Assembly (NCBI GenBank): GCA_017302435.1
Contig: JAFLDL010000013.1
Location: 31,823-95,822, forward strand
Direction of reading: 5' to 3'
DNA: 64,000 nt
Source: Candidatus Accumulibacter necessarius
Lineage (GTDB): Bacteria > Pseudomonadota > Gammaproteobacteria > Burkholderiales > Rhodocyclaceae
The translations under genes and the position numbers were made by a program. Below, piece by piece: positions 1-64,000 of the stretch. Numbering within the stretch: the stretch's first letter is position 1; each line of letters begins with the position of its first letter. The notes beneath the pieces were generated by a model. It searched no databases, had not been told where the DNA came from, and worked only from the letters and a program-made list of their open reading frames with translations.

Positions 1-669
1 GACGCGCAGCGCACGGCGGCAGGCAGCGCCGAGTCTCCGCCAGGTGGCGAGCAGTGGCAGGGTCAGGACCGGGTATTCCAGCGCGTCGGCCAGATGGCCA
101 GACAGTTGCATGACACGCTCGGTCAGCTGGGCTACCACAAACTCATCGAGAGCACCGTTGCCGCGATCCCGGATACACGAGACCGGCTCAGCTATGTCGC
201 CAGCCTCACCGAGCAGGCTGCCTGCCGGGTATTGAATGCGACGGACATCGCCAATCCATTGCAGGAGGAGCTTGAGTCGGGTTCGGCTGCGCTGGCGGCG
301 AAATGGGATGCGCTGTTTGCGAATCAGATCGGCGTTGAGGAGTTCAAGGGTCTGGCCGAGGAGACGCGTACATTTCTCAAGCAGGGTCTGCCTGGGAAGA
401 CCGAAGCCACCAAGGCGCAGCTGCTCGAGATCATGATGGCTCAGGACTTCCAGGATCTGACGGGTCAGGTAATCAAGAAGATCATTCATGTGGCGCAGGA
501 ACTGGAGGCGCAGCTGATGGGGGTGCTGATTGAAACGATGCCCGGCGAGCGGCGGACCGATTCGGTGATGAGTCTGCTCAACGGGCCGGTGATCAACCCT
601 GAAGGCCGCAGTGACGTGGTTGCCACACAGCAGCAGGTCGACGACCTGCTCGATAGCCTGGGATTCTAG
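1..669 (+). CDS. cheZ: Chemotaxis protein phosphatase CheZ (5' end outside window)
   Basis: CheZ removes the phosphate from CheY-P and resets the flagellar motor signal. The frame is open from base 1, well before its first ATG at 94. The codons before that ATG encode DRVFQRVGQMARQLHDTL, the usual CheZ helix, so the true start lies upstream and the gene is partial. The catalytic stretch AQDFQDLTGQVI carries the conserved Asp and Gln of the active site. The C-terminal tail QQQVDDLLDSLGF is the CheY-binding peptide. cheA follows after 10 bases, so the two are very likely co-transcribed. Confidence 0.95.
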   Translation, partial: DAQRTAAGSAESPPGGEQWQGQDRVFQRVGQMARQLHDTLGQLGYHKLIESTVAAIPDTRDRLSYVASLTEQAACRVLNATDIANPLQEELESGSAALAAKWDALFANQIGVEEFKGLAEETRTFLKQGLPGKTEATKAQLLEIMMAQDFQDLTGQVIKKIIHVAQELEAQLMGVLIETMPGERRTDSVMSLLNGPVINPEGRSDVVATQQQVDDLLDSLGF

Positions 670-679
670 GAGACCCAAG

Positions 680-2623
680 ATGAGCGATTTTGCCGGGATG
701 GAAGACCTGCTGCAGGATTTTCTGCAGGAAGCCGGTGATCTCCTGTCGGATGTCGACAACAAACTCGTTGATCTCGAGCGGAGTCCGGATGATCGTCGTC
801 TGCTGAATGACATCTTTCGCGGCTTTCACACCATCAAGGGTGGCGCCGGCTTTCTCAATGCGGGCGAGCTGGTGACGCTTTGCCACCTCACCGAGAGCCT
901 CTTCGACAAGCTGCGGAACGCCGGGATGACGCTGACGCCGGGCTTGATGGATACCATCATGGCCGCGACCCACGGTGTCCGCAACATGTTTGGTGAGATC
1001 GCGCAGGGGAGGCAGCCCAACCCGGCCTCGCCAGAAGTGATCACCAATCTGCGCGCGGCTCTGGCCGGTGGCGGCAAGATTGGACTGGCGGCCTTGACAG
1101 CCACTGGCGGGGTTGAGGGCGAGACGCTAGTGGGGCCAGATCCTTTGCCAGCCACCGCTGTGCACAGCAAGGGCCCGGACTGGCAGGCGTTACACGCGGC
1201 CGTGACCGGCCAGAGTGTCGGACCCCTGGCGGTATCGGCGCCCGTCGAGCCAGTCGCCAACGCTGGTTCGGGCAGCGCGGTGGATCTGGCCAGTCTGCAG
1301 CCGCATTTTCCGCCGGAGGGACGCCGCGTCACCGACAAGCCAGGTGCTGCAGTCAGCGGGGCACCGACCGGTCGCCGTGTCGAGGAAAGAGCTGCCGCGC
1401 GCGAGACGACAATCCGGGTTGATACGGCGAGGCTGGATCAGGTGCTCAACCTTTCCGGCGAGATCGGGCTGACGAAGAACCGCCTGACCAGCCTGCGGGC
1501 CGACATCCTTGCCGGCAGAACCGACGCGGAGACACTCCAGGCACTTGATCAGGCCGTCAGCCAGCTAGACCTGCTGGTTTCCGACTTACAGAATTCGGTG
1601 ATGAAGACGCGCATGCAGCCGATCGGCCGGCTGTTCCAGAAATACCCGCGCATTGCGCGCGATCTGGCCAGGCAATTGGGCAAGGACGTCGAGTTGGCGC
1701 TGGTGGGTGAAGAAACCGAAGTCGACAAGACGATGATCGAGGATTTGGCCGATCCGCTCATTCATCTGATTCGTAACGCCGTAGACCACGGTGTCGAGTC
1801 GGCCGAAGAACGCCGAGCGGCAGGCAAGCCGCTGAAGAGCGTTGTCCGCCTGGAAGCGCGCCAGGAGGGAGATCACATCGTGTTGATGATCGCCGACGAC
1901 GGGCGTGGGATGAGTCCAGAGCGCATTCGGGCGAAGGCGGTCGAGAAGCGCATCATCAGTGAAGAGGAAGCGAATACCCTGGATGACCGGCAGAGTCTTA
2001 ATCTGATCTTCCTGCCCGGCTTCTCGACGATGGCACAAGCCTCGGCGGTTTCGGGCCGGGGTGTCGGGATGGATGTCGTTAAAACAAACATCCAGAAGCT
2101 CAATGGTTCGATCGAGATCCGTTCCGAGGCTGGCAAGGGCTCAGTATTCGTCATTTCGCTGCCGCTGACGTTGGCGATTCTTCCCGTCCTCCTCGTCCTG
2201 CTGGGCGATCAGCCGTTTGCCCTGCCGCTCTCCATGGTTCGGGAGATCCTTCCGATCAATCAGGAGAGGATGCAGGAAGTGGGCGGCAAGGAAACCTTGG
2301 TCGTGCGCGGCGAGATCCTGCCGGTGATCGCTCTTTCGCGGCTGCTCGGCTGGCCGCAGGTGCAGCCAGCCGAGTACGGCGTCCTGATGCAGACGGCGGA
2401 GCGGAGCTTCATTCTTGCGGTCGACAACTTCGCCGGCCGCGATGATGCGGTGATCAAAGCGCTTGACGATTTTCGTCCGCGCGGGGTGGCCGGGGTGACG
2501 ACGCTGTCGAACGGGCAGATCGTGCTGATTCTGGACATGAAGGAACTGCTCGCTGATCTGACGGCACACCCCGAACGTGACCTGCGGCCGGCGCCTGCCC
2601 GGGCTCTGGAGTTCTTCGCCTGA
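680..2623 (+). CDS. cheA: Chemotaxis histidine kinase CheA
   Basis: Cytoplasmic sensor kinase that autophosphorylates and passes phosphate to CheY and CheB. The 647-residue protein starts at ATG 680, with GGAG 7 bases upstream. The longer frame from 611 has no such support. Domain order: HPt domain with the phospho-accepting His in FHTIKGGAGF (residue 50); a variable Pro/Ala-rich linker (about 140-250) in place of a clear P2 domain; dimerisation helices (TTIRVDTARLDQVLNLSGEIG); ATPase boxes LIRNAVDHG (N), DDGRGMS (G1) and GRGVGMDVV (G2); and a C-terminal CheW-like regulatory domain. It follows cheZ and is closed by a strong terminator. Confidence 0.97.
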   Translation: MSDFAGMEDLLQDFLQEAGDLLSDVDNKLVDLERSPDDRRLLNDIFRGFHTIKGGAGFLNAGELVTLCHLTESLFDKLRNAGMTLTPGLMDTIMAATHGVRNMFGEIAQGRQPNPASPEVITNLRAALAGGGKIGLAALTATGGVEGETLVGPDPLPATAVHSKGPDWQALHAAVTGQSVGPLAVSAPVEPVANAGSGSAVDLASLQPHFPPEGRRVTDKPGAAVSGAPTGRRVEERAAARETTIRVDTARLDQVLNLSGEIGLTKNRLTSLRADILAGRTDAETLQALDQAVSQLDLLVSDLQNSVMKTRMQPIGRLFQKYPRIARDLARQLGKDVELALVGEETEVDKTMIEDLADPLIHLIRNAVDHGVESAEERRAAGKPLKSVVRLEARQEGDHIVLMIADDGRGMSPERIRAKAVEKRIISEEEANTLDDRQSLNLIFLPGFSTMAQASAVSGRGVGMDVVKTNIQKLNGSIEIRSEAGKGSVFVISLPLTLAILPVLLVLLGDQPFALPLSMVREILPINQERMQEVGGKETLVVRGEILPVIALSRLLGWPQVQPAEYGVLMQTAERSFILAVDNFAGRDDAVIKALDDFRPRGVAGVTTLSNGQIVLILDMKELLADLTAHPERDLRPAPARALEFFA

Positions 2624-2645
2624 ACACCGAGAGAACATCGCCACT

Positions 2646-2672
2646 CAGGGGGCTACGGCCCCCTGTTTTTTT
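2646..2672 (+). terminator. Rho-independent terminator after cheA
   Basis: A perfect 8-bp stem (CAGGGGGC / GCCCCCTG) with a TACG loop is followed directly by seven T. It lies 22 bases after the cheA stop and separates the cheZ-cheA unit from flhB. Confidence 0.95.
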
Positions 2673-2763
2673 GTGGCGCTACGACAACTGTTGCTCCTGT
2701 GCAACTATCCGAGAACCAGTCTAAATAAAGGCCCATAATCCCCTATTTTAACGACGATTTTCT

Positions 2764-2769
2764 TATAAT
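2764..2769 (+). promoter_or_regulatory. Candidate -10 hexamer TATAAT ahead of flhB
   Basis: A perfect TATAAT lies 27 bases before the flhB ATG in an AT-rich stretch that follows the cheA terminator. No good -35 is seen at 16-18 bp, so an activator may help. No -24/-12 site is visible here, which suggests the flhB-fliA operon is read by the housekeeping sigma factor. Confidence 0.5.
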
Positions 2770-2795
2770 TAAGACGAGTAAACTGGAAGCTCGAA

Positions 2796-3935
2796 ATGGC
2801 AGAGGAAAGCGACCTCGAACGAACCGAACCAGCGTCAGCAAGGCGCCTGGAACAGGCACGCGAGGAGGGCCAGGTGCCGCGTTCGCGGGAGATCGGCGCG
2901 TTCCTGATTCTGATCGTTGCTGCCCTGGCGTTCTGGCTGATGGGTCCGTGGATGGTGCAGCGGGTATCGGAAATTTTCCGTCGCGCTCTGGTGGTTGACC
3001 AGGATCTGGCCCGGGAGCCGTCGCTGATGCTGGTTCGCCTGGCCGATCTCTCGATTGACGCCTTGCTGACTTTTGCGCCATTGTTTGCGGCGCTGGTCGC
3101 TGCCGCATTGCTGTCACCTTTCTTTCTCGGGAGCTGGAACTTTTCCCCAAAGGCGCTGCGCCCTGATTCAAGCCGCCTGGATCCGCTGAAAGGAATGTCC
3201 CGCCTCGTTTCCTGGAACGGGCTGGTGGAACTCGTCAAGGCGGTGGCCAAGGCGTCCTTGCTGGGTGGAATTGCCGCGTGGGTCCTGTGGAGCGAACGCG
3301 GTGACCTGCTCGCGATGTTTGCGCAATCGATTCCGGTCGGTCTGTCGAGTGCCGGGCATTTGCTCAATTTCAGTTTCGTTGCGATCGTTTCGGCGATGCT
3401 GGTAATCGTTGCGGTCGATGTGCCCTTCCAGATCTGGCAATACCACGAGAAGCTTAAGATGAGTCGCCAGGAACTCAAGCAGGAAGGCAAGGAACTGGAG
3501 GGCAACCCGGAGATCAAGGGCCGCATCCGACAGTTGCAGCGTGAGGCTGCGCGCAAGCGGATGATGGCCGCCGTGCCGGCCGCCGATGTCATTGTGACCA
3601 ACCCGACCCATTACGCCGTTGCCCTGGCCTACAAGAGCGGTATGGGGGCGCCAAGAGTACTGGCCAAGGGCCTGGGCGAGATCGCTCTCAAGATACGTCA
3701 ACTGGGCGTCACCCACAGTGTACCCATCGTCGAAGCTGCCCCCTTGGCGCGCGCGCTTTATCGCCATGTCGATCTCGATCAGGAAATACCGTCAACGCTT
3801 TACGCGGCGGTTGCCGAGGTGCTGGCCTATCTCTATCAGTTGAGCCACTGGCGCGAGAACGGTGGCAGCTATCCACTGCCGCCGCGCGCGATCAAGGTTC
3901 CGGACGACCTCCTCGCGGAGGGGTCCAATGGCTGA
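2796..3935 (+). CDS. flhB: Flagellar type III export switch protein FlhB
   Basis: Inner-membrane export-gate protein that switches secretion from rod/hook to filament substrates. The 379 residues match the family length. There are four hydrophobic helices in the first ~215 residues, then a charged cytoplasmic domain with the autocleavage motif NPTH at 269-272. The N-terminus (ERTEPASARRLEQAREEGQVPRS) is typical. It is the first gene of a tight operon; its stop overlaps the flhA start by 8 bases. Confidence 0.98.
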   Translation: MAEESDLERTEPASARRLEQAREEGQVPRSREIGAFLILIVAALAFWLMGPWMVQRVSEIFRRALVVDQDLAREPSLMLVRLADLSIDALLTFAPLFAALVAAALLSPFFLGSWNFSPKALRPDSSRLDPLKGMSRLVSWNGLVELVKAVAKASLLGGIAAWVLWSERGDLLAMFAQSIPVGLSSAGHLLNFSFVAIVSAMLVIVAVDVPFQIWQYHEKLKMSRQELKQEGKELEGNPEIKGRIRQLQREAARKRMMAAVPAADVIVTNPTHYAVALAYKSGMGAPRVLAKGLGEIALKIRQLGVTHSVPIVEAAPLARALYRHVDLDQEIPSTLYAAVAEVLAYLYQLSHWRENGGSYPLPPRAIKVPDDLLAEGSNG

Positions 3936-6015
3936 CGCGAGCGTGGTGCTGCGGGACCTTTTCGTTCGCTTTGGCCAGCGGCAACTGGCTGGGCCGGTGC
4001 TGATCCTGTTGATCCTGGCAATGATGGTCTTGCCGTTGCCGCCTTTTGCCCTGGATCTCTTTTTCACCTTCAACATCGCGATTTCGGTGATCGTCATGCT
4101 GGTCGCCATGAGCGTGATGAAACCGCTGGATTTCTCTGTCTTTCCGACCGTGCTGCTGGTTACCACGCTGCTGCGTCTATCGCTCAACGTCGCTTCGACG
4201 CGGGTCGTGCTGCTTGAAGGGCATACGGGGCCCGGCGCCGCCGGGCAGGTGATTGAAGCTTTCGGACACTTCCTGGTCGGTGGTAACTATGCTGTTGGAC
4301 TGGTGGTGTTCACGATCCTGGTGATCATCAATTTCGTGGTCATTACCAAGGGTGCCGGAAGGGTAGCCGAGGTGGCCGCACGCTTCACCCTTGACGCCAT
4401 GCCGGGCAAGCAAATGGCAATCGATGCGGATCTCAACGCCGGTCTGATTGGCGAGGACGAGGCGCGCCAGCGCCGTGCAACCATCGCCCAAGAAGCGGAC
4501 TTTTTCGGTTCCATGGATGGCGCGTCGAAGTTTGTTCGTGGCGACGCGGTTGCCGGAATCCTGATCATGTTGATCAACGTGATTGGCGGACTGTTCGTCG
4601 GCGTTCTTCAGCACAACATGGAGATCGGCGCGGCGGCCAAAACCTACACCCTGCTGACCATTGGTGATGGCCTGGTGGCGCAGATTCCGGCGCTGATCAT
4701 TTCCATTGCCGCAGGCATGGTGGTGACGCGCGTCGGCGACGACGAGGATGTGTCGCAGCAGTTCGTCTCGCAACTGTTCAACAATCCGAAGCTGCTCTAC
4801 CTGACGGCAGCGATCATCGGTTTGCTCGGGCTCATTCCGGGTATGCCGAATTTCGTCTTCCTGCTGCTGGCGAGTGGTCTGGCCACCATGGCCTGGCAGA
4901 TGGACAAGCGCCAGCGGACGGCGACGCGGCCGGTACCCGTCGCCGTCGCTCCGGTCACGACCCGCGAGGCTCAGGAGGCGAGCTGGGCTGACGTCACGCC
5001 ACTCGACGTTCTCGGTCTGGAGGTCGGCTATCGACTGATCCCTCTGGTCGACAAGTCGCAGGATGGCGAGCTGCTGCGCCGCATCCGCGGTATACGCAAG
5101 AAATTTGCCCAGGAAGTGGGTTTTCTGGTGTCGCCGGTCCACATACGGGATAACCTGGAACTGAAACCCAACGCCTACAAGATCCTCCTGAAAGGTGTCG
5201 AGATCGGTGAAGGAGAAGCCTTTCCGGGAAATCTGCTGGCGATCAATCCAGGCCGAGTGGCTGGCCAGGTGGCAGGTACTGCGACCAAGGATCCCGCCTT
5301 TGGCCTGCCGGCAGTGTGGATTGACCCGGCGCTGAGGGAGCAGGCGCAGGCCTACGGCTACACGGTTGTCGATGCAAGCACGGTCACCGCGACGCATCTC
5401 AACCATCTGATTCTCGCGCACGCAGCCGAACTCCTGGGGCGGCAGGAGACGCAAGCCTTACTCGATCATCTGGCGAAGGATATGCCCAAGCTGGTCGAGG
5501 ATCTGGTGCCCAAGGCCCTGTCCCTCGGCGTGGTGCAGAAAGTGCTGCGTAACCTGCTTGAAGAGGGCGTGCATCTGCGTGACATGCGTACCGTCATGGA
5601 GACCCTCGCCGATGGCGCGCCGCGTTCCCAGGATCCGGAGGTGCTGACAGCGCAGGTACGGATGGCTCTCGGCCGTTCGATTCTTCAGGAGCTGTATCCG
5701 GGTGGCGCTGAAATGCAGGTGATGTCACTGGATCCGCAGCTTGAGCGCCTCCTCTTGCAGGCGGTTGCTGGTGGCGGTGATGGCATGGGTATCGAGCCCG
5801 GTCTTGCCGACACCCTGGTGCGCGAGGCTGTTGCCGCGGCGCAACGGCAGGAGGCGGTCGGCTTGCCGATGGTCTTGCTGGTTCCGGGGAACCTGAGAAC
5901 ACTGTTGTCACGCTTCTTGCGCCGAAGCATTTCCCAACTGAAGGTTCTGGCACACGCCGAAGTACCTGAAAACAGAATCATCAAAGTCACCTCTATCATT
6001 GGACAGAGAGCATGA
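3928..6015 (+). CDS. flhA: Flagellar export gate protein FlhA
   Basis: Largest component of the flagellar export gate, which couples proton flow to secretion and docks chaperone-substrate complexes. The start at ATG 3928 (MADASVVLRD) gives 695 residues, the family norm, and overlaps flhB by 8 bases. The first ~330 residues hold about eight membrane helices and the conserved FHIPEP-type loop region (MPGKQMAIDADLNAGLI). The remainder is the cytoplasmic substrate-docking domain, ending RIIKVTSIIGQRA. The stop overlaps the flhF start (ATGA). Confidence 0.98.
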   Translation: MADASVVLRDLFVRFGQRQLAGPVLILLILAMMVLPLPPFALDLFFTFNIAISVIVMLVAMSVMKPLDFSVFPTVLLVTTLLRLSLNVASTRVVLLEGHTGPGAAGQVIEAFGHFLVGGNYAVGLVVFTILVIINFVVITKGAGRVAEVAARFTLDAMPGKQMAIDADLNAGLIGEDEARQRRATIAQEADFFGSMDGASKFVRGDAVAGILIMLINVIGGLFVGVLQHNMEIGAAAKTYTLLTIGDGLVAQIPALIISIAAGMVVTRVGDDEDVSQQFVSQLFNNPKLLYLTAAIIGLLGLIPGMPNFVFLLLASGLATMAWQMDKRQRTATRPVPVAVAPVTTREAQEASWADVTPLDVLGLEVGYRLIPLVDKSQDGELLRRIRGIRKKFAQEVGFLVSPVHIRDNLELKPNAYKILLKGVEIGEGEAFPGNLLAINPGRVAGQVAGTATKDPAFGLPAVWIDPALREQAQAYGYTVVDASTVTATHLNHLILAHAAELLGRQETQALLDHLAKDMPKLVEDLVPKALSLGVVQKVLRNLLEEGVHLRDMRTVMETLADGAPRSQDPEVLTAQVRMALGRSILQELYPGGAEMQVMSLDPQLERLLLQAVAGGGDGMGIEPGLADTLVREAVAAAQRQEAVGLPMVLLVPGNLRTLLSRFLRRSISQLKVLAHAEVPENRIIKVTSIIGQRA

Positions 6016-7349
6016 ACGTCAGGAAATTCATCGCTGCGACAGCTCGAGACGCCTTGCGCAAGGTCAAGGAGACGCTCGGACCGGATGCGATCATTCTCTC
6101 CAATCGCGGAATTCCCGGTGGCGTCGAGATCATGGCGGTTGCTGCGCGCGACATGGAGATGATCGTACCGACGCGGGAGTACGAATCCACGCTGCCGCGT
6201 CGCAACGAATCGGCAGCCAGCCCGTCGGTCGAATCGACGCCGCTACGAGTAGCTGCACCGGCGCAGCAGCCGGCCCCGGCGCAGCCCGCTGGATACCGTA
6301 CAGCTCGTTCACTGCCGCCGCGTGCAGCACGATCTACGCCGGCGCCGGCGGCCCAACCACTAGTCGGGAGCGCTCCACCGCCGGCGGCGGACGTGGTTCC
6401 CGCCGCAGTGATGGAAGAGATTCGCACATTGCGAAGGATCGTTGAACAGCAACTCGCCGGCTTTGCCTGGGGCGAGGCAGCACGTGCGCAACCGACAAAG
6501 ACCGAGACTCTTCGCCACATGCTCGACGCCGGCTTTTCGCCGCAGTTCGCACGCGACTTGCTGGCTGACCTGCCGCGCGATCTGGATGCGGGGCAAGCAC
6601 TTGCCTGGGTCAAGGGCGTTGCCGAGCGCGCCATGTTGACGATCAATGGCGAGACCGACATCGTTGACCAGGGCGGAATCTATGCGCTCGTCGGGCCGAC
6701 CGGGGTGGGCAAGACGACCACCACCGCCAAGCTGGCTGCGCGTTGCGTTCTCCGGCACGGCGCGAGGAAGCTCGCTCTGGTGACCACGGACGGATACCGG
6801 ATAGGCGCCCACGAACAATTGCGAATCTATGGCCGCATCCTCGGCGTATCGGTGCACCTTGCCCGGGACGGCAAAGACCTGCGGGCAACGCTGCGCGATC
6901 TGCAGCACACCCATATGGTGCTGATCGACACCATGGGCATGAGCCAGAGGGATCGGATGGTCAGTGAACAGGTGGCCATGTTTGGCGACAGCGACGTCAA
7001 GTCCCTGCTGCTCCTGTCGGCTACCAGCCGCGGCGACACGCTCGATGACGTGGTCAGAGCGTACAGCGGAATGGATCTGGCGGGTTGTGTGCTGACCAAG
7101 GTCGATGAAGCAGCGAGTCTGGCCTCCTCGCTCGATGTGATCATCCGGCATGGTTTGCGTCTGTACTATGTTTCGAATGGTCAGCGGGTACCGGAAGATC
7201 TGCATCTGCCGAACCGACCATACCTGCTACATCGTGCTTTCAAGGACTTGCCCGAGACTTCGCCGCATCGTCTGGCCGGTGTCGAGCCCGGATTGATGGT
7301 CGCCAGCGCCGCTGCCAGCGTGCTCTCTGCAGGAGGCCTGCGTGGCTGA
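6012..7349 (+). CDS. flhF: Flagellar SRP-type GTPase FlhF
   Basis: SRP54/FtsY-family GTPase that sets the place and number of polar flagella. Layout of the 445 residues: a basic N-terminal B domain beginning MNVRKFIAATARDALRKVKE; a Pro/Ala-rich linker (about 70-130); an N domain; then the GTPase G domain with P-loop GPTGVGKTT at 228-236 and the DTMGMSQRD switch motif. It overlaps flhA by 4 bases and fleN by 8 bases. Its presence with fleN implies polar flagellation. Confidence 0.97.
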   Translation: MNVRKFIAATARDALRKVKETLGPDAIILSNRGIPGGVEIMAVAARDMEMIVPTREYESTLPRRNESAASPSVESTPLRVAAPAQQPAPAQPAGYRTARSLPPRAARSTPAPAAQPLVGSAPPPAADVVPAAVMEEIRTLRRIVEQQLAGFAWGEAARAQPTKTETLRHMLDAGFSPQFARDLLADLPRDLDAGQALAWVKGVAERAMLTINGETDIVDQGGIYALVGPTGVGKTTTTAKLAARCVLRHGARKLALVTTDGYRIGAHEQLRIYGRILGVSVHLARDGKDLRATLRDLQHTHMVLIDTMGMSQRDRMVSEQVAMFGDSDVKSLLLLSATSRGDTLDDVVRAYSGMDLAGCVLTKVDEAASLASSLDVIIRHGLRLYYVSNGQRVPEDLHLPNRPYLLHRAFKDLPETSPHRLAGVEPGLMVASAAASVLSAGGLRG

Positions 7350-8226
7350 GTTCCGCGGCGACCAGGCAGCTGGTCTGCGTCGACTCCTCAGGCGCCCGCG
7401 GTTAAGTGTCGTCACCTTTGTCGCAGGCAGTACCGGCGTCGGCAAGAGCGTTTCGGTGGCCAATCTGGCAGCCTCGCTGGCGCGCCAGGGCAGGGAAGTC
7501 CTGGTGGTGGACGAAAATACGGACGATGGCATTGCCGCCTTCTACGGCGTCATTACGGCACATGACCTGCAGCAGGTGGTCGATCGCGAAAAAGTGCTCG
7601 CCGACGTGCTCCTGCCAGTCGCACCGGGAATCCGCGTCCTGCCCGCAGCCAGGTTGGTCAAGCAGCTCGCGCGGCTCGACGATGCCGAACAACGGATCCT
7701 GCTCGAATGCCTGGCCGAGATGACGCCCCCGGCCGACGTCGTTCTGGTCGATACCTCGCTGGATCATCCGCTTGGCTTCTCCCCACTCGGTCTAGCCGCA
7801 CATGAAACCGTGATTGTCGTCTCACCGAACGGGGCAGCAATTACCGAGGCCTATGCGTTGATCAAGAAAGTCAGCCTGGGTTACGCGCGCAAGCACTTCC
7901 GAATTCTGGTCAGCCAGGTGCGTCTCGCCAGCGAGGCGCAGGCGATACACGACAACATGGCCCGGGTGACGGGCAGTCGCCAACTGGCGCGTCTCGACTA
8001 TGCGGGATACGTACCGGTCGATGAGCGTCTGCGACAAGCGTCCAGGCTTTGTCAGCCGATTGCCGGCCTGTTTCCCGACTCGCCGGCGGCGAGGGCGTAT
8101 CAGACCGTGGCCAATGAGATGCTGAATTGGCCAGCCGACCATGACGAGGCCGGCGGGCTCGAATATTTCGTGCAACAGCTGCTACACTGGAGCCAACGCA
8201 TTAACCCGACTGCTATCTACGCCTGA
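7342..8226 (+). CDS. fleN: Flagellar number regulator FleN/FlhG (MinD-like, atypical P-loop)
   Basis: MinD/ParA-family protein in the usual flhF-fleN-fliA position, expected to limit flagellar number by opposing FlhF or the master activator. The start is GTG 7342, overlapping flhF by 8 bases; 294 residues. The deviant Walker A (usually GKGGVGKT) reads GSTGVGKS at about 29-36, so the signature lysine is missing. The next box reads VLVVDENTDDG instead of the usual DADLGLAN. The rest of the fold (VVLVDTSLD, ITEAYALIKKVS) is conserved. ATP-driven dimerisation may therefore be altered. Confidence 0.9.
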   Translation: MAEFRGDQAAGLRRLLRRPRLSVVTFVAGSTGVGKSVSVANLAASLARQGREVLVVDENTDDGIAAFYGVITAHDLQQVVDREKVLADVLLPVAPGIRVLPAARLVKQLARLDDAEQRILLECLAEMTPPADVVLVDTSLDHPLGFSPLGLAAHETVIVVSPNGAAITEAYALIKKVSLGYARKHFRILVSQVRLASEAQAIHDNMARVTGSRQLARLDYAGYVPVDERLRQASRLCQPIAGLFPDSPAARAYQTVANEMLNWPADHDEAGGLEYFVQQLLHWSQRINPTAIYA

Positions 8227-8243
8227 TAGCTCCGCCAAAACGC

Positions 8244-8990
8244 ATGTACAACGCTGCTGGTCAGCTCAACAAGGATCAGCTTGTCCAGCGCTTCACGCCG
8301 CTGGTCAGGCGCATAGCCAGTCACTTGATGTCTCGTCTGCCGGCGAGCGTACAGGTGGACGATCTGGTGCAGAACGGAATGCTCGGCCTGCTTGACGCAA
8401 TTGGCCGTTTCGAGGCGCAGATGGGGGCTCAGTTTGAGGTCTATGCGGCGCAGCGTGTGCGTGGTGCAATGCTCGACGGCTTGCGCGAAAACGACTGGCT
8501 GCCGCGTAGCTTGCGTCGCAACTCGCGGCGTATCGAAGCCGCCATTGCGCAACTTGAACAGGAGAATGGCCGTGCACCGACCGAACAGGAGCTTGCTGAC
8601 TCCCTGGGCATGGCTCTTGCCGACTATCAGCAGATGCTGCAGGATGCTCGCGGGCATCAGCTGGTATACCTGGAGGACATGGTTACCGAGCGAGGCGAGG
8701 GTTTCCTTGAGCGTCACCTGGCGGACGAAGGCGGAGACCCGGCGAAGATCCTCGAAGACGAGAATCTTCGCCGACGTCTGGTTCAGGCGATTGAACTTCT
8801 GCCAGAGCGGGAACGCCTGATGATGGCGCTCTACTACGAACAGGATCTCAATCTGCGCGAGATCGGAGAGGTCATGGGTGTCACCGAGTCACGTGTGTGT
8901 CAGCTGCACAGCCAGGCGGTGATGAGGCTGCGCGCCCGCTTGTTCGACGGCGGCGGCAAGGGAACAACGAAAGCTGTTCGTCATGGATAG
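8244..8990 (+). CDS. fliA: Flagellar sigma factor FliA (sigma-28)
   Basis: Alternative sigma factor for late flagellar and chemotaxis genes. 248 residues. Region 2 contains PASVQVDDLVQNGMLGLLDAI and FEVYAAQRVRGAMLDGLRENDW; region 4 contains LNLREIGEVMGVTESRVCQLHSQA, the helix-turn-helix that reads the -35. FlgM, its anti-sigma factor, is encoded at 11044-11325, and matching sigma-28 sites are seen at flgM and flgK. The stop overlaps the motC start by 8 bases. Confidence 0.98.
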   Translation: MYNAAGQLNKDQLVQRFTPLVRRIASHLMSRLPASVQVDDLVQNGMLGLLDAIGRFEAQMGAQFEVYAAQRVRGAMLDGLRENDWLPRSLRRNSRRIEAAIAQLEQENGRAPTEQELADSLGMALADYQQMLQDARGHQLVYLEDMVTERGEGFLERHLADEGGDPAKILEDENLRRRLVQAIELLPERERLMMALYYEQDLNLREIGEVMGVTESRVCQLHSQAVMRLRARLFDGGGKGTTKAVRHG

Positions 8991-9723
8991 GCTAAGCGTG
9001 ATCGGTCTGATGATCGGCCTGCTAGCGATCATCGGCGGTCAGATTCTGGAGGGAGGCCATCTCGGTTCACTGTCGCAGCCGACGGCTATGCTGATCGTCG
9101 TTGGTGGTACGCTTGGTGCGGTCATGCTGCAGAGTCCCTACGCCACGTTTGTCCGCGGCGTCCGGATGGTGAAATGGATGTGGTATCCGCCGGTGGTGAA
9201 TCATCTGCAATTGATCCAGCAGGTCTCCAGCTGGAGCCAGGTCTCGCGGCGAGAGGGCTTGCTGGCACTGGACGCAATCGTCAGTGAGCTGAAGGACGAG
9301 TTCACACGCAAGGGTCTGCAACTGCTGGTCGATGGCGCAGAGCCGGAAAGACTGCGCGAGGTCATGGAGGTTGAGATCAGTACCTTTGAACAAGAGATGA
9401 AACTGTCGGCACGCATCTGGGAGGCCGCCGGTGGTTACTCGCCAACCATCGGTATTCTCGGTGCCGTGATGGGATTGATTCAGGTGATGGAGAATCTCTC
9501 GGATCCGTCGAAGCTTGGTGCTGGTATCGCAGTGGCGTTCGTCGCGACGATCTATGGCGTTGGCTTGGCCAATCTGGTTTATCTGCCAATGGCCAATAAA
9601 CTGAAGACGCACATCAATCGCCTCATTGTGCAACGCGAAATGATCGTGGACGGGCTGGTGGGCATCGCCAACGGTGACAACCCTCGCATCATCGAGAGCC
9701 GTTTGCGAGGCTATCTCTTCTAA
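8983..9723 (+). CDS. motC: Flagellar motor stator protein MotC (MotA/PomA type)
   Basis: Stator subunit of the flagellar motor. 246 residues with four hydrophobic segments: about 5-25, 30-50, and a pair around 145-205 (GGYSPTIGILGAVMGLI, GIAVAFVATIYGVGLANLVYLP). A cytoplasmic loop lies between the second and third. The short loop and the position directly after fliA and before motD match the second stator set (MotCD) of pseudomonads and relatives more than MotAB. The symbol rests on that similarity. Confidence 0.9.
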   Translation: MDRLSVIGLMIGLLAIIGGQILEGGHLGSLSQPTAMLIVVGGTLGAVMLQSPYATFVRGVRMVKWMWYPPVVNHLQLIQQVSSWSQVSRREGLLALDAIVSELKDEFTRKGLQLLVDGAEPERLREVMEVEISTFEQEMKLSARIWEAAGGYSPTIGILGAVMGLIQVMENLSDPSKLGAGIAVAFVATIYGVGLANLVYLPMANKLKTHINRLIVQREMIVDGLVGIANGDNPRIIESRLRGYLF

Positions 9724-9726
9724 GCG

Positions 9727-10542
9727 ATGGCACGTCGAAAGAGCGAAGACGAGCGGGACAATCACGAGCGCTGGCTGGTGTCGTACGCTGACTTCATTAC
9801 CCTGCTGTTTGCCTTCTTCGTGGTGATGTACGCCCTGTCGTCAGTGAATGAGGGGAAGTATCGCATTCTGAGCAATTCGATGGTCAGCGCCTTTCGCAAC
9901 GTCCCCGTCAATAGTGCCGGCCAGACGCCAATGGTCGTGCCGACCCCGCCACCGCCGACGCCGACGCCGAACAGTCTGGCGAGCAAGGAGGCGGTCAAGC
10001 AGAAACAGCGCGAGAAAATGCGCCACGTGGCGAAGGACATTCTTGAAGTGATGGCGCCGCTCATTGAACAGGGGAAGGTCCGCGTCCTCGAAACCAGCCG
10101 CGGCGTCAGCATAGAAATCAACGACAGCATCCTGTTTTCACCCGGGCAGGCACTGCTCCAGCCGGCACTTGGAAAAGCCATGCAATCGGTGGCCGAGGTA
10201 CTCGTCGCCTCGGATTTCCCGATTACCATCGAAGGGCATACCGACAACGTTCCGATCAAGAACACTCAGTTTCCTTCGAACTGGGAGCTTTCTGCCGTGC
10301 GTGCGACGACGGTATTGCGCCTGTTCGCCGATGCGGGTGTTGCCTCCGAGCGCCTGACAGCGATTGGTTATGCCGATACCCGCCCCGTGGAGCCCAATGT
10401 TCTGGCAGATGGGCGGGCGCGCAATCGGCGGGTGACGATTCTGATCGACTCCGATATCCCCGAGAAGGGAACAGAGCTTGACCTTCAGGGGCAGGGCGCG
10501 GCGCCTCGGCAGCGAGCAGTTCCGATAGAGGGGCGCCGCTGA
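9727..10542 (+). CDS. motD: Flagellar motor stator protein MotD (MotB type)
   Basis: Partner of MotC that anchors the stator to peptidoglycan and carries the ion path. The single N-terminal membrane helix includes the conserved ion-binding Asp at position 22 (SYADFITLLFAFFVVMYALSS). A Pro/Thr-rich linker (about 75-90) leads to an OmpA-like peptidoglycan-binding domain with TIEGHTDNVPI and GRARNRRVTI. 271 residues. It ends the flhB operon and converges on flgN 10 bases away. Confidence 0.93.
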   Translation: MARRKSEDERDNHERWLVSYADFITLLFAFFVVMYALSSVNEGKYRILSNSMVSAFRNVPVNSAGQTPMVVPTPPPPTPTPNSLASKEAVKQKQREKMRHVAKDILEVMAPLIEQGKVRVLETSRGVSIEINDSILFSPGQALLQPALGKAMQSVAEVLVASDFPITIEGHTDNVPIKNTQFPSNWELSAVRATTVLRLFADAGVASERLTAIGYADTRPVEPNVLADGRARNRRVTILIDSDIPEKGTELDLQGQGAAPRQRAVPIEGRR

Positions 10543-10552
10543 TACTGACGGG

Positions 10553-11029
10553 CTAGGCGTTGTCGCTGATGCGGCGGCTGCTGGCAGTCGTGCTCTGCCC
10601 GTTCGGACCATACAGACCGAGGGCGTCGTTGCTACCCAGGAGGGCTTCCAGTGCCTGTGCGTTGTGTCGCATGCGCAGTTGGATCAGATCGCCATTCACA
10701 CAATTCAGTTCGTGCGCCTGTCTGGCGATGGGCAGCAGCAACGACCAAGCCGCGCGAGCGCTGGTCTCGGAGGGGTGGGCCGCAAACCAGGCGGCGACGC
10801 CGGCGGGATCGTCTGTCAGCCCCTCTTTGGCGAGCGCCTGGCTGCGCTGGATGGCGAGAGCAGTCAGCTGCGCAGTGAGCCCGTTCTTCTCCGGTAGCAA
10901 TTCCAGTAACTGATCGACATCCCCATGGCTGAGTATGGTCTGCTCGCGCTCAAGCAGGCCGACAAAGCGCCGAACCGCGGCGACTTCGGCCTCGACCGCG
11001 TGCGAGAAATCCGCCCCAGCCTCCGTCAT
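10553..11029 (-). CDS. flgN: Flagellar export chaperone FlgN
   Basis: Cytoplasmic chaperone for the hook-filament junction proteins FlgK and FlgL. Start chosen at the ATG at 11029 with AGAGAAG upstream; an in-frame TTG at 11047 would add six residues. This gives 158 residues, mostly helical, with the family-typical end ALGLYGPNGQS. It follows flgM by 14 bases and is probably co-transcribed from the sigma-28 promoter ahead of flgM. Confidence 0.9.
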   Translation of the reverse strand: MTEAGADFSHAVEAEVAAVRRFVGLLEREQTILSHGDVDQLLELLPEKNGLTAQLTALAIQRSQALAKEGLTDDPAGVAAWFAAHPSETSARAAWSLLLPIARQAHELNCVNGDLIQLRMRHNAQALEALLGSNDALGLYGPNGQSTTASSRRISDNA

Positions 11030-11043
11030 CAGAACTTCTCTGG

Positions 11044-11325
11044 TCAAGGGCGCCGCTGCGAACCCACGAGTTCGCTGGCTGAGGCTATCAGGCGGTCAGC
11101 AATGGCCTCCGCGTTGATCGTGAAACGGCCTTCGGCAATCGCCTGGCTGATTTCAGCAACCCTGCTGGCATCGAACGTCGGCGCATCTCCCGAAAACTGC
11201 AGCTGCGCGGCCAAGTCACTCAGATGAACCTCCGCCGCCGGACCCGCTGCCGGTTGCGTGACAGTGGTGCGATTGCGTGTCTCACCGAAAGTACTGGCGG
11301 TGGTCGTGGTGCTGTCGATCTTCAC
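11044..11325 (-). CDS. flgM: Anti-sigma-28 factor FlgM
   Basis: Binds and holds FliA until the hook is complete, then is exported. Start taken as GTG at 11325 (MKIDSTTT), with AAAGGG 8 bases upstream. A longer frame from a TTG at 11373 would begin upstream of the sigma-28 promoter found at 11360-11386 and is rejected. The 93-residue protein has a disordered Thr-rich N-terminus and the C-terminal sigma-binding helices (DASRVAEISQAIAEGRFTINAEAIADRLI). Confidence 0.93.
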   Translation of the reverse strand: MKIDSTTTTASTFGETRNRTTVTQPAAGPAAEVHLSDLAAQLQFSGDAPTFDASRVAEISQAIAEGRFTINAEAIADRLIASASELVGSQRRP

Positions 11326-11359
11326 GGTCGTGCCCTTTGAACGGTTGTACTCAATCCAT

Positions 11360-11386
11360 CTATCGGCGGACAACGATGCAACTTTA
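11360..11386 (-). promoter_or_regulatory. Sigma-28 (FliA) promoter of flgM-flgN
   Basis: On the minus strand TAAAGTTG (11379-11386), 11 bases, then GCCGATAG (11360-11367). This matches the FliA consensus TAAAGTTT-N11-GCCGATAA at 14 of 16 positions. Transcription should start near 11352, about 27 bases ahead of the flgM GTG. Confidence 0.9.
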
Positions 11387-11421
11387 ACATTTTTCGTCAG
11401 GAATTCATGAAAAGCGTCCGG

Positions 11422-12126
11422 TCAGTAAGTCACTTCGACCACCCCGCCGCTGCGAGCCACCCCGCTGACGACCTGACCAGAAGTTGTCCGCACCTGAGCA
11501 ATCTGCCCGTCAGTGGCATTGTTGAGCGCCTTTCCTTCGTTGCTGATGGTGAAACCGGCGCCCGATGATAGCAGTTTGACGCTTTGCCCCTGCTGCACAG
11601 CCCAAGCCGCAGTCAGCAGATCGCTGCGCAGTGGCTGGCCAGCAGCGATACCGTTCCTGACCGTCTTGCCGATGGCTTGCGTCGGGTCGGTCAGGACGCT
11701 GGCGGGCAGAGCGCCGAGGTCACCGCTCTGAGCGAGGACATCGGCAGGGCTAACGATCTGTCCCGGTGTCAAATGGCGTGCCGTAACCAGGTAGCTTCCC
11801 GTTACCCTGATCTGTACCGGGACATACACCGTCCATCTGGTCGGACCGAGGCAGCGTATTCCGACCGTTGCCCTGCCCCAGAGCCGACCTCCCGGCGGCA
11901 GAAACGGCTCGAAGGCGCTGCATGGTGCAAGCTGAGCGTGGTTGTCAAGCTGTCCGACGCTGTAACTCACCTTCCCCGGCAATCCCTGAGTCTGGATACG
12001 CAGATACTGGTCGAGCGCCTCGGACAGGGAGGTCTGGGCGCAGACGGTGCTGGCCACCACGGCAAACAGCACGGGGATCCAGCGAGGCAGCCTGGCCAGG
12101 CGGGTGACAGTGGAATGGTTGTTCAT
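11422..12126 (-). CDS. flgA: Flagellar P-ring assembly chaperone FlgA
   Basis: Periplasmic chaperone for P-ring protein FlgI. Start at ATG 12126 (MNNHSTV); the TTG-started extension to 12144 is not needed. A signal peptide (LPRWIPVLFAVVASTVCA) is followed by an N-terminal SAF-like region and the conserved C-terminal part (GIAAGQPLRSDLL, VQQGQSVKLLSSGAGFTISNEGKALN). 234 residues. It diverges from flgB, with the flgB control region between them. Confidence 0.95.
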   Translation of the reverse strand: MNNHSTVTRLARLPRWIPVLFAVVASTVCAQTSLSEALDQYLRIQTQGLPGKVSYSVGQLDNHAQLAPCSAFEPFLPPGGRLWGRATVGIRCLGPTRWTVYVPVQIRVTGSYLVTARHLTPGQIVSPADVLAQSGDLGALPASVLTDPTQAIGKTVRNGIAAGQPLRSDLLTAAWAVQQGQSVKLLSSGAGFTISNEGKALNNATDGQIAQVRTTSGQVVSGVARSGGVVEVTY

Positions 12127-12202
12127 ACTGATATTCTGCCTCAATCTGCCTCGCCGGCGCGAGAGAACGATGGTGAGTCATCGACCGATGCTGGCGGACG
12201 GG

Positions 12203-12236
12203 CGGCAATATTTGCCGGAAGGGCGGCAACTTGCGG
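12203..12236 (+). promoter_or_regulatory. Twin inverted repeats upstream of flgB, candidate FleR enhancer
   Basis: CGGCAA-TAT-TTGCCG (12203-12217, perfect) and CGGCAA-C-TTGCGG (12224-12236, one mismatch) lie with centres 20 bp apart. They are about 57-90 bp upstream of the flgB -24/-12 promoter, the usual place for an activator of sigma-54. The half-site resembles those described for FlrC/FlbD-type flagellar activators. FleR is encoded at 35699. Confidence 0.7.
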
Positions 12237-12291
12237 TGTGTCGCCTGAGCCCATCGACGCCGAATCGATGGCTGGTGGCCAGGTCGTGCAA

Positions 12292-12308
12292 TGGCACGTC
12301 TATTGCTT
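12292..12308 (+). promoter_or_regulatory. Sigma-54 promoter of the flgB operon
   Basis: TGGCACGTCTATTGCTT has GG at 12293-12294 and GC at 12305-12306, separated by exactly 10 bases. It is a near-perfect match to TGGCACG-N4-TTGCW. Transcription should begin near 12318, which rules out flgB starts upstream of that. Confidence 0.93.
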
Positions 12309-12344
12309 GATAGGGTGGTAATTACATTGCGGGAAGAGGTGATC

Positions 12345-12758
12345 GTGGTCAGCAAGCTCGACAACACGCTCCAAATGCAACAGCAGGCACTGACATTGCG
12401 CGCCAATAGGCAGCAGGTGCTGGCTGGAAATGTCGCCAACGCCGATACCCCGGGCTACCAAGCCAGGGACTTCGATTTCACCGCGGTGCTACAGAGTGCG
12501 CTGAATGGCCGTGGCCAGGGTGGCTTGGTGTTGGCTACGACCTCCCTGCGCCATATTCCGGGGAGCATGAACCCAGGGGACTCTGGCCCGATGCGCCTGC
12601 TGTATCGCCAGACAACGCAGCCAAGCGCTGATGGCAACACGGTGGAAATGGATGTCGAGCGGGCCCAGTTCGCTGAAAACGCGTTCTACTACGAGGCCGG
12701 CCTGACGTTCCTGACCGGCAGGATCAGAACCATGATGACGGCGCTGCAGGGACAATAG
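12345..12758 (+). CDS. flgB: Flagellar proximal rod protein FlgB
   Basis: Rod subunit next to FliE/MS ring. Start taken as GTG 12345 ([16 protein letters not shown]), preceded by GGAAGAGG. The open frame extends to 12291, but that codon lies inside the sigma-54 promoter. 137 residues with the rod signature [20 protein letters not shown] and a C-terminal helix. First gene of a ten-gene rod/hook operon. Confidence 0.95.
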
Positions 12759-12760
12759 CG

Positions 12761-13165
12761 ATGAGCCTGTTCAATACCTTTCTCGTGGCCGGTAGTGCCA
12801 TGACCGCGCAGTCGATGCGCCTCAACGCGGTGGCCAGCAACCTGGCGAACGCTGACAGTGTCGTGAGCTCTGATGGCAAGCCCTATCGCGCCAAACAGGT
12901 GGTGTTTGCGGCGACGCCGATGGGCAATGCTGCCGCACAAGGGGTGCGGGTGAAGCAGGTCGTCGAGGACAACAGTCCGGGCCGCCTGGTTTACGACCCA
13001 CGCAATCCCGCCGCAGACGACAATGGCTACGTCGCGATGTCCAATGTGAGCGTGGTCGACGAGATGACGAACATGATCTCGGCGGCGCGCTCCTATCAGA
13101 CCAACGTTGAGGTCATGAATACCGCCAAGCAGCTGCTGCTCAAGACGCTGACGCTCGGCCAGTAG
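12761..13165 (+). CDS. flgC: Flagellar proximal rod protein FlgC
   Basis: Rod protein, 134 residues, with the N-terminal motif [14 protein letters not shown] and the C-terminal motif [24 protein letters not shown] that together form the rod coiled coil. It starts 2 bases after flgB. Confidence 0.97.
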
Positions 13166-13190
13166 CAATCGAATACTCGAGGAGTAACCC

Positions 13191-13880
13191 ATGGCAGCCG
13201 TTCAATCAAACAGTTCTCTCAGCGACAGCTTTGCCGCGCTCAATGCCCAGGCAAGAAGCAAGGCAATCGGTTCGGCCGCGACGGGTGAAGAGGTGCAGAA
13301 TCGCTTTCTCAAGCTGCTGGTAACCCAGTTGCAGAACCAGGATCCGCTCAACCCGCTCGACAATGCTGCGGTCACGACCCAGCTATCGCAGATCAATACC
13401 GTGACCGGTATCGAGAGACTCAACGCGACGCTGGAAACCTTGCTGAATACTTTCAACGACGGCCAGGCAATGCAGGCGGCGGCCTTGATTGGCAAGAGCG
13501 TTCTGGTTGCCGGCTCACGGCTGTCCCTGGCCAATGGCCAGGCCGGTGCTGGCGTCAACCTGGCCGGGCCGGCAGACAGTGTGACGCTGAAGATTCTCGA
13601 TGCCGCCGGCACAGTGGTGCAAAGTCAGAATCTCGGTGCGCGCGAAGCAGGTAGCTTCAGCTTCGTCTGGGATGGCCGGAGCGATGCCGGGGTGGACATG
13701 CCGCCCGGCAGCTATGGCTTTACGGTCAACGCCGTACGTGGCGGTGAAAAGGTGACCGCAGAAGCGCTGCAGATTGGCGTGGTTTCTGCTTTAGTGAGAG
13801 GCAAGAGCGGTTTCGAGCTTGACCTCGGCGGCTTGGGCAAGGTGGATTTTGACCAGGTTCAGCAGATTCTTCAGGACTAG
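13191..13880 (+). CDS. flgD: Hook-capping scaffold protein FlgD
   Basis: Cap that guides hook polymerisation and is absent from the finished flagellum. The N-terminal region LKLLVTQLQNQDPLNPLDNAAVTTQLSQINTV is diagnostic. It is followed by a Tudor/Fn3-like region containing the FLGD-type Ig segment (FSFVWDGRSDAGVDMPPGSYGFTV). 229 residues. GAGGAG precedes the ATG. Confidence 0.96.
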   Translation: MAAVQSNSSLSDSFAALNAQARSKAIGSAATGEEVQNRFLKLLVTQLQNQDPLNPLDNAAVTTQLSQINTVTGIERLNATLETLLNTFNDGQAMQAAALIGKSVLVAGSRLSLANGQAGAGVNLAGPADSVTLKILDAAGTVVQSQNLGAREAGSFSFVWDGRSDAGVDMPPGSYGFTVNAVRGGEKVTAEALQIGVVSALVRGKSGFELDLGGLGKVDFDQVQQILQD

Positions 13881-13889
13881 GGGGCAAGG

Positions 13890-15146
13890 ATGAGTTTCCA
13901 ACAGGGTTTGAGTGGTCTGGCTGCCGCGGCAACGGCGCTGGATGTGATCGGCAACAACGTCGCTAACGCCAGCACGGTTGGTTTCAAGAGCGCCAACGCC
14001 AATTTTTCCGACGTCTTCGCGGCTTCGCTGGGCGTCGGTGGCGCATCCCAGGTCGGTATTGGGGTGGCCGTTTCAGCGATCCAGCAACAGTTTTCCCAGG
14101 GAAATCTGACGACGACCAACAACGGCATGGATCTGGCGATCAATGGCGGCGGCTTCTTTCGCATGAGTGACGATGGAGCCATAAGCTACACCCGAAACGG
14201 GCAGTTTCACCTCGACAAGGAGGGCTACGTCGTCAACGACCAGCAGCTTCGCCTGACCGGCTACCCGGCGGGTGTTAATGGCCTGATCTCTGCGTCCAGT
14301 CCGGTCGAACTGCAGTTGTCAGCCAGCCAGATTCCACCGCGGGCAACCAGTGATCCGTTGTCGGGAGACCTTGGCGCAGTGCTCAATCTGGACTCGCGCG
14401 ACACGGTGCCCCTGGTGGCGTTTGATCCCGTCGTACCGGGATCGTACAATTTTGCAACAGCCCTTACGGTGTTCGACACCCTCGGCGTCTCGCACAATCT
14501 AAACACTTATTACGTTCTCCAACCTCCGGCAGTGCCACCCGTTGGGGGCAAGTGGGACGTCTACGCGACACTGGATGGCGCCAACCCGCTCGCAGGGGCC
14601 GTCCCCTTCACAACCCTGGCATTTACCAACACCGGTACGCTGATTCCGCTGGTAGCACCTCAACTTCCTCAGTGGAACCTGAGTAACGGTGCGGTCACAC
14701 CTTGGTCACCAGGGAAGATGGATTTCACCGGCACCACCCAGTTTGGAAGTGCATCGACCCCCGATCGCCTGACACAGGGTGGATATGCCTCGGGTAACCT
14801 GGCAGGAGTTGGTGTTGGCAGCGACGGCATTCTGCAGGGGCGCTACAGCAATGGTCAGACGCGCAACATGGGGCAACTGGTGCTGGCCACTTTTGCCGAC
14901 CCGAACGGCCTGCTGAATCTGGGCAACAACCAGTGGAGCGCGAACTCGGTATCCGGTCCGGAACTGATCGGCGCTCCGGCGTCAGGAAGTCGTGGTGTAA
15001 TCCAGTCGGCTGCGGTTGAGGACTCGAATGTCGATCTCACCCAGGAACTGGTGGCCATGATCACGGCGCAGCGCAATTACCAGGCCAACGCGCAAACGAT
15101 CAAGACCCAGGATCAGATCATGCAGACCCTGATCAATCTGCGCTAG
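13890..15146 (+). CDS. flgE: Flagellar hook protein FlgE
   Basis: Main hook subunit. 418 residues. The N-terminal rod/hook motif LDVIGNNVANASTVGFKSAN and C-terminal VDLTQELVAMITAQRNYQANAQTIKTQDQIMQTLINLR flank a central hook-specific D1/D2 region. It sits 9 bases after flgD in the operon. Confidence 0.97.
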   Translation: MSFQQGLSGLAAAATALDVIGNNVANASTVGFKSANANFSDVFAASLGVGGASQVGIGVAVSAIQQQFSQGNLTTTNNGMDLAINGGGFFRMSDDGAISYTRNGQFHLDKEGYVVNDQQLRLTGYPAGVNGLISASSPVELQLSASQIPPRATSDPLSGDLGAVLNLDSRDTVPLVAFDPVVPGSYNFATALTVFDTLGVSHNLNTYYVLQPPAVPPVGGKWDVYATLDGANPLAGAVPFTTLAFTNTGTLIPLVAPQLPQWNLSNGAVTPWSPGKMDFTGTTQFGSASTPDRLTQGGYASGNLAGVGVGSDGILQGRYSNGQTRNMGQLVLATFADPNGLLNLGNNQWSANSVSGPELIGAPASGSRGVIQSAAVEDSNVDLTQELVAMITAQRNYQANAQTIKTQDQIMQTLINLR

Positions 15147-15181
15147 GTGGCCCGGCCAGGCAGAACGGGAGCGGAGGTTGG

Positions 15182-15931
15182 ATGGATCGTCTGATCTATA
15201 CCGCAATGAGCGGCGCCAAGCAGGCTTTCCTGCAGCAGGCCGGCGTTGCGCAGAATCTGGCCAATGCCACCACCACCGGCTATCGCGCGATGGAGCACAG
15301 ATTCCGCGCCGTGCCGGTGCTTGGCCCGGGACAGCCGACGAGAGCGTTTACGGCCAATGCGTCGGTAGCCAATGCCTTCGAACAGGGACCGGTGATGACC
15401 ACCGGTCGCCCTCTTGACGTCGCTGTCCGGGGCGCCGGCTGGATCGCCGTGCAAGGAAGCGATGGCGGCGAGGCCTATACTCGTGCTGGCAACCTCAAGA
15501 CCGATGCCAACGGTGTGCTGCAGACCAGCGCCGGCTTCAACGTCCTTGGCGAGGGTGGACCGATCGCGCTGCCGCCTGACAACAATATCGCGATTGCCCC
15601 GGACGGTACGGTTTCGAGCATTCCGCGCTTCGGCGCGGGAGCGATCAACAATACCAACATAGTTGGTCGAATCAAGCTGGTCAATCCGCCGGAAAACGCG
15701 CTGGTGCGTGGTGATGACGGGCTGTTCCGAACCGGCAACGGCGTGCCGGCCGCAGCCGACGAAAACGTGAAACTCGCGCCAGAGGCTCTGGAGGGAAGCA
15801 ACGTGAACTCGGTGGACTCCATGGTCAGGATGATCAGCCTGGCACGCCAATACGAGATGCAGATCAAGATGCTGCAGACTGCCGATGCCAATGCGCGAGC
15901 GGCCACCCAGCTGCTCACGATGAACCGCTGA
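15182..15931 (+). CDS. flgF: Flagellar rod protein FlgF
   Basis: Proximal rod protein of the FlgF/G family, 249 residues. The N-terminus [34 protein letters not shown] lacks the usual second Asn of NNLAN, as is normal for FlgF. The C-terminal motif is [34 protein letters not shown] lies just upstream of the ATG. Confidence 0.97.
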
Positions 15932-15941
15932 TAGGACACTC

Positions 15942-16724
15942 ATGATTCGCTCGTTATGGACAGCCAGTACTGGCCTCAACGCCCAACAGGTGCAGATAGA
16001 CATCATTGCCAACAATCTGGCGAACGTCAGTACCAACGGCTTCAAGCAGGCGCGTGGCATCTTCGCCGATCTGCTCTATCAGACCTTGCGCCAGCCTGGC
16101 GCCCAGTCGTCGCAGACCACCCAGATTCCTGATGGCTTGCAGATCGGACTCGGGACGACACCGGTGTCCACCGGTCGCATCTTCACCCAGGGATCGCTGC
16201 AGCAGACCGGCAACAGCCTCGACATGGCGATCGACGGTGCAGGCTTTTTCGAAGTGCTGCTGCCGGACGGGACCAGCGCCTATACCCGTGACGGATCGTT
16301 CCAGAAGGACAACCAGGGGCAGATCGTCACGGCCAATGGCTATCCCTTACAGCCAGCGATCACGATTCCACAGAACGCTTTGACGATCACCGTCGGCACC
16401 GATGGCGTGGTCAGCATTACCCAGCCCAATTCAGCCGCAACGGTGCAGATCGGGACCATACAGGTGGCCACCTTCATCAACAACGGTGGCTTGCAGAGTG
16501 TCGGCGAGAATCTCTACTTGGAGACCGCATCAAGCGGCACGCCGACGCCCAACACACCTGGAACCAATGGCTCAGGACTCGTTGTGCAGAACTATGTCGA
16601 GGCCTCAAACGTCAATGTGGCGCAGGAACTGGTGATGATGATTCAGACGCAGCGTGCTTACGAACTCAACTCGAAGGTGGTGTCGACCTCTGATCAGATG
16701 CTGGCGCGTCTGACGCAGCTGTAG
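15942..16724 (+). CDS. flgG: Flagellar distal rod protein FlgG
   Basis: Distal rod protein, 260 residues, the standard length. The N-terminus [35 protein letters not shown] and C-terminus [30 protein letters not shown] are diagnostic. It lies between flgF and flgH with short gaps. Confidence 0.98.
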
Positions 16725-16731
16725 GGAGCTG

Positions 16732-17421
16732 ATGATGAGTAAGGGGCGGATCGTCAACCAATCGCTGCTGCTGGTTCCTGCGCTGCTGCTGGCGGCCGGT
16801 TGCACGACGGTCCCGCCAACCAACGTCCATCAGCCGATGAGCGCGCGACCACAGTACCGGCCAGAGACCCTGGCTGCCAGCCTCGCGGCGACTGGCAGCA
16901 TTTATCAGGCCGGTGCATCGCGAACGCTGTTTGAAGACCGGCGCGCCCGTTATGTCGGCGATACGATCACCGTGACGATTACCGAGAACACGTCGGCGGC
17001 GACCAAGTCGAACACCAACGTCTCCAAGACCGGCAGCATCAACGCCTCAATCGGGCCGAACCTCAATCTCCCCGGCAAGACACTCACCGAGCTGAAGGCA
17101 AGCAGCAGCAACGTTGGCAGTGGCAAGGGCGACGCTGCCGCGAACAATGTGTTCACCGGTACCATTACGGTGACGGTCATCGAGGTGCTGCCGAACGGCA
17201 ATCTGCTGGTTTCCGGCGAGAAGCAGGTGGCGATTGGCCATGGACAGGAGTACATCCGACTTTCCGGTATCGTCAATCCCTATTTCGTCAATGCGAGCAA
17301 CACCATCGCGTCGTCGCAGGTTGCGGACGCGCGTATCGAATACAAGGAAAGCGGTGCCATCAGCGAAGCCCAGGTCATCGGCTGGCTGGCGCGCTTCTTC
17401 CTGACCTTCCTGCCATTCTAG
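16732..17421 (+). CDS. flgH: Flagellar L-ring lipoprotein FlgH
   Basis: Outer-membrane ring subunit. The N-terminus is a lipoprotein signal with lipobox LLAAGC (Cys 24 from the first ATG; a second ATG follows at once and could be the start). The conserved core is [24 protein letters not shown] and the C-terminus [26 protein letters not shown]. 229 residues. Confidence 0.97.
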
Positions 17422-17432
17422 GAGAACGGGAA

Positions 17433-18569
17433 ATGGCCCGGTTCATGCACAGTCAAGCCAGCATCTGGCTGCGTCGAGCAGCAATCGTTGCCGGCTTTGC
17501 CCTGGCGCTGTTCGGCACCTCGGCCTCGGCGGAGCGGATCAAGGACCTTGCGTCTGTGCAGGGGGTGCGTAATAACCAGCTCGTTGGTTATGGCCTGGTG
17601 GTCGGTCTCGACGGTAGCGGTGACCAGACGACGCAGACGCCCTTTACTCAGCAAAGCATCATCAACATGCTGGCACAGCTCGGCACCACCCTTCCGACCA
17701 CCCAAACGCTCCAGCTGAAGAACGTCGCCGCGGTGATGGTGACTGCCAATCTGCCTCCCTTCGCCAGGATCGGGCAGCAGATCGACGTGACTGTTTCTTC
17801 GATGGGCAACGCCAAGAGTCTGCGTGGTGGGACGCTCGTAATGACGCCCCTGAAGGGCGCCGATGGTCAAATCTACGCGCAGGCGCAAGGGAATCTCCTG
17901 GTCGGCGGCGCCGGAGCCGCGGCCGGTGGGAGCAAGGTGGTGGTGAACCATCTTTCGGCGGGGCGTGTGGCCGGCGGCGCCACGGTCGAGCGTGAGGTTC
18001 CGACAGCTCTTGGACAGGGGCCGTTCATCCATTACGAGATGGGAACGACCGACTTTGGTACGACCCAGCGGGTGGTCGAGGTGATCAATCGTGAGGTCGG
18101 TCCGGGCACCGCACAGGCCGTGGACGGTAGGCTCATCCGCGTGGCTGCACCCGAGGACGCCGATCTTCGGGTAGCTTTCCTGGGACGGATTGAGGATCTC
18201 GAAGTGCGTCCGGCAAAAACCATTGCCAAAGTGATCGTCAATCCGCGGACTGGCTCGGTCGTCATGAATCAGACGGTGACCATCGAATCCTGTGCGGTTG
18301 CCCATGGCAGTCTTTCGGTGGTGATCAATACCGAGCAAAAGGTGAGTCAACCCAATTCGCTGGCGCCCGGGCAGACAGTGACGACCACGCAGAGCGAGAT
18401 CGATATCAAACAGGGGGGTGGCTCGCTGATCCAGTTGAAAGCGGGAGTCAAGCTCTCTGACGTGGTGAAGGCAATCAACGCGCTGGGCGCCGGACCGCAG
18501 GACTTGCTGTCCATCCTGCAGTCGATGAAAGCAGCGGGCGCACTGCGCGCCGAACTGGAGATCATCTGA
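17433..18569 (+). CDS. flgI: Flagellar P-ring protein FlgI
   Basis: Periplasmic ring subunit assembled with help from FlgA. Sec signal peptide ending FGTSASA, mature start [26 protein letters not shown], which is diagnostic. C-terminus [31 protein letters not shown]. 378 residues. Confidence 0.98.
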
Positions 18570-18604
18570 GCCAATGTTGCCTGGAAAATGCCAAGGGATT
18601 TATC

Positions 18605-19540
18605 ATGAAAGCCAGTGATCTCGGCACTTCTCGTCTGGTCCTCGACCCGGCTGTTGCTGGTGATCTCCGCACCCGGCTCAGGCAGGATCCGCAGGCCGGG
18701 GTGAAACAGGCGGCACAACAGTTCGAGGGCATGCTGCTGCATTTGATGTTGAAAAGCATGCGTGATGCGACGGCCGCCGGAGGCCTGCTGGACAGCGAGC
18801 AAAGCCGGTTTTTCACAGCGATCGGCGATCAACAAATGGCGCAGGACCTCGCTTCGCAGGCACCAATGGGTTTCGCGGCAATGATTGAGAAGCAGTTGGC
18901 TCGACAGGCCACCGGTGCCTCGGCCGCCGCCGCGCCGTCTCCGTTCGATGCCGCACAAAAGTCGCTGCCCTCACGGTACGCGACGAGGCTCCCCGCCAAT
19001 GGTGCTGCGGCCGGTGCGCAGCGGACGATTGGCGTGACCGCTCCTCGAGAAGCCACGACCGGCGCCCCATCGCGTCCACGCGAATTTGTCGATCGGGTTT
19101 GGCCACACGCCGTTGAAGTGGCGGCGTTGACAGGTATCCCGGCGCGTTTTTTGGTTGCCCAGTCGGCGCTCGAGAGTGGTTGGGGAAAACGCGAGATCAG
19201 GACTGCGGATGGCGTGCCCAGCTTCAACCTGTTTGGCATCAAGGCCGGGGGTCGCTGGGCGGGGCCGACCGTCGAGGTACCCACCACCGAGTTCGTCAAT
19301 GGTGTAGCGCAGACCACGCGCGCAAAATTCCGCGCCTATGGCTCCTATGCCGAAGCCTTTCGCGACTATGCGCGGCTGTTGAGCAGCCATTCCCGCTATG
19401 CCGCAGTGATCGGTCAGCAGGACGGTGTGCAGTTTGCGCGTTCCCTGCAGCAGGCGGGCTACGCGACCGACCCGATGTACGCCGACAAACTGGCACGGAT
19501 CATCGGCGGAACGACGCTGCGCCAGGCCTTGAGCGCCTAG
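18605..19540 (+). CDS. flgJ: Flagellar rod-capping muramidase FlgJ
   Basis: Bifunctional protein: the N-terminal rod-cap domain (about 20-100, with VKQAAQQFEGMLLHLMLKSMR) helps rod assembly, and the C-terminal glucosaminidase domain (about 160-311) opens peptidoglycan. The catalytic glutamate lies in VAQSALESGWGKREI. 311 residues. A Pro/Ala linker separates the domains. Confidence 0.97.
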   Translation: MKASDLGTSRLVLDPAVAGDLRTRLRQDPQAGVKQAAQQFEGMLLHLMLKSMRDATAAGGLLDSEQSRFFTAIGDQQMAQDLASQAPMGFAAMIEKQLARQATGASAAAAPSPFDAAQKSLPSRYATRLPANGAAAGAQRTIGVTAPREATTGAPSRPREFVDRVWPHAVEVAALTGIPARFLVAQSALESGWGKREIRTADGVPSFNLFGIKAGGRWAGPTVEVPTTEFVNGVAQTTRAKFRAYGSYAEAFRDYARLLSSHSRYAAVIGQQDGVQFARSLQQAGYATDPMYADKLARIIGGTTLRQALSA

Positions 19541-19568
19541 TTGCTGGACTGATTTCTCGAATCCGGGC

Positions 19569-19595
19569 TAAACCTATCGCTGAAGATGCCGTTTA
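19569..19595 (+). promoter_or_regulatory. Sigma-28-like promoter of flgK-flgL
   Basis: TAAACCTA (19569-19576), 11 bases, GCCGTTTA (19588-19595): the exact FliA spacing and a good match to both boxes. It lies about 36 bases before the flgK ATG, in the only long gap (90 bp) of the flg operon. This allows late expression of the hook-junction genes. Confidence 0.75.
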
Positions 19596-19630
19596 TACTT
19601 CAATAGCACAAGCAACGAGGAACTGACGCC

Positions 19631-21661
19631 ATGGGCACAGGGATCATCGGTACAGGTGTCAGTGGTTTGTACGCCGCTCAACTTGGCCTGCAGACCACCG
19701 AGCACAACATCGCCAACGCCAATACCCCCGGGTTTACCCGCCAGCGGACGATTCAGGAGAGCAATCCCGGTTTGCTGACCGGCGCTGGCTTTCTTGGGCA
19801 GGGCACGCACGTGGCGACGATCGAACGTGTCTATAGCCGCTTCCTGACCGAACAGGTGGTTGGTTCGCAGAGCAGTGCGAGCGAACTTGACAGTTATTAC
19901 GCTCAAATCCGACAGATCGACAATCTGCTGGCCGATCCGAATGCCGGTCTGTCACCAGCGCTGCAGGACTTCTTCGACAGCGTCGCGCAGCTTGCTGCCA
20001 AGCCCTCGGACTTGCCGAGTCGCCAGGCGATGATTTCGACGGCGGAGGCACTGAGTGCTCGTTATCAGTCGCTGGGCAGCCAGCTTGCGCAGATGAATGA
20101 CGGCATCAATGGCGAAATCAAGGCGAGTGTTGCCGACATCAATTCCTACGGTGAGCAGATTGCTTCGCTGAACCAGCAAATCGGCCTCGCACAGGTGGCT
20201 TCTGGCCAGCCCGCCAACGACCTGCTGGACAGCCGGGATCAACTGATCCTCGAACTCAACAGGCTGATCAGGGCGAAAACAACGAGCAACAGCGATGGCA
20301 GCGTCAACGTCTATATCGGTAGTGGTCAGCAACTGGTGGTTGGTTCCCAGGCGGTCGCTCTTGCGACAATGTCCTCGGCGGCTGATCCGTCGCGTGTGGT
20401 GGTCGCCCTGAAGAGCGCGGCGGGCAACCAGGAGATGCCGGAGAAGCTGCTCAAGGGGGGCGCTTTGGGCGGGCTTCTGGCGTTTCGCAGTGAGTCTCTG
20501 GATCGGGCAAGCCGTGACCTGGGACGCAACGCGGCGTCGCTGGCCTTGACCTTCAATGCCCAGAGCGCTCTCGGCCAGGATCTCTCAGGCCGCTCACTGC
20601 TGTCGCCGGCGGGCTTTGAGTCGGCGCTGTTCGATGTTTCCGCGCCGGCGGTAATCGCCAACGCCAATAACCCGGCGGGCAGTCCCTCGGTAAGCGCGAC
20701 CTTCGTCACACCACCGTTCAGCGGCAACTTCTATACCGACCTCGGCAATAGCGATTACCGGCTCACTTCCGACGGGGTCAATGCCACCCTGACGCGTCTG
20801 TCGGACAACAAACAGTGGTCGGGGGCAACTCTTGCGCTGGTCAACAATGCACTGTCAGCCGATCCGCAGGGGTTTAGTCTCGCTCCAGCCGGGGTGCTGC
20901 CGCCCGCGGGTGCGAGCTATCTGATCCAGCCCACTCGCGACGCTGCTCGCAACCTCTCGGTTAATCGGATGCTGGCCGCCGATCCGGGGCTGATCCCGGC
21001 TGCCGGGCCAATTCGCAGTGCAGCTGGAGCGAACAATACCGGCGTAGCGACGATTTCGGCTGCCAACGTCGGACCCGGTTATCCAGCGGCTGTCGCCACA
21101 CTGGCACCGCTGCCGTTCAGCCTGGAATACCAGGGTGGCAGCCTGCAGGGTTTTCCTGCAGGCGCACAGGTGGCGGTCGATGGCGTGATTGTTCCAGCCC
21201 CCGGTGGCATCGTGCCGTACACAAGTGGTGCAACCATTACGATTGTTGGATCGGCCCCACCCTCTGGTGTCAGCTTCTCGATCGCAGGCCTGCCGAACAA
21301 TGGCGACAGGTTTTCCATTGACCTTAATCCCGCGGCTGTCGCCGACGGGCGTAACGCGCTGGCTTTCGGCCAACTCCAGATACAGGACACGATGTCTGGA
21401 AAGACGGCCTCGTTCCAGGAAGCATACGCGCAGCTGGTCAGCGAAACCGGTAGCAAGACGCGCCAGATACAGGTCACCGGTGACGCCCAGCAGACCATAT
21501 TGGCGCAGGCCCAGGCGAGTCGTGAATCGCTCTCGGGAGTCAATCTCGACGAGGAAGCGGCCAATTTGATCCGCTATCAACAGGCCTATCAGGCTGCCGC
21601 GAAAGCGATGCAGATTGGCGCCAGCCTTTTTGACACCATTCTGCAGATAGCCGCTGGCTAG
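19631..21661 (+). CDS. flgK: Hook-filament junction protein FlgK (HAP1)
   Basis: Junction protein between hook and filament, 676 residues. N-terminal motif GVSGLYAAQLGLQTTEHNIANANTPGFTRQR and C-terminal motif SGVNLDEEAANLIRYQQAYQAAAKAMQIGASLFDTIL are diagnostic. The central variable region is longer than in enteric FlgK (~550). Its own sigma-28-like promoter lies upstream. Confidence 0.97.
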   Translation: MGTGIIGTGVSGLYAAQLGLQTTEHNIANANTPGFTRQRTIQESNPGLLTGAGFLGQGTHVATIERVYSRFLTEQVVGSQSSASELDSYYAQIRQIDNLLADPNAGLSPALQDFFDSVAQLAAKPSDLPSRQAMISTAEALSARYQSLGSQLAQMNDGINGEIKASVADINSYGEQIASLNQQIGLAQVASGQPANDLLDSRDQLILELNRLIRAKTTSNSDGSVNVYIGSGQQLVVGSQAVALATMSSAADPSRVVVALKSAAGNQEMPEKLLKGGALGGLLAFRSESLDRASRDLGRNAASLALTFNAQSALGQDLSGRSLLSPAGFESALFDVSAPAVIANANNPAGSPSVSATFVTPPFSGNFYTDLGNSDYRLTSDGVNATLTRLSDNKQWSGATLALVNNALSADPQGFSLAPAGVLPPAGASYLIQPTRDAARNLSVNRMLAADPGLIPAAGPIRSAAGANNTGVATISAANVGPGYPAAVATLAPLPFSLEYQGGSLQGFPAGAQVAVDGVIVPAPGGIVPYTSGATITIVGSAPPSGVSFSIAGLPNNGDRFSIDLNPAAVADGRNALAFGQLQIQDTMSGKTASFQEAYAQLVSETGSKTRQIQVTGDAQQTILAQAQASRESLSGVNLDEEAANLIRYQQAYQAAAKAMQIGASLFDTILQIAAG

Positions 21662-21671
21662 GGAGGCTCGC

Positions 21672-22976
21672 ATGCGTATCAGCACCAGTCAGATTTACGG
21701 AACCGGCGTGCTCGGAATCGAACGCAACCAGAATGAGCTCCTGAAGCTGCAGAACCAGATGTCCAGCGGGCGCCGGATGCTGACTCCGGCGGACGACCCC
21801 ATTGCTGCGGCCCAAGCTCTGACGGTTGCACAGAGCCAGAAGGTGGCGGTGCAGTACGCCAGGAATCAGGGTGACGCGAGTGATCGTCTCGGCCTGGTCG
21901 ACAGCCAGCTCAGCGCTCTGACCGATGTGCTTCAGAGCGTTCGTGAGCGGGCCGTTCAGGCCGGCAACACAGTGCTCGCCGACAGCGATCGCGAGGCGAT
22001 CGCTTCGGAACTTGAGGTACGTCTTGAGGAGATGCTGGGCATCGCCAATGGCCGCAGCGCCGAAGGAGATTACCTGTTTTCCGGTTACCAGGGGAACACA
22101 CAACCCTTTGTACGCAGCCCTGCAGCAGCCCCGCCCGGCACCTTGTCAGTCAGCTATTCGGGTGATGATGGCGAGCGATTGCTGCAGGTCGGCGCCTCGC
22201 GGCAGATGGCAGTCAACGTTACGGGCAGCGACTTGTTCATGAACGTTCGGGCGGGTAATGGCATTTTTTCGACCGCAGCCAGCGGTAACGCCGGCTCTCC
22301 CAATCAGGGATCCGGGATAGTCGAGGCTGGGTCGGTCATTGATCATCAGAAGTGGCAAAGCGCCTTGAACAGCTTCCCCTGGAACGGGCCGAGCAATCGC
22401 GAGCTGCAGGTCCGGTTTTCGGCTCCGGGGTTCTACCGGTTATTCGACATGTCGACGCCCGGTGGGCCAACCGACGTCAGCGGCGCGGACATCCCGTTTG
22501 CTTCAGGCCAGGTCATCCCTCTGGTCACCACCTTGCCAGCCGCTGACTTCGGTGCCCAAGTCGTGATCAATGGGGCGCCTGCCGCCGGCGACACCTTCAC
22601 TATCACGCTGAGCACCAACAAAAGCGTTTTTCAGACCATGCAGGACCTGATCGACCTGCTGCACGCGCCAATCGGTTCGCCTGCGGCTAGGACGGCGTTT
22701 TCCGGTCAGCTGGGAGGGCATTTGACCAATCTTGATCAGGCAATGGCCAACGTGAGCCGCGTACATGCCAGCGTCGGCGCACGCATGCAGGAACTTGATG
22801 CCCTGAGCAGCAACGCTGCCGCTGTCGATATTCAATATCAGCAGACCTTGTCGGAACTGCAGGATCTGGACTACGTCAAGGCGATCTCGGATTTCACGCG
22901 CCAGCAGGTGAGTCTTGAAGCGGCTCAAAAGTCTTTTGTCCAGATCAGCGGCCTGAGCCTTTTCAACTATATCTGA
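21672..22976 (+). CDS. flgL: Hook-filament junction protein FlgL (HAP3)
   Basis: Second junction protein, flagellin-like at both ends: MRISTSQIYGTGVLGIERNQNELLKLQNQMSSGRRMLTPADDPIAAA and a C-terminal helix ending SLFNYI. 434 residues. It follows flgK by 10 bases with GGGAGG upstream. Confidence 0.96.
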   Translation: MRISTSQIYGTGVLGIERNQNELLKLQNQMSSGRRMLTPADDPIAAAQALTVAQSQKVAVQYARNQGDASDRLGLVDSQLSALTDVLQSVRERAVQAGNTVLADSDREAIASELEVRLEEMLGIANGRSAEGDYLFSGYQGNTQPFVRSPAAAPPGTLSVSYSGDDGERLLQVGASRQMAVNVTGSDLFMNVRAGNGIFSTAASGNAGSPNQGSGIVEAGSVIDHQKWQSALNSFPWNGPSNRELQVRFSAPGFYRLFDMSTPGGPTDVSGADIPFASGQVIPLVTTLPAADFGAQVVINGAPAAGDTFTITLSTNKSVFQTMQDLIDLLHAPIGSPAARTAFSGQLGGHLTNLDQAMANVSRVHASVGARMQELDALSSNAAAVDIQYQQTLSELQDLDYVKAISDFTRQQVSLEAAQKSFVQISGLSLFNYI

Positions 22977-22994
22977 TCGCAGACAAGGGCTCGC

Positions 22995-23537
22995 ATGCGG
23001 ACCGTAGCCTGTCTTGTGCCAGCACTGCTGCTGGTCGCCTGTGGTACCGTCGATTGGCACGCACCGCCGAGTGCGGAGCAGAGCGTGCCCGATCATGCGT
23101 TTACCCAGTCGCCGAACCCAACCCTGAGCCTGCCACCCGTCAAGGCTGCCGCCCTGGTCGGGACGGTAGGCTATGCGCTCAGTGAATACGGGGGACCCGC
23201 AGCCTACCTCCAGTTCGGCGTCGGGGCGGCGATTGTCGCCTATGTCATCTACGATCCTCTTGCACCCAACTGGACAGTGGAGGAGAGAATTCTTGACCGT
23301 GTCACGTACCGCCTGTCCATGCGGGCCAAGAGCTTTCGTACCGGGGGTGATGGCGAGTCAAGATTGATTCTTCGGCGGCGGGCGCAGCAATTGCAGCGCG
23401 AACGTGGCTTTCTCGACTACCGGATTCTCGATTATTCCGAGGGCGTCGAGTCAAGCACGCCCTTCACGCATCGCTATGCAGAAGGCGTGATTCAGATGGT
23501 TCAAGCTGAACCTGGCAGGCAACCTAGCGAGCGCTAG
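22995..23537 (+). CDS. Small lipoprotein of unknown function, end of flg operon
   Basis: I do not recognise a family. 180 residues with a lipoprotein signal (MRTVACLVPALLLVACG, lipid-accepting Cys 16). A Gly-rich hydrophobic segment lies about 55-85 (ALSEYGGPAAYLQFGVGAAIVAYVIYDPLAPNW). The C-terminus is charged and resembles a small periplasmic domain. It starts 18 bases after flgL and converges on fliR with a 14-bp overlap of stops. Position suggests an envelope role tied to flagella, but this is inference. Confidence 0.8.
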   Translation: MRTVACLVPALLLVACGTVDWHAPPSAEQSVPDHAFTQSPNPTLSLPPVKAAALVGTVGYALSEYGGPAAYLQFGVGAAIVAYVIYDPLAPNWTVEERILDRVTYRLSMRAKSFRTGGDGESRLILRRRAQQLQRERGFLDYRILDYSEGVESSTPFTHRYAEGVIQMVQAEPGRQPSER

Positions 23538-24309
23538 TCGAAAACGGGCCGAGCATCGACTGAAGTCCGTATTCGAACAATTGCTGCAAAGGGGTACCCA
23601 GGTACGGCAGCCCGAACATCAGGCCGGCAAAGCCGAGCGCAATGGTCAGCGGGAAGCCTATCGCAATCAGGTTGAGTTGCGGCGCCGCGCGGCTGAGAAC
23701 CGCAAGGGCAAGGTTGGTAATCACCAAGGCTACCACGATCGGCAGCGCGAGGAGTAGGCCCGAGGAAAAGACGACCCCACCCAGGCTTGCCAGTTTCCAC
23801 CAAGTATCGGCGTGCCGGGCTGCCGGGCTGACGGGTACCGCGGTAAAGCTGTGCGTCAGGGTGGCGATCACCATCAGGTGGCCGTTGATGGCCATGAACA
23901 CCAGTAGGGCCAGAAGCCCCAAGAACTCCGAAATCACTGCGGTCTGCCCCGCAGTCTGCGGGTCGTACGAGCTGGCGAAGCCGAGACCCATTTGCAGGCT
24001 GATCAGGTTGCCGGCCATATCGACCGCGCTGAAAACCAGGCGCATGGCGAAACCCATCGCGAAACCGATCAGCATCTGCTGCGCAAGGAGGAGAAGACCC
24101 GCACCCGAGGCGGGGTCAAGTGGAGAGATCGATGGCAATACGGGAGCGATGCCGATGGTGATTGCCAGGCCGAGCAGCAGCCGGACACGCGCGGTCAGGG
24201 CGGGATTGTTGAATGGTGGTGCCGTGGCCAGTACGGCGAGGATGCGCGCGAGCGGGAAAAAAAACGCCACCACCCAGGCATTGATTTCGGTAGACGTCAG
24301 GCTGATCAT
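23524..24309 (-). CDS. fliR: Flagellar export apparatus protein FliR
   Basis: Export-gate membrane protein. Start at ATG 24309 (MISLTSTEINAWVVAFFFPLARILAVLATAP), giving 261 residues; the 19 extra upstream residues of the open frame overlap fliQ and are not FliR-like. About six membrane segments and the conserved GYDPQT-like SSYDPQTAGQ region. Last gene of the fliF-R operon. Confidence 0.96.
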   Translation of the reverse strand: MISLTSTEINAWVVAFFFPLARILAVLATAPPFNNPALTARVRLLLGLAITIGIAPVLPSISPLDPASGAGLLLLAQQMLIGFAMGFAMRLVFSAVDMAGNLISLQMGLGFASSYDPQTAGQTAVISEFLGLLALLVFMAINGHLMVIATLTHSFTAVPVSPAARHADTWWKLASLGGVVFSSGLLLALPIVVALVITNLALAVLSRAAPQLNLIAIGFPLTIALGFAGLMFGLPYLGTPLQQLFEYGLQSMLGPFSTSAR

Positions 24310-24316
24310 CGGGCGT

Positions 24317-24586
24317 TCAGCCGATGATCTGCGGGATGCTCTCGAACAACCGCCGGACGTAGTCAACCATTATCTGCAGCATCCACGGGCCGGCCAGGAG
24401 AAGGATCAAGAGCATGCCCACCAGCTTGGGGATGAACGAGAGGGTCTGCTCGTTGATCTGGGTCGCGGCTTGAAAAATGCTCACGATCAGGCCGATCACC
24501 AGTGCGGCCAGCAGTAGCGGTGCCGAAAGCATGAGGGTCATTTCAACCGCCTGACGCCCAATATCCATGACCACTTCGGGTGTCAC
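24317..24586 (-). CDS. fliQ: Flagellar export apparatus protein FliQ
   Basis: 89-residue export-gate protein with two membrane helices and the conserved core [38 protein letters not shown]. The start overlaps the fliP stop by 4 bases. Confidence 0.97.
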
Positions 24587-25335
24587 GTGGCGAAGCTCGC
24601 GACCAGGGAGCCGAGCAGCAGGTGCCAGCCATCGACGAGGACGAACAGCATCAGTTTGAAGGGCAAGGCAATCATGACCGGCGACATCATCATCATGCCC
24701 ATCGACATCAACACGCTGGCGACGACCATGTCGACGATCAGGAAAGGTATGAAGATGATGAAGCCTATCTGGAAGGCGGTTTTCAGCTCGCTGGTGACGA
24801 AAGCCGGGATCAGCAGGCGCATCGGAATGTCGTCCGCCGACTGAAACTTTGGCGTCCTGGTCAGGCGGGAAAAGAGGGCGATATCCGACTCGCGCGTCTG
24901 TTTGAGCATGAACTTTCGCAGCGGCACAGCGCCGCGCTCGATCGCTTCAAGGTAGCTGATCCTGTCTTCCGACAAGGGCACGTAGGCTTCGGTGTAGATG
25001 GTGTCGAGCACGGGCGACATGATGAAAAAGGTCAGGAACAGCGCAAGGCCTAGCAGCACCTGATTCGGCGGCGAGGTTTGTGTTCCCAGCGCATGCCGTA
25101 GCAGAGAGAGGACGATGATGATTCGCGTGAAGCTGGTCATCATCAGCAGCGCGGCCGGAACGAAAGTGAGCGCGGTCAGCGTCAGCAGGGTCTGGATCGA
25201 CAGGGTGTAGGTCTGGCTGCCGCCGGCGCCCGGCGTACTCGTGATCATCGGCAGTCCACCGGCCTGTGCCCAGGCCACCAATGGCGAGACCAGTCCAAGC
25301 AAGACGAGCCAGCCGGCCAGCCTAGCCATCCTCAT
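24583..25335 (-). CDS. fliP: Flagellar export apparatus protein FliP
   Basis: Export-gate core protein. Cleavable signal peptide ([20 protein letters not shown]), then four membrane helices; diagnostic motifs [51 protein letters not shown] and the C-terminal [26 protein letters not shown]. 250 residues from ATG 25335 (an alternative ATG lies at 25329). Overlaps fliO. Confidence 0.97.
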
Positions 25336-25810
25336 TCTTTCGCTCGGTGATCTGTTTCAGCCATTGGGCAAAATGCCGCTCGCCGTCGCTACCGGGCTTG
25401 AGCTCGCCCTTCGGCAATGTGTGCAGGGTCCGGATCTGGCCCGGCACCAGTCCGACAACAACCCAGGTGTCCCCGATTTCAACCAGCACAATACGCTCGC
25501 GGGTACCAATCATCAGGCCACCCACAATGCGCAGCGGGCCGTTGTTGCCAAAGCCTCGGCCACCATTTAGTTTGCGCAACAAGTAAGCAGCAAGCAGCAG
25601 AATGCCGATCACCACGGCCAGGCCAAGCACGGCCTGAAGCATCGTGGTCGACGAAATGCCTGGCGTTTCGCTCGCAGCCGCCTGCGCCAGGGCGCAACCC
25701 GGCAACGGCGCGAACAGAAGGCCGTATGCGCTGCGTCGGCTAGTGCGGCTGGTGGGTTTGAAGTGTCGAATCACGTGGGTCGGCCAAGCTGGGGTACTGG
25801 TCCACATCAT
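25322..25810 (-). CDS. fliO: Flagellar export accessory protein FliO
   Basis: Membrane protein that helps FliP complex assembly. One clear membrane helix (about 57-78, [22 protein letters not shown]) followed by the conserved cytoplasmic part [32 protein letters not shown]. The start is uncertain: ATG 25810, or a GTG at 25774 which would begin closer to a signal-like segment. It lies between fliN and fliP. Confidence 0.9.
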
Positions 25811-25881
25811 AAAGCAAGCGAGGACAAGGTCAAAACGGCGCGCGTGATCGGCGCCAGCGCATCAGAGGAAGGTGCCGACGC

Positions 25882-26325
25882 TCAATGCCCGATCTTGCGG
25901 GCCCGTTCCGAGGGGGTCACGATATCTGTCAGGCGAATTCCGAACTTGTCGTTGACGACCACGACCTCACCCTGCGCAATCAGCGTGCCATTGACAAAAA
26001 CACTCAGCGGCTCTCCTGCCATCGCGTCCAGTTCGACGACCGAGCCGTGCGCCAGTTGGAGGAGATTCTTGATGGTGATTCGGGTACGTCCGAGTTCGAC
26101 CGCTATCTGGACCGGAATATCCAGGATCATGTCGAGTTCGTTGATCAGGGAGCCCTTGTTTCCCGGTTCATCGAAGCTCGGAAAGATGCTGGCTGGCTGC
26201 GCCTTGGCCGATGGCGCCGCTTCAGCCATTGCCTGCTCGGCCATCGCCGACGCCCAGTCGTCGTCGAGGCCGGCATCGTCGGTCGCCGGATTGCCGAAAT
26301 CATCTTTCTCGCTAGCCATCAACAT
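25882..26325 (-). CDS. fliN: Flagellar motor switch protein FliN
   Basis: C-ring protein controlling rotation direction. Acidic, Ala-rich N-terminus (about 1-60), then the SpoA domain LDMILDIPVQIAVELGRTRITIKNLLQLAHGSVVELDAMAGEPLSVFVNGTLIAQGEVVVVNDKFGIRLTDIV. 147 residues from the first start; a second ATG two codons in (26319) is equally possible. Overlaps fliM by 14 bases. Confidence 0.96.
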   Translation of the reverse strand: MLMASEKDDFGNPATDDAGLDDDWASAMAEQAMAEAAPSAKAQPASIFPSFDEPGNKGSLINELDMILDIPVQIAVELGRTRITIKNLLQLAHGSVVELDAMAGEPLSVFVNGTLIAQGEVVVVNDKFGIRLTDIVTPSERARKIGH

Positions 26326-27316
26326 CTCCGACAGGGATCTCTACGTTCTCTGACGCCATGAAGCGGTCTATCTTGAGCGCGTACTGCCCTCCTTGCTGCC
26401 CATAGTGACATTCCATGAGCGGTACGTCATCGACCATGGCCACCACTGTTCCAGGGACGTCGAGAGGAATGATGTCGCCGGCTTTCATCGTCAGAATGTG
26501 GCGGAGACTTACCGTCGCCGTCGCCAGCCGGGCCGTGATCTCCACTTCAGCGTTTGTCAGTTGCTTGCGCAGCATGATGATCCAGCGTCGGTCGGTTGAC
26601 AGCCGATCGCTCTGCATGGCGCTGTAGAGCAGATCGCGAATCGGTTCGATCATCGAGTATGGGAAGCAGATGTGCATGTCCGCGTTCGAGCCACCGAATT
26701 CGAGCGCGAAAGTCGTTGATACGACGATCTCCGAAGGGGTGGCTATATTCGCAAATTGTGAATTCATTTCCGAGCGTATGTACTCGAAAGAGAGATCATA
26801 TACTGGCTTCCACGAGCGCGCGTACTCGGTGAACACGACTCCCAGCAGTCCCTGGATGATGCGTTGCTCGGTAGCGGTGAAATCCCGGCCTTCTACCCGC
26901 GTGTGAAAGCGTCCATCGCCGCCGAACATGTTGTCTACGACGAGGAAGACCAGGCTCGGATCAAAAACAAACAACGCCGTGCCACGCAGGGGCTTGGCGG
27001 CGACGAGATTGAGGTTGGTCGGGACCACCAGGTTGCGGGTAAACTCACTGTACTTCTGTACCCGTATCGAACCGACCGAGATCTCGGCGCTTCGATGCAT
27101 GTAGTTGAACAGGCCTATGCGCAGGTAGCGGGCAAAGCGCTCATTGACAAGCTCGAGCGTGGGCATGCGTCCGCGGACGATGCGCTCCTGAGTCCCCAGA
27201 TCGTAGGAACGAGGGCCATCCGCAGCCTCGCCAACCGGTTCGGGTTCATCGGCTTCGCCGCTGACGCCCTTGAGCAGGGCATCGACTTCATCCTGAGAGA
27301 GGAAATCGGCGCTCAT
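26312..27316 (-). CDS. fliM: Flagellar motor switch protein FliM
   Basis: C-ring switch protein that binds CheY-P. The N-terminal CheY-binding peptide is LSQDEVDALLKGV. The middle CheC-like domain includes ERFARYLRIGLFNYMHRSAEIS, and a C-terminal SpoA domain follows. 334 residues, family length. fliL ends 6 bases upstream. Confidence 0.97.
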   Translation of the reverse strand: MSADFLSQDEVDALLKGVSGEADEPEPVGEAADGPRSYDLGTQERIVRGRMPTLELVNERFARYLRIGLFNYMHRSAEISVGSIRVQKYSEFTRNLVVPTNLNLVAAKPLRGTALFVFDPSLVFLVVDNMFGGDGRFHTRVEGRDFTATEQRIIQGLLGVVFTEYARSWKPVYDLSFEYIRSEMNSQFANIATPSEIVVSTTFALEFGGSNADMHICFPYSMIEPIRDLLYSAMQSDRLSTDRRWIIMLRKQLTNAEVEITARLATATVSLRHILTMKAGDIIPLDVPGTVVAMVDDVPLMECHYGQQGGQYALKIDRFMASENVEIPVGDVDG

Positions 27317-27322
27317 TCCAGT

Positions 27323-27874
27323 TCACTGAATGATGAACGAGGTGAACAGGACTTCCTTGATTGGCCCGTCCCGCTTCTTTCCCTTGCCGCCGGGATCAAG
27401 TACACCGTTGATCTGGTCCTTGATCTCTTGCGCGAGGGTTTGCTTGCCTTCCTTGGTGATCAGATTCGAAGCCTTCTTGCTTGACAGGAGCAAGGTCAGG
27501 TCGTTGCGCAGCTTGGGTGTATATAGCTTGAGCTGGTCGCCGACCTGCGGATCGTCGACCTCGACCGAAAGGATCAACTGCAGAAACTGGTCGCCGTTTT
27601 CTGGAATGAGGTTGACCGTGAATGTCTCGAGCGCAACATAGACGGGCGGTGCATCCCGGTCTGCCTTCTTCTTCTTGGCCGGTTTGGCCTTTTCAACGGC
27701 GACTTCCTCGCCGTCGTCGTCATGCTCTGGAGCGTGCCGGAGAAGGAAGAAAGCACCTAGCCCGGCAAGACCAAGCGCCAGCACCAGCACCGAGATGATG
27801 ATGAGCAGTTTCTTGCTGTTCTTTGCTGGCGTCACGTCAGCACCCTCTGCCGCGGGCTTTGCATCCTTCGCCAT
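27323..27874 (-). CDS. fliL: Flagellar basal body protein FliL
   Basis: Stator-associated membrane protein. One N-terminal membrane helix (about 23-45, KLLIIISVLVLALGLAGLGAFFLL), a charged Lys/Asp-rich linker, then a periplasmic domain (YVALETFTVNLIPENGDQFLQLILSVEVDD). 183 residues, ending in FTSFIIQ. Confidence 0.93.
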   Translation of the reverse strand: MAKDAKPAAEGADVTPAKNSKKLLIIISVLVLALGLAGLGAFFLLRHAPEHDDDGEEVAVEKAKPAKKKKADRDAPPVYVALETFTVNLIPENGDQFLQLILSVEVDDPQVGDQLKLYTPKLRNDLTLLLSSKKASNLITKEGKQTLAQEIKDQINGVLDPGGKGKKRDGPIKEVLFTSFIIQ

Positions 27875-27934
27875 TCAGCTTTTATCTCCCTGGTTATTGC
27901 GGTTTCCTGCGTCCAATCCGGAGCGCCCCTGTGA

Positions 27935-28987
27935 CTACGCGAAAACGTCAATCAAGCCCTGGCCGCGACGGTTGGCAAACGACTGGCCCGGCAGCTCGCC
28001 AGCCGAAGCGATGCCAAGTATAGCGTTATCGGCCAGCGGGCGGGGCCGGTGCGACGGCTCTTGCCGACCCCCCGGCTGCTGCGGGAGGGATTCGCTGCCA
28101 ACACTGACCTGTCCCAATTCGATTCCGGCGCTGGCAAACATTTCGCGCAGTCGCGGCGCGGCTGTTTCGATAGCGCCACGAACGTCAGCGCTGGACGAGA
28201 CGAAATGCGCCTTGGCGATGTCCTTGTCCAGGTTCAGCGTGATCTCGATCGACCCTAGTTGTGGCGGATGAAGCGTGAGTTGTGCCAGCTGTTTTTCATT
28301 GCTCGCGAACCACAACAGTTTCTGGCCAAACTCGCTTGCCCAGGCGGGGTCACGTAGTGGCGTTTGCAGGTGGTGCGGGATGTCGTGGCTCACCGCACCA
28401 TTGACCGGGGTTGGCGCGCTCGGCAGCGTGCTCAGAACGCTCGTTGGCGAACCAGCCTCCGGCCCGTTGGGTACGATTCGTTCGGCCGGGGGAGCGGTGA
28501 AGGCGGCAACGGCAAATTTTGCCGGTTGGTCATCAGCGGCCGATGCCCCGGACGGAGACTGCTGCTGGCGATCGCCGGCCGCACCCGCGATTTCCGGGGG
28601 TTCCTGCCGGGGTTCTCTGGCAATTCTGCTTGACGTCGCAGTCATGAGTGGATCTGGCCGAGTTTGCCTCGACGCCTCGAACGCCTGACCCACTGCGCCT
28701 TGCGAGCCGCCTGGCTGATTCAGCGACGGCGGGCTGAACGGTGCCAGGAGCGCTGGGTCGCCAGCGGCAACGCTGCTTTCCGCCATGACTGCCTCGCCGC
28801 TGGCAGTCGCTTCCTGTTCGGGCACGGACTTGCCCACGGCGACTGGCAGGCCGAGCAGTATGCTGGCAAAGTCCGCGCTGATGTCCGCAGTGGGCGTAGC
28901 AGCGGCGCCGTTGGCCGCGCCCTCGGCGGGAGTGGCCCGGATGGGTGATTTCACGAGTGTTGGAACGATGGCGATGGTCATGATCAA
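27935..28987 (-). CDS. fliK: Flagellar hook-length control protein FliK
   Basis: Secreted molecular ruler that triggers the FlhB switch. Low-complexity Ala/Pro/Ser-rich N-terminal two thirds, then the conserved FliK C-terminal domain (about 225-320): WASEFGQKLLWFASNEKQLAQLTLHPPQLGSIEITLNLDKDIAKAHFVSSSADVRGAIE. 350 residues. Lies between fliJ and fliL. Confidence 0.94.
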   Translation of the reverse strand: MIMTIAIVPTLVKSPIRATPAEGAANGAAATPTADISADFASILLGLPVAVGKSVPEQEATASGEAVMAESSVAAGDPALLAPFSPPSLNQPGGSQGAVGQAFEASRQTRPDPLMTATSSRIAREPRQEPPEIAGAAGDRQQQSPSGASAADDQPAKFAVAAFTAPPAERIVPNGPEAGSPTSVLSTLPSAPTPVNGAVSHDIPHHLQTPLRDPAWASEFGQKLLWFASNEKQLAQLTLHPPQLGSIEITLNLDKDIAKAHFVSSSADVRGAIETAAPRLREMFASAGIELGQVSVGSESLPQQPGGRQEPSHRPRPLADNAILGIASAGELPGQSFANRRGQGLIDVFA

Positions 28988-29040
28988 TCCTGTCTGGAAG
29001 CTATCCCTGCCATATAAGCAAACATCGCGCCATCATTCGT

Positions 29041-29487
29041 TCAATCTCCCTGCTCGTTATCCCCCATGCGGGCAGCAAACTCGTCCTGTGTCTTTTGCTC
29101 CTGCCGCAACGCCAGTCGTGCTTCGCTGGCGCTGTGTCGTTCCGCGAGCGCGTCAAAGGCTTTCAGTCGGGTCCGTTGCTCTTGCCACTCTGCCTGGCCA
29201 GCCGCGGTATGCGTCTCCTGCAGGTTGACTGTGTCACGCTGCTGTTTGAGCGCTGCGTCCAGACGGTCGAGGAATTCCTGGTAATTACGCCACTGCGGCT
29301 GCCCGAGTCCATTCTGGGCCGCCAGCCGAAAACGCGTCGTGTATTCATCCCGATACTGCAGCAGCAAGGCGAGTTTCTTCTTTTCGTCACGTTCAACACC
29401 AATCAGGCTGGCGAGGCGCTGTGTCGCTTCGTCGTTGCGATTGCGCATCAGCTCGAGCACGGTTTGCAGGGAGAAGGGTCTGGCCAA
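29041..29487 (-). CDS. fliJ: Flagellar export chaperone FliJ
   Basis: Coiled-coil stalk protein of the export ATPase. 148 residues, almost wholly helical and charged, beginning MARPFSLQTVLELMRNRNDEATQRLASLIGVERDEKKKLALLLQYRDEYTTRF, the family pattern. It follows fliI by 57 bases. Confidence 0.93.
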   Translation of the reverse strand: MARPFSLQTVLELMRNRNDEATQRLASLIGVERDEKKKLALLLQYRDEYTTRFRLAAQNGLGQPQWRNYQEFLDRLDAALKQQRDTVNLQETHTAAGQAEWQEQRTRLKAFDALAERHSASEARLALRQEQKTQDEFAARMGDNEQGD

Positions 29488-29544
29488 GACGGTCTTGCCT
29501 ACCTGCTCAGTGCCGGCGACAGCGCTTCAGCGCAGCGTGGCTCA

Positions 29545-30963
29545 TCAGCTGACGGGGCCAAACAAGGCCTGCACATGAGCGACGCTATCGTCGAAAGCCG
29601 CTCGCTGGCTGAGGCTCTGCTGCAGCAACTCTTCGAACTTCGGATACATGGCGATCGCCTGGTCGAGCTGCGGGTCTGACCCCGCGGCATAGGCTCCAAC
29701 ACTGATCAGATCGCGCGAGCGTTGATAACGAGAAAACAGGCTCTTGAATCTGCGGATACTCTCCAGATGTGATGGCTTGACCAGATTGACCATGGCGCGG
29801 GAGATCGACTGTTCGATGTCGATTGCCGGATAATGCCCAGCATCGGCCAGTGTCCGCGACAGAACGATGTGGCCGTCAAGGATTGCTCTTGCGGCATCGG
29901 CGATAGGATCCTGCTGGTCGTCACCTTCTGCGAGCACGGTGTAGAAACCAGTGATCGAGCCGCCGCCGTCGCGGCCGTTGCCAGCACGCTCGACGAGCTG
30001 GGGCAGGCGTGCGAAAACCGATGGCGGGTAGCCGCGAGTGACCGGTGGCTCGCCAATGGCTAGCGCAATCTCGCGCTGCGCCATGGCGTAGCGGGTCAAT
30101 GAGTCCATGATCAGCAGGACGTGCCGACCGCGATCGCGGAAGTATTCGGCGATGCAAGTGGCGTAGGCTGCTCCCTGGAGACGCATCAGCGGGCTGACGT
30201 CGGCCGGGGCGGCAACGACGACGGCCCGGCGCAGGCCTTCTTCACCAAGAATCTGTTCGATGAATTCCTTGACTTCTCGTCCCCGTTCACCAATCAGTCC
30301 GACGACGATGACGTCAGCCGCGGTATAGCGAGCCATCATGCCGAGCAGCACGCTCTTGCCGACACCCGAGCCAGCAAACAATCCCATCCGCTGCCCACGG
30401 CCGACACACAGGAGGGCATTGATGGCGCGTACGCCAACATCGAGCGCCTGATCGATCGGCGCTCGGGACATCGGGTTGACCGGTCGGCTATGAAGTGGGC
30501 GAAGTGACTCGGTGTGCAGCGGGCCAAGCCTGTCCAGCGGGCGGCCAGCGCCATCGAGGACGCGACCGAGCAGCGAGTCGCCGACCGGGACGAGTTTGGC
30601 ACGGTCGATCGAGCGCCTGCGTGCGGGGGGCGGCAGACCGATTCGCGGCGGCTGGCTGGGTGTTTCGAGAGCGATCACCCGGGCTCCCGGCGACAGACCG
30701 TAAACATCCTCCGTGGGCATCAGGAAGAGTCGCTCGCCATTGAAACCAACCACTTCCGCTTCGATCGGCGAGCCGCCGAACGGTATGATCCGGCATGAAC
30801 TGCCCAGCGGCACCTTGAGCCCCGAAGCCTCCATCACCAGCCCATTGATACGGGTCAGGTGGCCGCTCGGCAGCAGGGAGCTGACCTGGCTGGCGGCCTG
30901 CCGGCAGCCATCAAGGAAGTCGCGCCAGGCAGCGAGATGCTGGTTCGCACCGTCGTCAGTCAT
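29545..30963 (-). CDS. fliI: Flagellum-specific export ATPase FliI
   Basis: F1-like ATPase that powers and orders export. Start at ATG 30963 ([13 protein letters not shown]) overlaps the fliH stop by 4 bases and gives 472 residues. Walker A is in [17 protein letters not shown]; Walker B is in [19 protein letters not shown]; the C-terminal region has [27 protein letters not shown]. Confidence 0.97.
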
Positions 30964-31673
30964 CGCGGATTCGCTTCCTGGCCTGGCTTTAGCCATTCCT
31001 GGCCGACGCCGATCGCTTCGACAACGCGCCGCCAACGTGTTTCCAGGGTCGCGTCGACCTCGCTGGCGCCCAGCTCAACCCGACAGCCGCCGGCCGTGAG
31101 CCGACTGTCTTCGATGATTCTCCAGTTGCTGTGCGAGAGTTGTTCACCCAGATGCTTCCGCACCAGGGTCGCATCATCGGGGTGAACGAACAGCAGGGGC
31201 TGTCCATGATGGGGTTGCAGGGTGGTGACGGCTTCCCTGACAACCGGCAAAAGAAGTTCGGGCTGCAAGCGCAGACTCTGGCGCAAGACCTGATTGGCAA
31301 TTTCAATTGCCAAGGCCAGTAACTGATCCGCGACGCCCTGCTCGATGCTGGCCAGGGCGTGCGTCAGATTGTCCATCAGAGCGGCGATGCTTGCTGCCGC
31401 GGCCTCGGCTGCAGTGATGCCTTCAGTGTAGCCTGCGGCATAACCTGTGTCGTGGGCATCGCCGTACATACGTTCGATGTCAGCGGCCGTTGGCAGTACC
31501 ACGGGCCTCTCTGGCGGCGCGCTTGCCGGCTCGACGGCAAGCGCCGGAGGTGCTTTCTCCGGCAGCGCATCGAGAGGAGCCGACGACGCTGCGCCCTGTT
31601 TCTCTTCATCAAAGGCAGCGACTTCCCAGCGCTGATAGGCGGTCAGCTTCTCCTTGGGAATCCAGTTGCTCAC
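30960..31673 (-). CDS. fliH: Flagellar export ATPase regulator FliH
   Basis: Binds FliI and links it to the C ring. Start taken at GTG 31673 ([23 protein letters not shown]), with a strong GGAGGAAT just upstream; the open frame beyond that is inside fliG in another frame. 237 residues: Pro/Ala-rich N-terminus, a GxxxG-like Ala-rich helix ([25 protein letters not shown]), and the conserved C-terminal V-ATPase E-like domain. Confidence 0.93.
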
Positions 31674-31686
31674 GATTCCTCCACCG

Positions 31687-32685
31687 TCAAACCATTTCCT
31701 CGCCACCGGCACCACCGAGCACGATCTGTCCTTCATCGGCCAGACGGCGGACGATCTTGAGAATTTCCTTCTGCTCGGACTCCACTTCGGAGAGTCGAAC
31801 CGGACCGCGGGAATCGAGGTCTTCGCGCAGCATTTCCGAGGCGCGTTGCGACATGTTCCTGAAAATCTTCTCGCGCAGTGGCTCGGTGGCACCCTTCATG
31901 GCCAGGATCAGCGACTCCGACTGGATTTCTCGCAATAGCAACTGGATGGCCCGGTCATCGAGATCAAGCAGATTCTCGAAAACGAACATCTCGTCGAGAA
32001 TCTTCTGCGCCAGGTCCGGATCGTATTCACGGATCGAGTCGAGGACCGCGGTCTCATTCGCGCTGCCCATGAAATTGAGCATTTCGGCAACGGTTCGCAC
32101 ACCACCCATGGCCGATTTCTTCATACTCGCAGACCCCGAGAGCAGGCGCAGCATGACGTCATTGAGTTCCTTCAAGGCTTCCGGTTGAATACCTTCGAGA
32201 GTGGCGACGCGCAAGACTACGTCGTTGCGCAGCCGTTCCGAGAGCTGGTTCAGAATCTCGCTGGCATGATCGTGTGCCAGGTGCACGAGAATCGTGGCGA
32301 TGATTTGCGGATGTTCGTTCTTGATCAGATCGGCGACAGTGGGTGCATCCATCCACTTGAGGCCTTCGATACCGTTGGTATCACCGGGTTGCAGGATGCG
32401 AGAGATAAGGTTCGAGGCCTTGTCATCACCGAGCGCTTTGGTAAGTACCGCGCGCACGTAAGCATCGGTGTCTACGTGCACCGCGGCCGTTTCTTCGGCC
32501 GACTTCTGGAATTCGGTCAAGACCTCTTCGACGCGGGTTCGCGGCACCGACTTCAGGGCAGCCATAGCGTGGCCAAGCTTTTGTACCTCTTTCGGACCAA
32601 GGTGCTTGAGTACCTCGGACGCATAGTCCTCACCGAGTGCGATCAGCAGGATGGCGCTTTTTTCCACCGCGTCGTCAGTTGGCAT
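31687..32685 (-). CDS. fliG: Flagellar motor switch protein FliG
   Basis: C-ring protein that contacts the stator. Start at ATG 32685 (MPTDDAVEKSAILLIALGEDYASEVLKHLGPKEVQKLGHAM) gives the usual 332 residues and overlaps the fliF stop by 11 bases. Middle EHPQ motif (LIKNEHPQIIATILVHL) and the C-terminal torque helix region (DLDDRAIQLLLREIQSESLILAMKGA) are intact. Confidence 0.97.
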   Translation of the reverse strand: MPTDDAVEKSAILLIALGEDYASEVLKHLGPKEVQKLGHAMAALKSVPRTRVEEVLTEFQKSAEETAAVHVDTDAYVRAVLTKALGDDKASNLISRILQPGDTNGIEGLKWMDAPTVADLIKNEHPQIIATILVHLAHDHASEILNQLSERLRNDVVLRVATLEGIQPEALKELNDVMLRLLSGSASMKKSAMGGVRTVAEMLNFMGSANETAVLDSIREYDPDLAQKILDEMFVFENLLDLDDRAIQLLLREIQSESLILAMKGATEPLREKIFRNMSQRASEMLREDLDSRGPVRLSEVESEQKEILKIVRRLADEGQIVLGGAGGEEMV

Positions 32686-34408
32686 TGGCGCCGATCCATT
32701 CCTTGATGATGTTGGCGACAATTTTCGGATCCTGCTGCGCCAGGGTACGCGCCTCGGCGAGTTTCTTTTCGAGCAACTCGGCAGGCGTCGGGACGTGCTC
32801 CCTGGCGGCTTGTTCTCCCTGGTCCCCGGCCAGCAGATCGATCTTGCCACCGACTGTTCGCTCCTTTTCTGCCGGCGATTCGCGCATTGTCCTGAGCAGG
32901 GGACGCACCACACCGAGCAAAAGATAGGCGACGATCGCGGCAATTGCGCCATACTTGAGCAGATCCTTGGCCAGGGTGACCATTTCAGGATCGCGCCATG
33001 GCGGCAATCCTTCGTCCTTTTCAAGCGCCGTGAATGGCGCGTTGGCGACGGAAATGGTGTCGCCACGGTCCGTGCTGAAGCCCATGGCCTCCTTGACCAG
33101 ATCACTGATCTGCTTCAGCTCGGCATCCGGCAGCGGTTTGCTGGTCGGCCTGCCGTCCTTGCCGATCTCCTTGCGCTGATTGACCACCACGGCACCTGAC
33201 AGGCGCTTGATCGTGCCGACCGATTGTCGGACGTGCCGGATCGTCTTGTCGATTTCGTAGTTGATCGTCGAACTCTTGCTGGTGTTGAGTGGCTGGCCGA
33301 CGCTGGCGATAGGTGCCTGGACCCCGGCCGCATTGATCTGCCCCGGCAGCGGCTGCACCGGCGCAGCTGTCGCGGCGCCCGGTACCGCGGGCTGGGTCAG
33401 CGGGGCAGTCGCAGGCACCGGTGGTTGATTGCTGAGTGCACCGGGAACGCCCTGCGCCGTCGGGCTGGTGCTGGCCGTTTCGTTGACCTGCTGGCTGCGG
33501 ATAGCGATTTCCGGCGGCGTAGTGTTTGGCCGATGCGTTTCGGCAGTCTGCTCGCTCTGCGAGAAGTCGATGTCGGCAGCGATCTGGACGCGGGCATTGC
33601 CGGGGCCAACGATCGGCGCGAGGATGTCTTCAACTCGCTTGATGATGCTCGCCTCGACTTCCTGGATGTATTTGACCTGGGTCGGGTCGAGGCCGGCTTC
33701 GAGGAGCTTGCTTTTCATCTGCGACAGCAGCGTACCGTTCTGATCGAGCAGCGTGACGCTGGATGCGGCCAGTTGCGGCACGCTGGCGGCAACCAGATTC
33801 TGGACGCCGGCGACCTGGGCCGCGTCCAGCGAGCGTCCAGGGTAGAGATTGAGCAGCACCGAGGCCGATGGCTTCAGCTCCTCTCGCATGAAGACACTCG
33901 GCTTTGGAATGGCCAGGTGCACGCGCGCCGCCTGGACGGCAGCAATCGACTGGATGGTACGCGATAGCTCGCCTTCCAGGCCACGCTGGTAATTGATCTG
34001 TTCGGCAAACTGACTGATGCCGAACTTCTGGCTCTCCATCAGCTCGAAACCGACCGCTCCACCTCTCGGCAGTCCCTGCGAGGCAAGCCGCAGACGGATA
34101 TCATGGACTCTGCCAGAGGGGACGAGAATGGCGCTGCCCGAATCATTGAACCTGAACGGAATGTTCATCTGTTCGAGGGCGGCGATGATCGCGCCGCCGT
34201 CCCGCTCGGTGATATTGGAGAAGAGTATCCTGAACTCGCTTTGCCTGAGCAGGGTGCCGGCGGCGACGAGCAGGGCAATGACCGCGGCGATGGCGACCAT
34301 TAACACCACTTTCTGCTTGTTGCTCAGACGCGTCAGCGCCTCGCGAACGCGATCCAGCGGTGTGCCCGTGCCTAAGGTCTCAGATGTCTCGGTTCCGGCT
34401 GTCGCCAT
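32675..34408 (-). CDS. fliF: Flagellar MS-ring protein FliF
   Basis: Inner-membrane ring that founds the basal body. Start at ATG 34408 (MATAGTETSETLG); the in-frame TTG at 34435 is not needed. 577 residues: first membrane helix about 39-60 (VVLMVAIAAVIALLVAAGTLL), ring-building domains, a Pro/Ala-rich loop (about 320-385), a second membrane helix near residue 480-500, and a C-terminal FliG-binding tail. First gene of the fliFGHIJKLMNOPQR operon, divergent from fleS. Confidence 0.97.
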   Translation of the reverse strand: MATAGTETSETLGTGTPLDRVREALTRLSNKQKVVLMVAIAAVIALLVAAGTLLRQSEFRILFSNITERDGGAIIAALEQMNIPFRFNDSGSAILVPSGRVHDIRLRLASQGLPRGGAVGFELMESQKFGISQFAEQINYQRGLEGELSRTIQSIAAVQAARVHLAIPKPSVFMREELKPSASVLLNLYPGRSLDAAQVAGVQNLVAASVPQLAASSVTLLDQNGTLLSQMKSKLLEAGLDPTQVKYIQEVEASIIKRVEDILAPIVGPGNARVQIAADIDFSQSEQTAETHRPNTTPPEIAIRSQQVNETASTSPTAQGVPGALSNQPPVPATAPLTQPAVPGAATAAPVQPLPGQINAAGVQAPIASVGQPLNTSKSSTINYEIDKTIRHVRQSVGTIKRLSGAVVVNQRKEIGKDGRPTSKPLPDAELKQISDLVKEAMGFSTDRGDTISVANAPFTALEKDEGLPPWRDPEMVTLAKDLLKYGAIAAIVAYLLLGVVRPLLRTMRESPAEKERTVGGKIDLLAGDQGEQAAREHVPTPAELLEKKLAEARTLAQQDPKIVANIIKEWIGANAN

Positions 34409-34513
34409 GCTTGTGATACGGTGAAAAGCCTGCAATCAAGCAAGCAAAAAGCGAAAAAAGGCAGATAATTGCTTTGCTATTGTAGCTGTTAATTGCACGG
34501 GACTTTCCATTCG

Positions 34514-35692
34514 ATGAGTCAACTCGTATCCGCACCGGGTCAAGAGCTCAAGGCCCAGGAACTACAACGGGCTTTTGACACTTTCAACCAGGTTTCACAC
34601 GCGCTGACCCAGGCCTACCAGGGGCTACAGAGCCGCGTCGAGTCCCTGACGGCTGAACTGGCGCTTGCCAACGGGCAGCTGCGGCGGCAGTACGAGGAGA
34701 AGGAAGCGCTTTCCGAACGTCTGTCGCTGTTGCTCAATGCCTTGCCGGCCGGGGTGGTGGTGCTCGACAGCGCTGGCTGTGTTGGCGAAGCCAACCCAGC
34801 GGCACGCCAGATTTTCGGTCAGGCGGTCATTGGCGAAGCCTGGCCGGCACTGGTACGGACCAGGCTGGTGGCCACCGACGCGCCAGGTGAGTGGCGCCTT
34901 GAATCCCGCCGCCTGGCCATCGTCGAGAGTCCGCTCGATTCGGCCGGGGGGCGGATCCTGCTGGTCCATGATGTAACGGCGGCGCACGGCCTCAAGGCCG
35001 AGCTGGAACGTAACCAGCGGCTGGTGGCAATGGGCGAGATGGCGGCTTCGCTGGCACACCAGTTGCGGACCCCCCTGGCAACGGCATTGCTCTATAGCAC
35101 CAATCTCGGGCAGGCACAGCTTACGGATGCCGCGCGCGTCCGCTTCGCCGACAAGACGTCTGCACAGCTCAAGCGCCTCGAGCGCCTGATCCAGGAAGTG
35201 CTGCTGTTCGCTCGCGGGGAGAGCATCGGCCGGGATACGATTCGTGCCGGGCAGCTGCTTGCCGACGCTGCGGAGACCGTCCGACCGCTGTTTTTGGCGA
35301 AGGGGATCGCTTTTCGCGTCACCTGCAGCGCTGACGACGTGTGCCTCATTGGCAGCCGGAAGGACCTTGCCGGTGCGCTGGTGAATCTGCTCGAGAATGC
35401 ATTGCTGGCCTGCGCGGAGGGTGGCAAGGTGATTCTTGGTGCCGAGGTCTCCGGTCTTCAGCTGCGAATCGGTGTCCGCGATACTGGTCCCGGGATCTCC
35501 CCTGAGGTACAGGCACGCGTTTTCGAGCCGTTCTTTACGACGGGCGGGCAAGGGACTGGCCTCGGTTTGGCAATCGCCCTCGGCGTGGCGCGTGCGCACG
35601 GGGGTACCATCAATGTAAATTCGCTTCCGGGGGAAGGGTCCGAGTTCGTGATCCTGTTACCCGTCAAAGCGGAGGCATGGCGAGACAACTGA
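34514..35692 (+). CDS. fleS: Flagellar sensor histidine kinase FleS/FlrB
   Basis: Cytoplasmic kinase of the pair that activates sigma-54-dependent flagellar genes. Start at ATG 34514 (MSQLVSAPGQELKAQELQRAFDTF); 392 residues and no membrane helix. Order: N-terminal coiled coil (about 10-70); a PAS-like segment (LLNALPAGVVVLDSAGCVGEANPAARQIFG); a HisKA domain with the phospho-accepting His in ASLAHQLRTPLATAL; and an ATPase domain with N box LLENALLAC and G box DTGPGISPE. fleR follows 6 bases downstream. Confidence 0.93.
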   Translation: MSQLVSAPGQELKAQELQRAFDTFNQVSHALTQAYQGLQSRVESLTAELALANGQLRRQYEEKEALSERLSLLLNALPAGVVVLDSAGCVGEANPAARQIFGQAVIGEAWPALVRTRLVATDAPGEWRLESRRLAIVESPLDSAGGRILLVHDVTAAHGLKAELERNQRLVAMGEMAASLAHQLRTPLATALLYSTNLGQAQLTDAARVRFADKTSAQLKRLERLIQEVLLFARGESIGRDTIRAGQLLADAAETVRPLFLAKGIAFRVTCSADDVCLIGSRKDLAGALVNLLENALLACAEGGKVILGAEVSGLQLRIGVRDTGPGISPEVQARVFEPFFTTGGQGTGLGLAIALGVARAHGGTINVNSLPGEGSEFVILLPVKAEAWRDN

Positions 35693-35698
35693 GGAAAG

Positions 35699-37078
35699 AT
35701 GGCAGCGATGGCACACGGTTTGCCGATTTTGGTGGTGGAAGACGACTGCGCGCTGCGTGAGGCGGTATGCGATACCCTCGAACTGGCAGGGCAGACCACG
35801 ATTTCCGCGGCGGGCGGCGACGAGGCGCTGCAACTGCTGACCAGACACGCCGTATCGCTGGTCGTCAGTGACGTGCGCATGCTGCCGGTCGATGGCATCG
35901 CCCTGCTCAAGGAGATCCGCAGCCGCTTGCCACAACTTCCGGTCGTTCTGATGACTGCTTTTGCCGACGTCGACCGCGCTGTCGAAGCCATGCGGGCCGG
36001 TGCTTGCGACTTTCTGCTCAAGCCTTTCGAACCGAAAGCCCTGCTCGAACACGTGATGCGCTATCGCTTGCCCGAGTCGCTTGATGCCGGCGGGGTCATC
36101 GCCATAGATCCGGTAACCAGCAATCTTCTCAGCCTCGCAAATCGGGTTGCGCAGACCGATGCGACGGTCCTGCTGACCGGCGAGAGCGGGGTCGGCAAGG
36201 AGGTGGTCGCGCGCTACATTCACCAGCATTCGGCAAGGCACAAGGGGCCGTTCGTCGCCATCAACTGTGCGGCCATTCCCGACAGCCTGCTTGAAGCGAC
36301 GCTTTTCGGCCATGAAAAAGGCGCCTTCAGTGGTGCCCAGAACGCGCAGGCTGGCAAGTTTGAGCAGGCGCAGAATGGGACGCTGTTGCTCGATGAGATC
36401 ACCGAAATGCCGTTTGGCCTGCAAGCCAAACTGCTGCGCGTTCTTCAGGAACGCGAAGTGGAGCGGGTCGGTGGCAAGAAAGCGGTAGTCCTCAATATCC
36501 GCGTTGTTGCCACATCCAATCGGGACATCGCCGACGCCGTGGCGCAGGGTTTTTTTCGGGAGGACCTGTTCTACCGGCTCAACGTCTTTCCACTGCTGAT
36601 CCCGGCACTTCGGCAGCGCGTCCAGGATATCGTCCCGCTGGCGCGCTATTTTCTGGCAGCGCACGGGGCGCGCGCTGGTCGGCCGGGCTTGCAGCTGGGT
36701 GTGTCTGCCGAGGTCGCTTTGCAGCGCTATGCGTGGCCAGGGAACGTCCGCGAGCTGGAGAACATCATCCAGCGTGCGGTCATTCTTGCCCCAGGTGACA
36801 TCGTCGAGATCGATGCCCTGCATCTCGCGGTCGAGCCTCGCGTTGGTCCGACAGCAGGGCAGCGGCCGCCGACCCTCACTCCGGCACGCACCACCGCGGA
36901 ACCAGCCCGGTCGAGACAAAACGACGAACTGAGGGATGTCGAGCGCGAACACATACTGGAGATGCTGGCGGCTGCAGGTGGTTCACGAAAGCTGGCTGGG
37001 CAGCGGCTTGGGATACCCGAGAGAACTTTGCGTTACAAGTTGCGGCAGTATCGCCTGGCGGGGTTTCTTGACGGCTGA
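35699..37078 (+). CDS. fleR: Sigma-54-dependent flagellar response regulator FleR/FlrC
   Basis: NtrC-family activator, 459 residues. Receiver domain with phospho-accepting Asp 58 (VVSDVRMLPVDG); AAA+ domain with Walker A GESGVGKE and Walker B LLLDEITEM. The sigma-54 contact loop reads GAFSGA rather than the usual GAFTGA. A C-terminal Fis-type helix-turn-helix ends ERTLRYKLRQYRLAGF. GAGGAAAG lies against the ATG; a second ATG at 35708 is possible. The likely targets are the CGGCAA-N3-TTGCCG repeats at flgB and in fliE. Confidence 0.94.
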   Translation: MAAMAHGLPILVVEDDCALREAVCDTLELAGQTTISAAGGDEALQLLTRHAVSLVVSDVRMLPVDGIALLKEIRSRLPQLPVVLMTAFADVDRAVEAMRAGACDFLLKPFEPKALLEHVMRYRLPESLDAGGVIAIDPVTSNLLSLANRVAQTDATVLLTGESGVGKEVVARYIHQHSARHKGPFVAINCAAIPDSLLEATLFGHEKGAFSGAQNAQAGKFEQAQNGTLLLDEITEMPFGLQAKLLRVLQEREVERVGGKKAVVLNIRVVATSNRDIADAVAQGFFREDLFYRLNVFPLLIPALRQRVQDIVPLARYFLAAHGARAGRPGLQLGVSAEVALQRYAWPGNVRELENIIQRAVILAPGDIVEIDALHLAVEPRVGPTAGQRPPTLTPARTTAEPARSRQNDELRDVEREHILEMLAAAGGSRKLAGQRLGIPERTLRYKLRQYRLAGFLDG

Positions 37079-37107
37079 TACTCCTGCCAGGTCGATGCCT
37101 GATGACA

Positions 37108-37124
37108 TGGCATGGTGTTTGCTT
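37108..37124 (+). promoter_or_regulatory. Sigma-54 promoter of fliE
   Basis: TGGCATGGTGTTTGCTT has GG at 37109-37110 and GC at 37121-37122, exactly 10 bases apart. It lies 30 bases after the fleR stop. Start of transcription is expected near 37134, ahead of the fliE ATG at 37155. Confidence 0.9.
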
Positions 37125-37154
37125 TTATAAATTGGGCAGTGCTTGGAGGCGCGA

Positions 37155-37478
37155 ATGGACAGCAAGGGTATTGATCAGATGTTGAGCATGTTGCGAGCGA
37201 GTTCGGCGGCCGCCAGCAGCCGCGCTGGCGAGGCGCCGAGTACCCCGACCGGTGCGTCAGACTTCGCCCAGGTATTGCAGACTTCGATCGCGCAGGTCAA
37301 TCAGACGCAGCAGCAGGCGGAAGCCATGGCGGCAAGTTTTGCCGCCGGCAATAGTACCGAGAACCTGCATGAGGTGATGATCGAGCTGCAAAAGGCCAAC
37401 ATCTCTTTTCAGGAAATGATCCAGGTGCGCAACAAACTCGTCTCGGCCTACCATGACGTGATGAACATGCAGGTCTGA
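37155..37478 (+). CDS. fliE: Flagellar MS-ring/rod adaptor FliE
   Basis: Joins the MS ring to the rod and is the first exported substrate. Start at ATG 37155 (MDSKGIDQMLSMLR) with GGAGG at 37145-37149. 107 residues, with conserved LHEVMIELQKANISFQEMIQVRNKLVSAYHDVMNMQV. It normally heads the fliF operon but here sits alone after fleSR, on the strand opposite to fliF, with its own sigma-54 promoter. A candidate activator site lies within its coding sequence at 37330-37344. Confidence 0.97.
   Translation: MDSKGIDQMLSMLRASSAAASSRAGEAPSTPTGASDFAQVLQTSIAQVNQTQQQAEAMAASFAAGNSTENLHEVMIELQKANISFQEMIQVRNKLVSAYHDVMNMQV
37330..37344 (+). promoter_or_regulatory. Inverted repeat CGGCAA-GTT-TTGCCG inside fliE, candidate downstream FleR enhancer
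   Basis: A perfect 6-bp inverted repeat with the same half-sites and 3-bp spacer as the one upstream of flgB, followed by a further CCGGCAA (37345-37351). It lies about 210 bp downstream of the fliE -24/-12 promoter. Downstream enhancers are known for FlrC-type activators; function here is inferred. Confidence 0.6.
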
Positions 37479-37574
37479 CATCCCGTGATTTTTTTCGCTG
37501 GCAGCCACCCTTGGCAGCCGCGCAGTTCCGACGATTGCTCCGGGAGTATTGAATTCTGACCCTGCTGCACCCAT

Positions 37575-37649
37575 AATGAACAACATGGTCGTAATTCCGG
37601 CAAACCGGAAGCGTTCTGGACGCGGGTTCGATTCCCGCCACCTCCACCA
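37575..37649 (+). ncRNA. ssrA: tmRNA acceptor piece (permuted, two-piece ssrA), 5' end approximate
   Basis: This stretch carries the 3' tRNA-like half of tmRNA ahead of the coding half. The T arm is GCGGG-TTCGATT-CCCGC (37622-37638). The 3' acceptor strand CACCTCC (37639-37645) is followed by ACCA ending at 37649. The acceptor strand pairs over 7 bp (one G-U) with GGGGGTG at 37654-37660, so the two halves form one tRNA-like domain after processing. The upstream boundary cannot be fixed by eye. Confidence 0.85.
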
Positions 37650-37653
37650 CTGG

Positions 37654-37810
37654 GGGGGTGCACTGGTTTCGACAGGGTGACAGAGGGCGAGCAGGCGACC
37701 CGAAAGGCGACGGACGTAATCCGAGCAAATCCACAAACGCCAACGATGAGCGTTTCGCACTGGCCGCTTAAGGCCTGCTGAGGACGTAGCCGTCCAATAA
37801 ACAGAATGGC
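37654..37810 (+). ncRNA. ssrA: tmRNA coding piece with tag ANDERFALAA (permuted ssrA), 3' end approximate
   Basis: Starts with the 5' acceptor strand GGGGGTG and the conserved GGTTTCGAC. Then comes the resume reading frame GCC AAC GAT GAG CGT TTC GCA CTG GCC GCT TAA (37739-37771), giving tag peptide ANDERFALAA. Only 4 bases (37650-37653) separate it from the CCA end of the acceptor piece. Nothing like a second tRNA half lies downstream before the terminator. This is the circularly permuted arrangement described for some betaproteobacteria. The RNA rescues stalled ribosomes with SmpB. Confidence 0.92.
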
Positions 37811-37813
37811 TAT

Positions 37814-37843
37814 CGGCGGGGGCTTCGGCCCCCGCCGTCATTT
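37814..37843 (+). terminator. Terminator after tmRNA
   Basis: A perfect 10-bp stem CGGCGGGGGC / GCCCCCGCCG with a TTCG loop (37814-37837), followed by a weak T-rich tail (TCATTT). Confidence 0.85.
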
Positions 37844-37903
37844 ATTCATGTGCGGAATGGCCTCGGGCAGCAATCGAACGGATCGGCGGGCCGGGGGGAT
37901 TGC

Positions 37904-38269
37904 TCAGCTATCTTTGACCATTTCATGCGGATTTCGCGGGTGGCTTTCTTCGAAGCCTGTCAGTTGCGATTCAAGTGCGTTGAAACCTGCCGCTGATGCC
38001 TGGTTCAGGCGGGACAGACGCCGCATCAAACGCTGTTGCGCAAAGGCCTGTGACGGGTCTGGCTTGCCCAGGAGATACTCCGAGCCCCGTTTGGTCATGA
38101 TCACCATCGAATTGGAGTTGAGGCTGTAACCAGTGATCGGTGATGTCCGGATGTGTGACGAGGTAGGGAAGCGGGGATTGCTGCCATACACCCGCCCTTC
38201 GATGCACACCAGAGCCTCGCCGTCACGGGTGACCAGATCGAGCATCTTCCAGTTATTCAGAATATTCAT
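37904..38269 (-). CDS. Hypothetical protein, 121 residues
   Basis: Not recognised. Start at ATG 38269 (MNILNNWKMLDLVTRDGEALVCIEGRVYG); a GTG at 38284 could add five residues. The N-terminal half looks like a small beta domain with repeated short strands (TSPITGYSLNSNSMVIMTKRGSEYLLG). The C-terminal half is charged and helical (QQRLMRRLSRLNQASAAGFNALESQLTGF). It converges on the tmRNA terminator. Codon use is like its neighbours. Confidence 0.65.
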   Translation of the reverse strand: MNILNNWKMLDLVTRDGEALVCIEGRVYGSNPRFPTSSHIRTSPITGYSLNSNSMVIMTKRGSEYLLGKPDPSQAFAQQRLMRRLSRLNQASAAGFNALESQLTGFEESHPRNPHEMVKDS

Positions 38270-38284
38270 AGCGCTATCCCACAC

Positions 38285-38814
38285 TGTGCGAGACGTGGAG
38301 AGGCCAAGCTGACCCCGATTCTACGCCATAAACTGACGCCGTGGACTCTTGCGCACGCGCAAGCAACGTCGTCGTACCGTTTACCGCTTTGAGCAATAGA
38401 AAAACAGTCATGATCCTCTACAAGCACTTGCAAACTGTTCCAACGATGAGATCAACCTGCGGACAGACTGCAGGGCCCGCTAACGCAGCGCGCGTGTACT
38501 CAGCGACTCGCTATCGAGTACGGGTTGCTCAGGGGTGTGGATTAGCCCGGCGGCGACAAGCCGGGGATCAACACCAAAAGAGATGCTCCGCGACGATTCA
38601 TTCGCCGGTTTCTTGCCGGGGGCATTCGCCATTTACTTAGTCAAGCATACACGCGTTTTTAAAGCAAAAAATCTGCCAGGTTTTTTCTGCGATCGGTTTC
38701 CGCATTAAACCAGCGACTTTAATTGACCTTGTGCCGGATGGACGGATCACGGTGTAAAGTTTTCCGACACCCCTCGATGGCGCACGGGGAAAGATGGGTG
38801 AGATCACAGGTCAC
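38285..38814. other. Gene-free stretch with several hairpins
   Basis: No convincing coding frame on either strand. It contains many short hairpins: CTTGCG/CGCAAG near 38355; ACTCG-CTAT-CGAGT (38506-38519), alternatively GTACTC/GAGTAC (38497-38521); and a two-tier structure GGTGT...ACACC (38534-38575) enclosing CCCGGC/GCCGGG (38546-38565). The last ~180 bases are AT-richer. No riboswitch or known RNA family was recognised. See findings. Confidence 0.4.
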
Positions 38815-40314
38815 TCAGTCCGGCAATTGCTGCTCACGCTCGTCCGTGCTCAGCCCTTCGATCCGGGCCAACTGTTGTTCAAGGACTGCCGGAGTCGCTT
38901 CGGAGGCATCGTGGCCTTTTGCCAGCCGCCGGCGGACGCGGGCACACAATTCCGCCGGCGTTGCCTGTGGCGCGACGATGAAGAAGGGGACTCCCGCCTG
39001 CGTAGCCAGTGCGCGAAAGGCAGCGCGCCGGGAACGCTCGAGGAAGGCTGCGTCTACGATCACCGACCAGCCAGCGGCGAGCAGTTCTTGTGCCAGTTCG
39101 TGCAGCCGCTGGTAGGTGAGTTCACTGGCCTCCTGGGCATAAATGCCTCCGTTGATCGACGAGTTGCTGTTGCAAGTCGCCGCGATACCGAACAGGCGCC
39201 TGCGTTCAACATCCGAACGCAGGCGCAGCGTTGCCGCCGCCTGATCGCTCAGTAGCAGTTGTCGTGAAGCGCGACTCTTGCCGCAGCCGGCGACACCGTG
39301 GGTGATGATCAGACGCGGCGCCGGCGGTTCGATCAGGCGCTCGGCAAGTGCCAGATAGTCCTGCGCCTGCTCGAGAACGGTATTTGCCTGCCTGGCCCGG
39401 ATTGCTGCCACCTTGGCCCGCACGAGCGCCCGGTAAACCGCATAGAAGCGAAGCACTTGCACTGCATCGTGGTCACCCGTGCGGGCAAGCCATTCGTTCA
39501 GCAGCCAGCAGGCGAGGCCCGGCTGACGCTGATCGAGGAGGTCAACGTAGAGGAAAGCCATCTCGCTGGCGACGTCGATCCAGCGCAGATCTTCGCTGAA
39601 CTCGATGCAGTCGAAGAGCGTCACCCTTCCGTCGATCAACACCAGGTTGCCGAGGTGCAGGTCGCCGTGACACTCGCGTACGCAACCCGCTGCCTTGCGG
39701 GCTGCGAAGCGCGGCGCCAGGCGGTCGAATTCGCTGCGCGTCCATGCGGCCAGCCGCGCCAGGCGTCGCTGCTCTGCGGTGCCGGGCAGCAGCGCTGGCA
39801 GCTCGTCGAAGTTCTCGAGCGCTGGTGCCAGCACTTGCGCGGGTTCGCCGAAACGCGTTGGCAACGCTGCAATGCTCGCGCCGTCGTGAAAAGTGGCGAC
39901 CGTGGCGGCGAGATCCGATACCTGTCGCCACTGTAACTGACCGCGCGCGCACAAATGGTCGAGCCGGCCGGCCTCGGCGAAACGATGCATTCTCACTGCA
40001 AACTCGATTGCGGCGCCGGCGCCGTTGATCTGCGGGTCATGCGGTGGGCCGACGATGGGCACCACCGAGAGATAGAGCTGCGGCGCAAAGCGGCGGTTGA
40101 GACGCAATTCAGCCTCGCAACAGAGCCGCCGCTTTTCGAGCGTGCCGTAGTCGAGAAAAGGCAGGATGACCGGCTTCTTGATCTTGTAGGCAAACTCGCC
40201 CGCCAGCAGCAGCCAGGAGGCGTGCGTCTCGATGAGTTCAACCCGGGCCGCCGGATCGGGATAGCGCCTGGGATCAAGCAGGGCTTCGATAAGTGGCGGC
40301 AGGGCCTGGCGCAT
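38815..40314 (-). CDS. APH-like kinase fused to P-loop ATPase domain
   Basis: 499-residue two-domain protein. The N-terminal ~330 residues resemble aminoglycoside/choline phosphotransferases, with catalytic loop CHGDLHLGNLVLIDG and metal-binding DCIEFSEDLRWIDVASE. The C-terminal ~170 residues form a P-loop nucleotide-kinase-like domain with Walker A HGVAGCGKSRASRQ. Such fusions are widespread but their substrate is unknown, and resistance should not be assumed. It follows the P-type ATPase gene by 3 bases and is probably co-transcribed with it. Confidence 0.85.
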   Translation of the reverse strand: MRQALPPLIEALLDPRRYPDPAARVELIETHASWLLLAGEFAYKIKKPVILPFLDYGTLEKRRLCCEAELRLNRRFAPQLYLSVVPIVGPPHDPQINGAGAAIEFAVRMHRFAEAGRLDHLCARGQLQWRQVSDLAATVATFHDGASIAALPTRFGEPAQVLAPALENFDELPALLPGTAEQRRLARLAAWTRSEFDRLAPRFAARKAAGCVRECHGDLHLGNLVLIDGRVTLFDCIEFSEDLRWIDVASEMAFLYVDLLDQRQPGLACWLLNEWLARTGDHDAVQVLRFYAVYRALVRAKVAAIRARQANTVLEQAQDYLALAERLIEPPAPRLIITHGVAGCGKSRASRQLLLSDQAAATLRLRSDVERRRLFGIAATCNSNSSINGGIYAQEASELTYQRLHELAQELLAAGWSVIVDAAFLERSRRAAFRALATQAGVPFFIVAPQATPAELCARVRRRLAKGHDASEATPAVLEQQLARIEGLSTDEREQQLPD

Positions 40315-40317
40315 CGT

Positions 40318-42996
40318 TCAGTCCTTGGTGGTTCGCCGCAGCAAAGCCTTGCGCAGCTCTTCGAGTGTCCACATCAGCGCTGCGCAGCCGACGGCCAGTA
40401 GCCAGGTTGCGTTGCCGATCGGCGTCGTGCCGAAAAGCCAGTTGCCAGCCGGCGTGTACAGGATAAAGAGAATCACTGCCAGCTCGGCCACGATGCCGAA
40501 CTGCAGGTAGCGATTGCCGGCGAAGCCGTAGCTCAGGGACGAGCGGCGCGGGTGGCGGCAGAGATAGAGATTGACCATCTGCATGACGACAATGGTTGCC
40601 AGACAGGCTGAAGTCGCCTGTAGATAGAGAGGGTCAGTGCGGTCGAAAAGCTGCCCGTACTGCCAGCCGGCGGCATCGAGAACGAAGAAGAAGGCGAGCA
40701 TCGCCGCGGTCGCTTCGAGTACGCCGAGGAACAGGTAGGCACGCGCGAGCATTCCCCACGACAGCAGCCGCTCGCCGCGCGCGCGCGGCGGGTGCTTCAT
40801 GACTCCGGGATCGGGTTTCTCGGCGCCCAGGGCCAGCGCCGGCAGCATGTCGGTGCCGAGGTCGACCGCCAGGATCTGGATGATGGTCAGCGCCAGCGGG
40901 ATGCGGAACAAGACGAAGGCCAGAAAGGGCACCAGCTCGGGAATGTTCGAACTGAGAATGTAGGTCAGGAACTTGCGGATGTTCTCGAACACCGCACGCC
41001 CTTCCTCTATCGCCGCAACGATGCTGGCGAAGTTATCGTCGAGCAGGATGAGGTCGGCTGCTTCCTTCGCCACGTCGGTGCCGCTGATTCCCATGGCAAT
41101 GCCTATGTCGGCGGCTTTCAGCGCTGGTGCGTCATTGACCCCGTCGCCGGTAACAGCGACGATTTCACCCTTGTTCTTGAGCGCCTCGACGATCCGCATC
41201 TTCTGCTCAGCTGCGACACGGGCGAACAGGATCTCGGGCGCATCGAGTGCCAGTTGCAGTTGTGTCGGCGACATCAGGCGCAGTTGCTCGCCGTTGATGA
41301 CCACCGGCGCCTCGCTCATGACCAGGCCGATCTGGCGGGCAATCGCCAGTCCGGTGCGCGGGTGGTCGCCGGTGACCATGATGGTCCGGATGCCGGCTTC
41401 CTTGCAGCGCGCGATCGCCTCCGGTACCTCGGCGCGAGGCGGATCTTCGAGGCCGATCAGCCCGGTGAGAATCATCCCCTGCTCGTCGCCGGGTACGCCT
41501 GCCTCGTCGATGGCCCGATGGGCAAAGGCGAGAACGCGCAGACCACCGCCGGCCATCTCGTCCTGCGCCGCCAGCAGGCGGGTGCGGGCAGCCGGATCGA
41601 GCGGTGCCAGGCCGGCATCGAACTGGATGAAGCGGCAGCCGGCGAGAACCGTCTCGAGGGCACCCTTGCAGTAGAGCATGCGGCCCTGCGGCGTTTCGCA
41701 GATCACTGACATGCGTTTGCGGTCGGTGTCGAACGGAATCTCGTCAACGCGGCTGAAGCCTGCGAGGTCGCCGGCCAGCTCGCGGCCGCTCTCGGCCAGT
41801 GCGATCTCCATCGGATCGCCACGCAGGGTCTGCTGACCCCGCTCATCGACCTCCTTCAGGTTATGGCAAAGCGCGGCATTGACGAACAGCGCACGGTGAT
41901 CGTCTACCACATGCGCCCGCTTCGCCAGATCGGCACGTGGCATGAAGGCGCCGCCGACCCACAGTTGCTGCACCGACATCCGGTTCTGGGTCAAGGTGCC
42001 GGTCTTGTCGCTGCAGATCACCGTTGTCGAACCGAGCGCCTCGACCGCTGGCAGGTGGCGTACCAGCGCGTTACGCCTGGCCATTCGCTGGGTGGCCATG
42101 GCCAGCGACAGGGTAACGGTCGGCAGCAGGCCCTCCGGGACGTTGGCGACAATGATGCCGATGGCGAAGAGCAGATTCTCCCAGGTCGGCAGACCCATCG
42201 CCTGTCCGACCAGGAACAGCAGCACACCCATGCCGGTGGCCAGGCCGGCGACGAGGCGTGACAGGCGGGCAATCTCGCGCTGCAGCGGCGAGCTGGTCTC
42301 GCCGGCGGTTTGCGTGAGGTGGGCGATGCGGCCGAACTCGGTGCGCATGCCGGTTGCGTAGACGACGGCGCGCGCCTGCCCGGAAACGACCGAGGTGCCG
42401 GCAAGAACAATGTTCTTGGCCTGCAGTGGCGACTCCTCGCTGCTCGGCTCGACAGTGCGCGCCTTGGCGAGCGATTCGCCGGTCACCGTCGACAGATTGA
42501 CGCGCAACCCGAAGACTTCGGTCAGCCGGCAGTCGGCCGGTACGAAATCACCCTCTTCGAGCAGCACGATATCGCCCGGTACCAATTGACTGGCGAGAAG
42601 GCCGGCGATCTCGCCGGTACGCAGCGCTTTCACCTTCTGCGGCAGCAACTGGCGCAGTGCGGCCACCGCCCGCTCGGCCTTGTACTCCTGCCAGAACGAG
42701 AAGACGCCGTTGATGAGGATCACGCCGACGATCGCCACCCCCAGGCGGGCCATCCCCTGGCCAGGGTCGAAATACTCGGCGACGAACGACAGGCCGGCGC
42801 CAATCCACAGGATCATGGCGAAGAAATGGGTGAATTCCTGCGCGAAGCGCAACAGCAGGTGTTGTTGCTCAACCTCTTCAAGGAGGTTGGGACCGAATTC
42901 TTCGAGCCGGCGAGTCGCCTCGTCGCTGCTGAGGCCAGCAGCCGATGTTTTCAGGCTGGCCAGCGCCTGTTCGACAGTCAGGGAGTGAATACGCAC
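40318..42996 (-). CDS. P-type cation-transporting ATPase (P2 type)
   Basis: 892-residue ion pump. N-terminal cation-ATPase domain (LTVEQALASLKTSAAGLSSDEATRRLEEFGPN); actuator loop TVTGES; ion-site helix NVPEGLLPTVTLSLAMATQRMA; phosphorylation site CSDKTGTLTQNRMSV; hinge TGDGVNDAPALKAADIGIAMG; and a C-terminal set of membrane helices. The PEGLL motif is seen in both Ca2+ and Na+/K+-type bacterial pumps, so the transported ion cannot be told from sequence alone. Confidence 0.93.
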   Translation of the reverse strand: MRIHSLTVEQALASLKTSAAGLSSDEATRRLEEFGPNLLEEVEQQHLLLRFAQEFTHFFAMILWIGAGLSFVAEYFDPGQGMARLGVAIVGVILINGVFSFWQEYKAERAVAALRQLLPQKVKALRTGEIAGLLASQLVPGDIVLLEEGDFVPADCRLTEVFGLRVNLSTVTGESLAKARTVEPSSEESPLQAKNIVLAGTSVVSGQARAVVYATGMRTEFGRIAHLTQTAGETSSPLQREIARLSRLVAGLATGMGVLLFLVGQAMGLPTWENLLFAIGIIVANVPEGLLPTVTLSLAMATQRMARRNALVRHLPAVEALGSTTVICSDKTGTLTQNRMSVQQLWVGGAFMPRADLAKRAHVVDDHRALFVNAALCHNLKEVDERGQQTLRGDPMEIALAESGRELAGDLAGFSRVDEIPFDTDRKRMSVICETPQGRMLYCKGALETVLAGCRFIQFDAGLAPLDPAARTRLLAAQDEMAGGGLRVLAFAHRAIDEAGVPGDEQGMILTGLIGLEDPPRAEVPEAIARCKEAGIRTIMVTGDHPRTGLAIARQIGLVMSEAPVVINGEQLRLMSPTQLQLALDAPEILFARVAAEQKMRIVEALKNKGEIVAVTGDGVNDAPALKAADIGIAMGISGTDVAKEAADLILLDDNFASIVAAIEEGRAVFENIRKFLTYILSSNIPELVPFLAFVLFRIPLALTIIQILAVDLGTDMLPALALGAEKPDPGVMKHPPRARGERLLSWGMLARAYLFLGVLEATAAMLAFFFVLDAAGWQYGQLFDRTDPLYLQATSACLATIVVMQMVNLYLCRHPRRSSLSYGFAGNRYLQFGIVAELAVILFILYTPAGNWLFGTTPIGNATWLLAVGCAALMWTLEELRKALLRRTTKD

Positions 42997-43330
42997 GCGA
43001 TGAGCATCCTGGTTCCAACTTGCGCCAAGGTCTTCCCTGCGCCGGAAGCCGCTATCGGCCGGCGTTCTCCGTGATGACCTTCAGACGAGAATGGAAACGG
43101 CTTGGCATAGGGCTGTAATCTACACCCTTGGCGGCGACAAAGCATTGGCAGTGGCTCAGCGCGGACCCGGCGGGCCCTTCTTTCGCCAGACGGCGACCAG
43201 GCTGGCAAGTTCTTCGCGCTACCCTCAACACCAATCAAAGCGGACCCACTTTTGCTCCACAAGAATGTTACCCATCTCCCCGGCACAGAATCGTCAAAAC
43301 GATCTTCAATAGGATGACCAGCATCAGATC
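42997..43330. other. Gene-free stretch ahead of the accessory region
   Basis: No supported gene. The first part is the upstream region of the P-type ATPase gene (-). Bases around 43235-43270 (AAAGCGGACCCACTTTTGC) resemble ends of some insertion sequences, but no matching partner end or transposase is present. Confidence 0.4.
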
Positions 43331-43405
43331 ACCTAACGCCGAGCTGGTTGGCGCCGTGCGGCTTTATCGCGCAGGGTCCAGCGAGCGAAGGGAGGGCGGT
43401 TGAGC
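43331..43405 (+). repeat. attC-like recombination site 1 (candidate)
   Basis: Core-like sevenmers ACCTAAC (43331-43337, pattern RYYYAAC) and GTTGAGC (43399-43405, pattern GTTRRRY) flank about 60 bp with partial inverted symmetry (GAGCTGG, GCGCC). It overlaps the 3' end of the osmC-like gene, as attC sites often do. Candidate only: a covariance search is needed. Confidence 0.35.
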
Positions 43406-43885
43406 GCCATCTTGGAGCGCAGTCTGCCGTGGCTCGCAACGAACCTCGGTCTTGACAGAATTGGCGATGAAGCACTCGTCGTGCGCCAAACGATGGAGAT
43501 CTTGAAGCTCGGCGTTCGTCGGCGTCTTTTCTCCCGAAAATCGTGCTTCAGGGCGAAGAGTGACGACCGTCATCATGAGCTTGCCTTCCGCATTTCTGGC
43601 CATCACACCCTCTGCCTCATCATGGTAGTCGTCCACTACGAAGCCATGCTTGACCGCGATGGAGAGAAACCAAAGCATGTGGCAACTGGACAGGGAGGCG
43701 ACGAAGGCTTCCTCGGGATCGACGGCGTCGACTGCCGAATAGGGCAAAGGGACGACATACGGGGACGACGAGCCAGCGATTTCGATACCGCCGTCGAAGC
43801 GGAGAATGTGCTTTCGGCTGTAGCGATTGTCGATGAACTTCTGGCCAGACCGAGACCAGATTATTTCAGCAGTGTAGATGGCCAT
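43364..43885 (-). CDS. OsmC/Ohr-family peroxide-reducing protein
   Basis: Small cytoplasmic thiol peroxidase family. Start at ATG 43885 (MAIYTAEIIWSRSGQKF); the open frame extends far upstream but that part is not OsmC-like. The 173 residues contain both family cysteines, C68 (SLSSCHMLWFL) and C138 (AHDECFIANSVKTEV). The last ~25 residues (after KTEV) are unlike the family and coincide with the attC-like site, suggesting a tail acquired by read-through into it. OsmC-like rather than Ohr is favoured by the sequence, with moderate certainty. Confidence 0.88.
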   Translation of the reverse strand: MAIYTAEIIWSRSGQKFIDNRYSRKHILRFDGGIEIAGSSSPYVVPLPYSAVDAVDPEEAFVASLSSCHMLWFLSIAVKHGFVVDDYHDEAEGVMARNAEGKLMMTVVTLRPEARFSGEKTPTNAELQDLHRLAHDECFIANSVKTEVRCEPRQTALQDGAQPPSLRSLDPAR

Positions 43886-43919
43886 AGTGTTGTGCGCTCC
43901 AACGTAGCGGTGATGGGTG

Positions 43920-43958
43920 GCCGGAGCGCGAAGCGCGGACGGAACCTGCAAGCGCAGC
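43920..43958 (+). repeat. 39-bp imperfect repeat, copy A
   Basis: Begins GCCGGAGCGCGAAGCGCGGA and ends AAGCGCAGC. It matches copy B at 44733-44771 at 32 of 39 positions. It lies between osmC and the toxin-antitoxin promoter. Its internal symmetry (GCG-rich arms) suits a cassette-associated or dispersed palindromic repeat. Confidence 0.7.
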
Positions 43959-44022
43959 TTGCAAGCTGTCCCTCTCGACCGCCATGTCAGCCCGCATTTT
44001 GACGCGTGCAGGTAATCGCAGT

Positions 44023-44055
44023 TTGACGAGACGGCAAAGTGGAACCATAATGGTT
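44023..44055 (+). promoter_or_regulatory. Promoter and operator of the toxin-antitoxin pair
   Basis: TTGACG (44023-44028), 17 bases, CATAAT (44046-44051): a good sigma-70 promoter. A perfect 13-bp palindrome AACCAT-A-ATGGTT (44043-44055) covers the -10, so a bound ribbon-helix-helix antitoxin would block transcription. Confidence 0.85.
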
Positions 44056-44076
44056 TCATTACGGTTGGAGAATGAT

Positions 44077-44322
44077 ATGCCTACCACCCTGACTTTAAAG
44101 AATATCCCGGACGTCGTATACAACCGGTTAAAGCTTTCTGCCGAAGCGCACCGCCGCAGCATGAATAGCGAGGCCATAGTTTGCCTTGAGGCGGCATTGC
44201 TACCGGCCGAGGTGACGCCGGCCGAACGATTGGCTCGTGCTCGGGAACTTAGAGCGGCCTTGCCCAAGGGGCAATTTGAGGAGCGTGACATTGATGAACT
44301 GAAACGCGCGGGGCGGCCATGA
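44077..44322 (+). CDS. Antitoxin, FitA/VapB type (ribbon-helix-helix)
   Basis: 81-residue DNA-binding antitoxin. Start at ATG 44077 (MPTTLTLKNIPDVVYNRLKLSAEAHRRSMNSEAIVCLEAAL), which is the FitA-like Arc fold. The C-terminal part (ERLARARELRAALP...DIDELKRAGRP) is the expected toxin-binding tail. GGAG lies upstream. The stop overlaps the toxin start (ATGA). Likely self-regulates through the palindrome at 44043-44055. Confidence 0.9.
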   Translation: MPTTLTLKNIPDVVYNRLKLSAEAHRRSMNSEAIVCLEAALLPAEVTPAERLARARELRAALPKGQFEERDIDELKRAGRP

Positions 44323-44714
44323 TTGTGGTGGACTCCAACATCGTGGCGTACCTATACCTACCGGGTGAGCGCACCGCTGCTGCTGAGGCGTTGCTAGAGC
44401 AAGACCCGGAATGGGCGGCTCCTGTTCTGTGGCGTAGCGAGTTTCGTAACATTCTGGCTGGATATACGAGGCGGAAAACGCTTGCGTTTGAGCAGGCATG
44501 CAGCCTACAGAAGGAAGCAGAAGACCTTCTCTCTGGGTCGGAGTTTGAAGTTGACTCGCGAGCCGTCCTCGAACTGGTACGTGACAGCGATTGTTCGGCA
44601 TACGACTGTGAATTCGTTGCGTTGGCAATCAAGCTCGACACAAAATTGGTGACAGCAGACAGAAAAGTGTTGGGCGCTTTCCCGAACAGAAGCATGGCAC
44701 TGGCTGCGGGCTAA
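44319..44714 (+). CDS. PIN-domain toxin, VapC/FitB type
   Basis: 131-residue RNase toxin. PIN acidic residues are visible: Asp 5 (MIVVDSNIVAYLYL), Glu 41 (LWRSEFRNILAGY), Asp in SDCSAYDCEFVALA, and Asp in LVTADRKVL. It would cleave RNA when freed from the antitoxin encoded just upstream. The stop TAA falls within an attC-like core sequence. Confidence 0.92.
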   Translation: MIVVDSNIVAYLYLPGERTAAAEALLEQDPEWAAPVLWRSEFRNILAGYTRRKTLAFEQACSLQKEAEDLLSGSEFEVDSRAVLELVRDSDCSAYDCEFVALAIKLDTKLVTADRKVLGAFPNRSMALAAG

Positions 44715-44825
44715 CGCCGCTAGGTAAGCTGCGCCGGAACGCGAAGCGTGGAGGGCACCAAAAGCGCAGCCTTTGGGCCAAATTCCGCTTGTAGAACGCT
44801 TGAACATGGCTGTTGACGTTAGGTT
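44709..44825 (+). repeat. attC-like recombination site 2 (candidate)
   Basis: GGCTAAC (44709-44715, one mismatch to RYYYAAC) starts at the toxin stop codon, and GTTAGGT (44819-44825, exact GTTRRRY) ends the stretch. Inside lie GCTGCGC/GCGCAGC inverted arms and copy B of the 39-bp repeat. 117 bp is within attC size range. Same orientation as site 1. Confidence 0.35.
44733..44771 (+). repeat. 39-bp imperfect repeat, copy B
   Basis: Begins GCCGGAACGCGAAGCGTGGA and ends AAGCGCAGC; 32 of 39 positions agree with copy A at 43920-43958. It lies within the second attC-like site. Confidence 0.7.
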
Positions 44826-44856
44826 TGAGTGACCATGAATGTCGAGCAATGACCCC

Positions 44857-45345
44857 TTAGCGTCGTACTGGAATGAAAATTGGGACATAGGTGCTTGTTG
44901 GCCTGTTGACACCATATGGGGCTGAGGCTTCAGCGCTTGCCTTCGCTTTTGACTGGGCATCCTCAAGCCAGACGAAGTAGAGATCATCGCGCACAGCACC
45001 GTTTATTCGATACTCCTTGCCAGCTTCGACATCCACAGGCAATAGAACAATGGCTTCCCAAGGCCCCGAGCTACCAAACCCAGTGTTGAAACCAGCCTGG
45101 ACGACTATACGGTGCTGGCCGGAGGCAACCTTTACTACGGTGTCTCGTTGATCTGACATAAATCCATGGGTTACAGGCTTGCCATCGACTGAGACGAGGA
45201 CAAATGATCGCCAATTGGCCATCCCATCGGTTCTATCGATTTGGCCGACGATTGTTGCCAATGTGGAGTCAGGGGCAGAATCGAGCGTTACGGTTGATGC
45301 ACATCCGGTGAGGATGCAAGTCAGGCAAAATAATAGTGCGCGCAT
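44857..45345 (-). CDS. Lipoprotein of unknown function
   Basis: 162 residues from ATG 45345: MRALLFCLTCILTGCAST, a lipoprotein signal with lipobox LTGC (Cys 15). The mature part is beta-rich and ends PTSTYVPIFIPVRR. The segment VLVSVDGKPVTHGFMSDQRDTVVKVASGQHRIVVQAGF resembles PEGA-like or carbohydrate-binding beta folds, but I do not assign a family. It is a stand-alone gene in the accessory region. Confidence 0.75.
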   Translation of the reverse strand: MRALLFCLTCILTGCASTVTLDSAPDSTLATIVGQIDRTDGMANWRSFVLVSVDGKPVTHGFMSDQRDTVVKVASGQHRIVVQAGFNTGFGSSGPWEAIVLLPVDVEAGKEYRINGAVRDDLYFVWLEDAQSKAKASAEASAPYGVNRPTSTYVPIFIPVRR

Positions 45346-45393
45346 GTTTACTGAAATCCCAGTTCGGTTGTTGCCTAACTTTGTTATCAGCAG

Positions 45394-45426
45394 TCCGAGC
45401 AGCACATCCGAGCAGCATCCGAGCAG
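45394..45426 (+). repeat. Short tandem repeat, unit TCCGAGCAGCA
   Basis: Three consecutive copies: TCCGAGCAGCACA, TCCGAGCAGCA and TCCGAGCAG. They lie in the 116-bp gap between the lipoprotein gene and the coiled-coil ORF. Confidence 0.85.
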
Positions 45427-45461
45427 GGCTAGGTCTTTTCTTCTACCCGACCGGTGATTTC

Positions 45462-45851
45462 TCAACCCGCGATTTCCAGCCGTCTTTCAATGCGGTCAAT
45501 TCGCGCCTTGATCTGATCGATACTTGACTGTTGCCGGATGATTTCCTCGTAGTTGTGCGCGCTATCGCGTCGGCCAGCGGCAGTGCTCGCTTCCAGGCCG
45601 GTAAGCTGGGCGGCGACCGCCCGCAACTCGCTTTCGATGCGGTCCTGTCCACCCGGCAAGGCGCGCAAGTGCTCAAGGAACCAGATTGTCAACGTTGTCG
45701 CTCCTGGTCGAGACTCCTTGCAGAGGATAGGAAATCCTACGGCACCATCAAGAGTGTATGAGCCTCCATCAAGGGGTGTCAATTTCGAATTTGGCCCCGG
45801 TGGCCCTTGAAAAGCTATCCAAATCCCGCCCCACTCAGTGCCATGGGTCAT
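45462..45851 (-). CDS. Hypothetical coiled-coil protein
   Basis: 129-residue frame. The C-terminal ~75 residues look genuinely coding and form a coiled coil (WFLEHLRALPGGQDRIESELRAVAAQL ... QQSSIDQIKARIDRIERRLEIAG). The first ~50 residues look like translated non-coding DNA, so the real start may be internal (a TTG before TIWFLEH is one choice). No family recognised. Confidence 0.4.
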   Translation of the reverse strand: MTHGTEWGGIWIAFQGPPGPNSKLTPLDGGSYTLDGAVGFPILCKESRPGATTLTIWFLEHLRALPGGQDRIESELRAVAAQLTGLEASTAAGRRDSAHNYEEIIRQQSSIDQIKARIDRIERRLEIAG

Positions 45852-45975
45852 CCCCCGGGCCGGACCGGCCGTCCGTGGCTGAAAGTCGGGGGTCTATCCT
45901 TTTCCTCCGGGCGGGCTACGAGCGAATGCGCTGCAGTCTCGCTTGACCACGGGAAAGAAGAAAGACCCTTGACTC

Positions 45976-46260
45976 TTGAAGGCGCTGGAGGCGCGTGGCG
46001 CAATACTTTCCAACACAGCGCTGGCGCAGCGCTTGGGGATGCCCGCGATGCGCATCAGCCGCTTCGTCAATGCTGCGAAGCACGTGTTCAACTTCGACCA
46101 AGCCGCGGTGCTGGTGCGTGACGAGACGGCGGGTACGGCGAAACTGCACCGGGATCTGTTGGCGCGGCAGTTTCGGGTGGCGGCACGATCAGTGAGCGGA
46201 TTAAGGCGACAACTGCCGGTCGTTCCAACCGCAAACGGCCAGGGGTTCCGAAAAAGTTGA
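45976..46260 (+). pseudogene. Gene fragment resembling the C-terminus of PglZ (BREX phosphatase)
   Basis: The frame opens right after an in-frame TGA at 45970 and has only a TTG as possible start. LKALEARGAILSNTALAQRLGMPAMRISRFVNAAKHVFNFDQAAVLVRDE...LHRDLLARQF has the winged-helix look and the end motif I associate with the C-terminal tail of BREX-2-type PglZ. No catalytic part of PglZ lies upstream. Most likely the remnant of a lost phage-defence island. The family match is from memory and uncertain. Confidence 0.4.
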
Positions 46261-46299
46261 GGGCTTTCTGTAGCCGCTGGTCGCCACCTGTTGCATTCC

Positions 46300-46335
46300 T
46301 TTACAACGCTCGTTGGTGTTGTTAGGATTTACAAC
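46300..46335 (+). promoter_or_regulatory. Candidate operator ahead of the TumE-like gene
   Basis: Direct repeats TTTACAAC at 46300-46307 and 46328-46335 flank GTTG and GTTGTT elements, giving several ACAAC/GTTGT inverted pairs within 36 bp. The second repeat touches the start codon. AGGA at 46324-46327 may serve as ribosome site. Confidence 0.45.
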
Positions 46336-46617
46336 ATGCCAGCGGCGCTGATCCTCGATGACCGATACCCACAAGGGGACCATGCTTTTGTCGCTGTGCG
46401 TGTCTTCCGGGTGCCGACCGAGGTGCCCGGAAGCACGCACGATCTGAAGTACAGCTTGGCTTACGTGGTGGATGGGGTGTGCGTGCTCCGTTTCGACAAC
46501 GAGGCCGGCAAGGGCGACCACTTCCACTGCGGCGAAGACGAGGCGCCTTACCTCTTCATCTCGCTGGAGCAACTCTTGGCAGACTTCTGGACAGCCGTCG
46601 ACGATTGGAGCAAGTGA
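46336..46617 (+). CDS. TumE-family (DUF6516) toxin-like protein
   Basis: 93 residues from ATG 46336 (MPAALILDDRYPQGDHAFVAVRVFRVP). Family-typical pattern: LKYSLAYVVDGVCVLRFDNEAGKGDHFHCGEDEAPYLF, with paired His residues, then SLEQLLADFWTAVDDW. Members are usually encoded beside a small helix-turn-helix protein, as here. Biochemical activity is not well known; toxin role is by family annotation. Confidence 0.8.
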   Translation: MPAALILDDRYPQGDHAFVAVRVFRVPTEVPGSTHDLKYSLAYVVDGVCVLRFDNEAGKGDHFHCGEDEAPYLFISLEQLLADFWTAVDDWSK

Positions 46618-46618
46618 C

Positions 46619-46963
46619 ATGACAAACACCGTGACCATCGGCGTCGCGTCGCGCGAAGAGGTCAATGCTCGCTTCATGCGCGCCATGACCACCGGCGAGC
46701 GCGCGATGCCCTTCATCGGATTCGTCGATGAGCGCGCGCTATGGCGCACGCTGACACCGCTACGCTGGGACATCCTCAAGGTGATGACGGGTGCGGGACC
46801 GCTCGCGCTACGGGAAATTGCGCGGCGTGTGGGGCGCGATGTACGCGGCGTGCATACCGACGTGCATTCGTTGCTGGCCACTGGGCTGATCGAGCGCGAG
46901 CAAGCGGGGTTTTGTTTTCCTTACGATGCGGTGCATGTGGATTTCATTCTGACCGCGGCGTGA
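46619..46963 (+). CDS. Helix-turn-helix partner of TumE (TumA/HVO_A0114-like)
   Basis: 114 residues from ATG 46619, one base after the TumE-like stop. A winged-helix segment lies in the second half (LRWDILKVMTGAGPLALREIARRVGRDVRGVHTDVHSLLATGLIERE). It probably neutralises and represses its partner. The larger open frame from 46472 is out of frame with the upstream gene and is not used. Confidence 0.8.
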   Translation: MTNTVTIGVASREEVNARFMRAMTTGERAMPFIGFVDERALWRTLTPLRWDILKVMTGAGPLALREIARRVGRDVRGVHTDVHSLLATGLIEREQAGFCFPYDAVHVDFILTAA

Positions 46964-47071
46964 TTATCGAAAACGATGGCGCTGCGGGCCAGCATGGAAG
47001 CTTCGGCCCCAGGAACATCTTTCGATCGAGACCACTCCCCGCACCGCCCGAGCCGCCGGCAAGCTGCCCTT

Positions 47072-49025
<1,954 letters not shown>

Positions 49026-49059
49026 GCCGCCTGGACTGCGCAATACCGTCTCAACCCGC

Positions 49060-49090
49060 GGCTGCCGCCCACACATGAGTGCCGGCAGCC
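49060..49090 (+). other. Intercistronic hairpin nifH-nifD
   Basis: An 8-bp stem GGCTGCCG (49060-49067) / CGGCAGCC (49083-49090) with a loop containing CCACACATGAGTG, just before the nifD ribosome site. No T tract, so more likely an mRNA stabiliser or partial attenuator that keeps NifH in excess. The loop sequence recurs before nifK. Confidence 0.8.
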
Positions 49091-49106
49091 AAAAAGGAGA
49101 AGCAGG

Positions 49107-50609
49107 ATGTCTGAATTGACACGTGAAGAAACCGAGGCCCTGATTCAGGACGTGCTCGAGGTGTATCCCGAGAAGGCCAGGAAGGACCGCGCCAAGCACC
49201 TCGCGGTCAACGACCAGTCGGTCGAACAATCGAAGAAGTGCATCACTTCCAACCGCAAGTCGCTGCCCGGCGTGATGACCGTGCGTGGCTGTGCCTACGC
49301 CGGTTCCAAGGGGGTCGTCTGGGGTCCGATCAAGGACATGATCCACGTCTCGCATGGCCCGATCGGCTGCGGCCAGTATTCGCGTGCCGGCCGCCGCAAC
49401 TACTACGTCGGCACCACCGGCGTCGACACCTTCGGCACGATGAACTTCACCTCCGACTTCCAGGAAAAGGACATCGTCTTCGGCGGCGACAAGAAGCTGG
49501 CCAAACTGATCGGCGAGATCGAAACGCTGTTTCCGCTGCACAAGGGGATTTCGGTGCAGTCCGAGTGCCCGATCGGGCTGATCGGCGACGATATCGAGGC
49601 GGTGTCGAAGAAAGCCGCCAAGGAAATGGACAAGCCGATCGTTCCGGTGCGCTGTGAAGGCTTCCGGGGCGTCTCGCAGTCGCTCGGGCACCACATCGCC
49701 AACGATTCGATCCGCGACTGGGTCCTCGACAAGCGCGATGGCCAGGCCTTCGAAGCAACCCCCTACGATGTCTCCATCATTGGCGACTACAACATCGGCG
49801 GCGATGCCTGGGCGTCGCGCATCCTGATCGAGGAGATGGGCCTGCGGGTGGTCTCCCAGTGGGCTGGCGACGGTACGCTGGCCGAGATCGAAAAGACGCC
49901 GAAGGTCAAGCTCAACCTCCTGCACTGCTACCGCTCGATGAATTACATCAGCCGCCACATGGAGGAGAAGTACGGCATTCCATGGCTCGAATACAACTTC
50001 TTCGGCCCGACCAAGATTGCCGAGTCGCTGCGGGCAATTGCCGCCCACTTCGATGACCACATCAAGGAAGGCGCCGAACGCGTCATTGCCAAGTACCAGC
50101 CGATGATGGAAGCGGTGATCGCTAAGTACAAGCCGCGCCTGCAGGGCAAGACGGTGATGCTCTACGTTGGTGGCCTGCGACCGCGGCACGTCATCGGCGC
50201 CTACGAGGATCTTGGCATGCAGGTCATCGGCACCGGTTACGAGTTCGGGCACAACGATGACTACGACCGCACGATCAAGGAAATGGGCAACGCCACGCTG
50301 CTCTACGACGACGCCACCGGCTTCGAACTGGAAGAGTTCATCAAGCGGATGAAGCCCGACCTGGTCGGTTCCGGCATCAAGGAAAAATACGTCTTCCAGA
50401 AGATGGGGATCCCGCTCCGCCAGATGCACTCCTGGGACTACTCGGGTCCATACCACGGCTACGACGGCTTCGCCATCTTTGCCCGCGACATGGACATGGC
50501 GATTTCCAATCCGTGCTGGAGCAAGCAGACGCCACCGTGGAAGAAGCAGCCGGCGTCGGGCGATGCGAGCGTGCCAGGTGAAGCAGGCGAGCTGAAGAAG
50601 GTTGCCTGA
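49107..50609 (+). CDS. nifD: Nitrogenase MoFe protein alpha chain NifD
   Basis: Holds FeMo cofactor and part of the P cluster. 500 residues, slightly longer than usual at the C-terminus. FeMo-co ligands: the Cys in [12 protein letters not shown] and the His in [19 protein letters not shown]-cluster cysteines are in [26 protein letters not shown] and [20 protein letters not shown] precedes the ATG. Confidence 0.99.
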
Positions 50610-50632
50610 GAGAAATTTCCCTCAACTTGTGT

Positions 50633-50657
50633 CCGCGTCCACACATGGGTGGCGCGG
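50633..50657 (+). other. Intercistronic hairpin nifD-nifK
   Basis: Arms CCGCG-T-CCAC (50633-50642) and GTGG-CGCGG (50649-50657) enclose ACATGG, with one bulged T. The CCACACATGGGTG core matches the nifH-nifD element. Sits directly before the nifK ribosome site. Confidence 0.75.
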
Positions 50658-50672
50658 CCAAAGGAGATGAAG

Positions 50673-52241
50673 ATGCAAGCTGTAGATGATATCAAGCCCT
50701 GCTACCCGCTTTTCGGCGAACCCGACTATCAGGCCTCGTTGAAGAACAAGCGGGATGTCTTCGAAGAACGCCATCCCCCGGAAAAAGTGCAGGAGGTCTT
50801 CCTGTGGACCACCACCGCGGAGTATCAGGAGCTGAACTTCAAGCGCGAGGCGCTGACCGTCGATCCGGCCAAGGCCTGCCAGCCGCTCGGCGCCGTGCTC
50901 TGTGCGCTGGGTTTCGAGAAGACGCTGCCCTACGTCCATGGCTCACAGGGGTGCGTCTCGTACTTCCGCACCTATTTCAATCGTCACTTCAAGGAGCCGA
51001 TCTGCTGCGTCTCGGATTCGATGACCGAAGATGCGGCGGTGTTTGGCGGCCAGAAGAACATGTTCGACGGCCTCGAAAATGCGCGCGCGATCTACAAGCC
51101 GGAAATGATCGCGGTATCCACCACCTGCATGGCCGAAGTGATCGGTGACGACCTCAACGCCTTCATCAACAACGCCAAAAAGGAAGGGCATGTACCGGCC
51201 GACTTCCCGGTCCCCTTTGCGCACACGCCGTCTTTCGTCGGCTCGCACGTGACCGGTTGGGACAACATGTTCGAAGGCATCATGCGCTCCTTCACGCTGA
51301 ACCACATGGCCGACAAGACGCCAGGCCAGAACGGCAAGCTCAACTTCGTTCCCGGTTTCGAGACCTATCTCGGCAACTTCCGGGTCATCAAGCGGATGAT
51401 GGCCGAGATGGACATCGAGGCGACGCTGCTCTCGGACCCGACCGAGGTGCTCGACACGCCGGCCGACGGTGAGTTCCGGATGTACGCTGGCGGCACGACG
51501 CAGGACGAGATCAAGGACGCGCCGAACGCCATCAGCACCATCCTGCTGCAACCATTCCAGCTCGACAAGACGAAGAAGCTGGTCGAGAACACGTGGAACC
51601 ATGAGGTGCCAAAGCTCAACATCCCGATGGGTGTGGATTGGACCGACGACTTTCTGATGAAGGTTTCCGAGCTGACCGGCAAGCCGATCCCGGAATCGCT
51701 GGCCAAGGAACGCGGCCGCCTGGTCGACCTGATGTCCGATTCGCACGCCTGGCTGCACGGCAAGAAATTTGCCCTCTACGGCGACCCTGACTTCGTCATG
51801 GGAATGGTGAAGATCCTCTTCGAATGCGGTGCCGAACCGACCCACGTGGTCAGCCACAACGGCAGCAAGCGCTGGCTGAAGACGATGGAGAAAATGCTCT
51901 CGGAGAGCCCGTTCGGGGTCAACGCCAAGGCCTGGACCGGTCTCGACCTGTGGCACCTGCGCTCGCTCTGCTTTACCGACAAGCCGGATTTCCTGATCGG
52001 CAACAGCTACGGCAAGTTCATCCAGCGCGACACGCTGCACAAGGGCAAGGAATTCGAGGTGCCGTTGATTCGCATCGGCTTCCCGCTGTTCGATCGTCAT
52101 CATCTGCATCGCCAGACGACGATCGGCTACGAGGGAGCCATGCAGGTGGTCACCACGCTGGTCAATGCGGTGCTCGAGCGGCTCGACCAGGAGACCATGG
52201 GCATGGGTACCACCGACTACAACTTCGATCTGGTGCGCTGA
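50673..52241 (+). CDS. nifK: Nitrogenase MoFe protein beta chain NifK
   Basis: Shares the P cluster with NifD. Start taken at ATG 50673 (MQAVDDIKPCYPLFGEPDY), 6 bases after AAGGAG; the ATG at 50667 is too close to that site. 522 residues. P-cluster cysteines: KACQPLGAVLCALGF, HGSQGCVSYFR and TTCMAEVIGDDL. Confidence 0.98.
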   Translation: MQAVDDIKPCYPLFGEPDYQASLKNKRDVFEERHPPEKVQEVFLWTTTAEYQELNFKREALTVDPAKACQPLGAVLCALGFEKTLPYVHGSQGCVSYFRTYFNRHFKEPICCVSDSMTEDAAVFGGQKNMFDGLENARAIYKPEMIAVSTTCMAEVIGDDLNAFINNAKKEGHVPADFPVPFAHTPSFVGSHVTGWDNMFEGIMRSFTLNHMADKTPGQNGKLNFVPGFETYLGNFRVIKRMMAEMDIEATLLSDPTEVLDTPADGEFRMYAGGTTQDEIKDAPNAISTILLQPFQLDKTKKLVENTWNHEVPKLNIPMGVDWTDDFLMKVSELTGKPIPESLAKERGRLVDLMSDSHAWLHGKKFALYGDPDFVMGMVKILFECGAEPTHVVSHNGSKRWLKTMEKMLSESPFGVNAKAWTGLDLWHLRSLCFTDKPDFLIGNSYGKFIQRDTLHKGKEFEVPLIRIGFPLFDRHHLHRQTTIGYEGAMQVVTTLVNAVLERLDQETMGMGTTDYNFDLVR

Positions 52242-52257
52242 GTGCGCTGAACCAGCC

Positions 52258-52284
52258 CGACGGGGACGTTCGCCGTTCCCGTCG
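52258..52284 (+). other. Hairpin between nifK and nifT
   Basis: 11-bp stem CGACGGGGACG / CGTTCCCGTCG (one G-U) with loop TTCGC. No T tract follows, so it may act in mRNA processing or reduce read-through into nifT and downstream genes. Confidence 0.8.
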
Positions 52285-52305
52285 CCCACTGCAAAGGGAA
52301 GTTCC

Positions 52306-52530
52306 ATGGCCAACATCATGGTCCGCAAGACGGCTGTCGGTACCTACTCGTTCTACCTGCCGAAGCGCGATCTCGAGGACGCCATCGTCTCGATGGAATA
52401 CGACAGCGCCGACAAGTGGGGCGGCGAGATCCGGCTCAACAATGGCGGCGCCTATTACATTGAACCGCAGGCCCTGCCTGCACGCTTCCCGATCTCGCTG
52501 CGCGCCAGGCGACTGGATGCGGCGGAGTAA
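52306..52530 (+). CDS. nifT: Nitrogen fixation protein NifT
   Basis: 74-residue NifT/FixU protein, start at ATG 52306 (MANIMVRKTAVGTYSFYLPKRDLEDAIVSMEY), ending RFPISLRARRLDAAE. Normally found just after nifK; function poorly known. The longer frame starting at 52165 lies inside nifK and is not used. Confidence 0.95.
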   Translation: MANIMVRKTAVGTYSFYLPKRDLEDAIVSMEYDSADKWGGEIRLNNGGAYYIEPQALPARFPISLRARRLDAAE

Positions 52531-52553
52531 GTCCTTCAACGGAGAATAACCTC

Positions 52554-52751
52554 ATGGCAATGAAAATCATCCAGGCCGAATGCACGTCGTGCGGCGACTG
52601 CAAGCCGGTCTGCCCGACCAGCTCGATCACCAGCAAGGCCGGCATGTACAAGATCAACGTCGACACCTGCACCGAGTGCGAAGGCGAGTTCGATTCGCCG
52701 CAGTGCCTCGATGCCTGTCCGGCAGGCGAATCCTGCATCATCTTCATCTAG
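52554..52751 (+). CDS. 2[4Fe-4S] ferredoxin in nif operon
   Basis: 65-residue ferredoxin. First cluster motif C10-x2-C13-x2-C16-x3-C20 (CTSCGDCKPVC); second C39-x2-C42-x8-C51-x3-C55, the longer loop typical of Alvin-type (FdxN-like) ferredoxins. Probably an electron carrier to nitrogenase or its assembly. GGAG-like site upstream. Confidence 0.95.
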   Translation: MAMKIIQAECTSCGDCKPVCPTSSITSKAGMYKINVDTCTECEGEFDSPQCLDACPAGESCIIFI

Positions 52752-52768
52752 GCTCGAGGGAGGCTCTG

Positions 52769-53494
52769 ATGGCGCAGTCGATTACCCGTGAAGCGGCTCT
52801 ACGCGTCGCGCTCGCTGCTCGCGAGCTGGGCATCCTGTCGGCCAGGGAACTGGTCTCGGCGCTGGTTGAGCGACTGGAGTTGCCGCTGACCGAGGCCAAA
52901 CTCGCCACCGTCACGGTGGCTGATCTGCAGCTCATGCTGCAGGGGGATGAAGTAATCGAAACCGACGTGCCGCGGGAGCAACTGAAGCAGGCCGTGCGCC
53001 TGCTTTGGGGCGAGGGCATCGTCAACAGCGAGCTCCCGCCGGTGACGAGCTACGCCGCCGGCGACATGCCGGGATCGATCCGCGTCGCCTGCGCTTCGAA
53101 CCGCGAGCAGCTGCTCGATGGGCACTATGGATCGTGCGAGCGCTTCCTGGTCTATCAGGTCTCCCCGGACGAGGTGCGGCTGATTGCCGTGCGGCCGACG
53201 CTCGCGGCGGATCACGCCGAAGATCGCAACGTCGCGCGTGCCGCACTGATCAGTGATTGCCAGATCGTCTATGTGCAGTCGATCGGTGGCCCGGCGACGG
53301 CCAAGGTCGTCCGCGCCGGTGTCCATCCGGTCAAGGTGGCGAGTCGCGAGAACTCGGGCGGCGAAGCCCTGCAGGCGCTTGCACAGCTGCAGCAGGCTTT
53401 GCGCCACCCGCCGCCGTGGCTGGCCCGGATCATGGGCGTCGAAGCCGGTTCTCTGGCCCGCTTCGCGGCGGACCTTGTTGCCGAGGACGCATGA
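52769..53494 (+). CDS. nifY: FeMo-cofactor-binding protein NifY/NafY family
   Basis: 241 residues from ATG 52769 (MAQSITREAALRVALAARELG), with GGGAGG upstream. N-terminal helical domain (about 1-95), then the dinitrogenase iron-molybdenum cofactor-binding fold (IRVACASNREQLLDGHYGSCERFLVYQVS ... AALISDCQIVYVQSIGGPATAKVVRAGVHPVKV). Carries or guards cofactor during MoFe maturation. Confidence 0.9.
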   Translation: MAQSITREAALRVALAARELGILSARELVSALVERLELPLTEAKLATVTVADLQLMLQGDEVIETDVPREQLKQAVRLLWGEGIVNSELPPVTSYAAGDMPGSIRVACASNREQLLDGHYGSCERFLVYQVSPDEVRLIAVRPTLAADHAEDRNVARAALISDCQIVYVQSIGGPATAKVVRAGVHPVKVASRENSGGEALQALAQLQQALRHPPPWLARIMGVEAGSLARFAADLVAEDA

Positions 53495-53506
53495 ACACCA
53501 CCGGCA

Positions 53507-54481
53507 ATGAATAGCACCTCGGATTGGCAGGAACTGTCGCGCCAGGTCGCCGAACTGTGCGTACGAACGCCTGCCACCGCCGGGCCTGAGGTGCTGGCCA
53601 GGGAACTGGCGGTACTGGCTCCCGGGCTGACCTTTCGCCAGGTCCTGTCGCGCGGCGGCTGGTATCGCCTGGGCGGCGTCGTCGATGCGAATCATGTCCG
53701 CCTTTCGGACAATCTCGAAACCTGGGCCGAACAGCAGCTGGCGGCTCACGACGAGGACATGGCTGCCCTCTGCGACGACTACGCCGAGGACGGTCTCCGG
53801 GCGACCCGACTGACCGGCCGCACGCGCTACTTTGTCGCCGCGACCGGCGGCGGCGCCACGGATTTCGTGCAGATCGAAATCGAGGAACTGCAGGAGGTCG
53901 TCTGTCATCCGCTGTTCGCAGCCGAGAGCCTGCCGTCGGGAATCGAGGAGCTGATCGATCCGCGCGGCGCGGACGTCACCTGCTGTGCCGGTGCCGAACC
54001 GATCGGCTCGCCGTTTCTGGTCTTGCGCCGGCTGACGCCGGTGGCCGCCTTCCTCGCCCGGATGCGCGTGCAGAAGCCGGAAGCGCAGCCGATTCATCGT
54101 TTCGTCGAAGCCTGGGAAGCCAGCAGCGCCAGCGCGGCGACGCAGTTTTCCAACCACTGGGTGGTGGTCGTGCGCGAGCATCTCGACCGTTACCGGCAGG
54201 CCGTACTGCACGCCACGCCGGTGGCCGCATTGAACGGTGCCGCACCGCGGTTCGCCGCCACGTTCGGCATGCAGGGCTTGGCATTGCACCAGGCCATGGC
54301 CCGTTACGACAAGGCCGTTGGCTACCCGATGGCCTGGTTCTTTCACATGCTGACGATCAGGAGCGCGCCATACGCCCTCGCCAATGCCGTGATCGACGAC
54401 GTCAATGCCGGTTTCCACTACCTGCCCGATCGAGACGTACGGGTGGTCAAGGAGTGGCTCTACCAGCCCTACGCCTTCTGA
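53507..54481 (+). CDS. Unknown nif-linked protein, 324 residues
   Basis: Not recognised by name. Follows nifY by 12 bases and is in the nif operon. Soluble, no signal peptide. The first half has a small acidic domain (HDEDMAALCDDYAEDG; ATGGGATDFVQIEIEELQEVVCHPLF); the second half is helical and aromatic-rich (HWVVVVREHLDRYRQ, YDKAVGYPMAWFFHMLTIRSAPYALANAVIDDVNAGFHYLPDRDVRVVKEWLYQPYAF). Position suggests a role in nitrogenase maturation or protection; this is inference. Confidence 0.85.
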   Translation: MNSTSDWQELSRQVAELCVRTPATAGPEVLARELAVLAPGLTFRQVLSRGGWYRLGGVVDANHVRLSDNLETWAEQQLAAHDEDMAALCDDYAEDGLRATRLTGRTRYFVAATGGGATDFVQIEIEELQEVVCHPLFAAESLPSGIEELIDPRGADVTCCAGAEPIGSPFLVLRRLTPVAAFLARMRVQKPEAQPIHRFVEAWEASSASAATQFSNHWVVVVREHLDRYRQAVLHATPVAALNGAAPRFAATFGMQGLALHQAMARYDKAVGYPMAWFFHMLTIRSAPYALANAVIDDVNAGFHYLPDRDVRVVKEWLYQPYAF

Positions 54482-54582
54482 CTGCACTATCGTTGGTGGC
54501 CCGTTTTGCGGCAGCGCAGGCAGGTGCTATCGTTCGCCTGATGTCACCACCGCCAAGTCGTGTAAGCTGCCGGGTGGTCTGA

Positions 54583-55395
<813 letters not shown>

Positions 55396-55396
55396 G

Positions 55397-56065
55397 ATGA
55401 GCCCGACCGATCTTGCCGCCGTCTGGCTGACGCTGAAGCTCGCGGCGACGACGACGATCGTGTTGCTGCTGGTCGGCACGCCGGTCGCCTGGTGGCTGGC
55501 ACGCACCCGGCACTGGGCGAAAGGAGCGATCGCCACGGTCGTGACGCTGCCGCTGGTGCTGCCGCCGACGGTTCTCGGCTTCTATCTGCTGGTGCTGCTC
55601 GGGCCGGACGGAGCGTTCGGCCGGCTGCTCCAGGCGAGCGGGCTGCAGCCCCTGCCCTTCACCTTCGGAGGCCTTGTCGTCGCCTCGGTGATCTACTCGA
55701 TGCCCTTCGTTGTCCAGCCGCTGCAGCAGGCCTTCGAGGCCATCGGCGAGCAGCCGCTGGAAGCTGCCGCGACACTGCGTGCCGGTCCCTGGGATACCTT
55801 CTTCGCCGTGGTCATGCCGCTCGCCTGGCCGGGATTCATGACCGCGGGCATTCTCGGTTTTGCCCATACGGTCGGCGAGTTCGGGGTGGTCCTGATGATC
55901 GGCGGCAACATCCCGGGTGAGACGCAGGTGCTGTCGTTGGCCATCTATAACCACGTCGAAGCGCTTGAGCACGACGCGGCACACCGGCTCGCCGCCGGCA
56001 TGCTGGTCTTTGCCTTCATCGTCCTGCTGCTGCTCAACGTGCTCAGGCCGGGGCGCCGCCGGTGA
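55397..56065 (+). CDS. modB: Molybdate ABC transporter permease ModB
   Basis: Inner-membrane permease, 222 residues, start at ATG 55397 (MSPTDLAAVWLTLKLAATT) one base after the modA stop. About five membrane helices and the EAA loop (EAAATLRAGPWDTFFAVVMPLAWPG) that contacts ModC. The stop overlaps the modC start by 4 bases. Confidence 0.96.
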   Translation: MSPTDLAAVWLTLKLAATTTIVLLLVGTPVAWWLARTRHWAKGAIATVVTLPLVLPPTVLGFYLLVLLGPDGAFGRLLQASGLQPLPFTFGGLVVASVIYSMPFVVQPLQQAFEAIGEQPLEAAATLRAGPWDTFFAVVMPLAWPGFMTAGILGFAHTVGEFGVVLMIGGNIPGETQVLSLAIYNHVEALEHDAAHRLAAGMLVFAFIVLLLLNVLRPGRRR

Positions 56066-57132
56066 GCATCCGCGTCCGCTTCCACCTGCCCTACCCGGCG
56101 TTCACGCTCGACGTCGATCTTGACCTCTCGGGTGGCGGCATCACGGCCGTGTTCGGCCGCTCGGGTTCCGGCAAGACGACGCTGCTGCGCTGCATCGCCG
56201 GACTGGAGCCGACGGCGGATGGCTTGCTGACGGTCAATGGCGAAACCTGGCAGGATGGCGCCCGTCGACTGCCTGTCCACCGGCGCTCGCTTGGCTACGT
56301 CTTCCAGGAAGCTCGGTTGTTTCCGCATCTCAGCGTGGCCGCCAATCTCGACTTCGGGCGTCGCCGCATCGCCGAGCGCGAGCGCCGCGTTTCGCTGACG
56401 CAGGCCGTCGAGCTGCTCGGCATCGCGCATCTGCTCGAGCGGCGGCCAGAACGGCTCTCGGGCGGCGAGCGCCAGCGGGTGGCGATTGCCCGCGCGCTCG
56501 CCAGCAGCCCGCGCCTGCTGCTGATGGACGAGCCGCTCGCCGCCCTCGACCATGCGCGCAAGCAGGAGATCCTGCCCTATCTGGAGCGGCTGCACGACGA
56601 ACTGGAGATCCCCGTCCTCTACGTCAGCCATTCCCCCGACGAGGTCGCCAGGCTGGCCGACCAGATCGTCGTCATGGGCGATGGCCGCGCCGTCGCGCAC
56701 GGCCCGCTGACCGACACCCTGGCCCGTGTCGACCTGCCGCTGCGCCTCGGCGAGGACGTCGGTGTCGTCTTCTCCGGCACTGTGCTCGAACGCGATGGCG
56801 AATGGCATCTCGCCCGCATCGGCTTCGACGGCGGCGAAGTCTGGGTCCGCGACGGTGGCGCGGCGGTCGGGCGAACGGTACGCCTGCGTATCCTGGCGCG
56901 CGATGTGAGCATCGCGCGCAGCCACCACGACGACGTCAGCATCATGAACCTGCTGCCGGCAACGATTACCACGCACGCGGCTGAGGATCATCCGGCGCTC
57001 GCGCTGCTGCAGCTTCACGTTGGCAATACGCCGTTGCTGGCACGCCTGACCCGGCACTCCGCCCGGCGCCTCGAACTGGCGCCGGGGCAGCAGGTATGGG
57101 TTCAGATCAAGGCGGTGGCGCTGGTCGGCTGA
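56062..57132 (+). CDS. modC: Molybdate ABC transporter ATPase ModC
   Basis: ATP-binding subunit, 356 residues, GTG start at 56062 overlapping modB. Walker A FGRSGSGKTTLLR, signature LSGGERQRVAIARAL, Walker B LLLMDEPLAALD, and a C-terminal TOBE (molybdate-binding) domain from about residue 290. Confidence 0.96.
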   Translation: MSIRVRFHLPYPAFTLDVDLDLSGGGITAVFGRSGSGKTTLLRCIAGLEPTADGLLTVNGETWQDGARRLPVHRRSLGYVFQEARLFPHLSVAANLDFGRRRIAERERRVSLTQAVELLGIAHLLERRPERLSGGERQRVAIARALASSPRLLLMDEPLAALDHARKQEILPYLERLHDELEIPVLYVSHSPDEVARLADQIVVMGDGRAVAHGPLTDTLARVDLPLRLGEDVGVVFSGTVLERDGEWHLARIGFDGGEVWVRDGGAAVGRTVRLRILARDVSIARSHHDDVSIMNLLPATITTHAAEDHPALALLQLHVGNTPLLARLTRHSARRLELAPGQQVWVQIKAVALVG

Positions 57133-57270
57133 CGACCGGGCCGCGATCTGAGCCCTTGGCTTTGTCAGCTTGCTGATGGATGTGTCTTCGTGACCGCGGC
57201 CGGCCCACCGCCTGATGGCCCGCCGGACGGGCGGACAGACACTCGCCCGGGAAACTCACAGGATTGCTCT

Positions 57271-58416
57271 ATGACCAAGCTTCCGCCACCTGAACAGGCC
57301 GACTTCCTCGTCATCGGCGGCGGCATTGCCGGCGCATCCGTTGCCTGGCATCTCGCCCCCTGCGGTCGCGTCATCGTGCTCGAACGTGAAGCGCAACCGG
57401 GCTATCACTCGACCGGGCGATCGGCCGCCCTGTTTGCAGAAAGCTACGGAACCGCTCAGGTCCGCGCCCTGACCATGGCCAGCCGCGCCTTCCTGGAGTG
57501 CCCGCCCGCAGGGTTTGCCGAGCATCCGCTGCTGACGCCGCGAGGCGCCCTGCTCGTTGCCACCCAGGGACAGGAGGCGCTGTTGCAGCAGACCTGGCAG
57601 ACCTTGCGCACGATCAGCGACCGGATCCAACTCCTCGGTCCGCCACAGGCCTGCGCCATGGTGCCCGTTCTGCGGCGCGAACGGGTGGTCGGCGCAGTCT
57701 ACGACCCCGGCGCCGCCGACGTCGATGTCAACGCCCTCCATCAGGACTATCTGCGTGGTCTGCGTCAGCAAGGCGGCAGTGTCGTCTGTGACGCCGAGGT
57801 GACGACTCTCTCGCGTGCTGATGGCTGCTGGCGCGTGCGTGCCGGGGGCCGTGAGTACGCCGCGCCGACGGTGCTCAACGCGGCCGGCGCCTGGGCCGAC
57901 CGGATCGCACAACTGGCCGGTGTCGCGCCAATCGGCCTGCAACCGCGACGTCGATCGGTCTTCATCTTTCCGCCACCCGGCAACGTCGATGTGTCGCCCT
58001 GGCCACTGACCATCGGCCTCGCTGAAGACTGGTACTTCAAGCCTGACGCCGGCCAGTTGCTCGGCTCGCCGGCGAACGCGGAACCGGTCGAGCCGCAGGA
58101 CGTGCGGCCGGAGGAACGGGACATCGCGACAGGCATCCACCGCCTGGCGGAAATGACCACCCTGAGCATTCGCCGCCCGACCCATACCTGGGCCGGTTTG
58201 CGCTCCTTCGTCGCTGACGGTGACCTCGTTGGCGGCTTTGACCCGCTGGTCGCCGGCTTCTTCTGGGTGGCTGCACAGGGCGGCTACGGCATCCAGACTT
58301 CCCCGGCAATGGGCGCGAGCTGTGCGGCGCTGGTCCGCGGGCTGCCGCTGCCGCCGCACGTGGCGGCCTCTGGCCTGACCGCCGGGCTGCTCGGCCCCGA
58401 ACGCCTCAAACCGTGA
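57271..58416 (+). CDS. FAD-dependent oxidoreductase (glycine/D-amino acid oxidase-like)
   Basis: 381 residues from ATG 57271 (MTKLPPPEQADFLVIGGGIAGASVAWHLA). N-terminal dinucleotide-binding GxGxxG motif, DAO-family body, C-terminal AQGGYGIQTSPAMG flavin-contact segment. Substrate is not evident. The open frame from 57190 adds a low-complexity stretch and is not used. Stand-alone gene. Confidence 0.9.
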   Translation: MTKLPPPEQADFLVIGGGIAGASVAWHLAPCGRVIVLEREAQPGYHSTGRSAALFAESYGTAQVRALTMASRAFLECPPAGFAEHPLLTPRGALLVATQGQEALLQQTWQTLRTISDRIQLLGPPQACAMVPVLRRERVVGAVYDPGAADVDVNALHQDYLRGLRQQGGSVVCDAEVTTLSRADGCWRVRAGGREYAAPTVLNAAGAWADRIAQLAGVAPIGLQPRRRSVFIFPPPGNVDVSPWPLTIGLAEDWYFKPDAGQLLGSPANAEPVEPQDVRPEERDIATGIHRLAEMTTLSIRRPTHTWAGLRSFVADGDLVGGFDPLVAGFFWVAAQGGYGIQTSPAMGASCAALVRGLPLPPHVAASGLTAGLLGPERLKP

Positions 58417-58446
58417 GCGGCCGAGCCCTCCCGCCCCATTCTGGCA

Positions 58447-58483
58447 ATAGCTTTTCGCAATCGAGACGATATTCACAATCGAT
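58447..58483 (+). promoter_or_regulatory. OxyR-like box upstream of dps
   Basis: ATAG-N7-CAAT-N7-ATAT-N7-CGAT with exact 7-base spacers; 13 of 16 bases match the OxyR pattern ATAG-N7-CTAT-N7-ATAG-N7-CTAT. It abuts the -35 of the promoter, the usual activator position. Confidence 0.7.
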
Positions 58484-58512
58484 TTGACCAATCGCCCCAG
58501 CGATCCTAGAAT
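58484..58512 (+). promoter_or_regulatory. Sigma-70 promoter of dps
   Basis: TTGACC (58484-58489), 17 bases, TAGAAT (58507-58512). It lies directly after the OxyR-like box and about 174 bases before the dps ATG, leaving a long leader. Confidence 0.75.
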
Positions 58513-58685
58513 CAGGTCGTCGGGCTTCCGTGCGGCTCTTCAGCAACCCGGTCACTCTTCTCGCAAGGACGCCACGATGGTCTTTCGGCCTACACGGTGC
58601 CAACCAGTCCATGCGATTCGCCGCGACGCCCTGATGGTGCTGAAGACCCTGCTGGGCTGGTCATTTCAACCAAGGAGAATGAATC

Positions 58686-59189
58686 ATGAACGCCAAGAAA
58701 AGCAAAACAGCCTCCGCCCCGTCGATCAACATCGGCATCAGCGCCGACGAGCGGGAGACGATTGCCAAGGGCCTTTCCGCCCTGCTCGCCGATAGCTACA
58801 CGCTCTACCTGATGACGCACAACTTCCACTGGAATGTCACGGGGCCGATGTTCAACACCCTGCACCTGATGTTCATGGGGCAATACACGGAACAGTGGAA
58901 CGCGCTCGACATCATCGCCGAGCGGATCCGCGCACTCGGTCACCCGGCTCCCGGCACCTACAAGGAGTTTGTCAAGATCGCCTCGATCAAGGAGGTGGAA
59001 GGGGTGCCCAGGGCAACGGACATGATCCGTCACCTGGTAGCCGCCCAGGAAGCCACGGCGCGCACCGCACGTGAGCTGTTTCCGGTGGTGAATGCCGCGA
59101 ACGACCAACCGACCGCCGATCTGCTCACCCAGCGCCTGGAAGTGCACGAAAAGACCGCCTGGATGCTCCGCAGTCTGCTGGAGGAATGA
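58686..59189 (+). CDS. dps: DNA-protecting ferritin-like protein Dps
   Basis: 167-residue Dps. Ferroxidase residues are visible in [18 protein letters not shown] and the following [20 protein letters not shown]. Stores iron and protects DNA from peroxide. AAGGAG upstream. Regulation by OxyR is suggested by the box at 58447-58483. Useful to an organism that runs oxygen-sensitive nitrogenase. Confidence 0.96.
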
Positions 59190-59231
59190 GCCGATTGTCG
59201 GGTCAGATGACCGACAGCTCGGCTGAACCGT

Positions 59232-60326
59232 CTACGAGCCGCTGACGACGAACCGGGCGACGATACCGTTATGGCGCGCCGGCCAGTCGCGCAGCGCCGC
59301 GTCGTCGCCGCCGAAGACCTGCTGCCAGAAGGCGACCGAAAGCTCCCGGGTCGCCGCTTTAACCAGCGGGTTGAGGGTTACGCCGCCGGTGGAGGCACGA
59401 TCGGTGAACATGCTGTGCGAGCCGCCCTCGAACACCGCCAGGACCTTGCGGCCGCCGGGCATCGCCTCGAAGACGGCAATGCGGTCGTCGGCCCCCGAGT
59501 AGTAGCCCGGAATGCGGATGATGTCCTCGGTGGCGGTGACGTGCAGCGTCGGCACACGGATGCCCGAGAGTATTTTGGTGACGTCGGTTTCACCGTAGAA
59601 CGGCGGCGCCGAGAGCAGCATTGCCGCTTTCAGGCGGGGCTCGGCGAGATCGACGACGCGACCCTGCCGCTCGATCCGCGCACCCAGCGCCAGCAGGATG
59701 GTATTGGCGCCGTACGAGTGGCCGGCGGCAACAGTGCGCTCGTGGTCGATCCGCTGACCGACTTCGGGATGGGAAAGAAGCTGATCCAGCGCGAAACGAA
59801 GGTCGCCGACCCGCGCGATCGCCTCCTCTTCCTGCGCAGCGCCCTGCAGGCGCCCCACCAGATTGAAGACGTTGCCGGTCCACAGCGAACGGTCGCTGCC
59901 GACGTGCTGCAGGTGCAGGCTGGCGTAGCCGTGGCTGGCCCAATAGGCACCAAGGTAGCTGTAGCCGCGGCGCGAGCCACCAATGCCGTGTGAAAAAACG
60001 ACCAGGGGCAGCGTTCGCTTACCGGCCGCCGCGGCCGGGAGATACAGTCGCACCGGTACGTCGCGGTTGCGCGATGCGTCGTGCCACTCGTAGTCGTGGC
60101 TGACCACCTCGGCCAAGCCAGTGTCGCGGGCGGTTTCGGTCGTGGCGACGACGCCCGGCGTGCTCTGCGGCGCCTCGACTCCCTGGGCCGCGAGGCGAGC
60201 CGAGGCAAGAAGGAGCAGCGCAAAGATGGCCCCGGCGGCAGCGGCGGTTGGCAGGGACTCCCGACGGGAAAACAGACTGACGGGATCAGGCGACACGCCT
60301 GGCAGCAGAGGTTTGAACAGTTTCAT
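59232..60326 (-). CDS. Secreted alpha/beta hydrolase (dienelactone hydrolase/PAF-AH-like)
   Basis: 364 residues from ATG 60326 (MKLFKPLLPGVSPDP); the open frame beyond is rejected. An N-terminal hydrophobic segment (about 27-47) serves as signal or anchor. The hydrolase fold shows oxyanion region LPLVVFSHGIGGSRRGYSYLG, nucleophile elbow AAGHSYGANT, and catalytic His in FEGGSHSMFTD. Substrate unknown; probably an ester hydrolase of the envelope or periplasm. Confidence 0.85.
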   Translation of the reverse strand: MKLFKPLLPGVSPDPVSLFSRRESLPTAAAAGAIFALLLLASARLAAQGVEAPQSTPGVVATTETARDTGLAEVVSHDYEWHDASRNRDVPVRLYLPAAAAGKRTLPLVVFSHGIGGSRRGYSYLGAYWASHGYASLHLQHVGSDRSLWTGNVFNLVGRLQGAAQEEEAIARVGDLRFALDQLLSHPEVGQRIDHERTVAAGHSYGANTILLALGARIERQGRVVDLAEPRLKAAMLLSAPPFYGETDVTKILSGIRVPTLHVTATEDIIRIPGYYSGADDRIAVFEAMPGGRKVLAVFEGGSHSMFTDRASTGGVTLNPLVKAATRELSVAFWQQVFGGDDAALRDWPARHNGIVARFVVSGS

Positions 60327-60615
60327 TGAGTGATTCCGGGGTGCGACGGTCGGTAGTGGCACGGACTTGCACGCTATTGACCGCTGTTGCCGCCCGAAGT
60401 TGCGGCACCGGGAGAATGAACATCGGAAGCGCCGTCCACGTTTTCCCCGGGGGGGCCGGTACACCTGGAGTCCGCCGGGCCTCGTGCAGGCTAGGCAAGC
60501 GTCCTGATCGCGTGACGATTCCGTCGCCTGTGCTGCAGCGTGTGGTCAGAAGAAAACCGGAAAAGCAGAGAGCAAGCGTGGGATGGGCATGGTAGGGGGA
60601 ACCACGTTCCTCCCG

Positions 60616-62019
60616 CTACTTGCTGCCATCCCCGGCGCGAGTCATTTCGGCAGGCCTGACCCAGCAGTCGAACTCGGACTCGGTGACATACTTCAGCTCC
60701 AGAGCCGCAGTGCGCAAAGCGCTGCCCTCACGGTGTGCTTTCTTCGCAATTTCGGCGGCGCGATCATAGCCGATGTGTGGCGTCAGGGCGGTCACCAGCA
60801 TCAACGATCGTTCCAGCAGCTCATGGATGCGCGCTCGATCCGCCTCGATACCGCGGGCGCAATACGCGTCGAAGTTCCTCATCCCATCGCTGAGCAGGCG
60901 AATGCTCTGCAGGATGCTGTTGGCCATCAGCGGCTTGAAAACGTTGAGCTCGAAATTGCCGGAGGCGCCGCCGATCCCGATGGCGACATCATTACCCATG
61001 ACCTGGCAACAAATCATGGTCAGCGCTTCACACTGAGTCGGATTCACCTTTCCCGGCATGATCGAACTGCCAGGCTCGTTTTCAGGAATCCGGATCTCGC
61101 CGAGCCCCGAGCGCGGCCCCGAAGCAAGCCAACGAATATCGTTGGCGATCTTCATGAGAGCCACCGCCAGTGTCTTGAGCGCGCCATGTGCAGCGACGAT
61201 TCCGTCGTGTGCGGCCAGCGCTGCAAACTTGTTGGTCGCGCTGACAAACGGCAGACCGCAGTCGCGGGCCAGTTCGGCGGCGACGCGTTCGCCAAACTCC
61301 GCATGGGTGTTCAGGCCGGTACCAACTGCTGTACCGCCGATGGCCAGTGGATACAGTGAGGCGATCGCGGCAACGATGAACGATGCGGCGTGGTCAAGCT
61401 GGGCGACGTAGCCGGAAAACTCCTGCCCGAGTGTCAGCGGCGTCGCGTCCTGCAGATGCGTTCGACCAATCTTGACGATATCCGCGAACGCCTCGGACTT
61501 GGCGGCCAGTGTTGTGCGGAGACGACCCAGGGCAGGCAGCAGGTCATTGGTCACGCCGAGCGCCGCCGCGACGTGCATGGCGGTAGGGAAGACATCATTG
61601 GATGACTGCCCCAGGTTCACGTCGTCGTTGGGATGAACCAGGCGATCCTCGCCACGCTCGCCCCCCAGCAACTCGGAAGCACGGTTGGCGAGCACCTCAT
61701 TCATGTTCATGTTGGTCTGGGTGCCGGAGCCGGTTTGCCAGACCGACAGCGGAAACTCGTCGGGATGCTGGTCCGCAAGGACTTCCCCGGCAGCCGCGAC
61801 GATGGTCCTCGTCTTGTCTTCGGAGAGCAGCCCAAGTTCGCCGTTTAAACTGGCGCAGGCGCGCTTTATCCTGGCCAGAGCATGCACGATCGCTACTGGC
61901 ATGCGCTCGCTGGAAATGTTGAAGTGTTCCAGGGACCGCTGTGTCTGGGCACCCCACAGATGTTCGTGCGGCACCTCAATGGTCCCCAGCGAATCCCGCT
62001 CCTTTCGCCTGGCAGTCAT
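60616..62019 (-). CDS. fumC: Class II fumarate hydratase FumC
   Basis: Iron-free fumarase of the citric acid cycle, 467 residues. Substrate-binding motifs [19 protein letters not shown] and [20 protein letters not shown], and the fumarase/aspartase signature [13 protein letters not shown] on the mobile loop. Often stress-linked (iron-independent), fitting its neighbours dps and bacteriohemerythrin. Confidence 0.97.
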
Positions 62020-62066
62020 CGCAGTTTGCGCCTGCTCGCCCCTTCGCGCTGCGCTATAGGCAAGGC

Positions 62067-62297
62067 TTAATGCAGCCTGCCGTTCAGTTCATCGATGACG
62101 CCGGCCCAATCAGCATCCTCGATGATCTCCTCCTTGAGGAAGGTTCTCTGCGCGTGCGTCCAGAATGAGGCGCGGTAGAGGGCGACATCATTCCCCAGGG
62201 GGCGGTGACAACGGATGAATTCTTCAATGGCGGCAGGCGTGTCAGCCAGTCCGAGTTGGGCAAAAAGACTGCTCATGGTGTGTAAGTTGGCATCCAT
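62067..62297 (-). CDS. DUF2789 family protein
   Basis: 76-residue small protein with the family pattern: [75 protein letters not shown]. Function unknown. Stands 47 bases upstream of fumC on the same strand. Confidence 0.88.
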
Positions 62298-62684
62298 GCA
62301 TTACCTCCAGATTGCGGGTCGCGAGTCCTGGAAACCCACGGATAATCAGACGACATGGGAATCAAAAGGTTCCATTTCTGCTGTCCGGAAGGAGATGCCT
62401 GGACTGGCGGCCAGGTGAGGATCTGCTGCCCTGCAATGAGGACGACCGGACTCTGGGCGGACGGTCGAAAAGCCTCTCGCTGTGTTCGCTGTTCGACACA
62501 GCTGCCATTGCTCCAGGCTCCTCCAGGTGCGATTCAGAACATCGGTGGGCGGTGGAGACAACGTTTTTGCGGTAGAGTTCCAGAACAGTATGTTCGCCGC
62601 CTGGAGCGTGTCTCCTGAGGCCGGCGCGGTTCGTGTTGTTCAACCCCACTCCCGGGGTCCTTTATTTCAGGCAGGAGAGGAATT
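62298..62684. other. Gene-free stretch between DUF2789 gene and hemerythrin gene
   Basis: Frames on both strands are short and lack ribosome sites or recognisable residues. Only the GGAGAGG ribosome site near 62674 for the downstream gene is clear. No repeat or RNA recognised. Confidence 0.5.
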
Positions 62685-63086
62685 GTGAAAGATATAGTTT
62701 GGGACGAGATACTCAGCGTTGGGGTTGACGAAATAGATGAAGATCACCGTAAGTTGGTGAATATTTGCAATATTCTCAATCATTCCGTGATGGCAGAGGA
62801 ATCTTCGGACTATCTGGCGGCGACACTGGCGGAATTGATCAATTGTACGGTTTGGCACTTCAGCCACGAGGAGCGGCTGATGCTGAAGCATCGCTATGAG
62901 GGAATTGAAGAACACAAAGCGGAACACCAGGAATTAATCAAGAGCGCCAAGGAACTGCAGCAGGAAATCCTTCAGGCGAACAAGCCCGTGGTGGAAGAGC
63001 ATATTGAATTTCTCGAGCGCTGGTTAACCGAGCATATACTCACCGCCGACTTGCGATTGGGTTCTTATCTCGCCCAGGTGATGTAG
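62685..63086 (+). CDS. Bacteriohemerythrin
   Basis: 133-residue di-iron oxygen-binding protein, GTG start at 62685 after GGAGAGG. All seven iron ligands are present: His 21, His 58, Glu 62, His 77, His 81, His 117 and Asp 122. It may supply or scavenge oxygen for motility sensing or protect oxygen-sensitive enzymes. Confidence 0.95.
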   Translation: MKDIVWDEILSVGVDEIDEDHRKLVNICNILNHSVMAEESSDYLAATLAELINCTVWHFSHEERLMLKHRYEGIEEHKAEHQELIKSAKELQQEILQANKPVVEEHIEFLERWLTEHILTADLRLGSYLAQVM

Positions 63087-63531
63087 GCGTCGCTCACCAG
63101 GGGCGGCAAAAAGAGTTGAACACGGTCAGCAACGCCAACCACATGATCTACGACGCGCAGGAAACCGGCATCGATCTTCTCAAGGGCATCAGCCAGTTAG
63201 CGCTGAGCGAGAACAACAGCATGCTGCCATCGACGGCAAGCCAGTTGACAACGTACGGCGTCATACTTGCGAGTCGCTGGTGCGAGTTTTGCGTTAAAGT
63301 CCGCGCAGGGCTTGTGATAAGCTGACGCACAGACACCTGAAGGGGGAAAAGGTCGTCGGAAGCGACCCCGGTTGCCCGGCTCCGGGGAACAGAGATCGAG
63401 ATGTTTCCAGTAGTGAAGCTATGACAGCCAAGCGACGAATGGCGATTTCGCAGCTTGTGCACAAGCGGGCTTCCGCAGTGGGCGGAGCGCTTTGAATGAT
63501 GCAGAGACAAGAAACAGTGATGGAGAGCCAT
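63087..63531. other. Mostly non-coding stretch before pntA, with a weak 69-codon frame
   Basis: A TTG-started frame at 63116-63325 (MNTVSNANHMIYDAQETGIDLLKGISQLALSENNSMLPSTASQL) looks protein-like in its first ~45 residues and loosely phasin-like. It then loses coding character, so it may be a gene remnant. Downstream lies the leader of pntA; no clear promoter or riboswitch was seen. Confidence 0.35.
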
Positions 63532-64000
63532 ATGCCGTTAACAATCGGAGTTCCAAGAGAGACTGCAGCCGGGGAAAAGCGGGTTGCGACCGTACCTGAA
63601 GTTGTTGAGAAGCTGATCAAGCTGGGCTTCGCTGTCGCCGTCGAATCGGGCGCTGGCGATGCCGCCAATATATCGGACGACGCCTATCGTGCTGCCGGCG
63701 CCGAGATTGTCGCCGATGCAGCCAGGCTATGGTCGTCGTCGGACATCATCTTCAAGGTGCGTGGGCCGTCAGCAGCAGAAGTCGGCCTGATGCGCGAGGG
63801 GAGCACGCTGGTCAGCTTCATCTGGCCAGCCCAGAACCCCGAGCTTCTGCAGCAACTCGCTGCGCGCAAGGCGACCGTGCTGGCCATCGACTCGCTGCCG
63901 CGCACGCTCTCGCGCGCCCAGAAGATGGACGCGTTGACCTCCCAGGCTGGCGTCGCTGGCTACCGCGCTGTCATCGAGGCCGCCAACGCCTTCGGTCGCT
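63532..64000 (+). CDS. pntA: NAD(P) transhydrogenase subunit alpha PntA (3' end outside window)
   Basis: Proton-translocating transhydrogenase subunit that makes NADPH from NADH. Start at ATG 63532 (MPLTIGVPRETAAGEKRVATVPEVVEKLIKLGF) after GGAGAG. The 156 visible residues match the N-terminal alanine dehydrogenase/PNT domain (VRGPSAAEVGLMREGSTLVSFIWPAQNPELLQQLAARKATVLAIDSLPRTLSRAQKMDALTSQAGVAGYRA). No stop before the window edge. Confidence 0.95.
   Translation, partial: MPLTIGVPRETAAGEKRVATVPEVVEKLIKLGFAVAVESGAGDAANISDDAYRAAGAEIVADAARLWSSSDIIFKVRGPSAAEVGLMREGSTLVSFIWPAQNPELLQQLAARKATVLAIDSLPRTLSRAQKMDALTSQAGVAGYRAVIEAANAFGR

Follow-up and report, generated by a model that had tools for sequence, protein, structure and literature searches.

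A tmRNA made in two pieces from a permuted gene has been described in Caulobacter and is reported in a review to be functional (PMC3985003). Among the Rfam models, the Caulobacter-type gene is represented by alpha_tmRNA (RF01849) and the betaproteobacterial one by beta_tmRNA (RF01850). The locus described here, within a 64,000-nt stretch of DNA that was analyzed as a whole (hereafter, the window), shares the permuted gene form with the Caulobacter type but fits the model of the other lineage: it scores only 55.9 bits with RF01849, barely above the cut-off of 50, and 235.6 bits with RF01850 (positions 37535-37840, + strand; cut-off 84, E = 5.8e-75). It has in common with beta_tmRNA the order of the halves, the inter-piece helix, the T arm, the acceptor stem, the tag and the 3' hairpins, and differs from it at the junction, where the model has 28 positions and the window gene four. 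Its score is also lower than those of eight other RF01850 matches in its own family (248.4-335.9 bits).

A permuted tmRNA gene as the probable sole ssrA of the genome

Two further searches gave the same answer as RF01850. The tmRNA_permuted model (RF04321) matched positions 37587-37771 with 161.9 bits (cut-off 47, E = 1.9e-32), and ARAGORN called a permuted tmRNA at 37557-37862 with the tag ANDERFALAA; the three matches lie far beyond chance. The locus is thus a complete tmRNA gene of the betaproteobacterial, circularly permuted type; the kind of RNA is known, and the gene is ordinary for its clade. This confirms the gene form put forward in the original prediction, which was made from the sequence, and the positions given there for the T arm, CACCTCC-ACCA, GGGGGTG and the tag all hold on reading the sequence (Table 1).

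Table 1. Features of the permuted tmRNA gene and its flanks (positions in the window)
Feature	Position	Strand	Basis
Sigma-70-like promoter, TTGAAT - 17 nt - CATAAT	37549-37577	+	One found against a mean of 0.2 in shuffled sequences
Acceptor piece, ending in encoded ACCA	37584-37649	+	Sequence and Rfam; 5' end placed from the position of the -10 box
Outer inter-piece helix, strand GGTCG (partner CGACC, 37696-37700)	37587-37591	+	RF01850 and RF04321 alignments
T arm, GCGGG TTCGATT CCCGC	37622-37638	+	Direct sequence reading and Rfam
Acceptor stem, 3' strand CACCTCC	37639-37645	+	Direct sequence reading and Rfam
A73	37646	+	Direct sequence reading
Encoded CCA tail	37647-37649	+	Direct sequence reading
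Intervening sequence CTGG (4 nt), for removal	37650-37653	+	Direct sequence reading
Acceptor stem, 5' strand GGGGGTG; RNase P product expected to begin at 37654	37654-37660	+	Sequence and Rfam; cleavage predicted
Coding piece	37654-37841	+	Rfam; 3' end placed by the terminator-like hairpin
Tag frame ANDERFALAA and stop	37739-37771	+	Direct sequence reading and ARAGORN
Terminator-like hairpin, 10 G-C pairs, then T-rich tail	37814-37837	+	One found against a mean of 0.7 in shuffled sequences (statistically weak)

The acceptor half lies upstream of the coding half and the acceptor stem closes between them, all seven of its pairs being standard and including G3:U70 (37656:37643). The gene carries the features for alanylation, namely G3:U70, A73 and an encoded CCA; both G3:U70 and A73 are conserved in 150/150 permuted genes parsed from the GTDB family. 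The terminator-like hairpin is also part of the RF01850 consensus. Position 37575, at which the gene had first been predicted to start, falls inside the -10 box (37572-37577), and the transcript should therefore start near 37584 instead.

The genome (4.56 Mb in 88 contigs, rated 100% complete) was searched for a standard ssrA, a finding that the original prediction had named as evidence against it. None of the 12 matches to the standard model (RF00023) was over the cut-off of 47, and the best of them, at 32.6 bits, was the permuted locus itself. SmpB is encoded in the genome (PF01668, 195.4 bits; cut-off 27). That the gene is a silent or decaying relic, with the work of rescue done by another RNA, is highly improbable, and nothing was found in its favor: no other tmRNA matching RF00023 or RF01849 above cut-off is present in a genome rated as complete, and the stem, tag, promoter and G3:U70 are all intact. 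Judged from its sequence, the gene is very probably functional and is the sole ssrA of a Candidatus Accumulibacter-like, wastewater-type betaproteobacterium.

A phage origin was set aside: none of the 17 phage records matching parts of the query reached 80% coverage. Two long ORFs on the opposite strand (37257-37841 and 37297-37743), in which WRWRESNPRP and VAGIEPAS occur, are probably not real; sequences of this kind are a frequent misannotation opposite the T arms of tRNA-like genes. An ARAGORN call of a tRNA-Asn of 89 nt at 48944-49032 (- strand) coincides with an apparent coding sequence, has no Rfam match over cut-off and is probably false.

Spacer length and the encoded CCA among relatives

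The spacer is indeed CTGG only, as originally predicted, but this is not a peculiarity of the gene. In a scan of GTDB 220, with each species represented by a single genome, we looked for an encoded CCA with GGGGGTG no more than 30 bases downstream, a pattern that biases the scan because it demands CCA. The 53 loci found comprised 36 permuted tmRNA genes with a 4-nt spacer (one of them, L060, is truncated where its stretch of sequence ends, and comes from the same genome as L083), one with 3 nt, four with 26-28 nt and 12 loci that are not tmRNA genes. The window gene lies downstream of fliE (TIGR00205, 97.4 bits), and a match to its FliE was present at 19 of the 53 loci and stood beside the tmRNA gene at 17 of the 22 loci labeled Accumulibacter, the five without it including L072 and L083, both of which are short stretches. 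We therefore take the organism to be a Candidatus Accumulibacter or a close relative.

A survey with RF04321 detected permuted tmRNA in 162 of the 395 genomes of the GTDB family to which the window belongs, and spacers were parsed in 150 of these 162 genes, the other 12 being mostly weaker matches without listed coordinates. The best-paired register of the acceptor stem was preferred, since tolerating 6/7 pairs yields false 2-nt spacers. Spacers were of 4 nt in 37 genes, the window gene's length, of 6 nt in one and of 23-51 nt in 112, with none of 7-22 nt. A spacer of four bases is thus the norm for one of two spacer classes in the family. Sixteen of the 38 short spacers end in GG. The long-spacer genes (L110 and L135, for example) share with the window gene the gene form, the position of the promoter, the acceptor stem and the type of tag; they differ in the spacer itself, in that 100 of the 112 do not encode CCA, and in that the position of the tail is mostly predicted to be paired. 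In the best pair of promoter boxes the 17-nt spacing was found for 35/38 short-spacer and 102/111 long-spacer relatives, and the distance from the pair to the T arm downstream is 43-44 nt in 36/38 and 106/111, respectively.

What looked like a 147-nt spacer, or a second acceptor half, proved to be a tRNA-Gly gene immediately before the tmRNA gene; in L342 (genome G762), a tRNA-Gly(CCC) at 418-491 ends 26 nt ahead of a long-spacer permuted tmRNA at 518-849. Among 18 genes parsed from the genus of the window, only L148 is of the long-spacer, CCA-less type, and its genome (G1018) is fragmented, 87% complete and possibly misbinned. L107 (1452-1812, - strand; genome G520) is a permuted tmRNA whose spacer, TCGAC, has 5 nt; it has an encoded CCA and an odd tag of 28 residues, GNQPSNLQVMQQFDVPTPANGDQYLNVA. 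L011 (1552-1742, + strand), from a genome of another order of the class (G025), is permuted with the spacer CTAT and an encoded CCA, and has the T loop GGCGGTA, which lacks the usual TTCRA.

The length of the spacer goes together with the encoding of the tail. CCA is encoded in 38/38 short-spacer genes against 12/112 long-spacer genes (Fisher p = 2e-25 for the 150 genes, in a test that ignores kinship); in the CCA-less long genes A73 is followed by CCC, CCT, CCG or CAG. On the tree described below, the association has two independent pairs on well-supported branches (four on all branches), with the same direction in most pairings; so few independent pairs do not make it significant. In other RNA genes that were checked, CCA is nearly always encoded: in 26/26 distinct tRNAs of a genome of the long type (G995; 30 loci examined of 55 tRNA matches), in 31/32 tRNAs of the window genome (30 loci of 44 matches), the exception being tRNA-Arg(CCT), and, as ACCA, in the 15/15 standard tmRNA genes of the family that were parsed, a 16th, L268, falling outside the parse.

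We folded the junction, from the T arm to the 5' strand of the acceptor stem, and computed the probability that positions 73-76 are unpaired. The predicted mean was 0.78 in the 38 short genes (range 0.55-1.00), 0.34 in the 12 long genes with CCA and 0.08 in the 100 long genes without; in L100 and L135 the spacer is predicted to extend the acceptor stem unbroken. For the 100 CCA-less genes the prediction is that pairing of the long spacer extends through the position of the tail, so that CCA would have to be added, whereas the four-base spacer, which always comes with an encoded CCA in the genes examined, suggests a simple cutting of the RNA in two. The window gene has the lowest predicted value of the short group, 0.55; the GG at the end of its spacer can pair with the CC of ACCA. 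Folded as a whole and unconstrained, the precursor (37584-37841) has a lowest-energy structure of -108.9 kcal/mol (z = -2.58) in which the T arm is absent and the pairing of the acceptor strand with the G run is shifted by two bases, a prediction that disregards tertiary contacts. The run of seven G is thus predicted to permit a competing fold of the precursor.

A literature search of titles and abstract openings, to which the founding paper (Sharkady and Williams, 2004) was external, returned no description of short spacers or of missing CCA in betaproteobacterial permuted tmRNA, and this absence is no proof. Such genes may already be among the 11,946 permuted sequences of a published database (PMC11915505).

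History of the permuted form and of the spacer

A quick, unrooted tree was built for 172 genes (157 permuted and 15 standard) from 188 columns of the coding and acceptor pieces, with the spacer and CCA omitted; the branch leading to L011 is long, and L107 is absent from the tree, its tag being outside the motif used. The 15 standard genes and all 157 permuted genes are on the two sides of one branch, with a single change (SH-aLRT 100), and thus a single permutation is enough to account for the permuted genes in the sample. Four changes between short and long spacers were counted on this tree. However, constraining 36 short genes together gave a tree 37 log-likelihood units better than the result of the quick search, which had therefore missed a better tree, so that the count of four is unsafe. 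With L011 left out, one clade of the 38 short genes was not rejected (p-AU = 0.355). This single clade, and the simple CCA-NNNN junction that sets the short genes apart from the long spacers, would be in line with the short-spacer genes having arisen in a permutation event of their own, instead of by a change of the spacer in the same permuted gene. We nevertheless consider a separate event improbable, given the single, fully supported branch between permuted and standard genes, even if it comes from a quick search of 188 columns with no root, and given the position of the promoter, which is common to short and long genes.

Eighteen genomes of the family had no permuted match (16 surveyed genomes plus G339 and G578), and a standard tmRNA over cut-off was found in 16 of them, in a search that also took in three genomes with weaker permuted matches. 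Conversely, just one of 16 permuted genomes checked, G520, the genome that bears L107, has a standard copy over cut-off, and a strong one (225.6 bits); a 17th genome checked, G746, is not among the listed permuted matches. A methyltransferase-HAD hydrolase gene pair lies just upstream of 7/15 standard genes (L253-L258 and L264) and also of the permuted genes L046, L055, L061, L066 and L086 (short) and L135 (long), from which we conclude that standard and permuted genes occupy a common site at these loci. Both forms occur in each of four genera (g225, g226, g384 and g401). The suggestion that the permuted gene could serve as a lineage marker is for this reason weakened, and the marker is only a fair one: standard and permuted forms, as well as short and long spacers, mix within single genera, although many of the genomes behind this mixing are fragmented and misbinning is possible.

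Taken as a whole, these observations would fit two states of maturation in the family, an account to which we give an even chance. In one, a 4-nt spacer would leave CCA largely free, and one RNase P cut followed by trimming would suffice; in the other, a long spacer would pair through the tail position, CCA would be missing from the gene, in contrast to the tRNAs of the one such genome checked, and the tail would be added after a different cut. Within genera, lineages would have switched between the two states and, at a single ancestral site, between these and standard ssrA.

Proposed maturation of the window precursor

For the window gene itself the best explanation, and in our view a likely one, is a single functional permuted ssrA whose one precursor is cut by RNase P and trimmed by exonuclease into a paired two-piece rescue RNA that works with SmpB. 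Transcription from the sigma-70 promoter would yield an RNA with the acceptor half, CTGG, the coding half and the terminator, in which the acceptor stem would close on a loop of 8 nt (ACCA and CTGG). RNase P would act first, at 37653/37654, and this single cut would separate the halves; a 3' exonuclease would then trim CTGG, by now a 4-nt trailer, to the encoded CCA. Held together by the acceptor stem and the inter-piece helix, the two RNAs would be charged with alanine through G3:U70 and, with SmpB, would rescue stalled ribosomes, adding ANDERFALAA.

The view that so short a spacer must make maturation very tight is borne out in part. One RNase P cut could separate the pieces and leave a trailer of four bases, much as the seven E. 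coli valine tRNAs depend on RNase P for the separation of transcripts (PMC9433436); yet the removal of a very short acceptor-loop spacer has been called an open question for tRNA (PMC3978253). The study of the valine tRNAs also reports that E. coli RNase P is inhibited when the leader pairs with RCCA, and that GG is the slowest dinucleotide at N(-2)N(-1), with a kcat/Km 13-fold below that of AU (PMC9433436). The window gene has GG at these positions, which on those data is unfavorable for the E. coli enzyme and counts against the RNase P route, as do the low predicted unpaired value of its tail and the shifted register of the unconstrained fold. Deletion of RCCA raised the kcat/Km of the enzyme 3.8- to 7.9-fold in that report (PMC9433436), so that a missing CCA would seem to be no handicap in itself.

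The same RNA could also be matured in another order, with another endonuclease, either RNase E or an enzyme resembling RNase Z, opening the 8-nt loop first and RNase P and exonucleases then removing at most 4 nt from either side. The GG at -2 and -1, which disfavors a direct RNase P cut, speaks for this order, as does the review, which suggests tRNase Z alongside RNase P for the two-piece form (PMC3985003), and the window genome encodes one RNase Z-like protein (109.4 bits, below the cut-off of 292.95). We regard this order as possible but rather unlikely. RNase Z was rejected as a discriminating factor: TIGR02651 gave no match over cut-off in 34 family genomes (14 short-spacer, 16 long-spacer and four standard), against 9/14 controls, and weak matches in 34/34, so that it separates no spacer class.

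A close parallel to the junction is the permuted tRNA-Tyr of Thermofilum pendens, which likewise has an acceptor-loop spacer, of 1 nt, whose removal is unexplained, CCA being encoded in the permuted tRNAs (PMC3978253). It differs in being an archaeal tRNA and in that the halves of permuted tRNAs are religated. The family offers close relatives that differ in one small segment, the two forms predicting different steps for freeing the ends of the tmRNA. Such matched natural substrates make testable both the maturation of two-piece tmRNA and the removal of a very short acceptor-loop spacer, the question raised for the T. pendens tRNA (PMC3978253).
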